Positions 1 to 64,000 of a DNA stretch of 64,000 nt are shown here, piece after piece. The stretch's first letter is position 1; each line of letters starts with the position of its first letter. A program made the translations under genes and the position numbers. Under the pieces are notes generated by a model, which was not told the origin of the DNA, ran no database searches, and was given only the letters and a program-made list of their open reading frames with translations. The stretch lies in assembly GCA_018662325.1 (NCBI GenBank), contig JABJGM010000007.1:1-64000 (forward strand). The letters are read 5' to 3'. The stretch is from a bacterium. Its GTDB lineage: Bacteria; Patescibacteriota; Gracilibacteria; UBA1369; GCA-2718715.

Positions 1-767
1 AAACAAAAGATATTCCATTTAAAATTGCTGTAGAAGACGATGGAAAATCATTTTACAAACTTACTATCAAAATAAGAAATAAAGTCCTCGCAGACGGTCT
101 TAGTGACGACACTTTTGACACCTCTAACGTAGGCACTCACCTTAATGCAAAGGAATTTAATAAAGCTATCGAAGAAGGAGCAACTGTAATCGATATGCGT
201 AATCATTACGAAGCAGAAGTTGGTACTTTTGAAAACGCTCTTACATTTGATGGAGACACTTTTAGAGAAGTTCTACCAATGGCATTAAAAGAAGTAGAAA
301 ACAAAAAAGGTCAAAAAATCCTACTTTTTTGCACAGGAGGAATTCGATGCGAAAAAGCTTCAGCATATTTCAAACACAAAGGATTTACAGACGTAAACCA
401 ACTCCACGGAGGAATAATCGACTACAAACATCAATGCGAAAAAGAAAATTTAAATATTAAATTTAAAGGAAAAAACTTTGTTTTTGACGAACGTCTTGGA
501 GAAAAAATCACAGATGACATAATCTCAAATTGCCACCAATGTGGAACCCCTTGCGATGAACACACAAATTGCGCCAACGACGACTGCCATCTTTTATTTA
601 TCCAATGCCCTACTTGCAAAGAAAAAACGCAAAACACTTGCTCAAGTAAATGCCAAGAAATCGCACAACTTCCAGTAGAAGAACAAAGAGAATTAAGAAG
701 AAACAAAGTCAAAACCGACTGCCTATCAGTCTACAAATCTCGCCTTCGACCAAAACTCAACGTTTAA
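1..767 (+). CDS. trhO: tRNA uridine(34) hydroxylase TrhO (rhodanese family), 5' truncated by window edge
   Basis: TrhO (YceA family) catalyses the oxygen-dependent hydroxylation of U34 in tRNA to 5-hydroxyuridine. The frame is open from base 3, so the true start lies left of the window; the ATG at 195 is internal to the rhodanese domain and would be a false start. 254 residues are visible. In order I see the N-terminal domain segment 'KIRNKVLADGL', the family signature 'DMRNHYEAEVG', the rhodanese active-site loop 'CTGGIRCEKA' with its catalytic Cys, 'GKNFVFDERLGE', and a C-terminal cysteine-rich zinc-binding-like region ('CHQCGTPCDEH', 'CPTCKEK', 'CSSKC'). This order of motifs is diagnostic. 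A terminator follows directly, so it ends a transcription unit. Its upstream context is unknown. Confidence 0.93.
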   Translation, partial: TKDIPFKIAVEDDGKSFYKLTIKIRNKVLADGLSDDTFDTSNVGTHLNAKEFNKAIEEGATVIDMRNHYEAEVGTFENALTFDGDTFREVLPMALKEVENKKGQKILLFCTGGIRCEKASAYFKHKGFTDVNQLHGGIIDYKHQCEKENLNIKFKGKNFVFDERLGEKITDDIISNCHQCGTPCDEHTNCANDDCHLLFIQCPTCKEKTQNTCSSKCQEIAQLPVEEQRELRRNKVKTDCLSVYKSRLRPKLNV

Positions 768-772
768 AAACA

Positions 773-807
773 AAAAAGCCCCCTGAAAATCAGAGGGCTT
801 TTTTTTA
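773..807 (+). terminator. rho-independent terminator, probably bidirectional
   Basis: A hairpin AAGCCCCCTGA/TCAGAGGGCTT with a short AAA loop is flanked by A-run and T-run. It closes trhO on the plus strand and overlaps the stop codon of the convergent minus-strand gene, so it can serve both. Confidence 0.8.
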
Positions 808-1338
808 AAGTAAAATAATTTCATTAGTTTTTAAAACTTTATTTCTTTTACAATGATAAATCTTTTGGATTCTGTAAAAATCAGAACCAGGATATTTAAA
901 AGTAGTTGACTCTAAAAGTTCAATGGAATTACTAACATCTTTCTTTCGTGAATATATAGAAGAAATTCCAAAAAGATGAAAATGTAAAAGTTCATTATGT
1001 TCTAATTCAGAAGATTCAAGATCATGCTCAAAGAGCTCAGAATAGTTAGCTTTAAAATCAATAGGACTATAAGGCAAACAGTCTTCAAAGTCATTTAAAG
1101 TAAAAGACCTAGAAAAAATTTTAGGTTTAACCTCATCAATTTCTTTCAAAGGAACATTCAAATAAATAGCTTCACTATTAATAGAATCAAAAGATAAACA
1201 CTTTAAAACCTGATCCTGTATTTCAGAATGCAAAACACTTAAGTTAGCATACTCATATTTAAGGTTAACAGTTTTAAAAATACTTCCCAATGAATCAGCA
1301 GGACGTAAATTTTCTGGCAAAATATTCGTATAAGACAT
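805..1338 (-). CDS. hypothetical protein, 177 aa
   Basis: I do not recognise the family. The start is placed at the ATG giving 'MSYTNILPENLRP'; an upstream in-frame TTG at 1377 would add 13 hydrophobic residues in AT-rich intergenic sequence and is less likely. The product is soluble-looking, with no signal peptide or membrane helix, and mixed acidic/hydrophobic composition. It is the last gene after the two ABC exporter genes on the same strand, 66 bases downstream of them. A TTGACA-like hexamer at 1391-1396 could give it its own promoter. No function is proposed. Confidence 0.6.
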   Translation of the reverse strand: MSYTNILPENLRPADSLGSIFKTVNLKYEYANLSVLHSEIQDQVLKCLSFDSINSEAIYLNVPLKEIDEVKPKIFSRSFTLNDFEDCLPYSPIDFKANYSELFEHDLESSELEHNELLHFHLFGISSIYSRKKDVSNSIELLESTTFKYPGSDFYRIQKIYHCKRNKVLKTNEIILL

Positions 1339-1404
1339 ATAAAATTTAAATTTTAAAAAACAAATCAAAGCTAACAATTTAAAGAGAAAATGTCAAAGCA
1401 TTAA

Positions 1405-3168
1405 TTAATCAAGCTGATCATTAGAAAGCGTCTGATAAATATTGCAAGTTTTAAGTAGGTCATCATGAGTACCCACATTTACAATTCGACCTTTATCCAT
1501 AACCACAATCCGATCTACAAAATGCAAAGTTGACAGTCTATGTGCAATACAAATCATAGTATGATCTTTTGATAATTTCTCAAAAGCATCTGAAATAACT
1601 TTTTCAGATTTTGAATCAAGTGCAGACGTAGCTTCATCTAAAAGCACAAGTGGTGCTTTTGAAATCATACTTCTAGCAATCGCAACTCTTTGCCTTTGAC
1701 CACCAGATAACTTAACTCCCCTTTCTCCAACTAAATTACCCAAACCATCTGGAAGATTTTTAATGAACTCATTACAATGAGAGTCTTTTAAAACTTGCTT
1801 TAATTTTTTTTCAGAAACTTTTCTACCTAATAAAATATTTTCTTTTAAACTTCGATTAAACATTTGATTATCCTGATCCACAACTGCAATATTATTTCTT
1901 ATAGACTGTTTTGTGTAATCATTAATATCTAAATCATTAAAGAAAATTTGACCATGATCAAATTCAAATTGTCTTTGCAAAAGCTTAAACAATGTTGATT
2001 TTCCACTTCCAGACCTTCCAACAATTCCAATTTTTTCACCATTTTTAATTTCTAAATTTATAGAAGATAAATCATTAGATTTACTCTTAGATTTTGGATA
2101 TCTAAAATTTAAATTTTTTATAGAAATAGCAACTTTATCCAATAAAGGTAATTTTTTTGCATTTCCTTTATCTAAATTATCTATATCGACTAATATATTT
2201 TGAGCAGCAATAGATGAAACTTCATAATCAGTTGTTACAGATTCAATTCCATTCATCAAATCTTTAAAACTATCATCTATTCTATAAGCTAAAGTAAAAA
2301 GCATAGTAATATCTCCCAAACTAATTAAATTATTAAAATACATATTTCCTAGTACAATCGTTAAGATTAAAATTAAAATAACATCACAAAAATCTAAAAA
2401 AGTATTAAATATTGATTTAAACCTCCACTTTCGTAAAGCTTTAATACAATAGTCCTTAACTATTTTAGTTAAACGATTTCTGGTTACAAGAGAAACATTA
2501 AAGATTCTTAATATCTTTATATTCGAAACAAAATCTCCAAATATACCCATGAAATAATTACTAACAAACTCTAATTCCTGGGTCCTTTTGGCAAGTAACT
2601 TAATAAATTTAACCGAAAGCAAAGAAGTTAAAATATTCCAAATAAAAATCCCAATTCCTACATATACATTCACTGTAAAAGCTAATACAACAGAAACAAC
2701 TAAAACAATTATTGATGGAATAATATTTTCTAAAATTACAAACAAAATAACATTACAATCATACAAATTATGATATTCATTAGTCACCTTTCCAGATGGA
2801 CGAGAGGCAAAGTAGCTCAAGCTATGCAAATTTAAATATCCCAAAACATCTTTTCTTATTTGAGTTTGCATATAAGCATATAATCTAGAACTAGCTATAA
2901 AGTATGTATAAGTAAATATTTGATGAAAAACTAAGATAAAAATATATAAAAATAAAAACTTATAAATATTTGTAAAATTTAAAACTTCAATCGCATCAAA
3001 AAAATACTTATTAAAAAGCGGAATTAAATTATAAAAAACAATCTGTAAAATCAAAACAAAAAAACTAACAAAAGCTAAAAACTTAAAATTTCTCATAGAT
3101 TGAATCGCAATCCTAAAAGGATTTTTACTCAACTTACCATTCTCTAATTCAAATATATTTTTAAACAT
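1405..3168 (-). CDS. ABC exporter, fused membrane and ATPase domains (second half-transporter)
   Basis: A 587-residue type IV (MsbA/LmrA-like) half-transporter. The first about 330 residues hold several hydrophobic membrane segments; the ATPase domain follows with Walker A 'GRSGSGKST' (about residue 384), signature 'LSGGQRQRVAIAR' (about 486), Walker B 'LVLLDEATSALD' (about 506) and H-loop 'CIAHRLST'. All catalytic residues are present, so this half should hydrolyse ATP. Its start codon overlaps the stop of the preceding exporter gene by one base (TAATG), indicating translational coupling and a heterodimer. The substrate cannot be read from sequence; lipids, peptides or drugs are all possible. 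The operon also carries msrB. Confidence 0.92.
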   Translation of the reverse strand: MFKNIFELENGKLSKNPFRIAIQSMRNFKFLAFVSFFVLILQIVFYNLIPLFNKYFFDAIEVLNFTNIYKFLFLYIFILVFHQIFTYTYFIASSRLYAYMQTQIRKDVLGYLNLHSLSYFASRPSGKVTNEYHNLYDCNVILFVILENIIPSIIVLVVSVVLAFTVNVYVGIGIFIWNILTSLLSVKFIKLLAKRTQELEFVSNYFMGIFGDFVSNIKILRIFNVSLVTRNRLTKIVKDYCIKALRKWRFKSIFNTFLDFCDVILILILTIVLGNMYFNNLISLGDITMLFTLAYRIDDSFKDLMNGIESVTTDYEVSSIAAQNILVDIDNLDKGNAKKLPLLDKVAISIKNLNFRYPKSKSKSNDLSSINLEIKNGEKIGIVGRSGSGKSTLFKLLQRQFEFDHGQIFFNDLDINDYTKQSIRNNIAVVDQDNQMFNRSLKENILLGRKVSEKKLKQVLKDSHCNEFIKNLPDGLGNLVGERGVKLSGGQRQRVAIARSMISKAPLVLLDEATSALDSKSEKVISDAFEKLSKDHTMICIAHRLSTLHFVDRIVVMDKGRIVNVGTHDDLLKTCNIYQTLSNDQLD

Positions 3169-4895
3169 TAAATAAAATTATTATTTTGATACTTCCACAA
3201 ATTAGAATATTTACCTGCCCGATCGATTAAGTCTTTATGCGTTCCATGTTCAATAATTTGACCTTTATCCATTACTAAAATTTCATCCATAATATTCAAA
3301 GTTGAAAGTCTATGAGCAATACATAAAACAGTTTTATTTTTAATTAAATTAGCAATAGACTTTTGAATAAATCTTTCTGACTCAACATCCAAACTAGCGG
3401 TAGCTTCATCTAAAATTACAATCGGAGTATCAAATAAAATTGCCCTAGCAATACCAACTCTTTGTCTTTGACCACCCGACAACTTGACTCCTCTTTCTCC
3501 AACCAAAGTTTTTAATCCTTCCGGCAAATCATCAACAAACTTACATAAATAAGCTTTTTTAAGAGCACTTCTTATTTCGGATTGCTTAAAATTCTTACCT
3601 AAAGTTAAATTCATTAAAATTGTATCATTTAAAAGCTGAGTATCTTGATCCACAATCGATATAACAGATAATAAAGTTGAATGCTTTAAATTAATAATAT
3701 CTACACCACCCAAAAAAACTTGATTTGAATCTGGGTAAAAGACCCTTAACAAAGTCGAAACCAAAGTCGACTTCCCTGCCCCAGACTTCCCAACTAACCC
3801 AAGCTTAGTACCAAAAGGAATCTTTAAATTTATATCTCTTAACAAAACTTGTTTATCTTTCCGTAAATTAAAATTATTAAACTCAATATTAAAATTATTA
3901 AGATTCGATACATAATTTAAAACATCCTGTTCTTTAAGAGGCTCAAAAACTCTATTTATACCAGCAGATACAGAAGCAACTTCTCCACAAACTTTGGGAT
4001 AATTTTTAGCAAAAGATAAAACTCTAGATTTAAAAGTGCCTAAATATAAATATAAAACAGATATCTCACCTACCGTTACAATTCCATCTTTTAAGAACTT
4101 TAACAAAAATAAAAAGACTACAACCTCCATAAAAATCAAAAAAAGATTAACAAACAAATCAAAACCTTGATACAACTTCCATCTTTCTATGGTTGAATTT
4201 TCATATTCAGCAAAAACTTTTTTAAATCTATTCATCTCTTTCTTTTCAAGATTAAAATTTTTAACTACTTTTATATTAGCTATAAAATCAAACAAAAAAC
4301 CAAAACTCTTAGACTTAATCTTTTGATTCTCAACATTATTTTTTTCAATTTTAGGATTAAAAAATTTATAGATTCCATAAACAACACAACCAAAAGCTAA
4401 AAATAAAATTCCAATATAAGCAGAAACCCAAAAAGCAATTCCTGCAACAATAACCATCTCTAAAATCTTCATATATTGCTTATACAATCTCCCAAAAATA
4501 GTAAAACATTTTCTTAAAGAGTAATAATCCCCCAAAATTTTTCCAGACAATTTATCTTGATAATAACTAAAAGGCTGTTTTAACAAATACTCAAATGCAA
4601 AAACGCGCATTCTATAACTTGGTTTATTAATTAAAGTCACAAACATATAATCTTCAGCAGCTCTTAAAAAATTACCTAAAAAATAAACAAAAACCGTAAT
4701 CCAAATAGCTTCTACAAACATTTCTCGACTTCCTGCAATTAAGGCATCTACTAAAAACTTAAAAGTAAAAGTTCTAAAAGTTAAAACACCCATAGAAATA
4801 AAACCTAAAACAATAGTAAAATAAAACCACTTCAAATTAGAAGCCAAAAAATACTTAGTAAAACCTTTAAAACTATTAACAAAAGGCAGATTCAT
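3168..4895 (-). CDS. ABC exporter, fused membrane and ATPase domains (first half-transporter)
   Basis: A 575-residue half-transporter paralogous to its downstream neighbour. Membrane segments occupy roughly residues 20-290. The ATPase domain has Walker A 'GKSGAGKST' (about residue 367), signature 'LSGGQRQRVGIAR' (about 471), Walker B 'IVILDEATASLD' and H-loop 'CIAHRLST', all intact. The start lies one base after the msrB stop (TAA A ATG), and the stop overlaps the next exporter start, so msrB and the two exporter genes form one translationally coupled operon. The pair most likely forms a heterodimeric exporter in the cytoplasmic membrane. Substrate unknown. Confidence 0.92.
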   Translation of the reverse strand: MNLPFVNSFKGFTKYFLASNLKWFYFTIVLGFISMGVLTFRTFTFKFLVDALIAGSREMFVEAIWITVFVYFLGNFLRAAEDYMFVTLINKPSYRMRVFAFEYLLKQPFSYYQDKLSGKILGDYYSLRKCFTIFGRLYKQYMKILEMVIVAGIAFWVSAYIGILFLAFGCVVYGIYKFFNPKIEKNNVENQKIKSKSFGFLFDFIANIKVVKNFNLEKKEMNRFKKVFAEYENSTIERWKLYQGFDLFVNLFLIFMEVVVFLFLLKFLKDGIVTVGEISVLYLYLGTFKSRVLSFAKNYPKVCGEVASVSAGINRVFEPLKEQDVLNYVSNLNNFNIEFNNFNLRKDKQVLLRDINLKIPFGTKLGLVGKSGAGKSTLVSTLLRVFYPDSNQVFLGGVDIINLKHSTLLSVISIVDQDTQLLNDTILMNLTLGKNFKQSEIRSALKKAYLCKFVDDLPEGLKTLVGERGVKLSGGQRQRVGIARAILFDTPIVILDEATASLDVESERFIQKSIANLIKNKTVLCIAHRLSTLNIMDEILVMDKGQIIEHGTHKDLIDRAGKYSNLWKYQNNNFI

Positions 4896-4896
4896 T

Positions 4897-5250
4897 TTAA
4901 TTTTCTTTAAATTCTAACACACAGGAATTAATACAATATCTTTTAAAAGTTGGAGCCGGACCATCTTCAAAAACATGCCCTAAATGAGCATCGCAATTTT
5001 TACATCTAACCTCTACTCTTTTCATTCCATGACTCAAATCTTCTTCTAATGATAGAGCTTTGGAATCAACAACTTCACTAAAAGCAGGCCATCCGCAACC
5101 AGAATTAAATTTATGTTTTGAAGAAAAAAGCAAAGCTCCACACATTGCACAACAATATTCCCCCTCTTCAAAAAAGTCATCATACTGACCACTAAAAGGC
5201 GGCTCAGTAGAACCATTCAATGCAACTTTATTTCTATAGTCCTGATCCAT
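4897..5250 (-). CDS. msrB: peptide-methionine (R)-S-oxide reductase MsrB
   Basis: MsrB reduces the R-epimer of methionine sulfoxide in proteins. The 117-residue product has the two zinc-binding CxxC pairs ('CAMC', 'CKNC'), the family motif 'GCGWPAF', and the catalytic Cys in 'KRYCINS'. The ATG giving 'MDQDYRNKVALNG' is preferred; the longer GTG start at 5268 would fall in a -10-like hexamer at 5268-5273. No signal peptide is present, so it acts in the cytoplasm. It is first in an operon with two ABC exporter genes, one base from the next start. MsrA is not visible in the window. Confidence 0.93.
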   Translation of the reverse strand: MDQDYRNKVALNGSTEPPFSGQYDDFFEEGEYCCAMCGALLFSSKHKFNSGCGWPAFSEVVDSKALSLEEDLSHGMKRVEVRCKNCDAHLGHVFEDGPAPTFKRYCINSCVLEFKEN

Positions 5251-5267
5251 ATAATAATTCTTTAACA

Positions 5268-5273
5268 CTTATA
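5268..5273 (-). promoter_or_regulatory. candidate -10 element of the msrB-ABC operon
   Basis: TATAAG on the minus strand, about 17 bases before the chosen msrB ATG. No convincing -35 hexamer at standard spacing. Confidence 0.35.
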
Positions 5274-5311
5274 GCGTAACATATCAAAATAAAATGTGAA
5301 AAAAATTACAA

Positions 5312-5943
5312 TTAATAATCCGAAAGCTTTAAAGATGACATTAATTTAAATTTAAAAGATTCTTCACTCAATTTATCAGAAATATTGCCTAACCTAACTT
5401 GAAGTTCATCAAATTCCTTAGTGGAGTATTCAATACTCTGGGCAAACTCAACAGTCATATATGAAATTACCTTAAAAACACCTAACATATTAAAGTTTGA
5501 AAAATCATAAGAAATTAAATCCCGATATGATTTCCAAATAATTTCCCTGTAAGAAGGATCTCTTAATGGTTGTGCTGTATATCTTAATAAAAAGATTTGA
5601 TTTATATGAACATCAAAAAATTCTTTCATTAAGTTTTCATAACCAACTTCCATATTAGAATGCTCAAAATAATCTATTATACAATCTACATTAAAATAGT
5701 ATTCCTTTATAAAAAAATTACCATAGTCAGAATTATCAACCGATCTTAGAAAAAGCCACATAAGGCAATTAGAAACCAAACAAATTTAAAATCTTCTGAA
5801 TTTAAAATCTCATTAGTCTTATCACGATAAACTTCCTTAATTTTTTCAGAAGAAGACCAGTTAACAAAATCTAATATTATAGGATTTGCATTTTCTCCCT
5901 TAAAAATTTCTCTTTGATACCAAATTAAAGGCTTAGATTGCAT
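5312..5943 (-). pseudogene. frameshifted hypothetical gene (about 210 aa if restored)
   Basis: Two frames run in tandem on the minus strand. The first begins at ATG 5943 and ends at TAA 5746-5748 after 65 codons. The second covers 5312 to about 5750 in the -1 frame and has no plausible start of its own. Adding one A to the five-A run at 5750-5754 joins them seamlessly (...ALCGFF then LRSVDNSDYGNFF...). The restored protein would be about 210 residues, soluble, with no recognisable domain. It may be a genuine pseudogene, a sequencing error in a homopolymer, or programmed slippage on 'C TTT TTC'; the first two are likelier. It stands alone between msrB and rlmN. Confidence 0.6.
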
Positions 5944-5998
5944 AGTAAAAAATTAGTTTGAATTACACTATGTAACAAAGTAAGTTTTATCAAACAGA

Positions 5999-7039
5999 TT
6001 ACAGTGTTTCGTTAACAACTAATTGGCCACAAGCTGCATTAATATCATCTCCACGGGTTTTACGCTGAGTTATATCGACTCCTCTTTTTAAAACTTCTTC
6101 TTTAAAAGTTTGTAAGTTATTTTTTTTAACTTTTTGAAAACTTTTTCCGCTAACCTCATTAAGGGGAATCACATTGATCTTTGAAAAAGCAGTCTTTAAA
6201 ACAAACTCAGCTAAAAATTTGGCATTTTGTTTTGAGTCATTAATTCCATCAATTAATGTATATTCAAAAGTAATATAATGACTTTTTGAAGGGAATTTAT
6301 CTTTATAAGCGAATGACCAGTCAATTATATCCTGGTGGAAATTTGGACTTGAAGTTGGAACAATTTCTTTTCTTTTAACAGGATCATAACTATGAAGAGA
6401 AATAGCAATTTTACATTCAGGCCAAGAATCATCTTTTAACAATCTTTTGAGATTAGGAATTATTCCTACGGTTGAAACAGTAATTTTAGTAGGACCTAGA
6501 TCTGTATATTTCAACCATGTATTTATACATTCTTTTACATTTGCATAATTAGCAAGTGGCTCACCCATACCCATAAAGACAACATTTGAAATTCTTTTAT
6601 CCTCTAAATTGTTTTCAAAAATAAATCGATTCCAAAAACGATATTGATCAACAATTTCTTCAGCCAGTAAGTTTCTAATAAAACCCATTGTTCCGGTTGC
6701 ACAAAAGGTGCACCCCATAGCGCATCCAATTTGACTTGAAACACAAATTGAAAAGTTTCCCTTAGAGTTCTCCATTAAAACAGATTCAAATAAATTCCCC
6801 TCTAAATCTTTAAAAAGTCCTTTAAAAGTTCCGTCTAATTTCGATTTAAATATCTTTACGTTTTTAATTGAATAAAAACCACAGTTCTCATTAAGCCCTT
6901 GAACTAAATCTTTTGGTAAATTTGAAGCTTGTTCAAAAGAATCTTTAGTTTTATCAAAAAGTAAATCATTAATTTGATTAATCCTAAAATTAGGAATTTT
7001 TTTATCCAAACTATCTATAAATTGTTTACGTGAAATCAT
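5999..7039 (-). CDS. rlmN: dual-specificity RNA methyltransferase RlmN (23S rRNA A2503 / tRNA A37)
   Basis: A radical-SAM enzyme that places a methyl on C2 of A2503 in 23S rRNA and A37 in certain tRNAs. The 346-residue protein carries the cluster motif 'CAMGCTFC' (CxxxCxxC) in 'SSQIGCAMGCTFCATG', the 'FMGMGEPLANY' and 'VSTVGIIP' motifs, and the C-terminal methyl-accepting Cys in 'NAACGQL'. The start is set at the ATG giving 'MISRKQFIDSL'; the longer frame to 7171 runs into the divergent gene and its promoter and adds an unlikely hydrophobic leader. Length fits the family. It is transcribed divergently from the gene at 7143. Confidence 0.95.
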   Translation of the reverse strand: MISRKQFIDSLDKKIPNFRINQINDLLFDKTKDSFEQASNLPKDLVQGLNENCGFYSIKNVKIFKSKLDGTFKGLFKDLEGNLFESVLMENSKGNFSICVSSQIGCAMGCTFCATGTMGFIRNLLAEEIVDQYRFWNRFIFENNLEDKRISNVVFMGMGEPLANYANVKECINTWLKYTDLGPTKITVSTVGIIPNLKRLLKDDSWPECKIAISLHSYDPVKRKEIVPTSSPNFHQDIIDWSFAYKDKFPSKSHYITFEYTLIDGINDSKQNAKFLAEFVLKTAFSKINVIPLNEVSGKSFQKVKKNNLQTFKEEVLKRGVDITQRKTRGDDINAACGQLVVNETL

Positions 7040-7109
7040 GAGTAATTTTTTTTTGAAAATAACATAAAAAACCAAAAAATCAAAACTATACATTAGCAGC
7101 GAAAAATGA

Positions 7110-7115
7110 TATAAT
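7110..7115 (+). promoter_or_regulatory. -10 element of the gene at 7143
   Basis: A perfect TATAAT 27 bases before the ATG. The hexamer 17 bases upstream (7087-7092, TATACA) is only a weak -35. Confidence 0.5.
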
Positions 7116-7142
7116 AAAATGTAATTAATAAGTATTTTAAAT

Positions 7143-8834
7143 ATGGTAGAACCAAATCCAAGAGACAACAAAGAAAATAGTAAAAACTACCAATCTGAAT
7201 CAAATCAAGTAATTGGAAATAGCTTTTTTGAAATAGAAACACATAGCCAAGAATTTTTAAGTAGTTTAGAATCTGAAATAGCAAACAATCAATATCTAAG
7301 TCAAAATTCGCAAAAACAACTTTTACAAGAAGTTCATAGCAGTATGCAAACAACAATTCACAACATTTCTATTGAAATCAATCAATCAGGAGAAATTCAA
7401 ACTGAAACTCAAGAATTCATATACATTTGTGAGCAAATGCACCAACGATACGATGGACTTTCAACAAGAACAATAAATATTGCTATGGGACAATATATCG
7501 CTAGACATGAGCCAAGTAGGTATAGACAGGTTTCTAGTTATTTATCAAATTTACAAATAGATACAAGTCAAATGCTGGTGTCTGCACTTAGATCATCTAG
7601 AAGAAGAAACTTAAATAATGTTGCAATTGAATTAATTTCATCGCATCAAGAAATACCTGAGCAATACCTTCCAGAGATTCAAGAGCAAACCATCAACATA
7701 ATACAAAATACTCCAGAAGTTCTTACTCATGATATCTCGCATATATTTGAAGGAAATGAAGATTTACTTCTAGAAAACTTAGAAACAAAGCAATTATTCT
7801 CAACCTCATTAAATTTATTTTTAAATCTAAAAATAATCGAATGCATAATCGAAAAAAAATTAGAACAATTAAATAAAATTGAAGATCCAAAACAAATAAT
7901 TCAAGAAATTAGCGTAATTGAAAACTTTAACGAGGAATTAGCTTTAATTCTTGCTGAGAGAATTTGTGAGACAAAAAGTAATATATTAGAAGAATATATA
8001 TCTAAACAAATAAATAAACAGCAAACCGATTTCAATCCTGAAGTTTTATATTTAGTTGCAAGTTTTTGTAGAAATTATCCACAATTTATATTTGAGAGGC
8101 TAAACTTTTCACTTAATGAAAATCTACATATAAATATTGAAGTACTTGATTATTTCTTATCTAAAATGTTTAAAGAAAGAAATTTTCTTACGTGTGAATT
8201 TTTTATTCAGAATTTAAAATATCTAGATCAAAACTCTAAAACACAAGAAACTTTCTTGAAAAATATTTACATCGAAAGCTTTCATTCATTGACCTTATTT
8301 CATGATTTACCCAAAGAACATAAAGTTATAAGCTTAAATATTTTATTAAAGAGTTATAAAAAAAGTTCAAAAAATATATTTTTATATCAAATAAAACTTA
8401 TTACTGAAAGCTTTACCACAACAAGACCGCTTACTCAAAAAGAAGAAAAAGAGATCATTGAAATACTCCAACAATTCCCTGAACTTACAAACCTCTTTAA
8501 AAATGAAACTAAAAATTTAATAAAGAAAGGATTTTATCTTATACCTCTTAATATTATTAAAATAGAAAAACCAACTGCAGAAAAATATTCTTTTTTAATA
8601 AATCAAATTCAAATTGAAAAATTAGACACACCATCCAACTTAACAATTGAAAAACTCCCAACTGATTATTTTAGTGCCTCAGTAGAATATCTTGGAAATC
8701 TTAAAAATAAATTACAACTATCAACTCAAAAGATGGAATCTATAGTAAGTTATCTAAAAAAAGTACAAAAAATTAAGGACCCAAACACAAACTTTGAAGG
8801 ATATGAAGACGAAATATCACAAATTTACAATTAA
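7143..8834 (+). CDS. hypothetical helical protein, 563 aa
   Basis: I do not recognise a family. The product has no signal peptide or membrane segment. It starts with a polar Asn/Gln/Ser-rich stretch of about 60 residues and continues as alternating short amphipathic helices rich in Leu, Ile, Glu and Lys, a texture typical of helical-repeat (solenoid) scaffolds. No catalytic motif is evident. It has its own -10 element, and a bidirectional terminator closes it against the cupredoxin gene. In style it resembles the unknown proteins at 58.6-62.6 kb (low-complexity helical, Asn/Lys/Ile-rich), but I cannot show homology by eye. Confidence 0.75.
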   Translation: MVEPNPRDNKENSKNYQSESNQVIGNSFFEIETHSQEFLSSLESEIANNQYLSQNSQKQLLQEVHSSMQTTIHNISIEINQSGEIQTETQEFIYICEQMHQRYDGLSTRTINIAMGQYIARHEPSRYRQVSSYLSNLQIDTSQMLVSALRSSRRRNLNNVAIELISSHQEIPEQYLPEIQEQTINIIQNTPEVLTHDISHIFEGNEDLLLENLETKQLFSTSLNLFLNLKIIECIIEKKLEQLNKIEDPKQIIQEISVIENFNEELALILAERICETKSNILEEYISKQINKQQTDFNPEVLYLVASFCRNYPQFIFERLNFSLNENLHINIEVLDYFLSKMFKERNFLTCEFFIQNLKYLDQNSKTQETFLKNIYIESFHSLTLFHDLPKEHKVISLNILLKSYKKSSKNIFLYQIKLITESFTTTRPLTQKEEKEIIEILQQFPELTNLFKNETKNLIKKGFYLIPLNIIKIEKPTAEKYSFLINQIQIEKLDTPSNLTIEKLPTDYFSASVEYLGNLKNKLQLSTQKMESIVSYLKKVQKIKDPNTNFEGYEDEISQIYN

Positions 8835-8835
8835 A

Positions 8836-8859
8836 AAAAAAGCCCCAAAAGGGCTTTTT
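8836..8859. terminator. bidirectional terminator
   Basis: AAAAGCCC / GGGCTTTT stem with a CAAAA loop between the convergent genes ending at 8834 and 8878; A-run on one side, T-run on the other. Confidence 0.8.
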
Positions 8860-8877
8860 ACTATTTCTATAGTTTTA

Positions 8878-9636
8878 TTATTCGGAAACAACTAAAGTTC
8901 CAAGCATTCCCATATTTTTATGAGATCCAATTGAACAATAAAATTCAAAACTACCGGCTTGATCAGGGGTAAAAGTAAAAGTAGTAGTTTCACCTCCTGA
9001 AATTACTCCTGAATTTACACTAAGAGCATCTATAACAAAATTGTGTGATCCAGTACCTGTATTATTTAAAGTAACTGTTACTTCTTGACCAACTTTAGCA
9101 TTTAAAGATGAAGAAGAATAACCAAAATCAAAAGCATCAACAGAATAATTTACAGGCTCAACTGTAGCTGGTTCGTCTGTAACTGGTTCGTCTGTAGTTG
9201 GTTCGTCAGCAACTGGTTCGTCTGTAGCTGGTTCGTCTGTAGTTGGTTCGTCTGCAGCTGGTTCGTCTGCAACTGGTTCGTCAGTAGTTGGTTCGTCTGT
9301 AACTGGTTCATCTGTAACTGGTTCATCTGTAGCTGGTTCATCAGTAGCTGGTTCGTCTGTAGCTGGTTCGTCTGTAGTTGGTTCGTCTGTAGCTGGTTCG
9401 TCTGTAGTTGGTTCTTCTGTAGCTGGTTGGTCTACAACTGGTTCGCTTGCAGATTGATCTTCAACCTCTTGTAGATCAACTGGAGCTACAACTGGAGCTG
9501 AAACATCTTGTGAAGACTCAACTTCTTGCGACTCTTGGATGTCCTGAGTGTCAGAATTATCAACTTCTGGATTTTCAACTGATGATGAGCAAGCAGCCAA
9601 TGTCATTAATAAAGCGACTAAAAGTACTTTTTTCAT
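8878..9636 (-). CDS. cupredoxin (plastocyanin-like) lipoprotein with long acidic repeat linker
   Basis: A 252-residue lipoprotein. The N-terminus has a signal sequence with lipobox 'MTLAACS' (Cys16). Residues about 25-70 are acidic and Ser/Glu/Val-rich; then 18 pentapeptide units of the type TDEPA form a linker to about residue 160. The C-terminal about 90 residues are a cupredoxin: 'GQEVTVTLNN', 'GSHNFVID' giving the first His ligand, and 'FYCSIGSHKNMGMLG' giving Cys, His (+5) and Met (+10), the complete type-1 copper set. It should be a membrane-tethered blue-copper electron carrier held away from the cell by the linker. No partner oxidase or reductase is visible nearby. Confidence 0.88.
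   Translation of the reverse strand: MKKVLLVALLMTLAACSSSVENPEVDNSDTQDIQESQEVESSQDVSAPVVAPVDLQEVEDQSASEPVVDQPATEEPTTDEPATDEPTTDEPATDEPATDEPATDEPVTDEPVTDEPTTDEPVADEPAADEPTTDEPATDEPVADEPTTDEPVTDEPATVEPVNYSVDAFDFGYSSSSLNAKVGQEVTVTLNNTGTGSHNFVIDALSVNSGVISGGETTTFTFTPDQAGSFEFYCSIGSHKNMGMLGTLVVSE
9154..9423 (-). repeat. 18 tandem 15-bp repeats (pentapeptide xxDEP)
   Basis: Eighteen in-frame 15-base units code for variants of (A/T/V)(T/A)DEP, from ATEEP at the N-terminal end to ATVEP at the C-terminal end. Units differ mainly in the first two codons, so the array is a mosaic of a few types (ATDEP, TTDEP, VTDEP, VADEP). Because every unit is 15 bases, slippage or recombination changes linker length without breaking the frame. 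Confidence 0.95.
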
Positions 9637-9773
9637 ATTTAAAATTAAATTACAAATTAATTATACACAGACTTAAATCAATTGATAAACAATCATTAAA
9701 ATTTATGTTGACTAAGACTAAAGTACAATTTAAAAATAAAAAAACACTTTAATAAAATTTCAAAGCAAAGTAC

Positions 9774-9802
9774 TTTACAAAGAAGGATTAAACATGTATA
9801 GT
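9774..9802 (+). promoter_or_regulatory. promoter of the small membrane protein gene
   Basis: TTTACA, 17-base spacer, TATAGT; the ATG follows 22 bases after the -10. Confidence 0.6.
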
Positions 9803-9823
9803 CTTAAGCTTTAACTTACAACT

Positions 9824-10015
9824 ATGAAATTAGAAAACATTATATCTTTTGCGATAATTCTATTATTTGGAATGACTCTTGGAGCTATTACAACATTTAA
9901 CATTAAAGATTCTCACAAAAGCAAAATAGATAATTTAGAAAATCAACTCTTAAAAATACAAGAAAGTAATCTAGAATTAATAAGAGAAAATTTATTAATT
10001 CATAAATCTAAGTAA
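9824..10015 (+). CDS. small membrane protein with coiled-coil tail, 63 aa
   Basis: Residues about 5-26 ('IISFAIILLFGMTLGAITTF') form one membrane helix; the rest is a charged amphipathic helix with Leu/Ile at heptad-like spacing, likely a short coiled coil. A good promoter just upstream (9774-9802) supports that it is real. The stop overlaps the end of the convergent aspartoacylase-family gene by eight bases. Function unknown; single-helix proteins with coiled-coil tails often act as small membrane adaptors, but that is only analogy. Confidence 0.65.
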   Translation: MKLENIISFAIILLFGMTLGAITTFNIKDSHKSKIDNLENQLLKIQESNLELIRENLLIHKSK

Positions 10016-10973
10016 TCTTGATAACTTCAAAAATCTCTGGATTAGAATTAACATTGTAATCACAACAATCTAAAGCAATATGACAAGCTGTTTTTTTTGC
10101 AGTAACTATATTTTTGGCAGACAAAGAAAAAACATAACCATCTTTTTTGGAAAGAATTTGAAACTCACTAGCTGTTGATGGTTCGTAGATAGTACAAATT
10201 AATTGTGCTTTCTTAATCTTTTGACCAAGTTGAACATGATATTTTACGATAGCCGTTGCAGATAATTTATACTTGAAACGAGTTTTTAACTCAATTAAAT
10301 TTGAGATTTCATCAATATTTATTTGAATTTTATTATTAAGAAATGAATATGAATTTAAGAAATTTTTAAAACCCAAAATTATTTTTTTTAAATAATCATC
10401 ATGAAGTCTAGCTCCACCTCCTGATTCAATTGTTAAAACTGGAACATTACTGTTTGCAGCAAAGCTAGCTAACATACCGGGTTTTGCCTTTCTTACTAAC
10501 GTATGCTTTATAAGCATGGCTTTAGTCATCTCAACTAACAAAGGATTATTAGGAGCAATCCTGGAATGAAGTAATAATTCATAATTTGAACCACTATCAT
10601 GAAAATCTAAACAAAAAGTAGCATCTTTTATGTATCCGTTAAAAATATCAAAACATATCTGTTCAGCTAAATCAGATGGGTTACTAGAATAAGATCGATT
10701 TAAATCTTGATTTTGAAAACGTCGTGTAAAGTTTTTAAAACCAAGTACATTAACAACTGGCAGACAAATAATTTCAGCATTTAATAAATCCTCAACTTTA
10801 GAATTAGATAAATATTTTATAATTTCTTTTAAAACTCCAATTCCATTAATTTCGTTACCATGAACTCCACCTAAAACTACAAGTCTTTTTGAGGAATTAA
10901 TTTTTCCAAATCTAAAAACAGGAATTTTAATTTCTTCTTTATTAAACTTTACTTCTAGGTTTTCAAATCTCAT
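10008..10973 (-). CDS. succinylglutamate desuccinylase/aspartoacylase-family zinc metalloenzyme
   Basis: A 321-residue M14-like amidohydrolase of the AstE/AspA group. I see the zinc-binding 'GGVHGNEINGIG' (His and Glu), 'NVLGFKNFTRRFQNQDLNRSY' region with the substrate-binding Arg/Asn, the third ligand in 'DFHDSGS', and 'TIESGGGA', where the catalytic Glu is expected. The C-terminal about 90 residues are a beta-rich domain ('KLSATAIVKYHVQLGQKIKK') as in other family members. No signal peptide, so cytoplasmic. The substrate cannot be assigned; hydrolysis of an N-acyl amino acid or a peptide-like amide is likely. It has its own promoter between pepN and its ATG. Confidence 0.85.
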   Translation of the reverse strand: MRFENLEVKFNKEEIKIPVFRFGKINSSKRLVVLGGVHGNEINGIGVLKEIIKYLSNSKVEDLLNAEIICLPVVNVLGFKNFTRRFQNQDLNRSYSSNPSDLAEQICFDIFNGYIKDATFCLDFHDSGSNYELLLHSRIAPNNPLLVEMTKAMLIKHTLVRKAKPGMLASFAANSNVPVLTIESGGGARLHDDYLKKIILGFKNFLNSYSFLNNKIQINIDEISNLIELKTRFKYKLSATAIVKYHVQLGQKIKKAQLICTIYEPSTASEFQILSKKDGYVFSLSAKNIVTAKKTACHIALDCCDYNVNSNPEIFEVIKIT

Positions 10974-10997
10974 GTTATTTGAAGAGTTAATTGTCTA

Positions 10998-11026
10998 ATT
11001 ATATCACAAATTAGCAATTAACTCAA
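10998..11026 (-). promoter_or_regulatory. promoter of the aspartoacylase-family gene
   Basis: Minus strand TTGAGT, 17-base spacer, TATAAT, ending 25 bases before the ATG. It begins right after the TGA stop of pepN, which argues that this TGA is a real stop. Confidence 0.65.
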
Positions 11027-11039
11027 GAACTATGAATAA

Positions 11040-13832
11040 TCAAAGATATCGCTTTTCATATTCAGTATAAGTAGATACAGAACCTTTAACTATACGTGAA
11101 ATAGTATTAAATACTGAAGGATAAGAAGCTTGATCGAGTTCTTTTTGAACGTCTACTAAAATCTTAATCAATTCAACAGAATGTTTCACATCAATTTTAT
11201 CCAAAGCACCAAATACATTTAAAATTCTACCAGCTGAATACTCATTTATTTTAGCAAGTTCTAATAATTTAGTTTTTAGATAATCACGACCTTGATTAGT
11301 TAAAAGAGAGATTTTTTTATTATGAGCAAAAGCTACAAATAATCCCCTTTGATCATTGGCCTGAGTAAGATTAAAATTAGGATGTTTCTCAACTCTCTGA
11401 ATAATTTCAATTACATCATCACAATGTAAGCTACTAACAGAATATAAAAAACTTTCCCAAGCAACTAAATTTTTAGAAGCATATTCCTCATGCATATCTA
11501 AGATCTTATATTTATCTTTTGCAAGCGAATTCATATAAATTCTAAATGCCGACATTTTATCAGTAGCATTATTAGCATTTAAGTATTGATCTTTAACAAT
11601 TTCTAAATATTCGTCTTTTTTTGTAGATGCAAGGATACTTAAACATAAATTTTTAACCTGTCGTAACTTAATTTTAGTAGCATTCTCATAGTGATACTCC
11701 AATTCAGTTTCGCTTAAAGATAAAGCATAAACATGATTAAACAAATTAAAAATTCTATCTTCAAACTTATTAGCAATAGCTTCTTTGAATTTTTTATTCA
11801 ATTTAAATAAGACATCAAATTGATACTTATAACGATCATCATCAACGCTTTCAAAATTACTAAGACATAGCGTTCCAAATTCTGTATAAATTTCTTGATC
11901 TTCTAAGATACTCATATAAAAATCTAAAAACCTATCAGAAAAAGCATCTGTAGAGCCCTCTAAAATTTGTGTTTTTTCAAGATCAAAAATTTTCTTAAAT
12001 GCCAAATATCTATTCACCACATCATCATCCATTTTCGCCTGTAAATAAAGGTCTTCTAGGTCCTGCTTATACAAAACCTGACCAAAAAATGAGAAGTTTC
12101 GGTTAATTGAAATAAATCCATAATCAGTGATTTCAGGAATCTCAATTTCGGCAGTTGGCTCGTCTATATAAAATTCATTTTCAAATATTTTATTACCAGT
12201 AAAATCAAAAACTGCTAGACTTAAAGGTAAATGCCAAAAATTATCATCCTTAAAATTAGTCTGCTTTAAGGTAAGTAATAAACTTTCGTTTTCAACTTTC
12301 ACATTAACATCAACAATAGGATGACATGTATTTTTTAGCCATGGTCTAGAGAAGTTATGTAAATCAACCTCGGTATATTCTTGCATGCAATCAATCCATT
12401 GAGAAGAAGAAGCATTCGAGTGCTTAAATTTGGTATGATATAAATCAAGAGCTTTAACAAAATTTTCCTTGCCTAATATGGTTTCAATCATTCTTACAAA
12501 CTCTGGAGCTTTTACATATGTAACACCTGTAATCAACTCATTTGTATCGTTAAACCCGGCAGGCTCAATTGGCATAGAAGCAACACCCATATCAAGTGCA
12601 AAAGTTCCACTTGTTGGTGCTAAAAAACCTAAAACGGTATCAAGCCTTTCATATCGTTCTCCAAATACATATGCAGAGTAAAGTTGTTCTATAAAAACTG
12701 TAACAGCTTCATTTAACCAAATTTCAAATGGACTACGACCAGTTACCTCTGAACCATTTAAATTATGGTAAAACTCATGAACTTTCACCTTTACCATATA
12801 TTCATATCCCCCATCACTCATATCGAAATGCGGCATAATACGATTGGTTGTAATGGTTGTATTTCCTACATTTTCCATTCCACCAAAATCACTATTTTGC
12901 ATACCTATCTCTCTATAAACAGTACCAGTATATTTATATCCCAAAACCAAATCATTAGATTCAATTAGTTCATTAATTTGAGCACGTATTAAATCAAGCT
13001 TTTCTCCTTCTTTTTTTAAGACCTCTCTTTGCTTACATAGCTCATAAATTTGTGAAGAAATTTCAAAGTTCTCATAAGTATTTGGACCAGTAAATAAATG
13101 TACCCACATAATACTATCGTATAACACCTCCAAAGAGTGTTCTGCAGCACTTGCATCGCTGTTCGGAGGAACTAATAAAGCTAATTCAAATATATCTCCA
13201 TTTGGATACTCAAATTCTTTTGTGAAAGTGGCATAAGTACCAACTCCTAAAAAGAATAAATACGTAGCCATCGGAGTTACATTATTTGCATATTCAACCT
13301 TTACTCTACCTTTACTGACCTCCAATACATTAGAAGCCAAATCTCCATTGGTAAGATAATCAGTATAACGAGAATCAGCTGTAATAGTTGTGTAATAAGT
13401 ACATTTAGCTGTCATGTCATCAATACATGGAGTGATTCTTTGAAACCCCCACTGTTGACACTGCGTTATTTGTGTACAAGGACAACCTTTTGGCGAAATA
13501 TCATAATACATCCCCTCTAAAACATTCCAACTTGGACGAGTGATCACTTTTGTTTTGACTTTATACTCTTGATTTAAATTCAAGGGAGACTTAAAACTTA
13601 CTTTTAAAATATCTTTTTCTTTTAAATATTCATAATCATCGGAAACTTCTAAAATTTCTAAATTTTTAGCATTTAATTCTAAAATTTCTAAGTTTTCGAT
13701 TAAAGATTTAAAATGCAAAGTTGATTCTACAATTGTATGATCATCATAAACATCAAAATCAAGATCCATATGCATGACCTTAACAGGTAAATCACCAAAA
13801 TCCTCTGGATAATATTTAAATTCTCTAGCCAT
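11040..13832 (-). CDS. M1-family zinc aminopeptidase
   Basis: A 930-residue gluzincin aminopeptidase. The substrate-recognition motif reads GGMEN (residues about 317-321; usual GAMEN), and the zinc motif is 'HEFYH' (about 352-356) with the third ligand Glu 18 residues later in 'WLNEAV'. The N-terminal about 190 residues form the beta domain of the family, and the C-terminal about 400 residues the helical domain. A charged coiled-coil insertion ('CKQREVLKKEGEKLDLIRAQ') of some 40 residues precedes the active site. No signal peptide; the enzyme should trim N-terminal residues from cytoplasmic peptides. It ends with TGA, one of only two such stops in the window. Start context is 'TTTATTTA-ATG'. 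Confidence 0.93.
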   Translation of the reverse strand: MAREFKYYPEDFGDLPVKVMHMDLDFDVYDDHTIVESTLHFKSLIENLEILELNAKNLEILEVSDDYEYLKEKDILKVSFKSPLNLNQEYKVKTKVITRPSWNVLEGMYYDISPKGCPCTQITQCQQWGFQRITPCIDDMTAKCTYYTTITADSRYTDYLTNGDLASNVLEVSKGRVKVEYANNVTPMATYLFFLGVGTYATFTKEFEYPNGDIFELALLVPPNSDASAAEHSLEVLYDSIMWVHLFTGPNTYENFEISSQIYELCKQREVLKKEGEKLDLIRAQINELIESNDLVLGYKYTGTVYREIGMQNSDFGGMENVGNTTITTNRIMPHFDMSDGGYEYMVKVKVHEFYHNLNGSEVTGRSPFEIWLNEAVTVFIEQLYSAYVFGERYERLDTVLGFLAPTSGTFALDMGVASMPIEPAGFNDTNELITGVTYVKAPEFVRMIETILGKENFVKALDLYHTKFKHSNASSSQWIDCMQEYTEVDLHNFSRPWLKNTCHPIVDVNVKVENESLLLTLKQTNFKDDNFWHLPLSLAVFDFTGNKIFENEFYIDEPTAEIEIPEITDYGFISINRNFSFFGQVLYKQDLEDLYLQAKMDDDVVNRYLAFKKIFDLEKTQILEGSTDAFSDRFLDFYMSILEDQEIYTEFGTLCLSNFESVDDDRYKYQFDVLFKLNKKFKEAIANKFEDRIFNLFNHVYALSLSETELEYHYENATKIKLRQVKNLCLSILASTKKDEYLEIVKDQYLNANNATDKMSAFRIYMNSLAKDKYKILDMHEEYASKNLVAWESFLYSVSSLHCDDVIEIIQRVEKHPNFNLTQANDQRGLFVAFAHNKKISLLTNQGRDYLKTKLLELAKINEYSAGRILNVFGALDKIDVKHSVELIKILVDVQKELDQASYPSVFNTISRIVKGSVSTYTEYEKRYL

Positions 13833-13877
13833 TAAATAAAGTTAAATTCTTTAATTATTTTACTCTAGTCAACCAAC

Positions 13878-13901
13878 AAAAAAAAGCCCGAATGGGCTTT
13901 T
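13878..13901 (-). terminator. terminator after the 179-aa protein gene
   Basis: Minus strand AAAAGCCC / GGGCTTTT hairpin with loop ATTC and a T-run, four bases past the stop. Confidence 0.8.
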
Positions 13902-13904
13902 GAT

Positions 13905-14444
13905 TTAATTATACATATATTCAGGAGAAGCTGATTTAATTTGATATAAACGTTCTTCATAAGGCTCAAGACCAAATAAAGATTGTAAAGATTCAGGAGT
14001 ATAACCTATATCTTTGAAACCCTGACAAAATACTTGAGATAACTCTTCAGATTCACACAAAACATATTCGTCTCCAACTTTTTTAAGCTTTATGCTATCT
14101 ATACTATTCATGTTAAAAAAATCAATTAAGATTCTTTTACGACTTGCAACTTCTTCTAGTAAAGACTTATATTTTTCTTGTAATTCTTGATAAGACTTTC
14201 TTTCTTGATCCGTCATTTTTGTTTCTCTTAAATTCATAACTACATTATTTAAAGACTGTAAATTCTCCTCTAATGGGTCAAACATAATATCAATAATATG
14301 ATCAGTAGATTCTTCTGCGGAATCTATTTCTTTTGTATCATAAAAAGTTGTTGCACCTTTGAAAAACTCAGTATTTGAATTTAAATACATAAATCCTCCA
14401 CCTATCAATACAAGCAACAAAACTATTAAAAAATTTCTTTTCAT
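13905..14444 (-). CDS. membrane-anchored hypothetical protein, 179 aa
   Basis: One N-terminal membrane helix (residues about 5-22, 'FLIVLLLVLIGGGFMYL') is followed by a polar, Glu/Lys-rich region with coiled-coil character (about 75-110) and a C-terminal globular part with two Cys ('LCESEELSQVFCQGF'), which could form a disulfide outside the cell. I do not recognise it. The topology (short cytoplasmic N-terminus, helix, external domain) matches the big surface proteins further on, but the 'PP.L' motif is missing. It uses the 'TTTATTTA-ATG' start context and has its own terminator. Confidence 0.7.
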   Translation of the reverse strand: MKRNFLIVLLLVLIGGGFMYLNSNTEFFKGATTFYDTKEIDSAEESTDHIIDIMFDPLEENLQSLNNVVMNLRETKMTDQERKSYQELQEKYKSLLEEVASRKRILIDFFNMNSIDSIKLKKVGDEYVLCESEELSQVFCQGFKDIGYTPESLQSLFGLEPYEERLYQIKSASPEYMYN

Positions 14445-14496
14445 TAAATAAAAATTATATTAAATAAATTATAAGTTTTTTCAAGGTAAAATAAAA

Positions 14497-15102
14497 CTAG
14501 AACAAGCTATCTTGAGTTGGCTCATCTATAGAAAAAACCTCTCTTAAAAGCAATTCCTGCAAACATCTTCCTGTTGCATAAACATCAAAAATGGCGTTAT
14601 GTGCATTTTCAAAAGATTCATTAAACAAATAAGTATGAAGCTCTGAAAGCCTTGGAGACTTATAATTACCAAGTTTTCCTGGCAATCTACATAAATCTTT
14701 GGTTTCTTTCATAGTGTCAAAAAGCTGAGAAGGCAAAAATTTTGTATTAACTCCAGCTCTTTCAAATTCAATAGCCAAAACCATTCTATCAAACTCGATA
14801 TTATGAGCTACCGCAATATCACAAGATGCAAATACATCATAAAGTTGTTTAGCTATTTGCTCAAAATAAGGTTTACCCGCAACCATTTCGTTGGTAATCC
14901 CATGTACGGAAATCGAATCAAAAGGGATATCTACTCTGGGGTTAATATACCAATTATACTGTTCGACTTCTTCTAAGCTTTTACTTGCAAAGCTGTATTC
15001 ATAAACAACAGCTGCAAATTGAATCACATATGGCTGTTGATCTAAAGTAAACTTTTTAGAAGGAAGTCCTGTAGTTTCAGTATCAAAAACAATTACTCTC
15101 AT
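14497..15102 (-). CDS. DnaQ-like DEDDh 3'-5' exonuclease
   Basis: A 201-residue stand-alone exonuclease domain. Motif I is 'VFDTETTGLP' (Asp and Glu), motif II 'HNIEFDRMVL' (Asp), motif III 'HNAIFDVYATG' (His and Asp), the full two-metal DEDDh set. It resembles the epsilon proofreading subunit of DNA polymerase III and related RNase T/ExoX-type enzymes; without a polymerase fusion or C-terminal clamp motif the exact role (proofreading subunit or repair/RNA exonuclease) stays open. Cytoplasmic. It starts 12 bases before a TATAAT-like element on the minus strand. Confidence 0.88.
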   Translation of the reverse strand: MRVIVFDTETTGLPSKKFTLDQQPYVIQFAAVVYEYSFASKSLEEVEQYNWYINPRVDIPFDSISVHGITNEMVAGKPYFEQIAKQLYDVFASCDIAVAHNIEFDRMVLAIEFERAGVNTKFLPSQLFDTMKETKDLCRLPGKLGNYKSPRLSELHTYLFNESFENAHNAIFDVYATGRCLQELLLREVFSIDEPTQDSLF

Positions 15103-15239
15103 CTTTAAATATTATAGTAAAAAAAGACTACAAAATTTTGTTAACAAACTCAAAACAAATTTCATTAAAATAAAAAAATAGCTAGACATATTTCAGCTAG
15201 CTATTGATAGATATTCACTTTATAAATTAATTTTAACTA

Positions 15240-16109
15240 TTATAAATTCTTAAACTTAGTTTTCACCCAATAAAAACCAGGCTCAAAAGTTTGCAGATTT
15301 CTATTTATTTCAGAGTTGTTAAACAAATTAGTTTTAAAAACTTCTTCCACCTCCATAAAATCTAAATACTCTGGATCAATAAACATCTCATCAGAAAAAT
15401 CTCCTTCTACATTATACGCTCCAACATTCCAACCCGCACCTTTAATTAAAACCTCTGAATCCTCAGTAAATTCCATTCTACAAAATTTAACTGGATCTCT
15501 AAATTGGAAAATTATCATTTGTCCTTTAAAAACAACATCATCTCTTTCAATAAAATCTTTTACACCTTCAAAATGCTGATAATAAAATGAGGTAAGAAAA
15601 ACAGGCTGAGTAGGGTCTATCTTAAATAAAGTTGGGACATTATTTAAATTAGGAAACAATTCCTCTTCTAATCTTTCATATTCCCTTTCTACAGACACCC
15701 AAACAAAAGGATTGTCTAAATCAGTATCAATAATTTGCCTATTTAAAATCTGACGAATTGTCATATTTCTATCAGGTGCAAAAACTACCAAACGACCTTG
15801 AGACTCAGTACAAAAATCTTCTGTTCTTTCAACAAGTCTTAATTGAAGCTCTGTAAAACTTTCAAATTTATTAGGTGTTACATTACCTTGATAAAAAGGT
15901 CCATCCCCTAAAACTGGTGGAGTATCAATTGGCATTTGATATTTTGTATCAGTTAAAGACACTAATCCAAAAAATATACCCAATAACATACTTAAAGCAA
16001 ATAAGATTACTCCGTTTTTACTTTCCATAAATTTATTCATATCTTTTAAATAAGTCTTTCTAGCCTTGTCTAAAAATTTTTGTAATTTAGATTTTTTTCT
16101 TCTTGGCAT
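15240..16109 (-). CDS. membrane-anchored ectodomain protein, distant relative of the giant surface proteins (289 aa)
   Basis: A very basic cytoplasmic segment (MPRRKKSKL...) of about 32 residues precedes one membrane helix (about 33-52). Fifteen residues later comes 'TPPVLGDGPFYQG', and the protein ends with 'FEPGFYWVKTKF'. The giant surface proteins at 26.6-44.7 kb have the same order: anchor, 'PPxL' with 'ltGs', then an ectodomain closing in 'GxYWVxV'. This looks like a minimal, stand-alone version of that domain, though the middle is too diverged to align by eye. Two ectodomain Cys ('DFCTES', 'KFCRME') may pair. Function unknown; presumably exposed on the outer face of the membrane. Confidence 0.7.
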   Translation of the reverse strand: MPRRKKSKLQKFLDKARKTYLKDMNKFMESKNGVILFALSMLLGIFFGLVSLTDTKYQMPIDTPPVLGDGPFYQGNVTPNKFESFTELQLRLVERTEDFCTESQGRLVVFAPDRNMTIRQILNRQIIDTDLDNPFVWVSVEREYERLEEELFPNLNNVPTLFKIDPTQPVFLTSFYYQHFEGVKDFIERDDVVFKGQMIIFQFRDPVKFCRMEFTEDSEVLIKGAGWNVGAYNVEGDFSDEMFIDPEYLDFMEVEEVFKTNLFNNSEINRNLQTFEPGFYWVKTKFKNL

Positions 16110-16134
16110 TGTTTATATAAGATTAAATCTTTAT

Positions 16135-16163
16135 ATTATAACACACTTTAAAAATGAAAACAA
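16135..16163 (-). promoter_or_regulatory. promoter of the 289-aa anchored protein gene
   Basis: Minus strand TTGTTT, 17-base spacer, TATAAT; 25 bases to the ATG. Confidence 0.55.
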
Positions 16164-16196
16164 ACAAGCAATTAACAACTTGTATAAATTAAGTAT

Positions 16197-16225
16197 TTGT
16201 AAAAGATATTTATTTATGATATAAT
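16197..16225 (+). promoter_or_regulatory. promoter of the 147-aa secreted protein gene
   Basis: TTGTAA, 17-base spacer, TATAAT; 24 bases to the ATG. It lies back-to-back with the minus-strand promoter at 16135-16163. Confidence 0.6.
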
Positions 16226-16249
16226 GATTAGATTTAACTAATTAACAAG

Positions 16250-16693
16250 ATGAAAAAATTAATAAAATCGTTATTAGTATTAACATTACTATTAACAACA
16301 ACTATGGCCTTAGCTGCACCACCAGCAATTCCAGGAGCGGGATTTGGAGACGTAAACAATACAGGAAATAACTCGGGAAACACAGGAGATAATACTTCAG
16401 ACAACCCACCTCAGTTAGTCCCAAGAACTTCAACACCTACAAATAACAATACAAACACAGGAAATACTCCATCGATTACTACTCCCACAGTAACTCAACA
16501 ACCTGTTTACCAACAACCTGTTTATCAACAACCTGTTTATCAACAACCAATGCAAGGATTTCCTTCAAGAGGTATATCAACAAACAGTATTCAACCTAGA
16601 ACTATTACACAATCTGGGCCAGCAAGCTTTCTAAGCTTAATACCGGTTGCAGCTTATGCTTTAATACAAAGAAGAAAAAAATACAATCAGTAA
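16250..16693 (+). CDS. small secreted Asn/Thr/Pro-rich protein with C-terminal sorting-signal-like tail, 147 aa
   Basis: A clear signal peptide (MKKLIKSLLVLTLLLTTTMALAAPP, cleavage near residue 23) leads a disordered Asn/Gly/Thr/Pro-rich region, then a pentapeptide repeat (QQPVY, about four copies around residues 82-101), and finally a tripartite C-terminus: 'SGPAS', a hydrophobic stretch 'FLSLIPVAAYALI', and the basic tail 'QRRKKYNQ'. That arrangement is what sortase or exosortase substrates look like, although no LPxTG or PEP motif is present. The protein may be displayed on the envelope and processed at the tail. It has its own promoter and terminator. No homology recognised. Confidence 0.75.
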   Translation: MKKLIKSLLVLTLLLTTTMALAAPPAIPGAGFGDVNNTGNNSGNTGDNTSDNPPQLVPRTSTPTNNNTNTGNTPSITTPTVTQQPVYQQPVYQQPVYQQPMQGFPSRGISTNSIQPRTITQSGPASFLSLIPVAAYALIQRRKKYNQ

Positions 16694-16731
16694 TTTTTTC
16701 AAAAAATAAATTTCATCTTGCTATATATTAG

Positions 16732-16757
16732 CCTCTCATCCCTTGAGAGGTTTTTAT
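16732..16757 (+). terminator. terminator of the 147-aa protein gene
   Basis: CCTCTCA / TGAGAGG hairpin with a TCCCT loop and T5. The next promoter starts in its tail. Confidence 0.8.
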
Positions 16758-16785
16758 TTGACATTTTTTTATAAAGTATTATAAT
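16758..16785 (+). promoter_or_regulatory. promoter of the TTG-start small protein gene
   Basis: Consensus TTGACA, 16-base spacer, TATAAT; predicted RNA start about 15 bases before the TTG at 16807. Confidence 0.7.
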
Positions 16786-16806
16786 AAAAAAAATAACATA
16801 AATAAA

Positions 16807-17184
16807 TTGAGCATATCAAAATCACAAAGAGAAATAAACAAAGCTTTTAATGCAGAGGGAAACTTTGACGAGCTTAACAACCAAATTACAAGATTAGCTG
16901 AATTAGAAGAGAGCAAAAGACTAGAAGCTCAATTAAGTCAAATGAGCTCCTTATCCACTACACAAACGAGTTCGTTGCCGGTACTCCAAAGAAAGAAAGA
17001 AGAAAGAACTGTTACAGACAGAGAAACTATGATTCTCAATCTAAGCGATATTCAAGCAGCCTTGCAAGAATATGTAAGCAATGGTTTAGACCAAGACCAA
17101 GAACAAGAGCACAACAGAAATAACTTAGATACTGAAACAACAGAAACACAAAAAGAACTTAATAAAGCTTTCAGTCAGAAATAA
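16807..17184 (+). CDS. small soluble Glu/Gln-rich protein with TTG start, 125 aa
   Basis: No ATG is available near the promoter; TTG at 16807 gives a 125-residue protein placed correctly behind a consensus promoter, so I keep it. It is hydrophilic, rich in Glu, Gln, Ser and Leu, probably helical or disordered. The ends echo each other: 'SQREINKAFN' near the N-terminus and 'TQKELNKAFSQ' at the C-terminus. No family recognised. The stop lies one base from the stop of convergent mutM, with no terminator between. Confidence 0.6.
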   Translation: MSISKSQREINKAFNAEGNFDELNNQITRLAELEESKRLEAQLSQMSSLSTTQTSSLPVLQRKKEERTVTDRETMILNLSDIQAALQEYVSNGLDQDQEQEHNRNNLDTETTETQKELNKAFSQK

Positions 17185-17185
17185 T

Positions 17186-18079
17186 TTATTTTTGGCAACT
17201 TTCACAAAAAACTGTAGACCTTTGAGCATGTTGAATTTTACTCAAGGGTTTTTTACATGTCTTACAAGGCTGTCCAGATTTTTGATAAACATTATGAAAA
17301 AATGCATAATTACCTTTTGATCCATCCGCCAATAAATAATTAGCAACTGAACTTCCCCCCTCTTTTATTGCATGATCAATTACAAGCTTGGCATAGTGAT
17401 ATAAATTTTCAATTTCATCATCATTTAAAGATTTACACAAACGATCAGGTCTTACTTTTGCTAAAAAACAAGTTTCGTCGCAATAAATATTTCCAAGCCC
17501 AACAACCACAGATTGCTCTAAAAAAACCGATTTAATAGACTTATTTTTTTTCTTTAAACCAGCCTTAAAGTAATCTAAGGTAAATTCCTCTGACATTGGT
17601 TCTAATCCTAAACCTTTAAAATGATCTCTTTTTTCAAATTCCTGCATTGATGGAAAATACAAAACATATCCAAACATACGGGTATCATTATAAAAAAGCT
17701 GACCTTTATCTAAGTCAAAAATAATATGAGAATGTTTATTTGGTAGCTTGTTTTCAGAAAGTTGAATTGGATGCCCACCTAAAGTAGTTACATTTGAATC
17801 TTGATAAACCATTTGTCCGGTCATTTTTAAATGCACAAGCATAATTTTCCCAGATTCAAACTCAAAAATTAAATTTTTAGCTCTACGTTTTATAGATTTA
17901 AAAACTTGATCCTTAAGCTCAGTTTCAAATTCATTTTTCTTGTAGCTACATTCTATTCTTTTATTACTATTTGAATAAACTAATTTAGGCTTAAAAACCT
18001 GAATGGTTTCTATTTTTCTTCCAATCAAATGATTTAAAAGACCCAGTCTTAAAGCTTCAACTTCTGGCAACTCTGGCAT
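17186..18079 (-). CDS. mutM: formamidopyrimidine-DNA glycosylase MutM/Fpg
   Basis: Base-excision repair enzyme that removes 8-oxoguanine and formamidopyrimidines and nicks the strand by beta/delta elimination. The 297-residue protein begins MPELPEVE, with catalytic Pro2 and Glu3 after Met removal; 'HLKMTGQM' carries the conserved Lys; the helix-two-turn-helix contains 'GLGNIYCDE'; and the C-terminal zinc finger 'CKTC' ... 'CESC' holds the conserved Gln-Arg of the finger loop ('AQRSTVFC'). All functional residues are present. It has its own promoter and is divergent from the YceI-like gene. Confidence 0.95.
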   Translation of the reverse strand: MPELPEVEALRLGLLNHLIGRKIETIQVFKPKLVYSNSNKRIECSYKKNEFETELKDQVFKSIKRRAKNLIFEFESGKIMLVHLKMTGQMVYQDSNVTTLGGHPIQLSENKLPNKHSHIIFDLDKGQLFYNDTRMFGYVLYFPSMQEFEKRDHFKGLGLEPMSEEFTLDYFKAGLKKKNKSIKSVFLEQSVVVGLGNIYCDETCFLAKVRPDRLCKSLNDDEIENLYHYAKLVIDHAIKEGGSSVANYLLADGSKGNYAFFHNVYQKSGQPCKTCKKPLSKIQHAQRSTVFCESCQK

Positions 18080-18099
18080 AGAAAATATTAATTACTAAA

Positions 18100-18128
18100 A
18101 GTTTATCGCTTTTGGATATTCAAATCAA
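18100..18128 (-). promoter_or_regulatory. promoter of mutM
   Basis: Minus strand TTGATT, 17-base spacer, TAAACT; 20 bases to the ATG. Confidence 0.45.
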
Positions 18129-18182
18129 TTTTTAATTTATTATTAAAAGTGTAAAATATAAAAAAGAATTTAATTTAATAAA

Positions 18183-18836
18183 ATGCAAAAAACATTTAAT
18201 CTAATTGCTATTTCAAGCTTAGCATTAGCACTTAGTGGTTGCTCTTGGTTTTCATCAACAGGTGAAATTCAAACCCAAAACGAATCATTAGCAAATCAGA
18301 TTGCTCCAATTGCAAGTTTAGAAGTTGCCGAAAGCAGACAATTAAACCAAGAAAATTCGAGTATAAAATGGAGAGGTGAAGTTGTAACAGGTCTAAAAGG
18401 ACATGAAGGAACAATACCTGTAAGCGGTTTTGTTGGATTTAATTCGAGCAAAGAACTAGTGGCAGGAACTTTTGAATTAGATATATCCAATTTAACAAAT
18501 AGTGACTTAGAAGGAGAAATACAAGAAACACTTTTAGATCATCTTAAAAGTGAAGATTTTTTTGATACTGAAAGCTATCCAAGTGCAAATTTAAATATTA
18601 CCAGCTCAGAAAAACTAGATGAAAATATTTACTCTTTAACTGCAGATTTAACAATTAAAGACCAAACTAATTCTATTCAATTCAAAGCTGAAGTTGATGG
18701 AACTGAAATTAGATCGCAATTCGATATTGACAGAACAAGATGGGGAGTGACTTACGGATCTGGAAATTTCTTCGACAACCTAAAAGACAGCGCAATCAAA
18801 GATGAAATCATGTTCGATATCAAACTTTCAATTTAA
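18183..18836 (+). CDS. YceI-like lipocalin-fold lipoprotein
   Basis: A 217-residue lipoprotein: signal sequence with lipobox 'LALSGC' (Cys20), a polar linker, then a YceI-type beta-barrel. Family features seen are 'SSIKWRGEVVTGLKGHEGTIPVSG' region near the start of the barrel, 'LLDHLKSEDFFDTESYPSAN' in the middle (the hallmark 'L...L.s.dFFd.e.yP.a.f') and 'FDIDRTRWGVTYGSGNFFDN' near the end. YceI proteins bind isoprenoid or other lipid-like molecules in a hydrophobic tunnel. Here it is predicted to be tethered to the outside of the cytoplasmic membrane. A terminator shared with the convergent macroglobulin gene follows. Confidence 0.9.
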   Translation: MQKTFNLIAISSLALALSGCSWFSSTGEIQTQNESLANQIAPIASLEVAESRQLNQENSSIKWRGEVVTGLKGHEGTIPVSGFVGFNSSKELVAGTFELDISNLTNSDLEGEIQETLLDHLKSEDFFDTESYPSANLNITSSEKLDENIYSLTADLTIKDQTNSIQFKAEVDGTEIRSQFDIDRTRWGVTYGSGNFFDNLKDSAIKDEIMFDIKLSI

Positions 18837-18848
18837 AGCCAAAAAAAT

Positions 18849-18877
18849 AAAAAGCCCCAACTAAGGGGCTTTTTTTT
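18849..18877. terminator. bidirectional terminator
   Basis: AAAGCCCC / GGGGCTTT stem with loop AACTAA between convergent genes; T-run on the plus strand, A-run on the other side. Confidence 0.85.
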
Positions 18878-21800
18878 ATTGAACATTTATCAATACAGGA
18901 TCAGATACAAATTTATTAAGACTAGACCTAAGCAAAGTAGCAGGTAAATTAATTTGACCTTTAAAATTTGGTCTTAACTTTAATTCTATTTTTAAATCAC
19001 ATTCAAATCGAGAATCGCTTCGATAATAATATTTATTTAAATAAACATCAAAACGATCACCATGATTCATTATAAATTCTCCACAACTCCAGTCATTAGG
19101 CCAACTATTAATCAATTCAAAACCTGTTGGTGGAACCATTGAAAATTCAAAAGACGAGTTATCATTAAAAATCTCCTTTCTTAAACTATTAAAATCAAAA
19201 ATTAAATTATAAATACCATCTTCTAAGAGGTTAATCTTCGGGACAAATCTTTTTAGATTTGTGGTATCTAAATCTTGATAATTAGCTGAATAAACAATTA
19301 AATCTTGTCCTTCAAAATCAATAGAGAAATCTAAATCCTGCTGCTTATAAAGGTCAAACAAGACTTCACCATTTTCTGAAAACTCTGTAGAGTTTTCTCC
19401 ATTCAAACTATAATTCAATCTAAAATTACCAGAGTTTTTATTATAATTTTTAAGTAAATAAGCTTTTGCAAAATAATATAAATTATTGCCCTTAAATTTC
19501 TCTAAATCATCAAAGTAAAAAACTTTATGATTAGAAGCTAGTATAAAGTATAAAATTTTTGTCTTATCATCTAAAACACTAAAATCTTGTAAAAAATACT
19601 TAGCATCAAAAGTCTTATGACTAATAATTTCGTTTTTACTCTTGGATTGTCTAAAAGCCATATCGTAAAAAGCTGATAAGAAATCATTGTTTATTAATTT
19701 TGATGAATATTGGTTCCCCTTTATTCGAGATAAATCTAAATCCAAAACACTTAACAAATCGAAGTAATCAACTTTTACATAAGAATCCGAATAATAAGAA
19801 TCATAATTATAAATAATAGAGTTTAAATTTTGTATAGCAAAATTTTCCTCAAGATTAGATATATTAGATGTTTTAATCTCTTTAAAAAGATCTAAAGCAT
19901 TTAAATAAGCAAAGTTCCTAATTTTATTTTGAACAACTACCCTGTTTGAAGCGTTCTCAGAAATTTGTAGACCCTTTTTAAGAGGAGCTAATTCAGTTAA
20001 ATTTTGCTCTATAACATTTATTTTGGATTCATAGTAATCATTAGCCTTTTGGGATTCTGCACCTAGTAAATATTTAACTTCGCCTGCTTTATTGAAATCA
20101 TATTTAAACTGATTTTTAGAACCAGGATTTTCTATTATATATCTTTGATCATTTAATTCTATAAAAGCATTTTCTAAATTTTTTGATTCTTTTCCAAAAA
20201 CACCAAAATCCAGTAACAACTTATCTCCTTTATTGACTTTAGATGGGAAAAGTGGCTCTACAATCATATCTTTATTGGTAGAAACTTCATCATCTAAAAA
20301 ACCTGTCTTGAATGATTTTTTATCAAAAGCCGAAACAAATAACTTATAAGTAGTTATATCATCTGGAAGTACAAATTTTTCAGAAATTAAATTATCTTTA
20401 GGGAAAAAGGTCTTAAAAAAAGCGACATCTTTAAAGTTCTTTCTGATATCTTTTACCATCATAGCTTCACTTCCCTTCCCTTCATTGTGAACAAAGTAAC
20501 CATCAACTATATATGTATGAAAAGGACTAACAGTAAAATTATAAACTTTTATTGGATTTTCCAGAACAACATTTTCAACTTTTTCTACAAGAATTTCCTT
20601 TCCATCTTTAATCATCTTATCTCCAATTTCAACTAAATAAATTGATTTAAATTCACCATTCGAATAAACTTGATGATTAGGTGTAATTTTCAATTCATCA
20701 TTCACAATTAAATATTCCTTTACAAAAAACTCTTGTAAGCCTTGAATGATTGCTTTTTGCTCAATTCCAATTTTATCTTCAGAAAAAGTTAAAACAGAAT
20801 CTCCAACATTTACATCTTGAATATTTTTTAATGAACCATCACTCATTAAAATTTTACTATCCTCTAAGAAACATCCTCCTTTTCCACCAAAAGAACTACT
20901 TCTTCCAAAGAAATTTCCAAAATCAAATCTATATGATTTCCCAAATATTGAATCTGAAATATTAGTCTCGTAATCATATCTACCAAATAACTTTTTATCA
21001 ACCATTTTTACATTAACAAAAGTATCCTCTAAAGATTTATCTAATAATTCTAAATTCAATTCATATTCTTGAGCAGGAGAGAAAACTTTCTGAGAATTTA
21101 AATTCTTAATTTCAAAAAGATTTTCATGCTTTAAATAAGCATTATTGTGAATATAAAAATCTCCATCCTTATCAACTTCAATTACTCCTAAATCAAAGTT
21201 TGGAAGATGCTCTTTTTTAACTTTAATTACAAACTCATTTGTATCAATAAATTTAGAAGTGATTCCATTTACATCCTGCATCATTAAAATGTAACTTGAA
21301 TCCTCAGAAAAATCTTGAATTCCAAGAGTTATCTCACTTCCTAGTTTATAAGTAATTCTATTGGAATAACCTTGGTCTTGATTGATTTTCTCACCATCGA
21401 CATTAAGAACGTTTAAATTTTTGTAATAACCAGCTCTAAAATCACCTTCTTCAGAATAATTTAGCGTATTTAAATAAGTTTTTTTAATGCCATCTTCAAA
21501 ATAACTAACCTTAAATTTTAAATTTAAATAAGCAAAGTCTTCTAAATCTTCAGGATCTTCAAAAAGACTAAAACTCTCTTCAAACTTTCCACTATTGTCA
21601 GTCTTAATATCCTTAGAGGCTAAAACTATATCCTTAAGCCAATAACCTTCTTCAGTGTAATCAAAAAGCATTTGCGAATCCAAGGTACCATCTAAAAATT
21701 CTTGTCTAAAACCAATTAAATCGGATTTTTTGGGATACTTTTCTTTAACAAACTCATTGAAATCCTCTAAACTTTCACCTTTAAACTCATTATTAACTTC

Positions 21801-24011
21801 TTCTAAGTTTATTTCGATTACTTCAGCATTACTAGAATCAATTGTAACTGGATTTAAATGTTTAATTTTCTTATGAATAGTTTCTTGATCAAGAGGTTCT
21901 TTTTTTGAAATAAAAGATTGATTTTCATCAATAAATTCATCATTAAATCTTCCTGATAATAAAATTTCAACAGTTAAGTCTTGATTAGGGATAAGATCTC
22001 CCAAATTATCTTGGTCGCCTGGAATAACTTTATTTAAATTAAATCCATAATCAACTTGATTTGAATTAAAATATCCATTTTCAAAAAAGTTAACATCAAT
22101 CAATGTTAAATAATAATCTGCAGAGATATTTAAATAAGAATTAACACCTTTTTTATCTAAAGCCTTTAAATTTAAATAAACAGAATTAATAGGAGAATAT
22201 ATTCTACTATATAAACTGTAATCTGGTTGCGTCTTAAAAGTTTGTTCAAACTTTCCATTCTTATCAGTGACAAAAACTTCTGAACCTAATCTATCTTTAA
22301 AAATCATATTAGCATAAGAGGTATTCTCTACTTCCATATTAGACTTTTGGGATCCATTAAATAAATATGAAGAAAAATTAAGAGTAACATCTTCATACGG
22401 CAAATAAAAATCTTTATCAAATGAACCTTCTAATACAGTTTGAGCTTTATCAATCTTTAATAACTCAAGATATTTATGAGCAACTCTTTTACCATCCCAA
22501 AAGAAATTTAAATAAATATAATTTAAATTAGAATTTAAATTCTCAGGAATTTCCAGAGAAAAGTCACTTGATCCGTAGGTACTCAAATCTAAAGTTTGAC
22601 TACTTATATATCCATCCTTAGAGACTTCATTCGTCATATATTTCTCTGATAAATAAACATTCACTTTGTTATTTGCAAACTCTTTACTAAAGTCACCCAT
22701 TAAAAAATTACCACTGATAGTATCACCCAATTTATACTTTGGTTTGTCTAATGAAATATTTGAGTAAACACTCAAAGCAACAGCATTCTTATAAAAGCCA
22801 AGATATTCATTTACCAAAACATTTTGGTTGTTAATATTAAATTTCAAATCAACACCATCACCGGAATAAATAAGATTTTCAACATCAATTTTTAATAATT
22901 TACCTTTTGACTTTAACGAATCACCAAAGAGATTTACCTCGAAATCAATAAAATTATTATTATTAAAATCATATACATAGTACAAAAACTCACCATTTGA
23001 TTCAGCATAAAAAATATCATAATTAACTTTTTGAATATAAGTAAAATCAGAATTGTTTCTTAATAAATAATAACCATCATCAAGATTATCTAGATTTACA
23101 GATCTATCATTTAAAGAAAATTTTATCTGAGGATTAGCAATAGGACGTATTGTGTCTTTTTTTAATTTAGATTCAAAATCATATTTTTTATAACGAGACT
23201 GAGAAGAATAATCATCATAAAAATCTTGGAAATCATCAAAAGAATACAGTTTAAAATCAATATTTCTATAATCCTCTCTTCTTAAAGAATAAGAAATAGA
23301 ATTTTTATTATCATTTAAAATATTTAACTTAGAAAACCTATTATTAAAACTTCTATCTGAAGAAATATTTTTTCTTAAAACGATACTTTTTGTATAGTTA
23401 AATTTCTTAAAAAAACCCGGCTTTAAAGTAATTTTATAATCAACATCATCCCAATTTTCAGTATTAAATAAAATATACCCAGGACCATCAACATCAACAT
23501 CTAAATCAACATTTGGTTGTACACTAATAAAACTTTTGTAATCATTTGATATATCATGATTAAAAAAAACGTCAATAAAATTAGACTCTGGAGAATCTTC
23601 AACTCTAAAATCAAAATAATTTGGATTTTCAACATAAAGAGAAAAACCATTAATCTCAAAACTTAAAAAGTCTTGTGAATAGTCATTAGAACTCAAAACT
23701 TCAATTAAATGATTAGTAGATTTTAAACTTTCAACAATCTCAGATTCTACTAACTGAAAATCTACTTGTTTAGAATCAACAGCATTTCCAGCTAGAGTAA
23801 CATTTGGATTATCAAAAGGAGAAAGGAAATAAAATTTATCATCTTTTGACTCTATAAAAATAGGACTAGTCAAAGTGACAACATCCGAAATTTCTAAATT
23901 TGATTGATCACCCAAATCAAACAAAAAATGATTAGTAAAATTAATTATAGGGCTTCTGAACAAAAAACCAAACCCTAAAAATATAAATAAAACAAGAATA
24001 AACTTCTTCAT
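18876..24011 (-). CDS. alpha-2-macroglobulin-family protein with Hint/intein-like insertion (1711 aa)
   Basis: A secreted or membrane-anchored macroglobulin. Residues 1-20 are a signal/anchor helix. Beta-rich macroglobulin domains follow to about residue 1040. Residues 1047-1176 are a Hint domain. Directly after it, 'IRKNFKDVAFF' and 'FVLPDDITTYKLFVSAF' (about 1188-1230) match the MG7/A2M domain. Residues about 1330-1560 correspond to the helical thioester domain, but no CxEQ motif is present, so no thioester should form. The C-terminus ('SMVPPTGFELIN') resembles the last MG domain. Macroglobulins trap proteases after cleavage of a bait region. The insertion sits exactly at that position, between glycine-rich flanks. 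Single gene, closed by a terminator. Confidence 0.85.
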   Translation of the reverse strand: MKKFILVLFIFLGFGFLFRSPIINFTNHFLFDLGDQSNLEISDVVTLTSPIFIESKDDKFYFLSPFDNPNVTLAGNAVDSKQVDFQLVESEIVESLKSTNHLIEVLSSNDYSQDFLSFEINGFSLYVENPNYFDFRVEDSPESNFIDVFFNHDISNDYKSFISVQPNVDLDVDVDGPGYILFNTENWDDVDYKITLKPGFFKKFNYTKSIVLRKNISSDRSFNNRFSKLNILNDNKNSISYSLRREDYRNIDFKLYSFDDFQDFYDDYSSQSRYKKYDFESKLKKDTIRPIANPQIKFSLNDRSVNLDNLDDGYYLLRNNSDFTYIQKVNYDIFYAESNGEFLYYVYDFNNNNFIDFEVNLFGDSLKSKGKLLKIDVENLIYSGDGVDLKFNINNQNVLVNEYLGFYKNAVALSVYSNISLDKPKYKLGDTISGNFLMGDFSKEFANNKVNVYLSEKYMTNEVSKDGYISSQTLDLSTYGSSDFSLEIPENLNSNLNYIYLNFFWDGKRVAHKYLELLKIDKAQTVLEGSFDKDFYLPYEDVTLNFSSYLFNGSQKSNMEVENTSYANMIFKDRLGSEVFVTDKNGKFEQTFKTQPDYSLYSRIYSPINSVYLNLKALDKKGVNSYLNISADYYLTLIDVNFFENGYFNSNQVDYGFNLNKVIPGDQDNLGDLIPNQDLTVEILLSGRFNDEFIDENQSFISKKEPLDQETIHKKIKHLNPVTIDSSNAEVIEINLEEVNNEFKGESLEDFNEFVKEKYPKKSDLIGFRQEFLDGTLDSQMLFDYTEEGYWLKDIVLASKDIKTDNSGKFEESFSLFEDPEDLEDFAYLNLKFKVSYFEDGIKKTYLNTLNYSEEGDFRAGYYKNLNVLNVDGEKINQDQGYSNRITYKLGSEITLGIQDFSEDSSYILMMQDVNGITSKFIDTNEFVIKVKKEHLPNFDLGVIEVDKDGDFYIHNNAYLKHENLFEIKNLNSQKVFSPAQEYELNLELLDKSLEDTFVNVKMVDKKLFGRYDYETNISDSIFGKSYRFDFGNFFGRSSSFGGKGGCFLEDSKILMSDGSLKNIQDVNVGDSVLTFSEDKIGIEQKAIIQGLQEFFVKEYLIVNDELKITPNHQVYSNGEFKSIYLVEIGDKMIKDGKEILVEKVENVVLENPIKVYNFTVSPFHTYIVDGYFVHNEGKGSEAMMVKDIRKNFKDVAFFKTFFPKDNLISEKFVLPDDITTYKLFVSAFDKKSFKTGFLDDEVSTNKDMIVEPLFPSKVNKGDKLLLDFGVFGKESKNLENAFIELNDQRYIIENPGSKNQFKYDFNKAGEVKYLLGAESQKANDYYESKINVIEQNLTELAPLKKGLQISENASNRVVVQNKIRNFAYLNALDLFKEIKTSNISNLEENFAIQNLNSIIYNYDSYYSDSYVKVDYFDLLSVLDLDLSRIKGNQYSSKLINNDFLSAFYDMAFRQSKSKNEIISHKTFDAKYFLQDFSVLDDKTKILYFILASNHKVFYFDDLEKFKGNNLYYFAKAYLLKNYNKNSGNFRLNYSLNGENSTEFSENGEVLFDLYKQQDLDFSIDFEGQDLIVYSANYQDLDTTNLKRFVPKINLLEDGIYNLIFDFNSLRKEIFNDNSSFEFSMVPPTGFELINSWPNDWSCGEFIMNHGDRFDVYLNKYYYRSDSRFECDLKIELKLRPNFKGQINLPATLLRSSLNKFVSDPVLINVQ
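20484..20873 (-). other. Hint domain (bacterial intein-like), 130 codons inside the macroglobulin
   Basis: Residues 1047-1176 of the host protein. Block A starts at Cys1047 ('CFLEDSKILMSDGSLKNI'), with 'VNVGDSVLTF'; block B is 'LKITPNHQVY' with the TxxH motif; block F is 'VYNFTVSPFHTYIVDG'; block G ends 'YFVHN'. No homing endonuclease fits in 130 residues. The residue after His-Asn is Glu, not Cys/Ser/Thr, so standard protein splicing is not possible; this matches bacterial intein-like (BIL) domains, which cleave instead of splice. Flanks are Gly/Lys/Ser-rich ('SFGGKGG' before, 'EGKGSEA' after). Confidence 0.88.
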
Positions 24012-24168
24012 AAATAAATGATTAAATTATGACTTTAGAATAACATATAATTATAAATAGTCTATTTTTAATAGTTTTTAGTAAAACATAATAATTAGTA
24101 TATAAACATCTAAAATTATTTAGTATTAAAAGTATAACAATCAACTGTTTTCTATTAAATATGAAGAT

Positions 24169-25722
24169 CTAGAATTTAGATATAATATCTTGTGCATAAT
24201 CAACCAAAGAAGAAAATTCTTCGTCAATAATTTCTACATATTCATAAAATTCATCATTGGTAAAAGAAATTTCAACATTAACTATTCTAGGATCTGCAAA
24301 AGACTCTAAATCTTGCATTAGTAAATATTCATTCTTAACTGAATTGAATTGTTTTAATAAATCTCTTCTCCACATAAAAACCTTAATATTATTTTGAAAA
24401 CTAGCAGCTAGTATTTCGGCATTCAAGTTAGTTAATTTATCAAGCAAGTATTGTTTTCTTTCAATTACATAGTTCATCTTTCTCAACAAAAGTTCTTTTT
24501 GTATTTCAATTTGTTCTTTAGCTTTTTCTTCAGATTCAACCGCACACAACTCAAGTTGTTTAGCGAGTTTCAAATCTTGAACTTTTTGATTTTCCAATTC
24601 TGAATTAGCTTTAAGTTCTGCAACTCTTTGCCGTTCTATTTGTAAACGAGATTCTTCAATCTCTCTTTTCTTTGCCTTAGCCAATTCTCTTTCAGCTTTC
24701 CTAACTTTTTTAATTTCTAAAGCACGAGCTTTTTGAAAGTCCTTTCGAGATTGCTCTAAAGAAGGAATAACATCAGAGAACACAACAACATCTGAGTCAT
24801 CTGATAAAAAAGTCTCAAAAGTAGTATTCAAATCATGATTAAATCGCTCAAAGACTTGAGTGACGATTAACTTATCAGCATCATTCGTTGCAAAAGAACC
24901 ATAAAGATTTCCAAAATGAATTGACAATACATTAGCCATTTTAATACCTAGTGCAACAGGACAATAATTTCTATGCTCTTTTATAGATTTAAGAGAAAAT
25001 GATCCTTGAAAAGCATGGTCACAATCCAGAGCGTGTCTATAAGTTATAAGTGGTAAATCTAAAAAAGAAACCGTATTACAATCAACCGAAGCTGAAATAT
25101 CATCACTCATTAGTCGGGTATCTGTAATATTAATAGAACTCGGAATATTCACTGATATTTGTTCGATAAATCCACCATTCAAACAATCTTCAAGAATAGC
25201 AGAAATACTAACTAAATTAGGGATTGACCTTTCTAAAACATAACCAAAATTATTAATGGGTTCAGCAATAAGTTCCCTACCTTCTTTATCTTCAAAGAAT
25301 TGCGACAATGACCTCATGTGAGAATCATGCATAGAACCATCCAAAAAAGATAAACATTGCTTTAAGCTTCTTTCATAATTATCAACCGAAAAAACAAAAC
25401 TATCTTGATAATCTACATGTTGGAAAAAATGATCAAAAGTAATTGACTTCAAGAAACCGTCAGTTAAAATTGATAACAATAAAATACTACAGAAAAAAGG
25501 GGGCATGCCTTTGTTAATCAATTCGTTCTGACTAGCATTTTTAAAATTATACGCTAAATGTAAGCCAGCATTCTGAAGTTGATAATGAAACAAGTCCAAA
25601 TAAGTATCAACACTAGAATCAGGAAGAGTAACAACTTCAGAAGAAATTAATTTTAGATTAACATCCTCGCCTATTGGCCTTAATGGGATTGGTAGATATT
25701 TATTCGAATTATCTATAGACAT
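24169..25722 (-). CDS. hypothetical coiled-coil protein, 517 aa
   Basis: No family recognised. The ATG giving 'MSIDNSNKYLPIPLRP' is chosen: a longer GTG start at 25764 lies between the -35 and -10 of a good promoter. Residues about 1-330 look globular with many Asp, Ser and several Cys. Residues about 335-460 are a long charged Lys/Glu/Arg/Ala-rich coiled coil ('KKVRKAERELAKAKKREIEE'), and the last 90 residues are acidic and helical. No signal peptide or membrane helix, so probably cytoplasmic. It sits between the TIM-barrel reading frame and the macroglobulin gene but has its own promoter. Function unknown. Confidence 0.7.
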   Translation of the reverse strand: MSIDNSNKYLPIPLRPIGEDVNLKLISSEVVTLPDSSVDTYLDLFHYQLQNAGLHLAYNFKNASQNELINKGMPPFFCSILLLSILTDGFLKSITFDHFFQHVDYQDSFVFSVDNYERSLKQCLSFLDGSMHDSHMRSLSQFFEDKEGRELIAEPINNFGYVLERSIPNLVSISAILEDCLNGGFIEQISVNIPSSINITDTRLMSDDISASVDCNTVSFLDLPLITYRHALDCDHAFQGSFSLKSIKEHRNYCPVALGIKMANVLSIHFGNLYGSFATNDADKLIVTQVFERFNHDLNTTFETFLSDDSDVVVFSDVIPSLEQSRKDFQKARALEIKKVRKAERELAKAKKREIEESRLQIERQRVAELKANSELENQKVQDLKLAKQLELCAVESEEKAKEQIEIQKELLLRKMNYVIERKQYLLDKLTNLNAEILAASFQNNIKVFMWRRDLLKQFNSVKNEYLLMQDLESFADPRIVNVEISFTNDEFYEYVEIIDEEFSSLVDYAQDIISKF

Positions 25723-25745
25723 AATATTTTTTTTAAAGTAACACA

Positions 25746-25773
25746 ACTTTACACCAGAAAACACCTATGTCAA
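25746..25773 (-). promoter_or_regulatory. promoter of the coiled-coil protein gene
   Basis: Minus strand TTGACA, 16-base spacer, TAAAGT; 23 bases to the ATG at 25722. It excludes the longer GTG start. Confidence 0.6.
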
Positions 25774-25842
25774 GTAAGTGAACACTATTAAACAAATACA
25801 TTTAAATAGAAAACGAAAAAAATACTTGCCTGAAAAAAAAAT

Positions 25843-26625
25843 TTAAATTTGTAGCAGGTTTAAATAAGGATGCAAATAATGCACAGCCGTCCCTCGATAA
25901 AGATCCTGATCCTCAAAATGTACATCAAGTAAATCAACCAAAGCATGCAAGGCAGCTCTTCCCTCTTCAAAGAAAGTTATTTTATCAGGCTCTATCTCTT
26001 GAGTCTCTAGCGCTAAATAAAACGGCTTATTAAGGTTAATTAAAATAGCTACACTGTTATTAATAAAACTCAAAATTCCATCATTCCCTTCAAAAGTATC
26101 CCTGTAACTCATTAGTAAGATTTCATCAACTATATTTGAAACAGCATGCAACAAAGTTGCATTCTCGTATTCAAATATAGAATAAAAAATTGGAACATCT
26201 AAAATCAAATTTACATCATATGGAGCAATTACTTCCTTAAACTCTTGTAAATTACCTAAAAAATTTTCAATTATTCCAGGCTGCAAACTTTCATCATCCC
26301 ATTGATCAATAATGTAAGGCTCATAATCAAGCATCCAGTCTATATCTTGAGCCCATGGATTTTCTGCTAAGAAATCGGCAACTTCTTCAAGCAAAGCATC
26401 CCAATCATCTTGATTTTCATCAAGAGCATATGAAGCAGCACTAAGTAAAAATTGATAAGATTGACAATCACTTCTGTAAGCAAAATCTTCTTCTGTTAAA
26501 TCACCAGTCCAACGAACAAAATATTCTTCAAAGTCACTGTTAAAAATCTCATCAATCAAAATTTGATTTGGAGGAGATTCCCGCCAGGCAAAAACACTTC
26601 CAGAGTAATCATCGCACTCAGCACT
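25843..26625 (-). CDS. TIM-barrel glycosidase-like domain, in frame after a TGA with no ATG start
   Basis: A 260-codon open frame directly continues the frame of the upstream surface protein after its TGA (26626-26628). The only possible start is a TTG at 26559, but protein-like sequence begins before it ('DDYSGSVFAWRESPPNQ'). Motifs read like the alternating strands of a TIM barrel: 'VFAWRE', 'DWMLDYEPY' (acidic residues at a strand end, as in glycosidase active sites), 'LILDVPIFYS', 'ILLMSYRDT', 'FYLALETQEI' with 'ITFFEEG', and 'GTAVHYLHPY'. I recall this pattern from glycosidase-like proteins of unassigned substrate. It is probably the C-terminal enzymatic domain of the 1282-residue protein, separated by a nonsense codon or expressed by readthrough. 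Confidence 0.6.
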   Translation of the reverse strand, partial: SAECDDYSGSVFAWRESPPNQILIDEIFNSDFEEYFVRWTGDLTEEDFAYRSDCQSYQFLLSAASYALDENQDDWDALLEEVADFLAENPWAQDIDWMLDYEPYIIDQWDDESLQPGIIENFLGNLQEFKEVIAPYDVNLILDVPIFYSIFEYENATLLHAVSNIVDEILLMSYRDTFEGNDGILSFINNSVAILINLNKPFYLALETQEIEPDKITFFEEGRAALHALVDLLDVHFEDQDLYRGTAVHYLHPYLNLLQI

Positions 26626-29600
26626 TCATGGAGCCGGTACAGGTGTTACTCCTGCAATATTTACACCAGTAACATTAATCGTACCATCAATCTTATAATT
26701 TGAATTAACAGTAATTGTAAAAGATTGATTAACTACCGTAAAAGGATTAGCAAGATCTGCAGGATCAGCAATTCTTTTAACAAATAGCTCAGCATCTAAA
26801 TCATCAGCTGTAAAAGCAAAGTCTAATTCAAAAGTAGTATCACCATTTTGATCTGCAAAACAAATTGGATCATCATTATCACTAGAATCCAAATCTAAAC
26901 AATATTGATATTCCGGACTAACAAAACTTGCGTTCGAAACAAAAGATAAACTTAAATTCAAATCAGAATCCAATAGAGGTTCAGCAGATAAAATAATATC
27001 ACCAATCTTTTCAAATGAATCAATATCAATGTTATTTACAGTAGCACCTGGGTCTGGAGTATAAGTGAATTCTAAACTAGAATCCTCAAAAGTAACATTT
27101 GATGTAATTGAATCTCCAACACTAACACCATCAGCTTCCACAGAATAATTAACAGCATAATTTTCACCATTTGCATCAGTATCTAATGTTTTAATATAAA
27201 CTTCAATTGGAAGTGTCAAATCAAAAGGATTATGAGCTGGAAAAACAGAATACGTTGATTCATCAGGAATGTTGATGGCGTTAAAGTTGTCACCCTGCTT
27301 TAAAACAATAGATCTTAAAGGTTGATCTTCACCTATTTCTAACTTTAAAACATCACCACCATTACTAGCATCATATAAAGCATCATTGATTAAAATTTTA
27401 CCTAAAAATTCTTCACCTGGAGCATCAAATAAGTAAGCATTAGCAGCTAATGGAGAAGCAATTCTATTATTTGTTTCATCTACAAAAGAAATAATTGGGT
27501 TTAATGATGCAGAAAACATTCTACTATTAACAGAATTAAAATCATCAAGAGAAAGACTTTCATCTTCAGGTGTAGCTTCATCATCAGCAACAATAGTAAT
27601 TTCTAAATCAGCATTGGTAATTAGTTCAATTGCCTCAATTTCTAAACTATCTTCAACCAAATCGATATCAGCAGCGGGTTTAAATTGCATTACAAGTGGA
27701 TACATAAAGTTATCCATGTTAGCAGTTTTTAACGATGGGTTAAAATAATACTCATCAGAGTCAGCCAAAAGCGAACTAGCTAATGAATATAAGTTTGAAC
27801 CTTCAATTTTATTTAAAGCAATATCGTTTTGATCATCTGGTAAATCTAAATAGATAGAATCAACAATATCTGATGATTCATCAGTTAAACTCACTAGTAG
27901 TTCATATACTTCAACATCCTCATTATATTCGCCTTCAAGATCTAAAAGAATAATTTGTCTATCCTGATTTAAAGTATCTAAATCAACATAACCTAAAACA
28001 TTCGAAGTATCATAAGAAGTTAAATTAGTCTCAGAATCTGAAATTCTAACCTCAACAGCTTCTGGTAACTCAACACCAGCAACAATAGTTGTTAAATCAT
28101 ATAAAGCTTCATCCAGTCCATTTTTAAATGAAATTGAACTAGTTAGCATATTCCCATCAATTTCCACATCTGAATACTCAACTAAATTGTTAGTTTCAAC
28201 CGGTAAATCCCCTACCTTATTAACAAAACTTAAAGCTGTTACAGTATCAGCTGGAATAACAGAGTCAGGAGAATCAATATCGTAAAAGAAAGTCAAATAA
28301 TCAACAGACTTAGAAGATAAATTTCTAATACTTTTAGTTGTAAGATTAAATTCAGTATTACTTAAAATATCAAATCCTATTAAAGGTGTAGTAATAAAGT
28401 TAACAAGTTTAGTTACCGTTCCAGCAAATGGACTCATCACATCAACACTTGAGTAAGCATAGGCATGTGTAGCTCCATTAGCTTCAAAAGAAGTAGCTTT
28501 TTGAATTCGAGTATTAATTTGATTAACTGAAGAATCTAAATATAAATCAATCAAAACATCACTCGAATCAACCGGAGGGTTATCAAGAGAAATCGCATGA
28601 AAATCTATTGTTAAAGTTTGAGTATCAAAATTGTTCAACCTAACCGCACGTTTAATGGCATCTAAAGTTTTAAAATTAATTTTAGATTCAAAACCCGTAG
28701 CTGTTAATTCCATTGGAACAGAAACTTGCGTAGTTTGTCCATCTGCATAAATTTTAGCAGACATCGAGCTAAACCATTCATCAGCATTTACAAGTTGACC
28801 TTTAATTGCATACAAGTTTAAAGAATCTCTAGTTAAATCATCTAAATCTTGATTAACACCTAAATCAGCGTCAGGTAATAAGTTGGCAACTTGATTTAAA
28901 TTTATTTCATAAGATCCAATTTTTCTTTCTTGATCATCACCACCAAGGGAAACTAAGAATCGATTTGGATTACTAACGTTACTAGATTTAGTAATATAAT
29001 TTATTGTTGAGTTACCACTTATAGCAATTGGCTCTGGATAAGCATCCATACTTGCTAGTACAGTTGGACTTAATGGAGCATCCACTAAAGCAGGTTTAAG
29101 TGAAACATAAACATACAAAGATTTACCATCTAAAGTATTATCTAAAGTTAAATCATCAAAATCTAAATTTGAAGTTATATACTCGCCTATTCGTGTATCA
29201 TCTAAATAAACTAAAGCTTTGTCTAAATAGTCCTCTAGTCCATTTAAATCTAATTTACTTAAAGTTGAAGTACCCGTAACTGCATCAAATTTAAAATCAA
29301 TAATTTTTACAAAATCGTTATTTGAAACTAATTCGTTATCAGCTCCAATCAAAGAACCTAAAGTATCGTTTCCAGATTGTGCTTGTTCAACACCATTTGC
29401 TACAAAAGTCTTATTTTCATTCGATAAATAATTATAAGCTTGCCCTTGCTCTATTGAATTATTTGTATAATCAAAACTAAATTCTACCGGCTGATCCCCT
29501 CCAGTATTTCCACTTGTGTTTCCACCAGTGTTAGATCCTGATCCACAAACATCCGAAGGTCCAAAAGTACCTTGGGAGTTTGCCACTGAAGAGCATCCCA

Positions 29601-30474
29601 TAGTTTGACCACCAGTAGTTGCACTTGAATTATTAGTTGATCCATTACCTTGGGAACCAGAAGTTGATCCTCCATTCATTGGATCTGAAGAATTTCTAGT
29701 AAAATCAACTTTAAACCAATAGTAACCATCATGAGCTAAACCATTTGTAGCATCTAAAGTGACAGAAGTTGGAGAAAAGAAATAAGAAGCCGCATAAGCT
29801 TTTGTAATTCTTCCATCCTTAAATCCTTGCGGAGCAGGAGCTAAATACCAACCAATATTTAAACCAGAAGATTGTCTAAAAGTAGGGTTATCAAATGATC
29901 TATTACAAACATCATTTCTATTTAAAGATTGAACTACAAACACAGTTCCAGCTTTTATAGTAGAGTTTAAATTATCTCTTTGAGTTCCTTCATAATAATC
30001 CGATAAATACTCTACAAATTTATAAGGAGAAGCAAAGCTTCCTGGTAAAGTTTCATCGTAACCAACTATAATATAATTTGAGTTGTCTTTTTTAATTGAA
30101 GCTAGAGCGTTATTTAAAGTAGTGTCATTGTTAACATGAAATAAAAAATAATGACCACTATCAACATTAGGAGTTATTGCTCCCATAGTTTGAGTTGTTC
30201 CATCCGAACAAGAATAGCTTGGTAAATCCGAATTAGTAACTGTTGCAAGCGCCCCAGTTAAATCTGAACTTTCGATTGGACTTGGCGGAACATTAAATTT
30301 TTCCAGCTCACGCTCAGCCATATCATCAAATGATGCGTATAAGCCTGCAGCAATCAAAAGCACCAAAAGCCCACCTAAAAGGTAAGCTTTGGAAACATTA
30401 TTTTTATTCTTAGATTTTTTAGCTTTACTTTTCAAGAAATTTCTCCCTCCAAGTAAATTCATTAATTTTTTCAT
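26626..30474 (-). CDS. giant membrane-anchored surface protein, 1282 aa, ends in TGA
   Basis: A basic cytoplasmic segment (about residues 1-28) precedes one membrane helix ('AYLLGGLLVLLIAAGLYA'), then 'VPPSPIESSDLTGAL', the hallmark of the surface family. An ectodomain ending in 'GYYWFKVDF' (about residue 260) matches the paralogs, followed by a Ser/Gly/Asn/Thr linker with a Cys pair ('MGCSSVANS...DVCGSG') and about 900 residues of beta-rich modules with acidic, Val/Leu/Asp-rich sequence. The protein ends with a Pro-rich 'GVTPVPAP' and TGA, one of only two TGA stops in the window; the frame then runs on into a TIM-barrel domain. Own promoter at 30500-30528. Likely displayed on the cell surface; function unknown. 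Confidence 0.8.
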   Translation of the reverse strand: MKKLMNLLGGRNFLKSKAKKSKNKNNVSKAYLLGGLLVLLIAAGLYASFDDMAERELEKFNVPPSPIESSDLTGALATVTNSDLPSYSCSDGTTQTMGAITPNVDSGHYFLFHVNNDTTLNNALASIKKDNSNYIIVGYDETLPGSFASPYKFVEYLSDYYEGTQRDNLNSTIKAGTVFVVQSLNRNDVCNRSFDNPTFRQSSGLNIGWYLAPAPQGFKDGRITKAYAASYFFSPTSVTLDATNGLAHDGYYWFKVDFTRNSSDPMNGGSTSGSQGNGSTNNSSATTGGQTMGCSSVANSQGTFGPSDVCGSGSNTGGNTSGNTGGDQPVEFSFDYTNNSIEQGQAYNYLSNENKTFVANGVEQAQSGNDTLGSLIGADNELVSNNDFVKIIDFKFDAVTGTSTLSKLDLNGLEDYLDKALVYLDDTRIGEYITSNLDFDDLTLDNTLDGKSLYVYVSLKPALVDAPLSPTVLASMDAYPEPIAISGNSTINYITKSSNVSNPNRFLVSLGGDDQERKIGSYEINLNQVANLLPDADLGVNQDLDDLTRDSLNLYAIKGQLVNADEWFSSMSAKIYADGQTTQVSVPMELTATGFESKINFKTLDAIKRAVRLNNFDTQTLTIDFHAISLDNPPVDSSDVLIDLYLDSSVNQINTRIQKATSFEANGATHAYAYSSVDVMSPFAGTVTKLVNFITTPLIGFDILSNTEFNLTTKSIRNLSSKSVDYLTFFYDIDSPDSVIPADTVTALSFVNKVGDLPVETNNLVEYSDVEIDGNMLTSSISFKNGLDEALYDLTTIVAGVELPEAVEVRISDSETNLTSYDTSNVLGYVDLDTLNQDRQIILLDLEGEYNEDVEVYELLVSLTDESSDIVDSIYLDLPDDQNDIALNKIEGSNLYSLASSLLADSDEYYFNPSLKTANMDNFMYPLVMQFKPAADIDLVEDSLEIEAIELITNADLEITIVADDEATPEDESLSLDDFNSVNSRMFSASLNPIISFVDETNNRIASPLAANAYLFDAPGEEFLGKILINDALYDASNGGDVLKLEIGEDQPLRSIVLKQGDNFNAINIPDESTYSVFPAHNPFDLTLPIEVYIKTLDTDANGENYAVNYSVEADGVSVGDSITSNVTFEDSSLEFTYTPDPGATVNNIDIDSFEKIGDIILSAEPLLDSDLNLSLSFVSNASFVSPEYQYCLDLDSSDNDDPICFADQNGDTTFELDFAFTADDLDAELFVKRIADPADLANPFTVVNQSFTITVNSNYKIDGTINVTGVNIAGVTPVPAP

Positions 30475-30499
30475 GTTAACATTTTTTATAAATCATTTA

Positions 30500-30528
30500 A
30501 TTATATCATAACCATTCTAAATATTCAA
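30500..30528 (-). promoter_or_regulatory. promoter of the 1282-aa surface protein gene
   Basis: Minus strand TTGAAT, 17-base spacer, TATAAT in the 58-base gap after the previous surface gene; so this gene is transcribed on its own. Confidence 0.65.
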
Positions 30529-30532
30529 ACCA

Positions 30533-33500
30533 CTACAAACCTGAATCTTCAATACTTTCTGTAACAGGTGAGCCAATAAAGAATTCAATATCGTCAATAG
30601 ACGTATAACTCGAGATCCAAGTAATAAATTCAGTATCTCGAACAAATCGATTAACACTATCAAAATCTATAAGAAAAGGAGAAAAACCATCAGTTAAATC
30701 CAAAACATTATTATTATTTTCATCATGGTAAAAAATCACATCAGGAGTAAACACTTCATCTTCATCATCAACATAATCAAGTGTAATAATCAAAGAACTA
30801 TAACTAGAGAAATCATTAGCTAAATTAGATTGCGTAATGTTTAAACCAGCAAACAAGAGACCATCATCACTATCAGCAAGAACAAAATTGGTTCCATCAT
30901 CTTTCATCAATTCAATCTTGTAAGACTCTAAAATACCCTGAAGATTATTTTGTATAACATATTCAAATCTATTATTACCTAAAGTATCAAAAAGGTTAAA
31001 CCTAACACTATTCATAACTTCAGGCATATTGAAATCAATAGTATATTCGTATCTTCTATCAATATTATCTATAACCCTATAATTCCAAGCTGATCCAAAT
31101 CTATAAACATCTAAATTAAAATCTTTTGCAACATTAAGTTGATCTATTAAATTATCATTTTCTTCTGTACCTGTACCAACAATAAATGATTGATTAACTT
31201 CAAAAGAAAAAAGATCAAAATTAAAATAGTTATCTGATCGTAAACTTACAAAATCAAAAAGTGTAAAATCTTTAAATCCGAAACCTTGGTTTACCCAATC
31301 ATTTCCAATAGCACCATAATTAGAAATATCATTTAATTCAATATGAGTATTATTGATATAAAGTTTACCAATAGGATCAGAAGCAGACAAATATTCAGGA
31401 CGTCCTTCTGAGTTAATAATCAAATCGTCTTTTTCTTGAACAAAGCTAAATAAATCACTTTCATCACATTCAACATCACCATCTACAGCATTTACATCCA
31501 GAAGAATTACAGCTTGATGTTGTGTATAGTTATCTGGCATATCAAGAGGGTCACCATTAAGATCAGTTACATTTACAGTAAGTATAATTGTACCAGAATA
31601 CAATAGTGAAGTATCTAAGGTTAAAGGGAAGGAATAAGAATCTAAAGGATCAATTTCTAATTCTTCTTGAGGCTCAAAAAGATTTGGATTATTTATGTTA
31701 GTACTAAAATCATCACCTAAATTATAATTAAGTTCAGAACCTTGAGGATCAGTTATTTCAACTTCAACAGAACTTAACAAAACAGGTTGTGAAAAACGAT
31801 TTAAAACTGTAATTGGTACAACTCTACTTACTTGCCCCCCATAAACACAATATGGAAGTTGAGTTGTCTCAAAATATTCAAAGTTTACTACATTAGATGA
31901 AGCAACTAAAATATTTTCTGGAGCAACTACATTCCCACAGTTTTCTGATTCAACTACAAAAGTATTCGCAGTTAGAATTGAAGCAGGGGAAATAGATACA
32001 TCTTCATCTAAAGTTAATTCATATTCAAAACTTTGTCCTTCTACGCTAAAATCTTCAACTAAAGGTAAATCATTAAGAGGATTAAAAAACAAAGTGTAAG
32101 AACTAGATGAATTCGCACGTAGCACATCATTAAGAGAATTAAAATCAGCAGAACGATCACTGTCATACACAAAACCATCTGGATCTGTAAAATCAAACTT
32201 AAAGAAAGTATCACCTTCAGGATTGACAGTGAACATATCTAAATCTTCATCCGTTGGATTGTAGACTGTGTAGATAAATGCTAAAGATTGATCTTCATCT
32301 AAAGCACAATGCTCTTGCATCAATTCAACACCAGTAACCACAAGTCCTTCACAATCAGATATGTCATTTGTAATAAAATATCGTGCAGCATCAGGAGCAG
32401 CAACAGTTCTATTATTAGGGAAACCTAAAGCAATACTAGTTAATTGAACAATTTGTGAATCATCAGAGTCAGCAAACTCTAAACTAATTAAATGATTCCG
32501 GTTAGCAGCTAAATTAACACCATCAAATGTAATTGTATTAGTAGTGTCATCAAAAGCAAAATTATTAACACCAGCACCATTAACTTTAAGTTTAGTAAAA
32601 TCTGGAACAACTGAACCTGCTGCAGGAGTAAATGAAAGACTATTTAATAAAGTTGCATCTTGAGTATTATTATTATAAACCATATCAATACTAAAATCAG
32701 AGTCAACTTCAGCTAAACAAGTATTTAAACTTTGTTGTAGGTCAATCACAGATAAAGATTCAGAAGATCTAAAGCAATCATCATTAAATTCAATCTTAAA
32801 GACTGCTCCACCTTCATTATTACCTAATTCATAAAGAGGATTTTCCTCAGATAAACTGAGTTCAAAATTTAATTCAGCAACTAATTGCTTAGTTATTCTC
32901 AATTTATAAACATTCATACCAGGTTCTAAATTTAAGTTAATTAATCCACCAACAAATTCTCGTCCATTAAGAGTGATAATATCTGTTCTATCAGGTACTG
33001 GTTCGTCTTGAATAAATAAGCTTAGGCTAGCGGCTAGTGACTCACTATGACCATTAGAAATTCTAACATCATGTTCATAATAATTTCTTAAACCATCAAT
33101 ATCAGTACAAACAAGCTCAGAAATAACACCCTCTCCATTTTCAGCTCCCTCAACAATTGGAAGTAAATTTATAACACCTTGTTCAGGACAAATTTCTTGA
33201 TTATCACTAAAGTCATGAATAATTTCTTCATTAAAACCAAGATTATTAATTGCAACAGCAGTTATTTGAATACCATATTCATTATCAAATTGAGAATTAA
33301 ATTTTAAGACTAAAGAATCTCCAGGATCTACAGTCAATCCTGTACGCTGAGCATCAAAAGTTAAAAGATTGTCATTAACATCATATACTCCAGGAATAGT
33401 TATTCTTCCTGAAACATCAGAAATAGATGTTTCTATACCACCATCAGAAATTCCAGCCTTAAATACAATTTTATCAATTTCAAGCGGTTCATCTTTAGGA

Positions 33501-36500
33501 TTGAAAATCACCAAATCAGAAGTCAAATTATAATCTGGGCTTAATAATGGACAAGCTGAATCAGTTGCATCAAAAGCCACAATTTGTACGGCACCCTGAC
33601 ATTCAACGAAATTAATATCAGTAGTAACTTCATTAAGATTAAATACTTCAATATCAAGACCATCAACATCTAAAACAACATTCAAAATATTAGCATTAAA
33701 ACGTAAAGCTTCATCACTATCTGAAGAATAAACAATATCAAATACATTTCTACCAACTTCTAAATTAACTGGTGAAGCACTAAAATCAAAAGTCAATGCT
33801 TGAATATTAAGGGTACCAGCAACATCATTTATACTTACAACTAAATCATCTGGAATTGCTTCCGAATAATTAAGAGTAATACCAGTTAAACTTTGAACGG
33901 AGTCAGTTGTATTGTTAATCACTAATCTTTGATCAAGAGTTTGATCAACTTCATCAATGTCATAACAAGCAGATTTTTCAACAGCTTCTACAGACTCAAC
34001 CGAAACAGTACCAGGATCCGGACACTCCAAATCAAAACTTTGTCTAAAAGTAAACTGACCATTTTCTCCAACTAACAATTCATCATTATTATAAAAGTTG
34101 ATTTGTTTATATAAAAAATTATAATCAGTACCATCAGTAATATTAATCTTAAAATCTTTTGCAGAATTTGCTGGAATTGAAACTTGTCGAAAACTTATTT
34201 TTTCTTGAGTAGCAGGAGTAAGAAGTAAGTCAGTAGTTTCAACAGGATCAGTATTCAATCCATCAACAGTAAAATTCATAGCGATTGGAATACGTCGACC
34301 AGGCGGTAATAACTGACGCAACATTCGAATATTATTCACATCAATAGCTTCATCAGTAGGGTTAATCAAAGTTAATACTATTGAAGTTGGATCAAAATCC
34401 TGTGGTGATAAATCAGGACAATATTGATTAAGTCCCTTATTAGAAACAACATGCACAAAAGGAGCACTATCATCACTACAATCTAAATCAGAATCTACTT
34501 CAAATCTAGCTTCATTTTGACTTGTATTATATTCGCCAGAACTACCACCAATAGAATAAGTAACTTGCTTAACTTTAAAATCAAATTGAACATTTTCAGC
34601 AGGATCAAAAGTAGCATCAAAACTTAAAAGATTTCTTCCTGGTAGAATAGTTTGACCTAAGAATTTTACAGTAGTTCTATCACCACCCATTACTCCATCA
34701 AGAAAATTAACATCATCAGGTAAAGCTTGATCAAAAACTAATTTAACAGTTGCACCAACAACAACATCTGGATTGCTACTATTTAACACAACTTCAACAG
34801 GAATTGAATCACCAGAAACTTCCTCAATATTTTGACAGAAATTTCTACTTATAGAATTCACAGCAGAAACATTATACAATGGTGGAACAATCGGACATAA
34901 ATTATTATTAACTACAAAGTTATAATTTAATTCAACATCAACATCAACATTAGCTCCAACAATATCATTTAAAGTCAAAGTTATATCTCCAGTCGCACCA
35001 ACTTGATTAGAAGAAACTAAAACTTCAAAGACCTGTGACCCATCTATAGGAAAAGCAGCTGGAACAGCTAAGTTGAATACTACTGTAGTACTATCCTCAG
35101 AAACATTACCATCAACTGTATTACCTGCATATTTTAATTGATAAGTAAGAACTCGTAAGTTAGCATTTTCAGAAGGGGTAATATCAAAAGTAAGTGATGA
35201 AACTTCATAATCACTTTCTTCATCTGTTTCAACAACTAAAAATGAATTACTCAAAGTACCATGAACATCTTGATCACAAACTTCAGAAGAATCACTACCA
35301 CCAAATAAACTACTAAAAATAACATCCGATTCAACTTCTGGAATACATACATCAGTAAACCTGATAGCATAAGCAACAGGATTAACATCAGAAATATCAG
35401 TCGAATATAAAGTTTCAACAATAGACTGATTATCAAATTTACCTACAACGTTTAAACCAATAACCTTAAGCGGCATAGGTTCTCCATCTATATTAAACAA
35501 TTTTAAATCAAAAACATTTGATGAATTTTGAGCTAACTCAATTGGATTCTCAAATGTAAAGACTAATCTAGTCCCCCCAACCGGAATCGATCCTGTAACA
35601 CCATTAAAAGTAGAATTAACAACATCAAGACCATTAAGGTTATCAAAATTTAAAGTCACTTCTGTTATACTTACTGCTTGTTGATAAGTATTTGTTAAAG
35701 TTAAGTTTGAACCAACAAATCTTCTTCCAACATTTAGTAAATCACCACATTGATTAGTTTCATCAGGCATTAAAGTCGAAACCACTAATTTTTCATTAGG
35801 TACAGGTATCTGTGGAATTAAACATGGAATCCCAGATTCATACAATCTAATATCCGCTTCATTTCCATACACAAAACTTACTTCAAATTCTGGATCAACG
35901 TTATCCGCTGGTGTAATATCAAAGTTAATTCTTCTAGTAAAATCAAAATTATTATCAGAAGAATTTTGAATACCAACTCTAATAGTAAATACATTTGAAC
36001 TATCATCGGTAGTCACAGATTGTAGAGAAATAGGATTATTTGCAGTCAGAACCCCAGTTTCAGAATTATATGTAAAACCTTCTAAGCTTGCCTCTGGAAA
36101 AATAGCAGGACCTTCATTACTTAAACCTAAATCAATAGAATTCAAACTTAAAGCTTGATTATAATTATTAATTAAGGCAACTCTTAAATCCACATAATCA
36201 ATCGCATTTGAATTTCCACAAACATCAACAAAAACATCTGTATCAAAATGTAGAACATTTACTGTATTCATAAAAAAATCTTGACCACCAGGTTCAACAA
36301 TTGGATTTTCAGGAGCTTGACCATTTTCAAGAGCTTGATTTTCTTGAGCTTGCTGCCCAGGATTTTGGTCAGAATTTAAAGAAGCCAATAAAGCTCCAAT
36401 TACTTCTGGATTATCAGTTTCAATATTTGCATCAAGTCTATTACAAGATGAACTTAAATCACCAATCGAATTACCTGATCCCATTAAAGAATTATAACAA

Positions 36501-37453
36501 TTAACATCAATATCTCCAATTGAAGTATTAGTTTGATTAATTACAGTTCTAGCACGATCGGCATCTCTTGCTTGAGTAGCATTACCTCTTTCAGGAACAG
36601 ATGGACTACCAACAGTGGTAGATGGACTACTTACATCTCCAGTATCTGCAACTTGCGAATCTTGATCACTTGGTACAGCCGGTATATCTGAACTACCAAA
36701 ATCTCTAACACTTACCCAATAGATAGCATTTTCATTAACTTCAAATTCTGATTCCCTATTCAGTCTATAAACTTCTGTAAAACTACCATCCATATTATAT
36801 TTATAAGCTATAAAAACCTTATAACCATATGGTAACTCCAAAGAATTTTGTGGAGTTAAATAAACATAGTGCCAACCTTGTTTATTTAAAGATACTAAGC
36901 CATTACCCATTTCGGCTGTAGTAGGATTTTCTTGATAATTATATTCACCTCCACTATAAGCAATTAAAACTTGGTTTCTAGGAATAACTGTATCCATATC
37001 AAAACCGTTAAAACTAAAATTAGAGGAATAATTAGATTCATAATATTCAAGTGGATAAACAAAATAATTATTTGATCCATTACTATGTCCAAAACTCAAA
37101 AACCTAAATTGCCCCGGAACCTCAACTTCATTTACAACCATAGTACTATTAATACCATCTATACGCCCTAAAAATTCTCCAAAAGTTTGATCTCGATCAG
37201 AATAAAAATAGGTTTTGGAATCGGCATTAGCAGAAACCGTATTACTAACATCACCTGTAAAGTCAGGAGAATTTACATCATAATAGTAAGCAGCACCAGA
37301 TCCCGTAGTTAGGGCTCCAGTTAATTCACTATTGGCTTCTAACTCAGGTGGAGTTTGAGAGTCTAGCTTTGTGCTCTGCAAATAAAATGCAGCAGCTAAT
37401 ACTACAACAATCGACAATGCGACAGAGAGTATACGATTCCTTAGTTTTGGCAT
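30533..37453 (-). CDS. giant membrane-anchored surface protein with tandem two-cysteine beta modules, 2306 aa
   Basis: Short basic N-terminus, one membrane helix ('ILSVALSIVVVLAAAFYL'), then 'TPPELEANSELTGAL' and an ectodomain ending 'AIYWVSVRDF' (about residue 252). The family cysteine motif 'NCYNSLMGSG..IGDLSSSCN' lies near residue 320-340. From about residue 400 to 1950 the protein is a chain of roughly ten beta-rich modules of 110-140 residues; each starts with a Cys ('ECPDPG', 'DCSDDS', 'VECQGA', 'EICPEQ', 'SDCEGL') and has a second Cys 15-30 residues later. These could be stacked Ig-like folds locked by disulfides, forming a long stalk. A distinct 350-residue C-terminal domain follows. 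Ends in TAG. Adhesion is a guess from architecture only. Confidence 0.82.
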   Translation of the reverse strand: MPKLRNRILSVALSIVVVLAAAFYLQSTKLDSQTPPELEANSELTGALTTGSGAAYYYDVNSPDFTGDVSNTVSANADSKTYFYSDRDQTFGEFLGRIDGINSTMVVNEVEVPGQFRFLSFGHSNGSNNYFVYPLEYYESNYSSNFSFNGFDMDTVIPRNQVLIAYSGGEYNYQENPTTAEMGNGLVSLNKQGWHYVYLTPQNSLELPYGYKVFIAYKYNMDGSFTEVYRLNRESEFEVNENAIYWVSVRDFGSSDIPAVPSDQDSQVADTGDVSSPSTTVGSPSVPERGNATQARDADRARTVINQTNTSIGDIDVNCYNSLMGSGNSIGDLSSSCNRLDANIETDNPEVIGALLASLNSDQNPGQQAQENQALENGQAPENPIVEPGGQDFFMNTVNVLHFDTDVFVDVCGNSNAIDYVDLRVALINNYNQALSLNSIDLGLSNEGPAIFPEASLEGFTYNSETGVLTANNPISLQSVTTDDSSNVFTIRVGIQNSSDNNFDFTRRINFDITPADNVDPEFEVSFVYGNEADIRLYESGIPCLIPQIPVPNEKLVVSTLMPDETNQCGDLLNVGRRFVGSNLTLTNTYQQAVSITEVTLNFDNLNGLDVVNSTFNGVTGSIPVGGTRLVFTFENPIELAQNSSNVFDLKLFNIDGEPMPLKVIGLNVVGKFDNQSIVETLYSTDISDVNPVAYAIRFTDVCIPEVESDVIFSSLFGGSDSSEVCDQDVHGTLSNSFLVVETDEESDYEVSSLTFDITPSENANLRVLTYQLKYAGNTVDGNVSEDSTTVVFNLAVPAAFPIDGSQVFEVLVSSNQVGATGDITLTLNDIVGANVDVDVELNYNFVVNNNLCPIVPPLYNVSAVNSISRNFCQNIEEVSGDSIPVEVVLNSSNPDVVVGATVKLVFDQALPDDVNFLDGVMGGDRTTVKFLGQTILPGRNLLSFDATFDPAENVQFDFKVKQVTYSIGGSSGEYNTSQNEARFEVDSDLDCSDDSAPFVHVVSNKGLNQYCPDLSPQDFDPTSIVLTLINPTDEAIDVNNIRMLRQLLPPGRRIPIAMNFTVDGLNTDPVETTDLLLTPATQEKISFRQVSIPANSAKDFKINITDGTDYNFLYKQINFYNNDELLVGENGQFTFRQSFDLECPDPGTVSVESVEAVEKSACYDIDEVDQTLDQRLVINNTTDSVQSLTGITLNYSEAIPDDLVVSINDVAGTLNIQALTFDFSASPVNLEVGRNVFDIVYSSDSDEALRFNANILNVVLDVDGLDIEVFNLNEVTTDINFVECQGAVQIVAFDATDSACPLLSPDYNLTSDLVIFNPKDEPLEIDKIVFKAGISDGGIETSISDVSGRITIPGVYDVNDNLLTFDAQRTGLTVDPGDSLVLKFNSQFDNEYGIQITAVAINNLGFNEEIIHDFSDNQEICPEQGVINLLPIVEGAENGEGVISELVCTDIDGLRNYYEHDVRISNGHSESLAASLSLFIQDEPVPDRTDIITLNGREFVGGLINLNLEPGMNVYKLRITKQLVAELNFELSLSEENPLYELGNNEGGAVFKIEFNDDCFRSSESLSVIDLQQSLNTCLAEVDSDFSIDMVYNNNTQDATLLNSLSFTPAAGSVVPDFTKLKVNGAGVNNFAFDDTTNTITFDGVNLAANRNHLISLEFADSDDSQIVQLTSIALGFPNNRTVAAPDAARYFITNDISDCEGLVVTGVELMQEHCALDEDQSLAFIYTVYNPTDEDLDMFTVNPEGDTFFKFDFTDPDGFVYDSDRSADFNSLNDVLRANSSSSYTLFFNPLNDLPLVEDFSVEGQSFEYELTLDEDVSISPASILTANTFVVESENCGNVVAPENILVASSNVVNFEYFETTQLPYCVYGGQVSRVVPITVLNRFSQPVLLSSVEVEITDPQGSELNYNLGDDFSTNINNPNLFEPQEELEIDPLDSYSFPLTLDTSLLYSGTIILTVNVTDLNGDPLDMPDNYTQHQAVILLDVNAVDGDVECDESDLFSFVQEKDDLIINSEGRPEYLSASDPIGKLYINNTHIELNDISNYGAIGNDWVNQGFGFKDFTLFDFVSLRSDNYFNFDLFSFEVNQSFIVGTGTEENDNLIDQLNVAKDFNLDVYRFGSAWNYRVIDNIDRRYEYTIDFNMPEVMNSVRFNLFDTLGNNRFEYVIQNNLQGILESYKIELMKDDGTNFVLADSDDGLLFAGLNITQSNLANDFSSYSSLIITLDYVDDEDEVFTPDVIFYHDENNNNVLDLTDGFSPFLIDFDSVNRFVRDTEFITWISSYTSIDDIEFFIGSPVTESIEDSGL

Positions 37454-37540
37454 GGGTAGGTTTATATTAAAATATAGTTTAAAAAAATTATTTCATATTA
37501 AATAAAGACAGAGAAATCCAAATTTAATTGAAATCTTTAC

Positions 37541-37569
37541 ATTATATCAAAAAAATAGCGAAATATCAA
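37541..37569 (-). promoter_or_regulatory. promoter of the 2306-aa surface protein gene, with about 80-nt leader
   Basis: Minus strand TTGATA, 17-base spacer, TATAAT. Predicted RNA start is about 80 bases before the ATG, a longer leader than for most genes here. Confidence 0.6.
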
Positions 37570-37615
37570 TTCTGATTAATTTACAAGGCAAAATACACAT
37601 AAAAGCTTTAACTCA

Positions 37616-37649
37616 TACAAAAATCGACTATTCACTATAAAAGAATAGT
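37616..37649 (-). terminator. weak terminator candidate after the 338-aa surface gene
   Basis: Inverted repeat ACTATTC / GAATAGT (37627-37633 and 37643-37649), about 60 bases past the stop on the minus strand, followed by CGATTTTTG. Stem is AT-rich, so only a candidate. The rest of the 258-base gap holds the next gene's promoter and leader. Confidence 0.35.
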
Positions 37650-37711
37650 TGAAAAAAGACTATACAAATAAACCTTTGACAAAAAGACAAAATAAACAAA
37701 CAAACCTATGT

Positions 37712-38728
37712 CTAATTTAAGTCAACAACCTCTTCAACAGCAGATTTAATAGCATTAAGATCAGAAGAATTACATGAATCGCTTAAATCACCACTTTGAT
37801 TATCATCTCCTAATAAAGAATTAAAACAATTAGCATTAATACTACCAACTGAAACGTTCGTAATATTAAGTTCAATATCATTTCCAGGTCCAGCTTGTTG
37901 CTGAGCTAGTTTTAACAAATCCATTACTTCCTTTAATGATTCATAAAGGGGATCATCTGGAGAAACTCCCAAAATATCTGGATTAATCAATCCAACATTT
38001 ACCCAATAGATACCAGATTCTAAATTTGATAAATCAAAGTCACTTCCCTCTTCCGCAGAAAAAACTTGAGCAGAACTTAATGAATCAGAAGACATTAAAA
38101 AAGCTGTTAAAATTTTAGAACCTTCTTTAATATTTAAAGTAAGATTATTTCCAAGCCAAAGTAAATGCCAACCATCATAATTTAAATTAATCGAACCTGA
38201 ATTCATTAGATCATCACTAGGATTAGGTAAATAATCATAAGCAAAGGAATTATAAACCATCAAGACACGATTTTTAGGGATATTAGTACTTAAGGTCAAA
38301 TCTAGACAACAAAAGTCAGAGGGTCCAAAATTTGAAAGATAATATTCAGCAGGATTAGCATAATAAGAAGAAGCAACACCAAGTCGTCCAAAAGTTAAGA
38401 ATCTAAATTTACCACTATTAATACCATCAATTCTAGAAAGAAAAGATCCAAAAGACGAATCATTTGATGAATACAAGAAATTTACAGACTGAGAATCAAA
38501 AGAAAGACTATTCGAATCATTCCCAATAAATCTAGGCGAATTAGAATCATAAACATAAGCAGCACTAGAACCAATACTTGTAGAACCAGTATAATCAGAA
38601 CCAAGTTCTAAAACCGGAGGCTTTTGATTATAAACAGATTCATTTAAAGATTGCATAAAAACTCCAACCGAAAGCAAAACAACAGCAATAAAACAAATAA
38701 CAAATAATTTAATTTTCCTTTTTCGCAT
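37712..38728 (-). CDS. short member of the anchored surface family, 338 aa
   Basis: It has the same parts as its giant neighbours but stops early: basic N-terminus MRKRKIK, one membrane helix ('LFVICFIAVVLLSVGVFM'), 'KPPVLELGSDYTGS', the ectodomain with 'FGSFLSRIDGINSGKFRFLTFG', 'GWHLLWLG' and terminal 'GIYWVNVGL', then the cysteine motif 'NCFNSLLGDDNQSGDLSDSCN' region near residue 310-325, and a short acidic tail. The ectodomain also carries a vicinal Cys-Cys ('DFCCLDL') also found in the 1961-residue paralog ('GFCCSSL'). It may be a stand-alone ligand-binding or assembly subunit, or a product truncated by a past deletion. Ends in TAG. Confidence 0.82.
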   Translation of the reverse strand: MRKRKIKLFVICFIAVVLLSVGVFMQSLNESVYNQKPPVLELGSDYTGSTSIGSSAAYVYDSNSPRFIGNDSNSLSFDSQSVNFLYSSNDSSFGSFLSRIDGINSGKFRFLTFGRLGVASSYYANPAEYYLSNFGPSDFCCLDLTLSTNIPKNRVLMVYNSFAYDYLPNPSDDLMNSGSINLNYDGWHLLWLGNNLTLNIKEGSKILTAFLMSSDSLSSAQVFSAEEGSDFDLSNLESGIYWVNVGLINPDILGVSPDDPLYESLKEVMDLLKLAQQQAGPGNDIELNITNVSVGSINANCFNSLLGDDNQSGDLSDSCNSSDLNAIKSAVEEVVDLN

Positions 38729-38751
38729 TTTTAATATTTTTATATCACTTA

Positions 38752-38757
38752 ATTATA
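38752..38757 (-). promoter_or_regulatory. -10 element of the 338-aa surface gene
   Basis: Perfect TATAAT on the minus strand 24 bases before the ATG, just after the terminator of the upstream surface gene; the -35 region is only a T-rich stretch. Confidence 0.45.
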
Positions 38758-38772
38758 ACACAAATAAACAAC

Positions 38773-38798
38773 AAAAAAAAGCCCCTATAAATAGGGAC
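38773..38798 (-). terminator. terminator of the 1961-aa surface gene
   Basis: Minus strand GTCCCTA / TAGGGGC hairpin (one G-T pair), TTTA loop and a run of eight T. Confidence 0.8.
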
Positions 38799-38828
38799 TC
38801 TAATTTTAACAATTACTAATAAAAAGTT

Positions 38829-41800
38829 TTATTGATTCACATTTGGAAAAACTTCATCAAAAGTCTGTGAAGGTGAATATATTTCACAAGCGCTCTTTGC
38901 TCCAACCATGCCAGCCCCAAGAGCAAAAAGTTCAGGAGCTTTATACAAATATCTAACAGCTCTAAAATTATATTGATCAACACTGTATTCCTCATTAACA
39001 ATATTTGTAGTAGCAAATTCATCATTAGTAGACATTAAAGCTCCACCAAATACTTCTTCATTATTAAATTCAGATGGCATACCACTCATATGAGGATTAG
39101 GGAAATATATTTCGCAATCCGTATTGGCCTGTGGATCTTTTGGACTTATTCTAAAAGAAAAACGTTTACTAACTCCACTTTCAATACCTTGAGAAAAAGG
39201 ATAACTGTCAGGTGTAGAGAACTCACCAAAGGACAAAGAAACATTCCTATTAATTTCATTAATATAATTCTTAAAATCATTTATAATTAAATCATAATAA
39301 ATCCTATAATCAGTATCTAATTCAGCACCATCAACAACTGTTTCAAATTCATTTAACATTAATAAAAAATTATCTACTGTTTTATTCATATCAAAAGCCT
39401 CAACATTAGCATTTTTTTTATTTCTAAATGGTATAAACAACAAAGAATCAGGCAAAAAAGCATGGCTAACCTGTATTTTAGGAGCCGAACTAGATGGTCC
39501 AAAAACTTTATCTAATGCATTTCCATTCTGAAGCCAAACATCCTCTACTAAATCTTGCGTTCTATATTTAGAAACAAATTCAAAACCTTTATTTACTAAA
39601 GTATTTTGATTTAGAGTTAAATTATTATCATCAATAAGAAAACTTAAAGTGTTTAAATAAGTTGAAAGACTAACATTGGCAGTAGGATATAAAGCTTGTA
39701 TATTACTTACACAACCATCATCACAATTATTATTAAAGTTAGATTCCAAATAATCCTTAGACTTTTTAAAAAGATATTCAGAAATTGCAGAATTATGTGA
39801 TACTCCATCACTTAATTTACTAGCAAAATATGATTTCACAGCTTGTTGGTTATGATCAAAATAAGTTAGAGGAATTTTATTTAAAGTTGGTTGATAAACA
39901 AATTTACTTAAATCAAAATTTCTAAACTCAAAGTAATTATTAGAATGACTAAATCGAAACCTATCTTCTAAAAATTTATTTTTAAAAGTACTATTACTAA
40001 CAAAAGAAGCAATTAAGCCATTATCATTATGTGCAAATCTCTTGAAATCATCCTTAATAGAGGCAAATCTAGAATACAAATCATCATTAGAAAACAATCT
40101 TAAAGGAAAGTTATACCTTGGAACTTGAACATAGAATTTAGAGGTACTATTAAGATTATCAGATACATCACTAAAAAGGTTATTGCTGTTTATAAAAAGA
40201 GCTACATCAGCAAAACTCTGTTCAAAATCTGCGATTGAGATTCTTAATAAATCATATAAGGTATTATATACAGAATCCAAAAACAATTCTGATTTCATAA
40301 TGTAAAACATAGTTTCAACATCTGACACATTCTTTTCAATAAGATCTTTAAATCCATCACTCATCTCATTATTTTCAAGAGATGAATTTTTAATACCGGT
40401 TCTTGATAACTCTAACTCAAAACGTAAAAGATCAACAAGCCGACTATTAAGTGCCAAAATTAAATTAGAGCTAGATTCTGAAATACCTTCTACAAGGGAA
40501 TCGATCTGCATTTGATCAAACTGACCTAATGCTGAATTAATTCCTGTAACAAAACGTTCAGGCAAATCATCTAAATTAAATCTTTTTTGCCCAAGTAATT
40601 TATTTTTACCATCACTAAGTTCAGAAAAATTATTACCATCTATAGAAAACTCTACTGTACATGTATCAAGGTTTCTAGCTGGAAGAACAAAATTATCAAT
40701 CCAAAGTTTTTTGCTATGAAAATCATCAACATTATTCTTAAAATCATAACCTACTAAACAATTATTAGAACCCTTCTCAATGGTAACACCTTGAGAAAGA
40801 ACGATGTTATTTTGATTTTTCAAATAACATTCCTGACTATCAACTGACAAAGAATGAAAATAATCATTAACAAATTGATTAAAATTAATTTTACTTGGAT
40901 AATCTAGACACAAGTCACTGTAAAAATTCTTTTTATCTTGAGGTAAGGTAGAGACTAAATTACAAATATTATTTTGCATTTTATCTTCATCAAAAGAAAC
41001 AAGGGCTAGATCTTGAAGATTATAAATATTTTCTATTAAATGTTTAAAGGTATGGTTTTCAAATTGAAAATCTTTACGATAATTCAAAAAATCTTGATTG
41101 AAATTTCTAAAAATAAATCTTAAAAGATCATTTGAGTACTTCTTATCACTTGCGAAGTTATCTTGAAATAAGTATTCAAATTCATATAACTTATTATAAT
41201 CTAAACTAACACCAAGATCAGCTCCAGGAAGATAAATACCATCAAACAATAAAAATTGATTAAAATTAAACTCAGTTAAATTCTTACTTCTAACTAATAA
41301 TGTATAATCACCACGTGGAACGATTGATTTAAATTCTAATTTAATCATATTTAAATTAGAATTAAAATCAAATTCTAAAGGAATAATGGATTCATCATTT
41401 GATAGTAAAAAATTAAAATTCTTTTGAAGATAAGTTAAACTCAATAAATCAGACCTTTCAGAAAAATATTGATTGAAATTTAGAAATTTACTAAAATCAT
41501 TAATCGACTGATTAAATAATTCAAAATTAAACTCTTCATTACCAACTGTATATTCAAAATCCTTATAATTATAATTACGTACTAAATCCGTACTTAAGGG
41601 AACAAAAGAACCAAAACTAGGAAAATTAGGTTTATTCACAAGCATTTCATTAGAAACATAAAAACTCAAAAATGAACCTTTAGGTAATTTTTCTGGTAAT
41701 TTCAAAGATAAAATATCAGCAGTACAACTAGTCTGTAATTCTTTTAAAGCTTCAGCTATTTCACTTACACTGTCTGGTGTTAAAGCACTATCTTCATTAG

Positions 41801-44714
41801 TACTATTTTGATTAGCGTTAGCGTCAGGGTTAGGGTCAGGCTGAGCATAAGCACTATCAATTCCAAAAATCATAGAACCAAGATTTTCAATTAAATCCAA
41901 AGAATCATTAATTACAGAATTAAAAACTAACTCACCATCCTCTGGCATAATTTGTCTATCACAGTTGTTTACAAAATTTAAATAATTATCACTACCATTA
42001 ATATAAGTAAAATTTTCTCCAACAGCATTAATATCAAAATTTTCAGTTAACGTATGTAAAGTATCTCCATCTTTTATAAGTTCAACAGATTCTATTTTTA
42101 AGTCAACATCAAAGAAAGCATTCTCATCATTTAAATGAAAATTATTAACTAGGACTAAAAAAGAAACAGCTTGTTTATCTTGAATTTCTGATAACTGAAT
42201 AGGAGCATCATTTTCACTAAAAATTTCACCAGTATCATCAAAAGCAGTAATCAAAGGTGTTGAATTATCTGCAAAATTAATCTTAAAACCTTTTAATCCA
42301 TTAATATCTTCACCAGAATTATTATAGATTGTTAATGCAAATAAAGATCTAGCAAATTCAGCCGGATTATTTCCAAATAAATTCCCATCAAAAGTATAAC
42401 CGATTCTTGCTAATTGACTTAGTTTACTATCAAAGTCAAATAAATCATCCAATCTATCAATATCTGATCCATCAATCGGATCAGAATCCCTACAATAAAT
42501 TTCATTAGTCTTTGCCAAATTAAGATTCTGAATTTCCATTACAATCGGCTCACAATCATCTTCACCTAAGGTAGCCCAAGTAAGACCTGCTTCATCATCT
42601 GGGTCATTTATCTGGTAAACATAATCTATTAATTCATCACTTTCTACTTGACCAAAACCATCAATAGTTAAATCTCCAAAATTCTTAATTATAATTTCCT
42701 GGTCACCTATTGCAGGCATAATACCCACAGCATCAACAGTCACTTCACTCTCTCCAAGAACTTCTATAGTATTACTCGATAAATAACCAACTTCAGCACC
42801 GAACAGAGTACCGTTTATAGTAACATCTCTTACACCTTGATTTTCAAGAATAAAAGCTGGTTCCTCTTTTTTATTTAGGTCTAAATCTTCCTGACCACAC
42901 ACAAAGAATTCAACATCTTCATGCAAGGTAGCAATAATCTTTGGACAGTCATTACCATCAACAAATGTTAATTCAAAATTAGCATCCTGAGTATCACTAT
43001 CTAATAAAATTATTTCAGTTCCATTATCTAAAGTAATCAACTCTACAGGATTTAATTGAACAAGAATTCCTTCAACATCATCAGGATTTTGAATATCACC
43101 GGTAACAAAAATACTAAAGTCAGACCTTGCTTCAATTTCAATAGAATCATTAATTTCATCACCAGATCCATCAACAAAAGAAATTTCAGCTTGTTCAATT
43201 AAATTTAGGGAAACACCTTCATTTAAGGGATTTGTAATTGTAACAAATGGAACCATAAAAGTTTCTTCACCAAGGGCACAATATTCAATTTCTTGATCGT
43301 CAGCTAAACTTACAGTAACAACCGGACAATTCTCATCAACAGGTATTTCAAAATTAAAAACTCCATCCCCACCTAGAGGAACAAATTCACCATCAACATT
43401 TCGTATAACAACATTTGCTTCAACTTCATCAACTAAAGGATCAGTAATTGTAAAGGATCCATTTTGAGCACCTAATTCTATTGTAAAATTAGTACTAATA
43501 ACTGCATCGGAAAAAGGTATACTATCAATATTCTCAATATTAGAAGAATCCGAAATGTTAAAAGAAAAATTTTGTACAGGAATACCATTCAACAAAGCAG
43601 TAACATTGATAGTACTTTTAAAATCACAACTTGGATCTGGTTGTGAAACCAATATTGTAGCTCCTTCTACAGGAACCTCAACAGGAACTTCTACAACTAC
43701 CTCTTGATCTGGATCAGCATTAGGATCTATTTGATCACCTAAAATATCTATATCATTACTATTACAAGAATTAGTTAAATCACCAACTGTATTTCCATCT
43801 CCAAGTAAAGAGTTAAAACAATTAGCTGTTATATTTCCAACATCAACATTTGTAATATTAATTGTTACATCTCCACCACCTTGGTTATTACCTCCACCTT
43901 GGTTATTACCACCACCTGGAACACCTGGAATACCTGTGTCAAAACTTGGTTCATCTACATAAATCCAATAAACATCGTTTAAAAACTTTGGTATTACTTG
44001 TCCGTCGGCAGCATCCCAAACTTCAGTTGGAGCTGAAGTAGCTGTAACGTTTGGAGACCAAATAGCCAAAATCTCGGTAGCTCTTGGTAACTTAAAATTT
44101 GTATTAGTACCAACCCATAATAAATGCCATCCTTTACGCTTAACATTTAAAGTAGTTGGATTTAACATTTGATCAATCGTTGGATTTGCACAAATTTGTG
44201 TATCTTTTTCATTATAAACAATTAACACCTCGTGTTCTGCAAATTGTGCATTTGAATCTAAAGAAGAACAACAAAACCCACCTTGATTAATATCAATATT
44301 AAAAGCTGTTTTAAAATAACTTAAAGGATTCACACGAAAAACCCCACGATTCGCGTAAGTACCAAAATTAATAAATCTAAATCTTCCTTTGTTTGGCTTG
44401 ATTTGAGAAATCATTTTCGAGAAAGTTTTAGAACGTTTTCTATACATAAAGAAAAAATCTCTTTCAGCTGGAATGCTTTCAAGTGAAGCACCAAAATCAC
44501 AAACTGGATTACTACCAATTTGATTATCAGCAAAAGTATAAGAAGACTGTAATGCAGTACTACCAGTAAGGTTAGATGCTTCAGTCAATTGTGGTGGAAC
44601 TAATCGTTCCGAGGTCTTATTTGCAAAGATTCCAAAGTAAACACTTAAGAACCCTAGCAGTATACCTACTGCAGCTACCGAGAGAATAGCTGAAAGCTTT
44701 TTTGGGGTTTTCAT
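38829..44714 (-). CDS. giant membrane-anchored surface protein, 1961 aa
   Basis: Start set at the ATG giving 'MKTPKKLSAILSV'; an in-frame ATG 27 bases upstream adds nothing plausible. One membrane helix follows, then 'VPPQLTEASNLTGST', the ectodomain with 'GRFRFINFG', 'GFCCSSL', 'GWHLLWVG' and 'DVYWIYVDE', a Gly/Asn linker, and the cysteine motif 'CFNSLLGDGNTVGDLTNSC'. Three or four Cys-bounded beta modules follow ('NCPVVTVSL', 'DCPKIIATL', 'DCEPIVMEI'). After a Pro/Asp/Asn-rich linker near residue 980, a further about 950 residues, rich in Asn, Phe, Leu and Asp, form a separate large region with scattered Cys. Transcribed from 44874-44902 with a leader of about 150 bases. Presumably surface-displayed. 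Confidence 0.82.
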   Translation of the reverse strand: MKTPKKLSAILSVAAVGILLGFLSVYFGIFANKTSERLVPPQLTEASNLTGSTALQSSYTFADNQIGSNPVCDFGASLESIPAERDFFFMYRKRSKTFSKMISQIKPNKGRFRFINFGTYANRGVFRVNPLSYFKTAFNIDINQGGFCCSSLDSNAQFAEHEVLIVYNEKDTQICANPTIDQMLNPTTLNVKRKGWHLLWVGTNTNFKLPRATEILAIWSPNVTATSAPTEVWDAADGQVIPKFLNDVYWIYVDEPSFDTGIPGVPGGGNNQGGGNNQGGGDVTINITNVDVGNITANCFNSLLGDGNTVGDLTNSCNSNDIDILGDQIDPNADPDQEVVVEVPVEVPVEGATILVSQPDPSCDFKSTINVTALLNGIPVQNFSFNISDSSNIENIDSIPFSDAVISTNFTIELGAQNGSFTITDPLVDEVEANVVIRNVDGEFVPLGGDGVFNFEIPVDENCPVVTVSLADDQEIEYCALGEETFMVPFVTITNPLNEGVSLNLIEQAEISFVDGSGDEINDSIEIEARSDFSIFVTGDIQNPDDVEGILVQLNPVELITLDNGTEIILLDSDTQDANFELTFVDGNDCPKIIATLHEDVEFFVCGQEDLDLNKKEEPAFILENQGVRDVTINGTLFGAEVGYLSSNTIEVLGESEVTVDAVGIMPAIGDQEIIIKNFGDLTIDGFGQVESDELIDYVYQINDPDDEAGLTWATLGEDDCEPIVMEIQNLNLAKTNEIYCRDSDPIDGSDIDRLDDLFDFDSKLSQLARIGYTFDGNLFGNNPAEFARSLFALTIYNNSGEDINGLKGFKINFADNSTPLITAFDDTGEIFSENDAPIQLSEIQDKQAVSFLVLVNNFHLNDENAFFDVDLKIESVELIKDGDTLHTLTENFDINAVGENFTYINGSDNYLNFVNNCDRQIMPEDGELVFNSVINDSLDLIENLGSMIFGIDSAYAQPDPNPDANANQNSTNEDSALTPDSVSEIAEALKELQTSCTADILSLKLPEKLPKGSFLSFYVSNEMLVNKPNFPSFGSFVPLSTDLVRNYNYKDFEYTVGNEEFNFELFNQSINDFSKFLNFNQYFSERSDLLSLTYLQKNFNFLLSNDESIIPLEFDFNSNLNMIKLEFKSIVPRGDYTLLVRSKNLTEFNFNQFLLFDGIYLPGADLGVSLDYNKLYEFEYLFQDNFASDKKYSNDLLRFIFRNFNQDFLNYRKDFQFENHTFKHLIENIYNLQDLALVSFDEDKMQNNICNLVSTLPQDKKNFYSDLCLDYPSKINFNQFVNDYFHSLSVDSQECYLKNQNNIVLSQGVTIEKGSNNCLVGYDFKNNVDDFHSKKLWIDNFVLPARNLDTCTVEFSIDGNNFSELSDGKNKLLGQKRFNLDDLPERFVTGINSALGQFDQMQIDSLVEGISESSSNLILALNSRLVDLLRFELELSRTGIKNSSLENNEMSDGFKDLIEKNVSDVETMFYIMKSELFLDSVYNTLYDLLRISIADFEQSFADVALFINSNNLFSDVSDNLNSTSKFYVQVPRYNFPLRLFSNDDLYSRFASIKDDFKRFAHNDNGLIASFVSNSTFKNKFLEDRFRFSHSNNYFEFRNFDLSKFVYQPTLNKIPLTYFDHNQQAVKSYFASKLSDGVSHNSAISEYLFKKSKDYLESNFNNNCDDGCVSNIQALYPTANVSLSTYLNTLSFLIDDNNLTLNQNTLVNKGFEFVSKYRTQDLVEDVWLQNGNALDKVFGPSSSAPKIQVSHAFLPDSLLFIPFRNKKNANVEAFDMNKTVDNFLLMLNEFETVVDGAELDTDYRIYYDLIINDFKNYINEINRNVSLSFGEFSTPDSYPFSQGIESGVSKRFSFRISPKDPQANTDCEIYFPNPHMSGMPSEFNNEEVFGGALMSTNDEFATTNIVNEEYSVDQYNFRAVRYLYKAPELFALGAGMVGAKSACEIYSPSQTFDEVFPNVNQ

Positions 44715-44873
44715 GGGTATAGTTATTAATATTACTACCATTTTTGCGCATAAGTATTTTTATTCAAAATCAATACTCTATATTTATATATATAAAAAAT
44801 TTCGCAAAATAATTTTCTATATCTTTGACTATTTAATTTTAAGCGAATACTCAAAATACAAATTAATCCCTTT

Positions 44874-44902
44874 ATTATACCAAAATATTAAACTTTTTGC
44901 AA
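44874..44902 (-). promoter_or_regulatory. promoter of the 1961-aa surface gene, with about 150-nt leader
   Basis: Minus strand TTGCAA, 17-base spacer, TATAAT. The AT-rich leader to the ATG at 44714 fills most of the gap up to the penicillin-binding protein gene; I see no clear riboswitch fold in it. Confidence 0.55.
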
Positions 44903-44942
44903 AAGAATCTAATTTTAAAAAAATCAAAGTGTCTATCCAAAC

Positions 44943-44968
44943 AAAAAAACCTTGCCAAAAACAAGGTT
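44943..44968 (-). terminator. terminator of the penicillin-binding protein gene
   Basis: Minus strand AACCTTG / CAAGGTT hairpin followed by a T-run, about 20 bases past the stop. Confidence 0.75.
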
Positions 44969-44984
44969 TTATATTTATTAACAG

Positions 44985-47246
44985 TTAGAATTTCTTTCTA
45001 TCAGGCGGGATATTTAAATAATTAATTAAGTAGTCAGCAATCTTAGAAAAGGTTGGCAAACTCGAGCTCCCTGCCCACTGAGTAGTTTTAGGCTTATCTA
45101 ATTTAACCATCACTACTACTTCAGGATTAGAAGCCGGCAAATACCCCAAAAACGAAGCATAAGTAGTCCCAGGGCCCTCTAAAGGCTTCCCTTTTTTATA
45201 GGTTTGAGCCGTACCCGTTTTCCCAGCAATTGAGTAACCAGGGACTTGTCCAGATTTAGCTTGACCATTGTCAATTACAGAAGTCAGCATAGCCGTAATC
45301 TTTGAGGCAGTCTGTGAAGACACAGCTCGTCTTACTACTTGAGGCTCAAAATTTTCTACTCTACCATCGCTATGTACAATCTTCTTAACTAAGGTTGGCT
45401 TCATTAAAACTCCATCATTTGCTAAGGCAGAAAAACTACTAATCATTTGTAGCGGAGTCACTGTTAAACCTTGACCAAAAGAATGAGTAACAAGCTCAGA
45501 ATTAGCCCATTTCAAATATGAATTCATTCGTCCACTTGGTTCATTATAAAAGAAAACTCCAGTTTCATCGTTAAATCCAAATCTTTCAATATAAGAATAC
45601 ATTAATTTTCTACCTAAATTTTGAGCAATCCAAGCCATCCCAATATTATTAGAAGTCTCTAAAACTTCAGTCATATTAATTTCTCCATAATGTTTCGAAA
45701 GCGCATTGTCGATTTTAAATTCATCAACTGTAATTGGACCATCATCATTAATCATGGTTTGCGGAGTCACTAAATTCACATCTAATGCAGCAGCCATCAC
45801 AACCGGTTTAAATACAGATCCTGGCTCAAAAGTATCCAAAATAGCCTTATTTCTAAATACGGCAGGTCCAACATTATTTTTATATTTTTTATAAAAAATT
45901 TCCCCAGATTTCTCAGACTCTTCTGGAATAACTCTTACATCTTTATAAATTTCTTCGTCCAACATATAGTAGTACTCTTTGAAACCAGAATAATTGAACT
46001 TTTCTAATCTATCATCAAAATTATAATCCTCTTCCTCCAAATGTTCTGCCGGAGCTTCAAAAACGACAGTTTCCAAAGCATTAGAATAATTATTTAAATC
46101 AAAATCAGGATAATTAGCCATCGCAAGCACTTCTCCTGTCTTAGGACGCATTACAATCACCTGCCCAAAATTAGCATCATATTGATTAACAGCTTTTTCT
46201 AAAACATCCTCAACTACCATCTGAATCGATCTATCAATTGTCAGATAAACATCCGAACCATCTACTGCATCTTTTAATACCGAATCATCCGATACTGCAA
46301 TTTGCTTACCAAGCCCATCAATTTGAGTCTGATAAACACCATTTTCCCCATCTAATAAATCATCAAAAAATAACTCCATTCCATACTGACCACCGTCTTG
46401 ATTCTTGTAACCAATCAAGGCACCAGCTAAGGAATTTTCAGGATAAAATCTATAAACTTCATCAATCAATCCCACTCCTTTAAAGTCTTGTTTGTACTTA
46501 ACCTTTAATTCAGAAACTTTTTTAGCTTGTTCCGGACTCAATGTTTTTTGCAAAACAATATAACGATTCTCACCTAACAATAATCTCTCTAACTTTTGAA
46601 TATTCATCTCCAATACAGGAGCTAAAGCCTTAGCATAAACCTTTTGATCAGAAATTCTTTTTGGAAAAATTTTTACATAATCTTTAGTTACCTCTACAGC
46701 CGGAAGCGAAAGCTTTAATAAATCACTCATCAACTTAGACTCTGGATTATTCACAAGTAAAATTTCATCACGATATTTCTTAGCAACTTTTTGCTCCAGT
46801 TCATTAATATAATCCATCTTTAATTCACTAATAGATTTTTTCGGAACAATTAAAGCTTTTTCTTGCTCTAAAAGTTCACTTGGAAGCTTAGCTCTTTCGA
46901 TTTCGACTCTTTTATTTTCTTTTTCTAAAGCAGTTTTAGAATTAAATAAAATTTCAAACAAACTTGAAGCAACCTGAGTTGGATTATCTACAAAGCTAGG
47001 ATCCACAAACAAAGTCGGAAGTGTAGTATTTGTAGCTACTCTAAAGTCAGATCCAGAGTGAAAATCTTGAATGAAAATTTCTCCCCTATGCGCTTCCACC
47101 TCCCTGTAACCTTGCTGGTTTGCAAGCGCAAGATCAATAAAATAATCATGTTTGATTACCTGTAAATAAAAAAGTTTTAAGATTATCAGTAAAAAGAAAG
47201 CTCCAAATCCAACTAACAAATTAAAAAGTCGATTTTCTTGATTCAT
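44985..47246 (-). CDS. class B penicillin-binding protein (FtsI/PBP2-type transpeptidase), 753 aa
   Basis: Peptidoglycan D,D-transpeptidase of cell division or elongation. N-terminal membrane helix ('LLVGFGAFFLLIILKLFYLQV'), then the class B dimerisation region with 'AHRGEIF', and a transpeptidase domain with SxxK in 'FEPGSVFKP', SxN in 'ETSNNIGM' and KTG in 'AGKTGTAQ'. It is longer than typical FtsI (about 590) because of inserted charged segments, one coiled-coil-like near residues 100-150 and another acidic one before the active site. The start 'MNQENRLFNLL' is chosen because the upstream ATG at 47273 overlaps a TATAAT box (47272-47277). FtsI versus elongation PBP2 cannot be decided here. 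Confidence 0.9.
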   Translation of the reverse strand: MNQENRLFNLLVGFGAFFLLIILKLFYLQVIKHDYFIDLALANQQGYREVEAHRGEIFIQDFHSGSDFRVATNTTLPTLFVDPSFVDNPTQVASSLFEILFNSKTALEKENKRVEIERAKLPSELLEQEKALIVPKKSISELKMDYINELEQKVAKKYRDEILLVNNPESKLMSDLLKLSLPAVEVTKDYVKIFPKRISDQKVYAKALAPVLEMNIQKLERLLLGENRYIVLQKTLSPEQAKKVSELKVKYKQDFKGVGLIDEVYRFYPENSLAGALIGYKNQDGGQYGMELFFDDLLDGENGVYQTQIDGLGKQIAVSDDSVLKDAVDGSDVYLTIDRSIQMVVEDVLEKAVNQYDANFGQVIVMRPKTGEVLAMANYPDFDLNNYSNALETVVFEAPAEHLEEEDYNFDDRLEKFNYSGFKEYYYMLDEEIYKDVRVIPEESEKSGEIFYKKYKNNVGPAVFRNKAILDTFEPGSVFKPVVMAAALDVNLVTPQTMINDDGPITVDEFKIDNALSKHYGEINMTEVLETSNNIGMAWIAQNLGRKLMYSYIERFGFNDETGVFFYNEPSGRMNSYLKWANSELVTHSFGQGLTVTPLQMISSFSALANDGVLMKPTLVKKIVHSDGRVENFEPQVVRRAVSSQTASKITAMLTSVIDNGQAKSGQVPGYSIAGKTGTAQTYKKGKPLEGPGTTYASFLGYLPASNPEVVVMVKLDKPKTTQWAGSSSLPTFSKIADYLINYLNIPPDRKKF

Positions 47247-47373
47247 ATTTGGCTTATTTTTAATTAAAACCATTATATGACTAATCGTTTTTTTTTAAAA
47301 GCCATAAACCTATAAAAGACTTGTAAATTACCTTAATCTATTTTTTAAATCTACAATCTTAAGTACACAATAA

Positions 47374-47401
47374 TTGCATTTTAAAATCAAAGAGCTAAGA
47401 T
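47374..47401 (+). promoter_or_regulatory. promoter of the M16 peptidase-ndk operon
   Basis: TTGCAT, 16-base spacer, TAAGAT; 26 bases to the ATG. Confidence 0.45.
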
Positions 47402-47427
47402 AAAAACAAGTCAATTAACTGAAAATA

Positions 47428-48687
47428 ATGAAACTTACAACATTCGACAACAAACTTAGACTTATTACTAAAAACATTCCACAAAGTGAGTCTGTAACAG
47501 CTTTAGTTTTAGTTGGAGCTGGTTCTAGATATGAAACTAAAGACATTAATGGAATCTCTCACTTTCTAGAACATATGTTTTTTAAAGGCGGAGAAAAATT
47601 CCAAAACACAAAACAAGTCTCCGAAGCTATCGACGGAATTGGTGGTGACTTCAACGCTTTTACAGGCAAAGAATATGCTGGATACTATGTAAAAGTTTCA
47701 AAAAACCATCTTAACACAGCTCTAGAAGTACTTTCCGACATGCTAATTTCAGCTCGACACCCAAAGGAAGAAATCGAAAAAGAAAGAGGTGTAATCCTAG
47801 AAGAATTGAACATGTATCAAGACACGCCAATGTACCAAATTGGATGGGATTTTGAAAAATTAATTTTTGGAGACACTCCCCTTGGAAGAGACACAATTGG
47901 ATCAAAAGAATTAATCAAAACAGTTACTCAAGAACAATTTTTTGATTACCAAAACAAACTTTATACGCCAGATAATACGGTAATAGCAATCTGCGGAAAC
48001 TTTGACGAGGAAAAATTAATTAAACAAATTCCAGATTACTTTGCCTTTAAAGATTCTCAAAAACAATTAGAACTAGCAAAATTTGAAGGTTATCAAACCG
48101 AAAAAAGATTACATGTTATCCACAAAAAAACCGATCAAGCTCACTTAGTAATTGGATACCCAGGACCAGGCTTAAATAGTGAAGAAAAATGGGCAGCAAA
48201 AATCATGAGCATTATTTTAGGTGGAAATATGTCCTCTAGAATGTTTTTAAACATCCGAGAACAAAAAGGTCTTTGTTATTATATTCATACCTCTAACGAC
48301 GAATATTTTGATGCAGGAACCATCTCTACCCGAGCCGGAGTGGATGTTAACAGAATTCAAGATGCCTTAACTTCAATCATGGCCGAATACCACGAAATCG
48401 CTAAAAATGGAGTAACCAAAGACGAACTACATAGAGCCAAAGAATATTATAAAGGTAAAATCTCTCTAAAAATGGAAGATTCCGAAGAGCAAGCTCATTT
48501 CTTTGCGCGTCAAGAACTTATTATTAAAGACAAAATGAGTGTTCAAGATATCAAAGAAAAAATCGATCAAATCACTCTAGAACAAGTCAATAATATAGCT
48601 CAAAAATTTTTGGTTGATAAAAACTTATATACATCTATAATTGGACCATATACAGAAGAAGAAATTCAAAATATTCTTAATATATAA
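47428..48687 (+). CDS. M16-family zinc peptidase (pitrilysin/processing-peptidase type)
   Basis: A 419-residue protein with the inverted zinc motif 'HFLEHMFFKG' (HxxEH, residues about 47-51) and the distal Glu in 'GVILEELNMYQD'. The second half contains the family's inactive-like domain ('LGGNMSSRMFLNIREQKGLCY', split into 'MSSRMF' and 'LREQ'-type motifs), including the Arg-Tyr-type substrate-binding region. One chain of this size usually dimerises to form the chamber. No signal peptide, so cytoplasmic. It is followed 15 bases later by ndk on the same strand, suggesting a two-gene operon. Confidence 0.92.
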   Translation: MKLTTFDNKLRLITKNIPQSESVTALVLVGAGSRYETKDINGISHFLEHMFFKGGEKFQNTKQVSEAIDGIGGDFNAFTGKEYAGYYVKVSKNHLNTALEVLSDMLISARHPKEEIEKERGVILEELNMYQDTPMYQIGWDFEKLIFGDTPLGRDTIGSKELIKTVTQEQFFDYQNKLYTPDNTVIAICGNFDEEKLIKQIPDYFAFKDSQKQLELAKFEGYQTEKRLHVIHKKTDQAHLVIGYPGPGLNSEEKWAAKIMSIILGGNMSSRMFLNIREQKGLCYYIHTSNDEYFDAGTISTRAGVDVNRIQDALTSIMAEYHEIAKNGVTKDELHRAKEYYKGKISLKMEDSEEQAHFFARQELIIKDKMSVQDIKEKIDQITLEQVNNIAQKFLVDKNLYTSIIGPYTEEEIQNILNI

Positions 48688-48702
48688 ATTAACAAAAAAC
48701 AT

Positions 48703-49185
48703 ATGAAATTCGATGGAATTTACGAAAAAACATTAGTAATCATCAAGCCTGATGCAATGCAAAGAGGTTTAATTGGTGATATCATTACAAGATTCGAAAA
48801 AAAAGGTCTTAAATTAGTTGGACTTAAAATGATGAGATTAGACGAAGCAATTTTAAGAGAACACTATTCTCACCACGTAGACAAAGGATTCTTCCCAGGT
48901 CTTTCTAAGTTTATGCAATCTTCTCCAGTAACAGTTATGTGTCTAGAGGGTCTAGAAGTTGTTGAAGCAGTTAGACTTATCACTGGAATTACTAAATCAA
49001 GAGAAGCAGAAGCAGGATCAATTAGAGGTGATCTAGCAATGTCTGTAGCTTGTAACGTTATCCACGCTTCAGATTCAGTAGAAAACGCAATCGACGAAGT
49101 TCAAAGATTCTTCAACGAAGAAGAAATCCACGAATACTTCAAATCAGAATACGAATTCGTATACGCTCAAGACGAAAGAGCATAA
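48703..49185 (+). CDS. ndk: nucleoside diphosphate kinase
   Basis: Transfers the gamma-phosphate of NTPs to NDPs via a phosphohistidine, balancing nucleotide pools in the cytoplasm. The 160-residue protein has 'TLVIIKPDAMQRGLIG' near the N-terminus, 'GSIRGDLA' and the active-site His in 'NVIHASDS'. It is about 15-20 residues longer than the usual bacterial enzyme, with a short N-terminal extension and a C-terminal tail. Synonymous codon choice is somewhat cleaner than in neighbouring hypothetical genes, as expected for high expression. A strong terminator follows. Confidence 0.96.
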   Translation: MKFDGIYEKTLVIIKPDAMQRGLIGDIITRFEKKGLKLVGLKMMRLDEAILREHYSHHVDKGFFPGLSKFMQSSPVTVMCLEGLEVVEAVRLITGITKSREAEAGSIRGDLAMSVACNVIHASDSVENAIDEVQRFFNEEEIHEYFKSEYEFVYAQDERA

Positions 49186-49209
49186 TTTTCTCACAAGAAA
49201 ACTTTTCAA

Positions 49210-49237
49210 AACCCCAATTCAAACCTGGGGTTTTTTT
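49210..49237 (+). terminator. terminator of ndk
   Basis: AACCCCA / TGGGGTT hairpin followed by T7. Confidence 0.85.
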
Positions 49238-49251
49238 AGTAAAAAAAGTTA

Positions 49252-49280
49252 TTGACAAAACCGAAAAGTAGTAATATAGT
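49252..49280 (+). promoter_or_regulatory. consensus promoter upstream of the 540-aa membrane protein gene
   Basis: TTGACA, 17-base spacer, TATAGT. The predicted RNA start is about 65 bases before the main ATG and about 11 bases before a short upstream frame. Confidence 0.75.
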
Positions 49281-49297
49281 TTAAACTTATTATATTT

Positions 49298-49342
49298 ATG
49301 AATAAATACAATAAACTCAAACATTTACCCGTTAAAATTTAA
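49298..49342 (+). CDS. candidate leader peptide (14 codons)
   Basis: ATG at 49298, right after the promoter and in the 'TATATTT-ATG' start context seen in front of other genes, opens a frame for MNKYNKLKHLPVKI and stops at TAA 13 bases before the next ATG, in the same frame as the main gene. It is lysine-rich. It could be a translated leader affecting expression of the next gene, or a chance frame. Confidence 0.3.
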   Translation: MNKYNKLKHLPVKI

Positions 49343-49354
49343 CAAATTCATCAG

Positions 49355-50977
49355 ATGAAAATTATTCAAGGAGAAATAGAAAACCTAAGTATATCAATTG
49401 AAAACTTAAATCACCCTGAAAAAAATCAGGTAATTTCAGAATTAACTTGTTTACAAAAAAAATCTCAAGAAACAAGTATTACAATGGAAATTATAGATCA
49501 CCTTAATCTAATTACCAAACAATGTAAAACATTAATAGAGCAAGAAAATCAATATAATCAAATTAAAAACAACTTAAAGCTAAAAGAAAATCAATTAATA
49601 GATGCGTTTATTATTACAGTTGAAGAAAACTCCAATCTAACTCTCAATATCGAAGTCAACACAATCATTGAAGAAATAAACCAAGGAAATCTAGATCCTC
49701 TTAAAGCATTTATTCAAAACGGTAAATTACAACATTACAACAAACACAACAAAAAAATTCAAAAGTTACTCGAAAAACTTACTAAGGCGGAAAATAAATC
49801 ATTAAAAACAAATCCCTCTGAAATTTTAGTTGAAACACATGAAAGTACTTTTAAACTTGAGGATTTTATAGAAACTCAAGTAATCTTTTCAAGAGATAAA
49901 AAAGAAAAAAGTACAACAATTCAAAAAAGCACTCCGAACAACAAATCTAATTTTTTAAGCTCAAAATTCAAATGGCTAGCTGGACTGGCATTTTCTGTAT
50001 GTGCCTCGACTTTTATGATTGAAAACATAAAAGAATCAAACTTAAGTTCATCAGATCAATATAGCAATCCACCAAAACACACTATGACACGTCCCAATCA
50101 ATTACAAAAGACTGGGAATCTCAATAAAACCGGTTCCATCAGGAATTCATACCAGTCCTCAATAGAGGTTAAAGATCTTGAAATTATCCCAATGGGAGCA
50201 AATCCAAACTCAACACAAGAAACAAATATAACAAAGGGTCTTCATCAAATTGCTTTAAATATGAATCATAATGGAAAAGAATTAAAATGTAACAAAGAAT
50301 TCTTTGAAAGAATACGAGTTACAACAGACATTCTTAAAGACCTAGATCAGTTATTCAAACCTGTAACGACGCCATTTAGAGTAGATGAAGAAAACCCTCT
50401 ATTCTTACTTAAAGAGCAAATTTTTTGGGAATTAAATGATTTCAAATCAATTGGAGATACTGTTTGCCTTCTTAAACATGAAAATATCCAAACAAATTTT
50501 GAAAAAGTTAACGTCGTAGATGCTCTAACAAAAGAAGAATATTCAAGTTATCAGTGGTCTACAATTAAACTTCAAAAAAACAGCGATACTAAATATCAGG
50601 GAATAGCAACCAATCAAATTAAAACCATAATTTTTAATCTTCTTTCTACTCAAGAACAAAAGAACAAAGTTTCTCACATTAAGAATGATAACAACTTAAT
50701 GAAAAAAACACTTAGAAATGCAAGCTCCACAGAAGAAATCCTAAATCACCCTAAGTTAGAAGGAGTAATCAAAAGTTTGTTACCATCAATGTATAATTTA
50801 GACGTAGTTGTTACTAATTTTGAGTACAATAATCATAATTCAGTATCAATTATTCAAAATCAGCAAAGTAGGATTATTGCTAAAATTCTTTTAACTTTCT
50901 ACAACTGTCCAAACAATGATAACGACGTAATTATCGAAATCATAGCAGCAAATCCAAACATAAATTTAGATAAATAA
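49355..50977 (+). CDS. hypothetical single-pass membrane protein, 540 aa
   Basis: No family recognised. Residues about 1-190 are charged and helical with coiled-coil character (cytoplasmic side). A single membrane helix lies near residues 207-225 ('FKWLAGLAFSVCASTFMI'). The following about 65 residues are a disordered Ser/Asn/Pro linker, and the last 250 residues form an outer globular domain with a few Cys. The topology is that of a transmembrane scaffold or sensor. It has a consensus promoter, a short upstream frame and its own terminator, so it is a single-gene unit. Confidence 0.75.
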   Translation: MKIIQGEIENLSISIENLNHPEKNQVISELTCLQKKSQETSITMEIIDHLNLITKQCKTLIEQENQYNQIKNNLKLKENQLIDAFIITVEENSNLTLNIEVNTIIEEINQGNLDPLKAFIQNGKLQHYNKHNKKIQKLLEKLTKAENKSLKTNPSEILVETHESTFKLEDFIETQVIFSRDKKEKSTTIQKSTPNNKSNFLSSKFKWLAGLAFSVCASTFMIENIKESNLSSSDQYSNPPKHTMTRPNQLQKTGNLNKTGSIRNSYQSSIEVKDLEIIPMGANPNSTQETNITKGLHQIALNMNHNGKELKCNKEFFERIRVTTDILKDLDQLFKPVTTPFRVDEENPLFLLKEQIFWELNDFKSIGDTVCLLKHENIQTNFEKVNVVDALTKEEYSSYQWSTIKLQKNSDTKYQGIATNQIKTIIFNLLSTQEQKNKVSHIKNDNNLMKKTLRNASSTEEILNHPKLEGVIKSLLPSMYNLDVVVTNFEYNNHNSVSIIQNQQSRIIAKILLTFYNCPNNDNDVIIEIIAANPNINLDK

Positions 50978-50983
50978 ATTTCA

Positions 50984-51015
50984 AAGCCTCAAATAAAAAA
51001 TTGAGGCTTTTTTTT
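50984..51015 (+). terminator. terminator of the 540-aa protein gene
   Basis: AAGCCTCAA / TTGAGGCTT perfect nine-pair stem with an A-rich loop, then T-run. The next promoter starts two bases later. Confidence 0.85.
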
Positions 51016-51016
51016 A

Positions 51017-51045
51017 TTTACAAAAAACACAGATTGTATTATAAT
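51017..51045 (+). promoter_or_regulatory. promoter of the DUF192 protein gene
   Basis: TTTACA, 17-base spacer, TATAAT; 22 bases to the ATG. Confidence 0.65.
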
Positions 51046-51067
51046 GAAATAAGTAAAAAGATTTATT

Positions 51068-51853
51068 ATGGATTTATTTCAGTTAAACATCTACGCAAAT
51101 CCCCTAGCCTATCCATTCGTTATTAAATCAATTAAAGATTTTCTTAACAACAATAACCTTTCTATTAAAAAAGAAGGTAATCTTTCTATTAACACCTACC
51201 CAAAAGTCAGCTTTGAAAAACATATAATGATTGAAACTGGATACAAAAAAGACGAAGTTAAAAAAATCTGTTCAAGACTTCCCGAATTTATAAATCATTA
51301 TAATTTTTACCATCCCAACAATTTAGATTTAAACATCAATCTACTAGACATTAAATCTCAAAAAGAATTTCAAAAATCTCAACCCGTTAAGCTAAAACAA
51401 ATCAAATGGCTCTTCTTAATAACAGTTATTAGTTTTATAGCCGGCTTTTTAATTGCAAATCTAAAAGTTCATTCTCAAGCCTCAATTAAAAACCAAGAGC
51501 TAAATTTACTCTTACCACAAACATCTCAAGAATTCGAAGTTGGATTAGCCAAATACAAAAATCTACCAGAACAGTCAGCCATGCTTTTTGAATTCAAAGA
51601 AACTACCAATCAAGCATTCTGGATGAAAAACATGAGTTTTCCAATCGACATATTTTTTCTAGACCAAGAAAATAAAATTTTAGACATCCAGCCAAACCAA
51701 GCACCTTGCCCTCTTAGTGGAGATTGCCCAAAAATCACAAGTAAGTACAATTATTCAAAGGTAATTGAAACCAAAGCTAATTTTGCAAGCCAAAACAGCA
51801 TTCAAATCGGAGACCAGTTCAATATACAAAAAACTCTGATATTTACTGACTAA
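51068..51853 (+). CDS. DUF192 protein with N-terminal cytoplasmic domain and membrane anchor, 261 aa
   Basis: Residues about 1-115 form a cytoplasmic domain without a recognised family ('LAYPFVIKSIKDFLN...', 'DEVKKICSRLPEF'). A membrane helix follows (about 117-136, 'WLFLITVISFIAGFLIANL'), and the C-terminal about 110 residues are DUF192: 'GLAKYKNLPEQSAMLFEF', 'FWMKNMSFPIDIFFLD' and the closing 'NSIQIGDQF'. DUF192 domains are small beta barrels of unknown biochemical role, usually secreted or anchored; the added N-terminal domain is unusual. Two Cys ('APCPLSGDCP') inside the external domain may form a disulfide. The end overlaps the convergent surface gene by 11 bases. Confidence 0.85.
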   Translation: MDLFQLNIYANPLAYPFVIKSIKDFLNNNNLSIKKEGNLSINTYPKVSFEKHIMIETGYKKDEVKKICSRLPEFINHYNFYHPNNLDLNINLLDIKSQKEFQKSQPVKLKQIKWLFLITVISFIAGFLIANLKVHSQASIKNQELNLLLPQTSQEFEVGLAKYKNLPEQSAMLFEFKETTNQAFWMKNMSFPIDIFFLDQENKILDIQPNQAPCPLSGDCPKITSKYNYSKVIETKANFASQNSIQIGDQFNIQKTLIFTD

Positions 51854-54269
51854 AAAATGGTAAACCAAAATCAAAATATTCAAAAAGCAAAGCTCTTTCT
51901 TTAGAACCTAGATTTAAATCTTGAATTCTTTGGCTTTTACTTAAATTAAATCCATTTATAGAATTTTGATAACACAAAAAGCCTGTATTTAAATCATCAA
52001 ATACAACCATTATCCTGAACTCCTGCCCGTCACAACTATTATAAAAAAGTTTTCCAAACCTTTCCCCAACCTTGTATTGCAAAGGAGACCTTCTTAAAAG
52101 AGCCAAATCCCAAACTCTAGCTTTATAAGAATCTAAAATATCTTGAGCAACTTTACCGTTTGGCAGCACAATTGGATTTGAAAGAGAACAACCAAAACAG
52201 TTTTTAGCTCTTAGCTCTCCCTTAAAATAAAGCTGATTAAACAAGCTCTCATCTAAAGAGTCCTGATAATCAGCATATTCTTCTTTTAATAAAAATTCTA
52301 AATTATCTTGATTTTTATAAGACATAAAGTATCCATCTGTACTCAACATTAAATTTAAATCCGTAACGGAAGTTTTCAAATAAACATTTGCATCACTAGA
52401 AACAACACCTACAAAATTGTCATCTTGAATATTTTGGTCAATTATCAAATTAACACCATCTAAAACAAGCAAATCACCATAATAACCTTGCAGCCTCTGA
52501 CTATTCAGTCCTTCAGGTATATCTTTTAAATAAACAATATCTTGCCCATCTTTAAATTTATCTACGCATCGTAATTCTAAATCACAATTTGAATCTCTAA
52601 ATTTATTTTGATATTTATTAATAAAAGCCTGATGATAACTCAAAGAATTATTTTGAACATTTTTGACTGTTACTCCATCATTCATAGTCTTAAAAAAATT
52701 ATCATTTAAAACCCCCTTGATTAAAGGTGTGTAATTTGATTTTGAATCATCTAAAACACTTGAAATCACACGAGAAACCTCTAAGTTTTCACCATCCTCT
52801 TCAAATTCATAAGATCCCTTAAATAAAAGCTTATTATCGGCAAGTTCTTTTGGAATCACAAATGTAGAATTAAACCTAAAAAATATATTCGAAACAAAAT
52901 TATTTCCATCAAAACTCCAATTATTCAAAAGAAGCTCTTGATCTTGACCTTCTTCATCTAAATTTAACTCAAAAACATCTATTCCTAAATCTTCATCATC
53001 AATATTGCTTTCAAAAATATGCTCAACTTCAAATTCAGTTAAATTTTCCGAGGCAATAAATGTAGTACATAAACTAAACGGATTGTTAAAATTTTCATTA
53101 AACTTTAAAACTTTTAACTTATTATTAAAATCACACTGAGCATAACTATCAATATGATAAGGCAAAGTAATTAAATCCATAGGCATTTTAAACTCTAAAG
53201 ATAAATCCATCGGATAAAAAGTTTCTTTACCTAAAACAGTTGTTTTTACAGCATTGATTTTAAAATCATCAGCTTTAGATGGTACTAAAGAAGCAATCTT
53301 TCTATCATTTCTTAAAAAGAAAATATTTGAATCAGCATCATAAACAAAAGCATCCTTATCATAATTGTTTAAATCAGAACCATATGAGTTTGTATGATCA
53401 TCACAATTCTCGGCCTGAACAATTTCAGTAGAATCTTCATTAGATAACTTTCGATCATTAGTAAACCTTAAACAAAAATCAATATTTGACTCGGCAAACT
53501 CTTTAGTTCTATCTTCTCCATCCAAAATAAACTTCAAAGCCAAACTATAAAACTTACCACCATTACTAATAGGAATCATACTCGAACCAAAGTCCACAAC
53601 CACAGGCTCATAATTCATATTCATCATAGGAAATTCAACTCTTGCCCCTTTAAAATCAATAAAGCCTAAATTTTCAGAGAAAGCATGACCTTTCAATCCA
53701 AAAGTTTTAGTTCGAAAATCATAATTATCAAAATCTATACACACTCCAAATCCATTACCACATTCATCCCTAAACTGATTTTGACTTTCAAATAAATCAC
53801 ATACATCTTCATCGAAGTCTAAATCAGGATGCTTTTCACAACCAAATTTCAACCATCCATGTCCACTAGAATAAGCATAACCTTTAAAGTCAGCATTTTT
53901 AATTTGATTATTTTGATCAAATTCCGGAAAAAGTGATACTTTATATTTTAATTTAGTCTGCATTTGCACTCCCAAATTTTCAAAACTTCCAGTCTGATTA
54001 TTTATATTAGAATAAAAACTCAAAAACCCTAAATTAGGATTAACGGCAAAACCTTTAATATCAAAATAATCACGATCAAAAGTATCATATTCAACACAAG
54101 CAGATGTTACCGGATCAAAAACTCCAGATTCAAAATCGATCACACCTTCATCCAACAAAGGATTTCCAACAGTAATTCCACTTATTGGAACACAAGTATC
54201 TGCAGCATTAGCAATTACTGAAAAATTCAAAAAAAATAGGACATAAAATAAAAAATATAATTTTTTCAT
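51843..54269 (-). CDS. secreted protein with 'G.A.s..lGflkF' repeats, 808 aa
   Basis: A signal peptide ('LYFLFYVLFFLNFSVIANA', cleavage near residue 22) leads a region with three copies of a short motif within about 200 residues: 'GFAVNPNLGFLSFYS', 'GYAYSSGHGWLKFGC' and 'GHAFSENLGFIDFKG'. This is the pattern I know from many Patescibacteria secreted proteins ('GWAWSENIGWI.F'). The rest is beta-rich and acidic with about 15 Cys, suggesting disulfides and an extracellular place. No transmembrane helix apart from the signal. A TATAAT box on the minus strand (54300-54305) lies before the ATG. Function unknown. Confidence 0.8.
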   Translation of the reverse strand: MKKLYFLFYVLFFLNFSVIANAADTCVPISGITVGNPLLDEGVIDFESGVFDPVTSACVEYDTFDRDYFDIKGFAVNPNLGFLSFYSNINNQTGSFENLGVQMQTKLKYKVSLFPEFDQNNQIKNADFKGYAYSSGHGWLKFGCEKHPDLDFDEDVCDLFESQNQFRDECGNGFGVCIDFDNYDFRTKTFGLKGHAFSENLGFIDFKGARVEFPMMNMNYEPVVVDFGSSMIPISNGGKFYSLALKFILDGEDRTKEFAESNIDFCLRFTNDRKLSNEDSTEIVQAENCDDHTNSYGSDLNNYDKDAFVYDADSNIFFLRNDRKIASLVPSKADDFKINAVKTTVLGKETFYPMDLSLEFKMPMDLITLPYHIDSYAQCDFNNKLKVLKFNENFNNPFSLCTTFIASENLTEFEVEHIFESNIDDEDLGIDVFELNLDEEGQDQELLLNNWSFDGNNFVSNIFFRFNSTFVIPKELADNKLLFKGSYEFEEDGENLEVSRVISSVLDDSKSNYTPLIKGVLNDNFFKTMNDGVTVKNVQNNSLSYHQAFINKYQNKFRDSNCDLELRCVDKFKDGQDIVYLKDIPEGLNSQRLQGYYGDLLVLDGVNLIIDQNIQDDNFVGVVSSDANVYLKTSVTDLNLMLSTDGYFMSYKNQDNLEFLLKEEYADYQDSLDESLFNQLYFKGELRAKNCFGCSLSNPIVLPNGKVAQDILDSYKARVWDLALLRRSPLQYKVGERFGKLFYNSCDGQEFRIMVVFDDLNTGFLCYQNSINGFNLSKSQRIQDLNLGSKERALLFEYFDFGLPFFSQ

Positions 54270-54590
54270 AAAGATATTTAACTTTTATAAGTGTAACAAA
54301 TTATAACTTTAAAAACGAAATTTTTATTAAAAACATCATAAAGCACAATAAAACAAGTTTCTTGCAAATCCTTTTAAACAAGCCACAAACTAAAAACCCA
54401 ATAATTCAACAATGACAAGCAAAGAAAGGGAAAACCGCTTATCAAAGGTTAAAAATCCATTATTAAAATTCAATAAAAAGCATTATTATTAAACAATTAG
54501 CTTAATAAAGCCTCAGGAAATTGAATTTTCATCTTGTGTATAACAAATCGAGGGTTATAATTGACTTGAATAAACCTTTAACATAGAAAT
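54270..54590. other. intergenic region between the secreted repeat protein gene and hup
   Basis: A 321-base gap, the longest in the window. It holds the -10 element of the minus-strand gene (54300-54305), a possible 26-codon frame on the plus strand (54412-54492, MTSKERENRLSKVKNPLLKF...), and the hup promoter at its right end. I see no tRNA, hairpin RNA or repeat in it. Confidence 0.6.
54534..54561 (+). promoter_or_regulatory. promoter of the HU gene
   Basis: TTGTGT, 16-base spacer, TATAAT; 29 bases to the ATG. Confidence 0.55.
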
Positions 54591-54866
54591 ATGACAAAAC
54601 AAGATTTAATCGCTGCTGCTGCTGCTGCTGCTGGTGTTACTAAAAAAGACGCTCAAGCTGTATTAGACGGAGTTATCGATACAATTACATCTACTCTTCA
54701 AAAAGGTGATTCAGTTACTATTACTGGATTTGGTACTTTTAGAGTTTCAGAAAGAGCTGCAAGAAGCGGTGTAAACCCAAGAAATCCAGAACAAAAAATT
54801 CAAATTCCTGCAATGAAACTTCCTGCTTTCAAAGCTGGTAAATCTTTCAAAGACGCTGTTAGATAA
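54591..54866 (+). CDS. HU-family DNA-binding protein
   Basis: A nucleoid-associated protein that binds and bends DNA as a dimer. The 91-residue product starts MTKQDLIAAAAAAAG, contains the family core 'GFGTFRVSERAARSGVNPRN' and the arm region 'PAMKLPAFKAGKSFKDAV'. Length and motifs are typical of HU/IHF; HU is favoured by the arm sequence and by its being the only copy here. The start contains seven consecutive GCT codons (a poly-Ala run), and the codon choice is uniform, as in highly expressed genes. A terminator follows. Confidence 0.95.
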   Translation: MTKQDLIAAAAAAAGVTKKDAQAVLDGVIDTITSTLQKGDSVTITGFGTFRVSERAARSGVNPRNPEQKIQIPAMKLPAFKAGKSFKDAVR

Positions 54867-54888
54867 TAACAATTCTTCGAAAACATTA

Positions 54889-54915
54889 AACACCCTATCC
54901 AAAGGGTGTTTTTTT
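54889..54915 (+). terminator. terminator of hup
   Basis: AACACCCT / AGGGTGTT hairpin with loop ATCCAA and T7. Confidence 0.85.
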
Positions 54916-54951
54916 AATAATTAACAAATCTTTAAAAAAGTTAACAAATAT

Positions 54952-54979
54952 TTGATTTTTGAATCCAGTAGACTAATAT
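54952..54979 (+). promoter_or_regulatory. promoter of pheST
   Basis: TTGATT, 16-base spacer, TAATAT; 18 bases to the pheS ATG. No T-box or leader-peptide attenuator fits in so short a leader. Confidence 0.55.
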
Positions 54980-54997
54980 ATAAAAAAACCAAAAAAA

Positions 54998-56032
54998 ATG
55001 GAAAAGCAACTAAATCAAATCCAAATTGATGCAGAGAAAGACATTAAAGAATCAAACTCTTTAGATCAACTATTGGAAGTAGAAAAAAAATACCTTGGTA
55101 AAAAAGGAAGCTTAAAAGCTATTTTGAGTCAGATCAAAGATCTTTCAATTGAAGAAAAAAAAGCTTTTGGAAAGCTATCTAATCAAATAAAGGTAGTTTT
55201 AAATGAACTAATTTTCAAACAAAAAAAATTAATCGAAGAACAAGAAATTCAAGAACAACTTAAAAATGAATTCTTAGACGTTACACTACCTGCAATTCAA
55301 ACTCAAAAAGGAAGTACTCATGTTCTTAAACAAGTTCAAAAAAAATTAGAGGAAATATTTATAAGCTTAGGTTTTGAAGTTGTAGATGGACCAGAAGTTG
55401 AATCAGAAAAATATAATTTTGAAGATTTGAATATCCCTCAAAGCCATCCAGCTAGAGACATGTATGACACATTTTTTATCGATCAAAAAACTGAAAAATA
55501 TAATAGACTTCTTCTTAGAACTCACACTTCTCCAGTGCAAATCAGACACATGCTCAAACAAGGAGCCCCAATAAAAGTCTTAGTACCTGGAAGAGTTTTT
55601 AGATATGAAGAAGCAGATGCCACACATGAGCACACTTTTATGCAGTACGAAGGATTATATATAGATAAAGACATCAGTCTATCTCATTTAAAAGGTTATA
55701 TTGAAGAAATTTTTGGACAATTCTTTGGATCAAAAATAGAAGTTCGATTTAGACCAGGCTACTTCCCTTTCACAGAACCAAGTCTAGAATTCGAAATCTC
55801 ATGTCCTTTTTGTAAAAATGGATGCAAAGTATGTAAACAAACAAAATACATAGAGCTTGGTGGATGCGGAATGGTTCATCCAAACGTTTTAAAAGCAGCC
55901 GGAATTGATCCAGAAAAATACCAAGGCTTCGCTTTTGGAGGAGGATTAGATAGACTTGCTATGCTAGTAACCCAAAACAACGATCTAAGATTATTTAGAC
56001 AAAACGACTTAAGATTCCTAAAACAATTCTAA
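54998..56032 (+). CDS. pheS: phenylalanine--tRNA ligase alpha subunit
   Basis: Catalytic subunit of the heterotetrameric class II enzyme that charges tRNA-Phe. The 344-residue protein has an N-terminal coiled coil that grips tRNA (about 1-90), motif 1 ('GFEVVDGPEVESEKYNF'), motif 2 ('RVFRYEEADATHEHTFMQ'), and motif 3 ('AFGGGLDRLAML'). A Cys-rich stretch 'CPFCKNGCKVC' sits between motifs 2 and 3, as in some bacterial PheS. All motifs are intact. One base separates its stop from the pheT start, so the subunits are co-translated. Confidence 0.97.
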   Translation: MEKQLNQIQIDAEKDIKESNSLDQLLEVEKKYLGKKGSLKAILSQIKDLSIEEKKAFGKLSNQIKVVLNELIFKQKKLIEEQEIQEQLKNEFLDVTLPAIQTQKGSTHVLKQVQKKLEEIFISLGFEVVDGPEVESEKYNFEDLNIPQSHPARDMYDTFFIDQKTEKYNRLLLRTHTSPVQIRHMLKQGAPIKVLVPGRVFRYEEADATHEHTFMQYEGLYIDKDISLSHLKGYIEEIFGQFFGSKIEVRFRPGYFPFTEPSLEFEISCPFCKNGCKVCKQTKYIELGGCGMVHPNVLKAAGIDPEKYQGFAFGGGLDRLAMLVTQNNDLRLFRQNDLRFLKQF

Positions 56033-56033
56033 T

Positions 56034-58448
56034 ATGTTAATTTCATACAACTGGATAAAATCCTTTACAGACTACAAAGAAAAATTGTCATCCTTTGAAA
56101 TCAGAAACAAATTTTCATGGCACTCCTGCGAAATAGATGAAGTTATCTCCCAAGAAGAAGCTTTTGAAAACATGGTAGTTGGACAAATTCTAAAACTTAA
56201 AAAACATCCAGATGCAGATTCTCTTCAACTTTGCGATGTTGACCTTGGAAACGACATAGGCACCCACCAAATTGTTTGTGGAGGGTCCAATCTATCAGAA
56301 AAAATGCTAGTTGCTGTGGCAATGCCAGGAGCAAAAGTAAGATGGCATGGAGAGGGTGAATTAATTGAACTTAAAAAAACTAAAATTCGTGGAGAAGAAA
56401 GCTTTGGAATGATATGCGCAAGCGACGAAATCTCTATGGGAGAAAGCCAAGGTAAAGAAATTATGGATATTTCTAACCTTAAATTAAAAGCAGGAACTAC
56501 TTTAGCTAAAGCTTTTAACAAAAATGATTTTGTATTAGATATTGATAATAAAACACTTACCAATAGACCAGACCTTTGGTGTGCAGAAGGTTTAGCTAGA
56601 GAACTGGCAACTATTACTAAATCAAAATTTAATAAATTATCTCCTAAAGATCCAAAAGCACCAAAATCCGGAGAAATTGTGGAATTAAAAATTGAAAACC
56701 CAGAATTTGTTAAAAGGTTTCAAACTTTAATTATTGAAAATTTAGAAGTAAAAGAATCTCCAATTGAAATTCAGGATTTATTAATTAAATCAGGACTAAC
56801 ACCTAAAAATAATGTTGTAGATGCAACAAACTACATCATGTATGAACTTGGACAACCTATGCACGCCTACGACTTTGAAGAAGTTCAAGAAAATGGAAAA
56901 GTAAATTTCCTTGTGAAAAACGCCAATCAAGACGAAAGCTTAATCCTACTTGGAGATCAAGAAATTCACTTAACTGAAAATGATAACGTTTTATATATAA
57001 AAAACACTCCGCAAATGCTACTTGGTATCAAGGGCGGATTAAATTCAGGAGTAAAAGCAGATACAAAAAAAATAGTCTTAGAATCAGCTGTATTTGACAA
57101 TATAATAACAAGAAAATCTTCAGAAACTCACCATATCAGAACCGACTCTCTAGCCAGATATGAAAAAAACTTAGACCCTGAAAATACCGAAAGAGCAATT
57201 TTTAGATTTATTGATATACTTAAAATTTCATGCCCAGATTTAAAATTATCAGGTCCAATTACGGATATTTACAATAATAAATTTCAACCTACTAAAATCA
57301 AACTTGAACTTGATAAGTTAAATTCATACTTAGGATTTGAAATTGATAAAGCTGCAACTTTATCGATACTCAAAACAATGGAATTTGAAATTGAAGATAA
57401 AGACAACCACATCATAGTTACACCACCAAGTTTTAGATCAACCGGTGATATTACAATTTATCAAGATTTGATCGAAGAAATAGCAAGACACTATGGATAC
57501 CATAATCTAAAATCTCAAATAAAAAAACACAGCAAACCTGGATCTAATTTAAATCAAAGAATTGTTGAACACAAAGTCAGAGAATTACTATCAAACATCG
57601 GATTAAATGAAGTAATAAACTACAACTTTTTAAACGAAGACGATATAAATGCAACATTTTTGAATCCAGACTCTCACCTTAAATTACTGAACAAGCTTAA
57701 TAATGATCATACTCATATGAGACAAACATTATTGAGTAATATCCTTAAAAACGCTGAGTTAAATCATAAAAACTTTAACAGCATTCAATTATTTGAAATT
57801 GGAAGAACCCATATTAAATCCAATGAATACTTCCCTATTGAAGAACTCAAATTAGGAATCATAGTATCTAAAAAACAAGATAATTTTTCAACATTAAAAG
57901 GTATTGTAGAAAGATTAATAGAAGAACTAAATCTTAAAGGAACAAAATTTGAAGTTAATAAAAACCCAAACCCATACTTTCATCCAAACAAAAGCGCACA
58001 GGTTAAATACCAAGGAAAACATCTATTGGCAGAATTAGGAATTATTCATCCTTCAACTCAAAAACATTACAACCTTGAAAACCAAAGCCCAATTGCTTAT
58101 GCGGAAATTAATCTTGGAATGTTACACGAGCTAAATCTAGCGATCAAAAAATTCTCTGCAATTAACAATCTCCCAAAGCTGGAGTTTGACCTTTCTATTG
58201 ATGTCGAAGACAGTATTTTTAATGATGAAATCATCAAAGTTCTTAGAAAATCATCTAATTTAATCCAATCCATTGATTTTGTGGATTTATACAAAGGAGA
58301 TAATATCGGCGAAGGCTTTAAATCAATGACATATAAAATATCTCTACAAGCAAAAGATAAAACTCTTGACTCCAAAGACTTAGAAGAAGTACAAAAAGCC
58401 TGCTATAAAAATCTAAAATCAATTGGAGGAAATGTTAGAGGAGCCTAG
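56034..58448 (+). CDS. pheT: phenylalanine--tRNA ligase beta subunit
   Basis: The 804-residue beta subunit. In order: N-terminal B1 and an EMAP-II/OB-type tRNA-binding domain ('VVGQILKLKKHPDADSLQLC', about 44-150), 'LTNRPDLWCAEGLARELA', the B3/B4 editing domain (about 215-390), the B5 domain, the catalytic-like core, and the C-terminal FDX-ACB anticodon-binding domain (about 710-804). It is required for tRNA binding and for hydrolysing mischarged Tyr-tRNA. Length is normal. Ends in TAG; the following 163-base gap contains the promoter of the next unit. Confidence 0.97.
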   Translation: MLISYNWIKSFTDYKEKLSSFEIRNKFSWHSCEIDEVISQEEAFENMVVGQILKLKKHPDADSLQLCDVDLGNDIGTHQIVCGGSNLSEKMLVAVAMPGAKVRWHGEGELIELKKTKIRGEESFGMICASDEISMGESQGKEIMDISNLKLKAGTTLAKAFNKNDFVLDIDNKTLTNRPDLWCAEGLARELATITKSKFNKLSPKDPKAPKSGEIVELKIENPEFVKRFQTLIIENLEVKESPIEIQDLLIKSGLTPKNNVVDATNYIMYELGQPMHAYDFEEVQENGKVNFLVKNANQDESLILLGDQEIHLTENDNVLYIKNTPQMLLGIKGGLNSGVKADTKKIVLESAVFDNIITRKSSETHHIRTDSLARYEKNLDPENTERAIFRFIDILKISCPDLKLSGPITDIYNNKFQPTKIKLELDKLNSYLGFEIDKAATLSILKTMEFEIEDKDNHIIVTPPSFRSTGDITIYQDLIEEIARHYGYHNLKSQIKKHSKPGSNLNQRIVEHKVRELLSNIGLNEVINYNFLNEDDINATFLNPDSHLKLLNKLNNDHTHMRQTLLSNILKNAELNHKNFNSIQLFEIGRTHIKSNEYFPIEELKLGIIVSKKQDNFSTLKGIVERLIEELNLKGTKFEVNKNPNPYFHPNKSAQVKYQGKHLLAELGIIHPSTQKHYNLENQSPIAYAEINLGMLHELNLAIKKFSAINNLPKLEFDLSIDVEDSIFNDEIIKVLRKSSNLIQSIDFVDLYKGDNIGEGFKSMTYKISLQAKDKTLDSKDLEEVQKACYKNLKSIGGNVRGA

Positions 58449-58558
58449 AAATTATTAAATTAGAAAAGTCGAAACATAAGAATCTATTTAAGTAATAAGA
58501 TTCAATAATCTAGATCTTAATCTATTGTAAATAATATAATACAAAACAAGTAAGTAGG

Positions 58559-58586
58559 TTGACAGGAGTAGTAATAGATGTATAGT
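58559..58586 (+). promoter_or_regulatory. promoter of the unknown-unknown-queG unit
   Basis: Consensus TTGACA, 16-base spacer, TATAGT; 25 bases to the ATG at 58612. It resembles the promoter at 49252-49280. Confidence 0.7.
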
Positions 58587-58611
58587 AAGACCACCAATAA
58601 CACATATAGCA

Positions 58612-60063
58612 ATGTCAGTAAAAAGCCTACAAATTAGAGGACCCATTGAAAACTCAAGCAAAAAACTTACAATTCAAAGCTCAGAATTTGCAAAATATTT
58701 CGAAAAAGAGCTAAACAGCTCAGGTGAAAATGTAAGCTTAACAATTTTCGAAGCAAGTGAGGAATTAGAATTAACAACTGTTAATCGTGAAACTTTTCTT
58801 AGTCAAGGTGATTATAGAAAAAAAATCATTAAGGAAATAGAAAACAAAGCTAGATTAGCTAGCTATGATGATCCAGCTGAACTAGAAAATTTTATTAATG
58901 TACTTTCTAAAACAATTTGTCTTGAAACAATAATAAGCCAAGGAAACATCGAAAACTTAGATTTAAATACCTCTCTTCCAGTTGTATATATTTCAAAAAT
59001 AATTGCTCAAAGAACACTAAACAGAAATAACAACTTCACTCAAGCTAACAAAAAAGTAAGAGAAAAACATTCAGAAAATATCGCTGAGGATACAGATTTT
59101 TTTGAATCTTTCTTTGAAAATCTTATAGATTTAAAAAGAGAAAATCAAAATTTGTACTGTCTATTACTTAGAGAAGTAACACATGAATGTTGTAGTCGTA
59201 TAAATCTATCTGAAGAATTATATCAACATAACAAAAATACCCAACTAGGATACTACTACTCTAATGGGCATTACAACCCAAATCAAACAAGAAATAATTT
59301 GGACTTCGCTTTTCTAGACCAAGAAATAACTTTTGATTACTTAGTTAAATTATTTAGGCCAGAGATAGAAGATATAGAAGATATAGTAGAGATAGAAATA
59401 GAAGAAGAATATAATGATTACGAAACCCCAAAAAACCCACTTTACGAAATAGTAAGCAATAATGATTTTTTAAGCCAACTAATATTAAGCGAAGATTATA
59501 ATTTTTCAAACTTTGAAGACAGAATACAAATTCTTCATGATATATTACAACTTTTATTAGAGAAAAGAAATTATAAAATTACTAACAAAAATCCAAACAC
59601 TGGACAAACACATAAGTTTAGAACTACTCCGAATATAGTAGGATCATATAGCCTTCAAGAATTAATAAAAAAATACGATGAACTATTTAAAGATCTTAAA
59701 AAAGCTATCCACACTAGAAAATTAAACCCTAAAACTAACCTTAAAGAGGTTAAAAAAGAAAATTATTTAGAAAAAGAAACAGCTATTGATACTAAAGCAG
59801 AATTTATAACATCAGAAAATGAAGCTGACAACATTTCAGCAGGAATAGTCGATATTGTAAAAGGAATTTTAGAAAGCAATCCAGTTTGTCATCACAATGA
59901 AATAATAAAAGCCATTATAGATGAAGCAAAAGAAAAAATCCCAAGTTCAGTATTAACAGTATTAGTAGATCAACTTATATTAAATTACCCTGAACTAAGA
60001 GTTACTATTGAATCTCATAATTCTGAATCTGATTTTGATAGTGAAGATTTTGAATTATTATAA
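58612..60063 (+). CDS. hypothetical helical protein, 483 aa
   Basis: No family recognised. No signal peptide or membrane helix; the product is soluble, rich in Glu, Asn, Lys, Ile and Leu, mostly helical. A very acidic run ('IEDIEDIVEIEIEEEY') lies near residue 265. A His/Cys cluster ('SNPVCHHNEIIKAI') near residue 425 is not a recognisable zinc site. It is the first gene of a unit with a second unknown protein nine bases downstream and queG after that, driven by a consensus promoter. The pair may work together, but the link to queG is only by overlap. Confidence 0.7.
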   Translation: MSVKSLQIRGPIENSSKKLTIQSSEFAKYFEKELNSSGENVSLTIFEASEELELTTVNRETFLSQGDYRKKIIKEIENKARLASYDDPAELENFINVLSKTICLETIISQGNIENLDLNTSLPVVYISKIIAQRTLNRNNNFTQANKKVREKHSENIAEDTDFFESFFENLIDLKRENQNLYCLLLREVTHECCSRINLSEELYQHNKNTQLGYYYSNGHYNPNQTRNNLDFAFLDQEITFDYLVKLFRPEIEDIEDIVEIEIEEEYNDYETPKNPLYEIVSNNDFLSQLILSEDYNFSNFEDRIQILHDILQLLLEKRNYKITNKNPNTGQTHKFRTTPNIVGSYSLQELIKKYDELFKDLKKAIHTRKLNPKTNLKEVKKENYLEKETAIDTKAEFITSENEADNISAGIVDIVKGILESNPVCHHNEIIKAIIDEAKEKIPSSVLTVLVDQLILNYPELRVTIESHNSESDFDSEDFELL

Positions 60064-60072
60064 TCTTTAAAA

Positions 60073-62604
60073 GTGCAAAATCTACAAAAAATATCTTTAA
60101 TAGATAAAAATATTTACAAAGATTTAAGTGATTACTTCTTTTCAGAAATTTTATCCGAACTCCAACCACCCCAGGTTGTAAATTCATTATACTCAATTGC
60201 AATTATATTCTTCTGTACAAAACACTTAAAAACAGATGATATCGAAACTATAGAAAGATTTATAGAATCTCACTATTCAATCCAGACATCTAGTACTATG
60301 CAACTAATCATTGATGTATGTGATGAGTACATAGGCTTATATATATTTAAAGAACTTAGAAAACAACAAAGAGAAGAAATTAAAACATATGGCCAAATAA
60401 TTGATAGATCAAATGTATATAAAATAGCTAACTCATTAGCCGAAAATCTATCTAGCTTAAACAAATCAAGAACTTTTTTTAACCGTACTACTAATTTTTA
60501 CAAAAGTATATTTGTAGAGAATTTTCAAACGAAATTTAGCAGCATAATAGAAAAGATAAGTGGCACAGACCTAGAGAAAGATTTACTACACGACTTTAAA
60601 TTAATTAATAATTTTTGTTCCAGAGAATCCAAGTTTCACAGTATTAAAAGTCAGATTAAACTTAAACATCCATTTGCACTTACCTCAGAAATTCAAGCAC
60701 ATTTAGAAAGTCCACTTGGTTCACAAAAAATTGTAGGAATTTCAAAAATTCTTCCAATTGTAACACCGTTGGAACAAGATATTATTAATATTCAAGCTTT
60801 ATATACAACAATTCAAGAAGATTATATATTAGCAAACTTTTTTGAAGTAAATAAAACATTGTTTGTTTTTCCCAAAAACTATTGCTCGATATTTAACATT
60901 TTAACATTCTTATCATTCTATCCTGAAAAAGATACAAGCATTAACGAATTCAGTCCAGAATCCAAATTCACAAGAATGCTATTTAGAATTAAAAACTTCT
61001 TAGAAGTCACAAGTTCATTTACGCAAGAAAGAGAAAATCTATTAGCTCTTTTAAAAGATGAAAAAGAAAAAGATGATGAATTATTAAAGAAAAAAATTTA
61101 CAAAAACTTTACAAACGACTCAGAAATAATAATTGACAACGATAGTAAAGAAATTGAACAGCCATACTCAGATATTTCAGAAAACCAACTCATTAATTAT
61201 TGTTATCTTCATGCGAAACAATCCTTAGAAACGCTAGATCTAAATATTTCAGAATATAGTTTTAGAATTATATTGTATTCTATGACAAAAAAGCTACTTG
61301 ATTTAATTAAAAATCAAGATGACAAAAAAAATATAAACATTCAGAATTACTTAATTTCAAGTGATGACAGCTTAATAGAAGAAACAAGCTCAAAAATTAC
61401 AAAGGCACTAGTACCATTCGCTAAACCTTCAGAAACTCTCAGCCTTAAAGCTACAACCAATCATCTAAAATCAATATGCATTCCATCACCAACTAAAAAA
61501 ATTGATTCTCCAAACATATATACAGCCCTTCAAACTGCAACTTTAGAGCATCTTCAATTTCTATTATCTAGATGCATTCAAGAATTCGATATTCAATCTA
61601 TTTTTGATTTATATAACTCAGAAGAATTTATTCAAAAAATAGAAAATGAAAACTTTTTACTCGAAGAAATGCTCCAAGAGGCATCAAATGTAGAATATTA
61701 TGAATCCTTTAAAAACTATTATCCATACCTTAAAAGATTTCACCCTCTGACATTTAAAGAAAACATCCAAGCCAATCCAGAACTTTATCAAGAAATATTT
61801 CAAAAAATTATGTTGTTGTTTGAGAACTCTATTTTCACAAAATCAATTAAACATCATGTAAGTCACAATATACTTCACTTTATGAATGATTGTTTTTATG
61901 AACTTAATCTAATTAACAAATCAGAACACTCACTTATAAACACTAAACTTATCAATCTCTCCCTAAAAAAGTTTAATAAAAAAGCAACACTTTTTCATAC
62001 TATTCGATCAAGATTTTTAGCTCCGGATGTAAACAATATGATTAGAAAAATAAATAAAAGCTTTATTGAAATTATTCTAAAAAAACTAAACCAACCCCAA
62101 GAAAACAACTACATCAATCTTGATATATTAATGCTATTAATAGAAAAATACGATCTACATACATATATAATAAAAGACTCAAGCTCAAGCAGAAACAACA
62201 ATTACCTTCTTAAAGCTATTATAGAATCTGAAAACCCAGAATACAGACTATTAGCTGACCAAATAATAGAAAAAATATTTAGAAAAGTTAAACAACCAAT
62301 TGCATATAAAATACCCCATTATGTATTTAAGGTTTATTATTTGATAAAAAGCAATCAATCAGAAAAAATAATATCAAAATTAGACCAATATATAGCAGAA
62401 AAAATAAACTCAATCCAAGACTATGCTATAATCGACAAGCTAGATGACAATTATACCAAACATAAAATAAATCAAATTAAAAAACTTCAATCAGACAAAT
62501 CTATTAGTCAAAAAAATTATTTAAGAATTTTTACAGACCAAGGAATAGAAGAGTCCAAGCAAAAAATCATATCAAAATATTTACCTAATGAGGACGGAAG
62601 CTAA
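60073..62604 (+). CDS. large hypothetical helical protein, 843 aa, GTG start
   Basis: No family recognised. GTG at 60073, nine bases after the previous stop, is the best start and implies coupling. The protein has no membrane segment or signal peptide and is nearly all helical, rich in Leu, Ile, Lys, Asn and Ser, like a large solenoid scaffold; scattered Cys have no evident metal pattern. It resembles in texture its upstream neighbour and the 563-residue protein at 7143, so all three may belong to a lineage-specific set, which I cannot prove by eye. The end overlaps the queG start by 17 bases. Confidence 0.7.
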   Translation: MQNLQKISLIDKNIYKDLSDYFFSEILSELQPPQVVNSLYSIAIIFFCTKHLKTDDIETIERFIESHYSIQTSSTMQLIIDVCDEYIGLYIFKELRKQQREEIKTYGQIIDRSNVYKIANSLAENLSSLNKSRTFFNRTTNFYKSIFVENFQTKFSSIIEKISGTDLEKDLLHDFKLINNFCSRESKFHSIKSQIKLKHPFALTSEIQAHLESPLGSQKIVGISKILPIVTPLEQDIINIQALYTTIQEDYILANFFEVNKTLFVFPKNYCSIFNILTFLSFYPEKDTSINEFSPESKFTRMLFRIKNFLEVTSSFTQERENLLALLKDEKEKDDELLKKKIYKNFTNDSEIIIDNDSKEIEQPYSDISENQLINYCYLHAKQSLETLDLNISEYSFRIILYSMTKKLLDLIKNQDDKKNINIQNYLISSDDSLIEETSSKITKALVPFAKPSETLSLKATTNHLKSICIPSPTKKIDSPNIYTALQTATLEHLQFLLSRCIQEFDIQSIFDLYNSEEFIQKIENENFLLEEMLQEASNVEYYESFKNYYPYLKRFHPLTFKENIQANPELYQEIFQKIMLLFENSIFTKSIKHHVSHNILHFMNDCFYELNLINKSEHSLINTKLINLSLKKFNKKATLFHTIRSRFLAPDVNNMIRKINKSFIEIILKKLNQPQENNYINLDILMLLIEKYDLHTYIIKDSSSSRNNNYLLKAIIESENPEYRLLADQIIEKIFRKVKQPIAYKIPHYVFKVYYLIKSNQSEKIISKLDQYIAEKINSIQDYAIIDKLDDNYTKHKINQIKKLQSDKSISQKNYLRIFTDQGIEESKQKIISKYLPNEDGS

Positions 62605-63655
62605 AATCAAACAGATAGCTAAAGATCTGCAGTTTTCTAATTGTAGAATTTCACAAACAAATCAACTTCAAAGCTATAAAAAAAACTATCAAGAATTTAT
62701 AGATAAAAAACATCATGGGAAAATGAAGTTTCTTGAAGATCATCTAGAAGCTAAATTTAATACTGACTATATCCTTCCAAATGCTAAGTCGTTAATAATG
62801 GTTACTTTAAATTATTTTCAGGCAAGAAAAGATGCGAAATCTTGGGCTCCAAAAATGCATATTCCAACGCATAAAGAGGGACAAATAGCCAGATATGCCT
62901 TCGGAAGAGATTACCATAAGATTTTCAAGTCAAAATTGAGGCTCTTTGCAAAAAAACTTAATGAAATGAATAAAGATGCATCTCTAAGATATTTTGCTGA
63001 CTGGGGGCCGCTATTAGAGCGACAAGAGGCAGAACACGCTGGAATTGGGTACATTGGTAAAAACACATTGCTAATAACTCGGGAATACGGGTCATGGGTG
63101 ATGATAGGAGAAATTATTACCACAGAGGAATTAAAAGCTGATGAACCATTCGATAGAACTAAAATGGTATGTGGCAGCTGTAATAAATGTCAGGTTTCCT
63201 GCCCTACAGGAGCCCTTCACGAAGACTATAAAATGGATGGATCTAAATGCATTTCCTATTTAACAATTGAACACAAAGGAAAAATTAGCGAAGAATTAAT
63301 GCCAAAAATGGGAAGTTGGCTTTTTGGTTGTGATATTTGCCAAGAAGTTTGCCCACATAATTTTAGATCTAAAAATACACATGTACCTGACTTTCAAAAC
63401 GCTATTGCTGGAGAAAATCAAAATCTAGCAGAAATCCTTCAAATCAAAGATGACAATCAATATCTAGAAAAGTTTAAAGGATCCCCTCTTATGAGAGCTA
63501 AAAGAGAAAACTTAGTAAGAAACGCTATTATTGTAAGTACAAACTTAAAAAGAAAAGATCTACTTCCACTAATAAAAAAACTCCTAAAAGACGAAAGCCA
63601 AACAATTCAATACACAGCACATTGGAGCATTAAAACATTTAAGGAAAAAATTTAA
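62588..63655 (+). CDS. queG: epoxyqueuosine reductase QueG
   Basis: Cobalamin- and iron-sulfur-dependent enzyme that reduces epoxyqueuosine to queuosine at the wobble position 34 of tRNAs with GUN anticodons, the last step of queuosine synthesis. The 355-residue protein has the N-terminal cobalamin-binding domain ('YFADWGPLLERQEAEHAGIGYIGKNT' region, with the conserved 'ERxxA..AGlG.iGKN'), the first ferredoxin-type site 'CGSCNKCQVSCPTGA', 'CISYLTIEHKG', the second 'CDICQEVCPHN', and C-terminal HEAT-like repeats. No other queuosine genes are visible here. The start overlaps the preceding gene by 17 bases. Confidence 0.95.
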   Translation: MRTEAKIKQIAKDLQFSNCRISQTNQLQSYKKNYQEFIDKKHHGKMKFLEDHLEAKFNTDYILPNAKSLIMVTLNYFQARKDAKSWAPKMHIPTHKEGQIARYAFGRDYHKIFKSKLRLFAKKLNEMNKDASLRYFADWGPLLERQEAEHAGIGYIGKNTLLITREYGSWVMIGEIITTEELKADEPFDRTKMVCGSCNKCQVSCPTGALHEDYKMDGSKCISYLTIEHKGKISEELMPKMGSWLFGCDICQEVCPHNFRSKNTHVPDFQNAIAGENQNLAEILQIKDDNQYLEKFKGSPLMRAKRENLVRNAIIVSTNLKRKDLLPLIKKLLKDESQTIQYTAHWSIKTFKEKI

Positions 63656-64000
63656 AACTGTAAAGATCTGTGCAACAATTTACAAACTGAAATAAAAACA
63701 GAAGAATTATCAAAATCAGCAAATATCTTTCCAAGGTCATCATTTTTACGTTTATATAAATCAATTATTGCAGAAGGATAAAATGGCCCCTTATTAATTA
63801 AAAGAGATTGAAAAGATTCAAGATATATAAGTTCAGAATCAGTCTTAAAATATTTAAAAACACAATCAACATTCACTCTAAACTCAAACCCCTTAGGTAA
63901 AGAATTCAAGGTATCAAATAATTTTTCCCAATTACTAACATCAATCTCTATGAGATTTTTATAAAAATATTCAAAACTAGCACTTTTTGATCTATTCTCA
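63652..64000 (-). CDS. hypothetical protein, 5' part beyond the window edge
   Basis: The minus-strand frame is open from the right edge to a TAA at 63652, giving at least 115 residues; the TTG at 63909 is internal. Visible sequence includes 'SNWEKLFDTLNSLPKGFEFRV' and 'NVDCVFKYFKTDS', with several Phe/Leu/Lys-rich helices and no known motif. 'NVDCVFKYF' is faintly similar to 'NVDCIIDYF' in the frameshifted gene at 5.3-5.9 kb, which may be chance. Its stop overlaps the queG stop by four bases, with no terminator between. Confidence 0.65.
   Translation of the reverse strand, partial: ENRSKSASFEYFYKNLIEIDVSNWEKLFDTLNSLPKGFEFRVNVDCVFKYFKTDSELIYLESFQSLLINKGPFYPSAIIDLYKRKNDDLGKIFADFDNSSVFISVCKLLHRSLQF

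What the first reader, a model, noticed from the sequence alone, without database searches (positions are those of the whole stretch)
20484..20873. Intein-like (BIL/Hint) domain inserted at the bait-region position of an alpha-2-macroglobulin
A 130-residue Hint domain (Cys1047 to His-Asn1176) stands just before the MG7 domain, exactly where macroglobulins carry the protease bait. The next residue is Glu, so normal splicing is ruled out and self-cleavage is the expected chemistry. Inference: the protein may trigger itself by autocleavage, or produce a reactive C-terminus that binds a target, in place of waiting for a protease cut. The Gly/Lys-rich flanks (GGKGG and EGKGS) look like the remains of a split bait loop. 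I know of BIL domains in secreted proteins, but not of one in this place.
Basis: partly seen in the sequence, partly recalled or inferred. Interest (0 to 1): 0.88.

Follow-up and report, generated by a model that had tools for sequence, protein, structure and literature searches.

The report
Self-processing domain in macroglobulin bait loop
A large surface protein of a tiny uncultured bacterium, a relative of the alpha-2-macroglobulins that trap proteases, carries an intein-like self-cutting domain exactly in the loop that proteases normally cut; dozens of related bacteria keep the same arrangement, so these proteins may process themselves instead of waiting for a protease.

Summary
Confirmed and widened. 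Window ORF 18876-24011(-), 1711 aa, is an A2M-family protein with a Hint domain at exactly the stated coordinates (Cys1047-Asn1176). It is a type-A bacterial intein-like (BIL) domain: C1, TxxH and HN are intact, and AlphaFold gives pLDDT ~95 and TM 0.85 to the C. thermocellum BIL structure 2LWY. It lies inside the bait-carrying MG6 domain, between its two halves, where human A2M has its bait and C5 its anaphylatoxin. It is no oddity: 62 A2Ms with an intact Hint C-terminus at this site were read, mostly from candidate-phyla bacteria, in both thioester-positive and thioester-negative A2Ms. Hint-less relatives have an (A)EKGGGGG loop there. The Hint is under purifying selection. The residue after Asn is never Cys/Ser/Thr, but a Lys stands at +1 to +3 in 62/62, and Gly-Gly precedes the Hint in nearly all.

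Best reading: an active self-processing domain that nicks the bait loop. Ligation through the invariant Lys, as in Tetrahymena BIL2, is the main rival. "Splicing ruled out" is too strong, because type-A BILs can splice without a +1 nucleophile. The window protein has no CxEQ thioester, so no classical thioester trap can be fired. In many relatives an ECF sigma gene abuts the A2M gene, which suggests membrane signalling. No biochemistry exists.

The parts
18876..24011 (-). alpha-2-macroglobulin-family gene, 1711 aa, with inserted Hint domain
   Evidence: ORF; PF00207 E 3.4e-6 and PT-HINT E 3.2e-12; 44% identical to G003 of the same family
23937..24011 (-). N-terminal hydrophobic segment (residues 1-25), membrane anchor or signal; no cytoplasmic extension in this protein
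   Evidence: hydropathy over 1.6 at residues 1-25
20985..21131 (-). first half of the bait-carrying MG6 domain (about residues 961-1009)
   Evidence: AlphaFold model, blocks at pLDDT 80-95; A2M_BRD in relatives ends just before the Hint
20874..20888 (-). N-side flank GGKGG (residues 1042-1046), flexible; Gly at -1 and -2
   Evidence: Gly at -1 in 59/62 and -2 in 57/62 relatives; low pLDDT linker
20484..20873 (-). Hint/BIL domain, residues 1047-1176
   Evidence: PT-HINT; 2LWY E 6.5e-9; Foldseek 2LWY TMt 0.85, rmsd 1.9; pLDDT about 95
20871..20873 (-). Cys1 (Cys1047), block A nucleophile
   Evidence: invariant in all relatives read
20673..20684 (-). block B T-x-x-H (Thr1110-His1113)
   Evidence: Thr and His invariant in 26-row and 53-row alignments
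20484..20492 (-). C-terminal VHN (1174-1176), block G His-Asn
   Evidence: invariant
20469..20483 (-). C-side flank EGKGS (1177-1181); Glu at +1, Lys at +3
   Evidence: Lys at +1..+3 in 62/62 relatives; +1 never Cys/Ser/Thr
20277..20447 (-). second half of the MG6 domain (about residues 1189-1245)
   Evidence: model; profile of this stretch aligns to human A2M 721-814 and C5 764-847 in chain numbering
20010..20264 (-). MG7 domain (about residues 1250-1334)
   Evidence: AlphaFold model, Foldseek matches to C3, C5, A2ML1

Best explanation
A type-A BIL (Hint) domain fixed in the bait loop of an extracytoplasmic alpha-2-macroglobulin makes the protein cut its own bait loop. Shown by sequence and model: the Hint, its place between the two halves of the bait-carrying MG domain, its intact Cys1, TxxH and His-Asn, purifying selection, and its recurrence across many bacteria. 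Inferred: the Gly1046-Cys1047 bond shifts to a thioester and Asn1176 cyclises; with no Cys/Ser/Thr at +1 the main result is a nicked, two-chain A2M (about 121.5 and 62.4 kDa) whose halves stay together, with the 14.9 kDa Hint released or left on one half. This replaces the protease cut as the event that alters the A2M. In the many relatives whose gene abuts an ECF sigma gene and whose N-terminus reaches into the cytoplasm, the nicked A2M would be the outer part of a membrane signalling protein. For the window protein, which has neither sigma gene nor thioester, the downstream role is unknown; a pre-nicked type II protease trap or surface sensor is the most likely.
For: Catalytic residues invariant in all complete cases read. 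Fold equals BIL (2LWY TMt 0.85; Tetrahymena BIL2 TMt 0.78-0.83). Flexible flanks at both junctions (pLDDT under 50). Hint dN/dS about 0.06 in the closest pair, and Hint at least as conserved as its host in four of six pairs, about equal in the others. Phylum sample: 18/18 strong Hint matches lie in A2Ms. Reviews state that BILs without a +1 nucleophile give mostly cleavage (PMC7664689, PMC4031507). Cleaved type II A2M halves stay associated in MagD (PMC5764988).
Against: No cleavage has been measured. The 12 thioester-bearing Hint-A2Ms would fire or lose their thioester if cleavage were constitutive, which favours ligation or a gated Hint there. The invariant Lys just after Asn and the loop that would be restored by exact removal of the Hint favour ligation over simple cleavage.
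Confidence: 0.45

Rival explanations
1. Ligation: the Hint excises itself and joins the two halves, either by the freed alpha-amine attacking the N-side thioester or by the flanking Lys forming an isopeptide bond, as in Tetrahymena BIL2. The result is a continuous A2M with a restored Gly-Lys bait loop.
For: Lys at +1..+3 in 62/62 (51 at +2) against 7% Lys overall; Gly-Gly donor. Removing the Hint leaves loops of median 22 residues against 17-19 in 12 of 18 Hint-less relatives. Thioester-bearing members need an uncut loop. BIL2 makes a Lys isopeptide bond (PMC8616854) and is the top structural match; type-A BILs can splice without a nucleophile (PMC4031507).
Against: BILs tested give mostly cleavage. 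Part of the Lys conservation is ancestral, since many Hint-less loops also read KGG. Other Hints of the phylum often have Lys at +1 too, so it is not A2M-specific.
Confidence: 0.27
2. Covalent capture: the Hint thioester is attacked by a lysine of another protein or by a cell-surface amine, so that the N-terminal half is tied to a target, standing in for the missing TED thioester.
For: 49 of 61 Hint-A2Ms in the tree lack CxEQ; six of those have no other cysteine than Cys1. BIL2 can transfer its donor to foreign substrates (PMC8616854).
Against: Twelve Hint-A2Ms keep CxEQ, and 29 A2Ms lack both, so the Hint does not track thioester loss. No target is known.
Confidence: 0.1
3. The Hint is catalytically idle and serves as a large exposed bait or spacer that proteases cut in its Gly/Lys linkers.
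For: Linkers are flexible and contain Lys; bait loops vary freely in A2Ms.
Against: All catalytic positions are invariant across highly diverged Hints, which an idle spacer would not need.
Confidence: 0.1
4. A selfish mini-intein remnant on its way out.
For: Patchy spread and several changes of state on the A2M tree (7); exact removal restores the loop.
Against: No homing endonuclease; +1 nucleophile absent everywhere; strong purifying selection.
Confidence: 0.08

Closest known systems
Type-A bacterial intein-like (BIL) domains, e.g. C. thermocellum BIL (2LWY)
   Same: Fold (TMt 0.85), C1, TxxH, HN end, no nucleophile at +1, about 130 residues
   Different: Known BILs are described from variable regions of non-conserved bacterial proteins (PMC5874633, PMC7765530); this one is fixed at one homologous site of one protein family
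BIL2 of the Tetrahymena BUBL1 polyubiquitin locus (6Y75/6TMM)
   Same: Best Foldseek match; Gly-rich donor; lysine on the acceptor side
   Different: Eukaryotic, between ubiquitin-like domains; isopeptide chemistry shown there, not here
Bacterial A2M type I (E. coli YfhM/ECAM, Salmonella A2M) and type II (Pseudomonas MagD)
   Same: MG-domain order, bait site, TED; thioester-bearing Hint-A2Ms match ECAM best; window protein is type II-like
   Different: Bait is a disordered loop cut by proteases, not a folded self-processing domain
Complement C3/C4/C5
   Same: A folded domain (anaphylatoxin) stands at the same site of the same MG domain
   Different: The anaphylatoxin domain is released by an outside protease; it does not cut itself
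Autoproteolytic anti-sigma factors (RsgI, SEAL domains)
   Same: Self-cutting extracytoplasmic part of a membrane anti-sigma; comparable to the sigma-linked relatives found here
   Different: Unrelated fold and chemistry; known here only from titles in the reference list of PMC12203970; the window gene has no sigma neighbour

Membership tests
Type-A BIL domain | Hint fold | tested here: met
   pLDDT about 95; 2LWY TMt 0.85, rmsd 1.9
Type-A BIL domain | N-terminal Cys, block B TxxH and C-terminal His-Asn | tested here: met
   Invariant
Type-A BIL domain | No Cys/Ser/Thr at +1 | tested here: met
   0 of 62
Type-A BIL domain | N- or C-terminal cleavage, or splicing, in vitro | not testable with these tools
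   Needs expressed protein
Class-1 intein | Nucleophile at +1 | tested here: not met
   Glu1177; D/E/Q/A/N/G/V/K in relatives
Class-1 intein | Homing endonuclease (common, not obligatory) | tested here: not met
   Only 130 residues, fully accounted for by the Hint fold
Hedgehog-type Hint (Hog) | C-terminal position with a sterol-recognition region | tested here: not met
   Internal; MG6 second half follows after about 12 residues
Alpha-2-macroglobulin family | MG domains with PF00207 after the bait-region domain | tested here: met
   PF00207 above cut-off; folds match C3, C5, A2ML1, A2M, ECAM; A2M_BRD, TED and bMG10 above cut-off in L140
Alpha-2-macroglobulin type I | CxEQ thioester in TED | tested here: not met
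   Absent in the window protein; present in 12 other Hint-A2Ms
Alpha-2-macroglobulin type II (MagD-like) | No CxEQ but protease trapping through the bait | tested here: inconclusive
   CxEQ absent; trapping not testable; no mag-operon partner was looked for beyond Pfam scans of neighbours
Membrane anti-sigma factor | Adjacent ECF sigma gene and a cytoplasmic N-terminal segment | tested here: not met
   Not in the window; met in 21 of 52 Hint-A2M loci with upstream DNA

The most novel reading that the evidence does not exclude
A second covalent chemistry in the A2M family: the bait loop carries its own thioester-making domain, which passes the N-terminal half through a Gly-Gly end to a lysine, either the invariant one next to the Hint (an isopeptide-joined A2M) or one on an attacker, and in sigma-linked members reports the event to the cell.
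Probability: 0.2. Interest if true: 0.95.

Novelty: new variant of a known kind. Interest (0 to 1): 0.76.

Why it matters
A2Ms and complement act when an outside protease cuts the bait. A family in which evolution placed a self-processing domain at that exact spot, in thioester-bearing and thioester-less forms alike, would be A2Ms that arm, nick or relink themselves. It gives BIL domains, whose natural roles are largely unknown, a defined host protein and site, and makes directly testable questions: cleavage or ligation, role of the invariant lysine, and whether bait processing signals through the linked sigma factors. It also bears on surface biology of candidate-phyla bacteria, which mostly live attached to other cells.

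Tried and rejected
Rejected: (1) chance or artefact: profile E-values, conservation and recurrence exclude it. (2) Canonical intein: no +1 nucleophile, no endonuclease. (3) 'Hint replaces the lost thioester' as a general rule: on the 104-row set Hint+ are 12 with and 49 without CxEQ, Hint- 14 with and 29 without, so both combinations are common. (4) Sigma linkage as a property of the Hint: Hint-less A2Ms also have it (13 of 40 with upstream DNA), and the window gene does not. (5) One-time insertion followed by simple descent: A2M tree needs at least 7 changes of Hint state; all but one of the A2M Hints placed form one group against other Hints (support 84/87), while one from family f52 (L268) is a separate long branch at the same site, yet one clade is not rejected (p-AU 0.54), so one or several insertions cannot be told apart. 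The model's side-chain geometry could not be inspected. The Micavibrio case (L142) may be a mislabelled or misbinned contig: its closest relative is from Moranbacteria and neighbours do not settle it.

Full report
Observation. The gene lies on the minus strand at 18876-24011 and encodes 1711 residues. Pfam finds PT-HINT (E 3.2e-12) and A2M PF00207 (E 3.4e-6), both above their cut-offs. The genome is 0.98 Mb in 14 contigs and has one A2M; named relatives of the same order are Peregrinibacteria.

Place. In better-conserved relatives the order is A2M_BRD, Hint, PF00207, then TED and bMG10. An AlphaFold model of residues 932-1361, built with 52 natural relatives, has the Hint at pLDDT about 95, good MG domains on both sides, and poorly ordered linkers at both junctions. 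The Hint is inserted between the two halves of the bait-carrying MG domain. The stretch after the Hint aligns to human A2M from chain residue 721, to C5 from 764 and to E. coli ECAM from about 953. From general knowledge, human A2M residues around 690-728 are the bait and C5 residues up to about 751 are the anaphylatoxin; chain-numbering offsets were not checked. In ECAM 20 residues of the bait region (923-942) are disordered (PMC4498604).

Kind of Hint. The closest solved sequence is the C. thermocellum BIL domain 2LWY (E 6.5e-9 alone, 1.1e-18 by profile); by fold the best matches are Tetrahymena BIL2 and 2LWY (TMt 0.78-0.85). C1, the TxxH of block B and the final His-Asn are invariant in alignments of 26 and 53 sequences. 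Reviews define type A BILs by the His-Asn end and the usual lack of a +1 nucleophile (PMC4031507, PMC5874633). All tested sequence features of type A are met.

Spread. In the same order 23 Hint-bearing A2Ms were found. A scan of GTDB genomes added cases from many candidate phyla (Uhr-, Collier-, Magasanik-, Kerfeld-, Dojka-, Woese-, Moran-, Amesbacteria, WWE3 and others), one WOR-1 and one record labelled Micavibrio. Listed matches from other orders of the same class cover only the A2M part or only a Hint, never both. In an even sample of 380 genomes of the phylum, 48 have an A2M and 18 have a strong Hint match; all 18 are inside A2Ms at this site. In that phylum this Hint clade is thus essentially an A2M domain. 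Family f52 carries a much more divergent Hint at the same site (L268, broken copy L270).

Flanks. Across 62 intact cases the residue after Asn is D, E, Q, A, N, G, V or K, never C, S or T; a lysine stands at +2 in 51, +3 in 10 and +1 in 1; Gly is at -1 in 59 and at -2 in 57. Hint-less A2Ms show at the same place a loop such as GAEKGGGGG or GMKGGGGG. With the Hint removed, Hint-bearing loops have a median length of 22, against 17-19 in 12 of 18 Hint-less thioester-less relatives. Some Hints are framed by the same motif on both sides (AEKGG^AEKGG in L122, L125, L127; EKGG in L083, L133, L135). The lysine may in part be ancestral loop sequence, but upstream Lys at -3 is kept in only 25/62 while the downstream one is universal. 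Hints in other proteins of the phylum often have Lys at +1 as well, though not always.

Selection and history. Between two close species (G049, G004) the Hint has dN 0.020 and dS 0.35; in the most divergent pair (window and G003) the Hint is 57% identical against 41-44% for its host protein. The Hint is maintained. On an A2M tree without the Hint columns the Hint state changes at least 7 times and the thioester state at least 3 times. After one correction (L143 has FCTEQ) the counts are Hint+ CxEQ+ 12, Hint+ CxEQ- 49, Hint- CxEQ+ 14, Hint- CxEQ- 29. On the Hint tree the A2M Hints other than L268 form one group with moderate support (84/87). One origin with spread and losses, or repeated entry at a favoured site, both remain possible.

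Mechanism. Shown: fold, intact catalytic residues, site, flexible junctions, conservation. Inferred: N-S acyl shift at Gly1046-Cys1047 and Asn1176 cyclisation. What follows is not shown. Cleavage is favoured by the missing +1 nucleophile and by what reviews say of BILs. Ligation is favoured by the universal lysine, the Gly-Gly donor, the restored loop, the need of thioester-bearing members for an uncut loop, and the precedent of BIL2, which joins its flanks by a lysine isopeptide bond and can hand its donor to other proteins (PMC8616854). I put cleavage first at 0.45 and ligation second at 0.27. For thioester-bearing members, ECAM work shows that bait cutting untethers a segment that exposes the thioester (PMC4498604); constitutive cleavage there would waste it, so gating or ligation is needed. 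The window protein has no CxEQ and only three cysteines (1047, 1643, 1671), so it resembles type II A2Ms such as MagD, which trap a protease without a thioester and whose cut halves stay associated (PMC5764988).

Context. In 21 of 52 Hint-A2M loci with enough upstream DNA (2 of 11 plus 19 of 41), and in 13 of 40 Hint-less ones (6 of 14 plus 7 of 26), a gene matching an ECF sigma profile stands just upstream, almost always within -13 to +34 bp (one at 423); five such genes were confirmed by Pfam. These A2Ms begin with a cytoplasmic segment and a membrane helix, so they are probably the membrane anti-sigma partners; no Pfam or NCBIfam anti-sigma model matched. The window gene lacks both features; its neighbours are Fpg, a YceI-like lipoprotein and unknown ORFs. 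The linkage is therefore a clue to the family, not to this member.

Verdict. A real, conserved and unreported-looking architecture (within the literature that could be searched). The Hint and the A2M are each known kinds; their union at the bait site is a new variant. Interest 0.76.

Noticed in passing
L140 3589-4131, L149 3648-4169, L101 3345-3983, L118 3262-3828, L109 3361-3912 and others: ECF sigma genes directly upstream of, often overlapping, A2M genes whose N-termini look cytoplasmic plus one membrane helix: A2Ms as probable membrane anti-sigma sensors, with and without a Hint, also in Peptococcaceae (L159, L167).
   Followed up: partly
L268 (G353), L270 (G370): A much more divergent Hint at the same A2M bait site in family f52, with an ECF sigma gene close by; possibly a separate insertion.
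   Followed up: partly
L122, L125, L127 around the Hint: The Hint is framed by direct repeats AEKGG^AEKGG at protein level, like a duplicated target loop; nucleotide repeats are only partial.
   Followed up: partly
Hint-less A2Ms, e.g. L058-L072, L077, L158-L162: A conserved Lys-Gly loop (E)KGGGGG at the bait site even without a Hint, in thioester-bearing and thioester-less forms; meaning unknown.
   Followed up: no
L142 (record labelled Micavibrio, 388 kb contig): Thioester-bearing Hint-A2M outside candidate phyla by label; nearest relative is from Moranbacteria, so mislabelling or misbinning is possible.
   Followed up: partly
L240-L267 (viral contigs): Hint matches of about 33-38% identity in viral contigs, not extending into the A2M part of the query; host proteins not identified.
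   Followed up: no
window 24169-25764, 25843-26559, 26626-30474 (-): Three ORFs upstream of the A2M gene on the same strand without any Pfam match, one of 1282 aa that looks like a surface protein.
   Followed up: no
L089 (G003 contig 9) and L090 (G003 contig 6): The closest relative's A2M gene is split over two contig ends; both halves match the window protein.
   Followed up: yes
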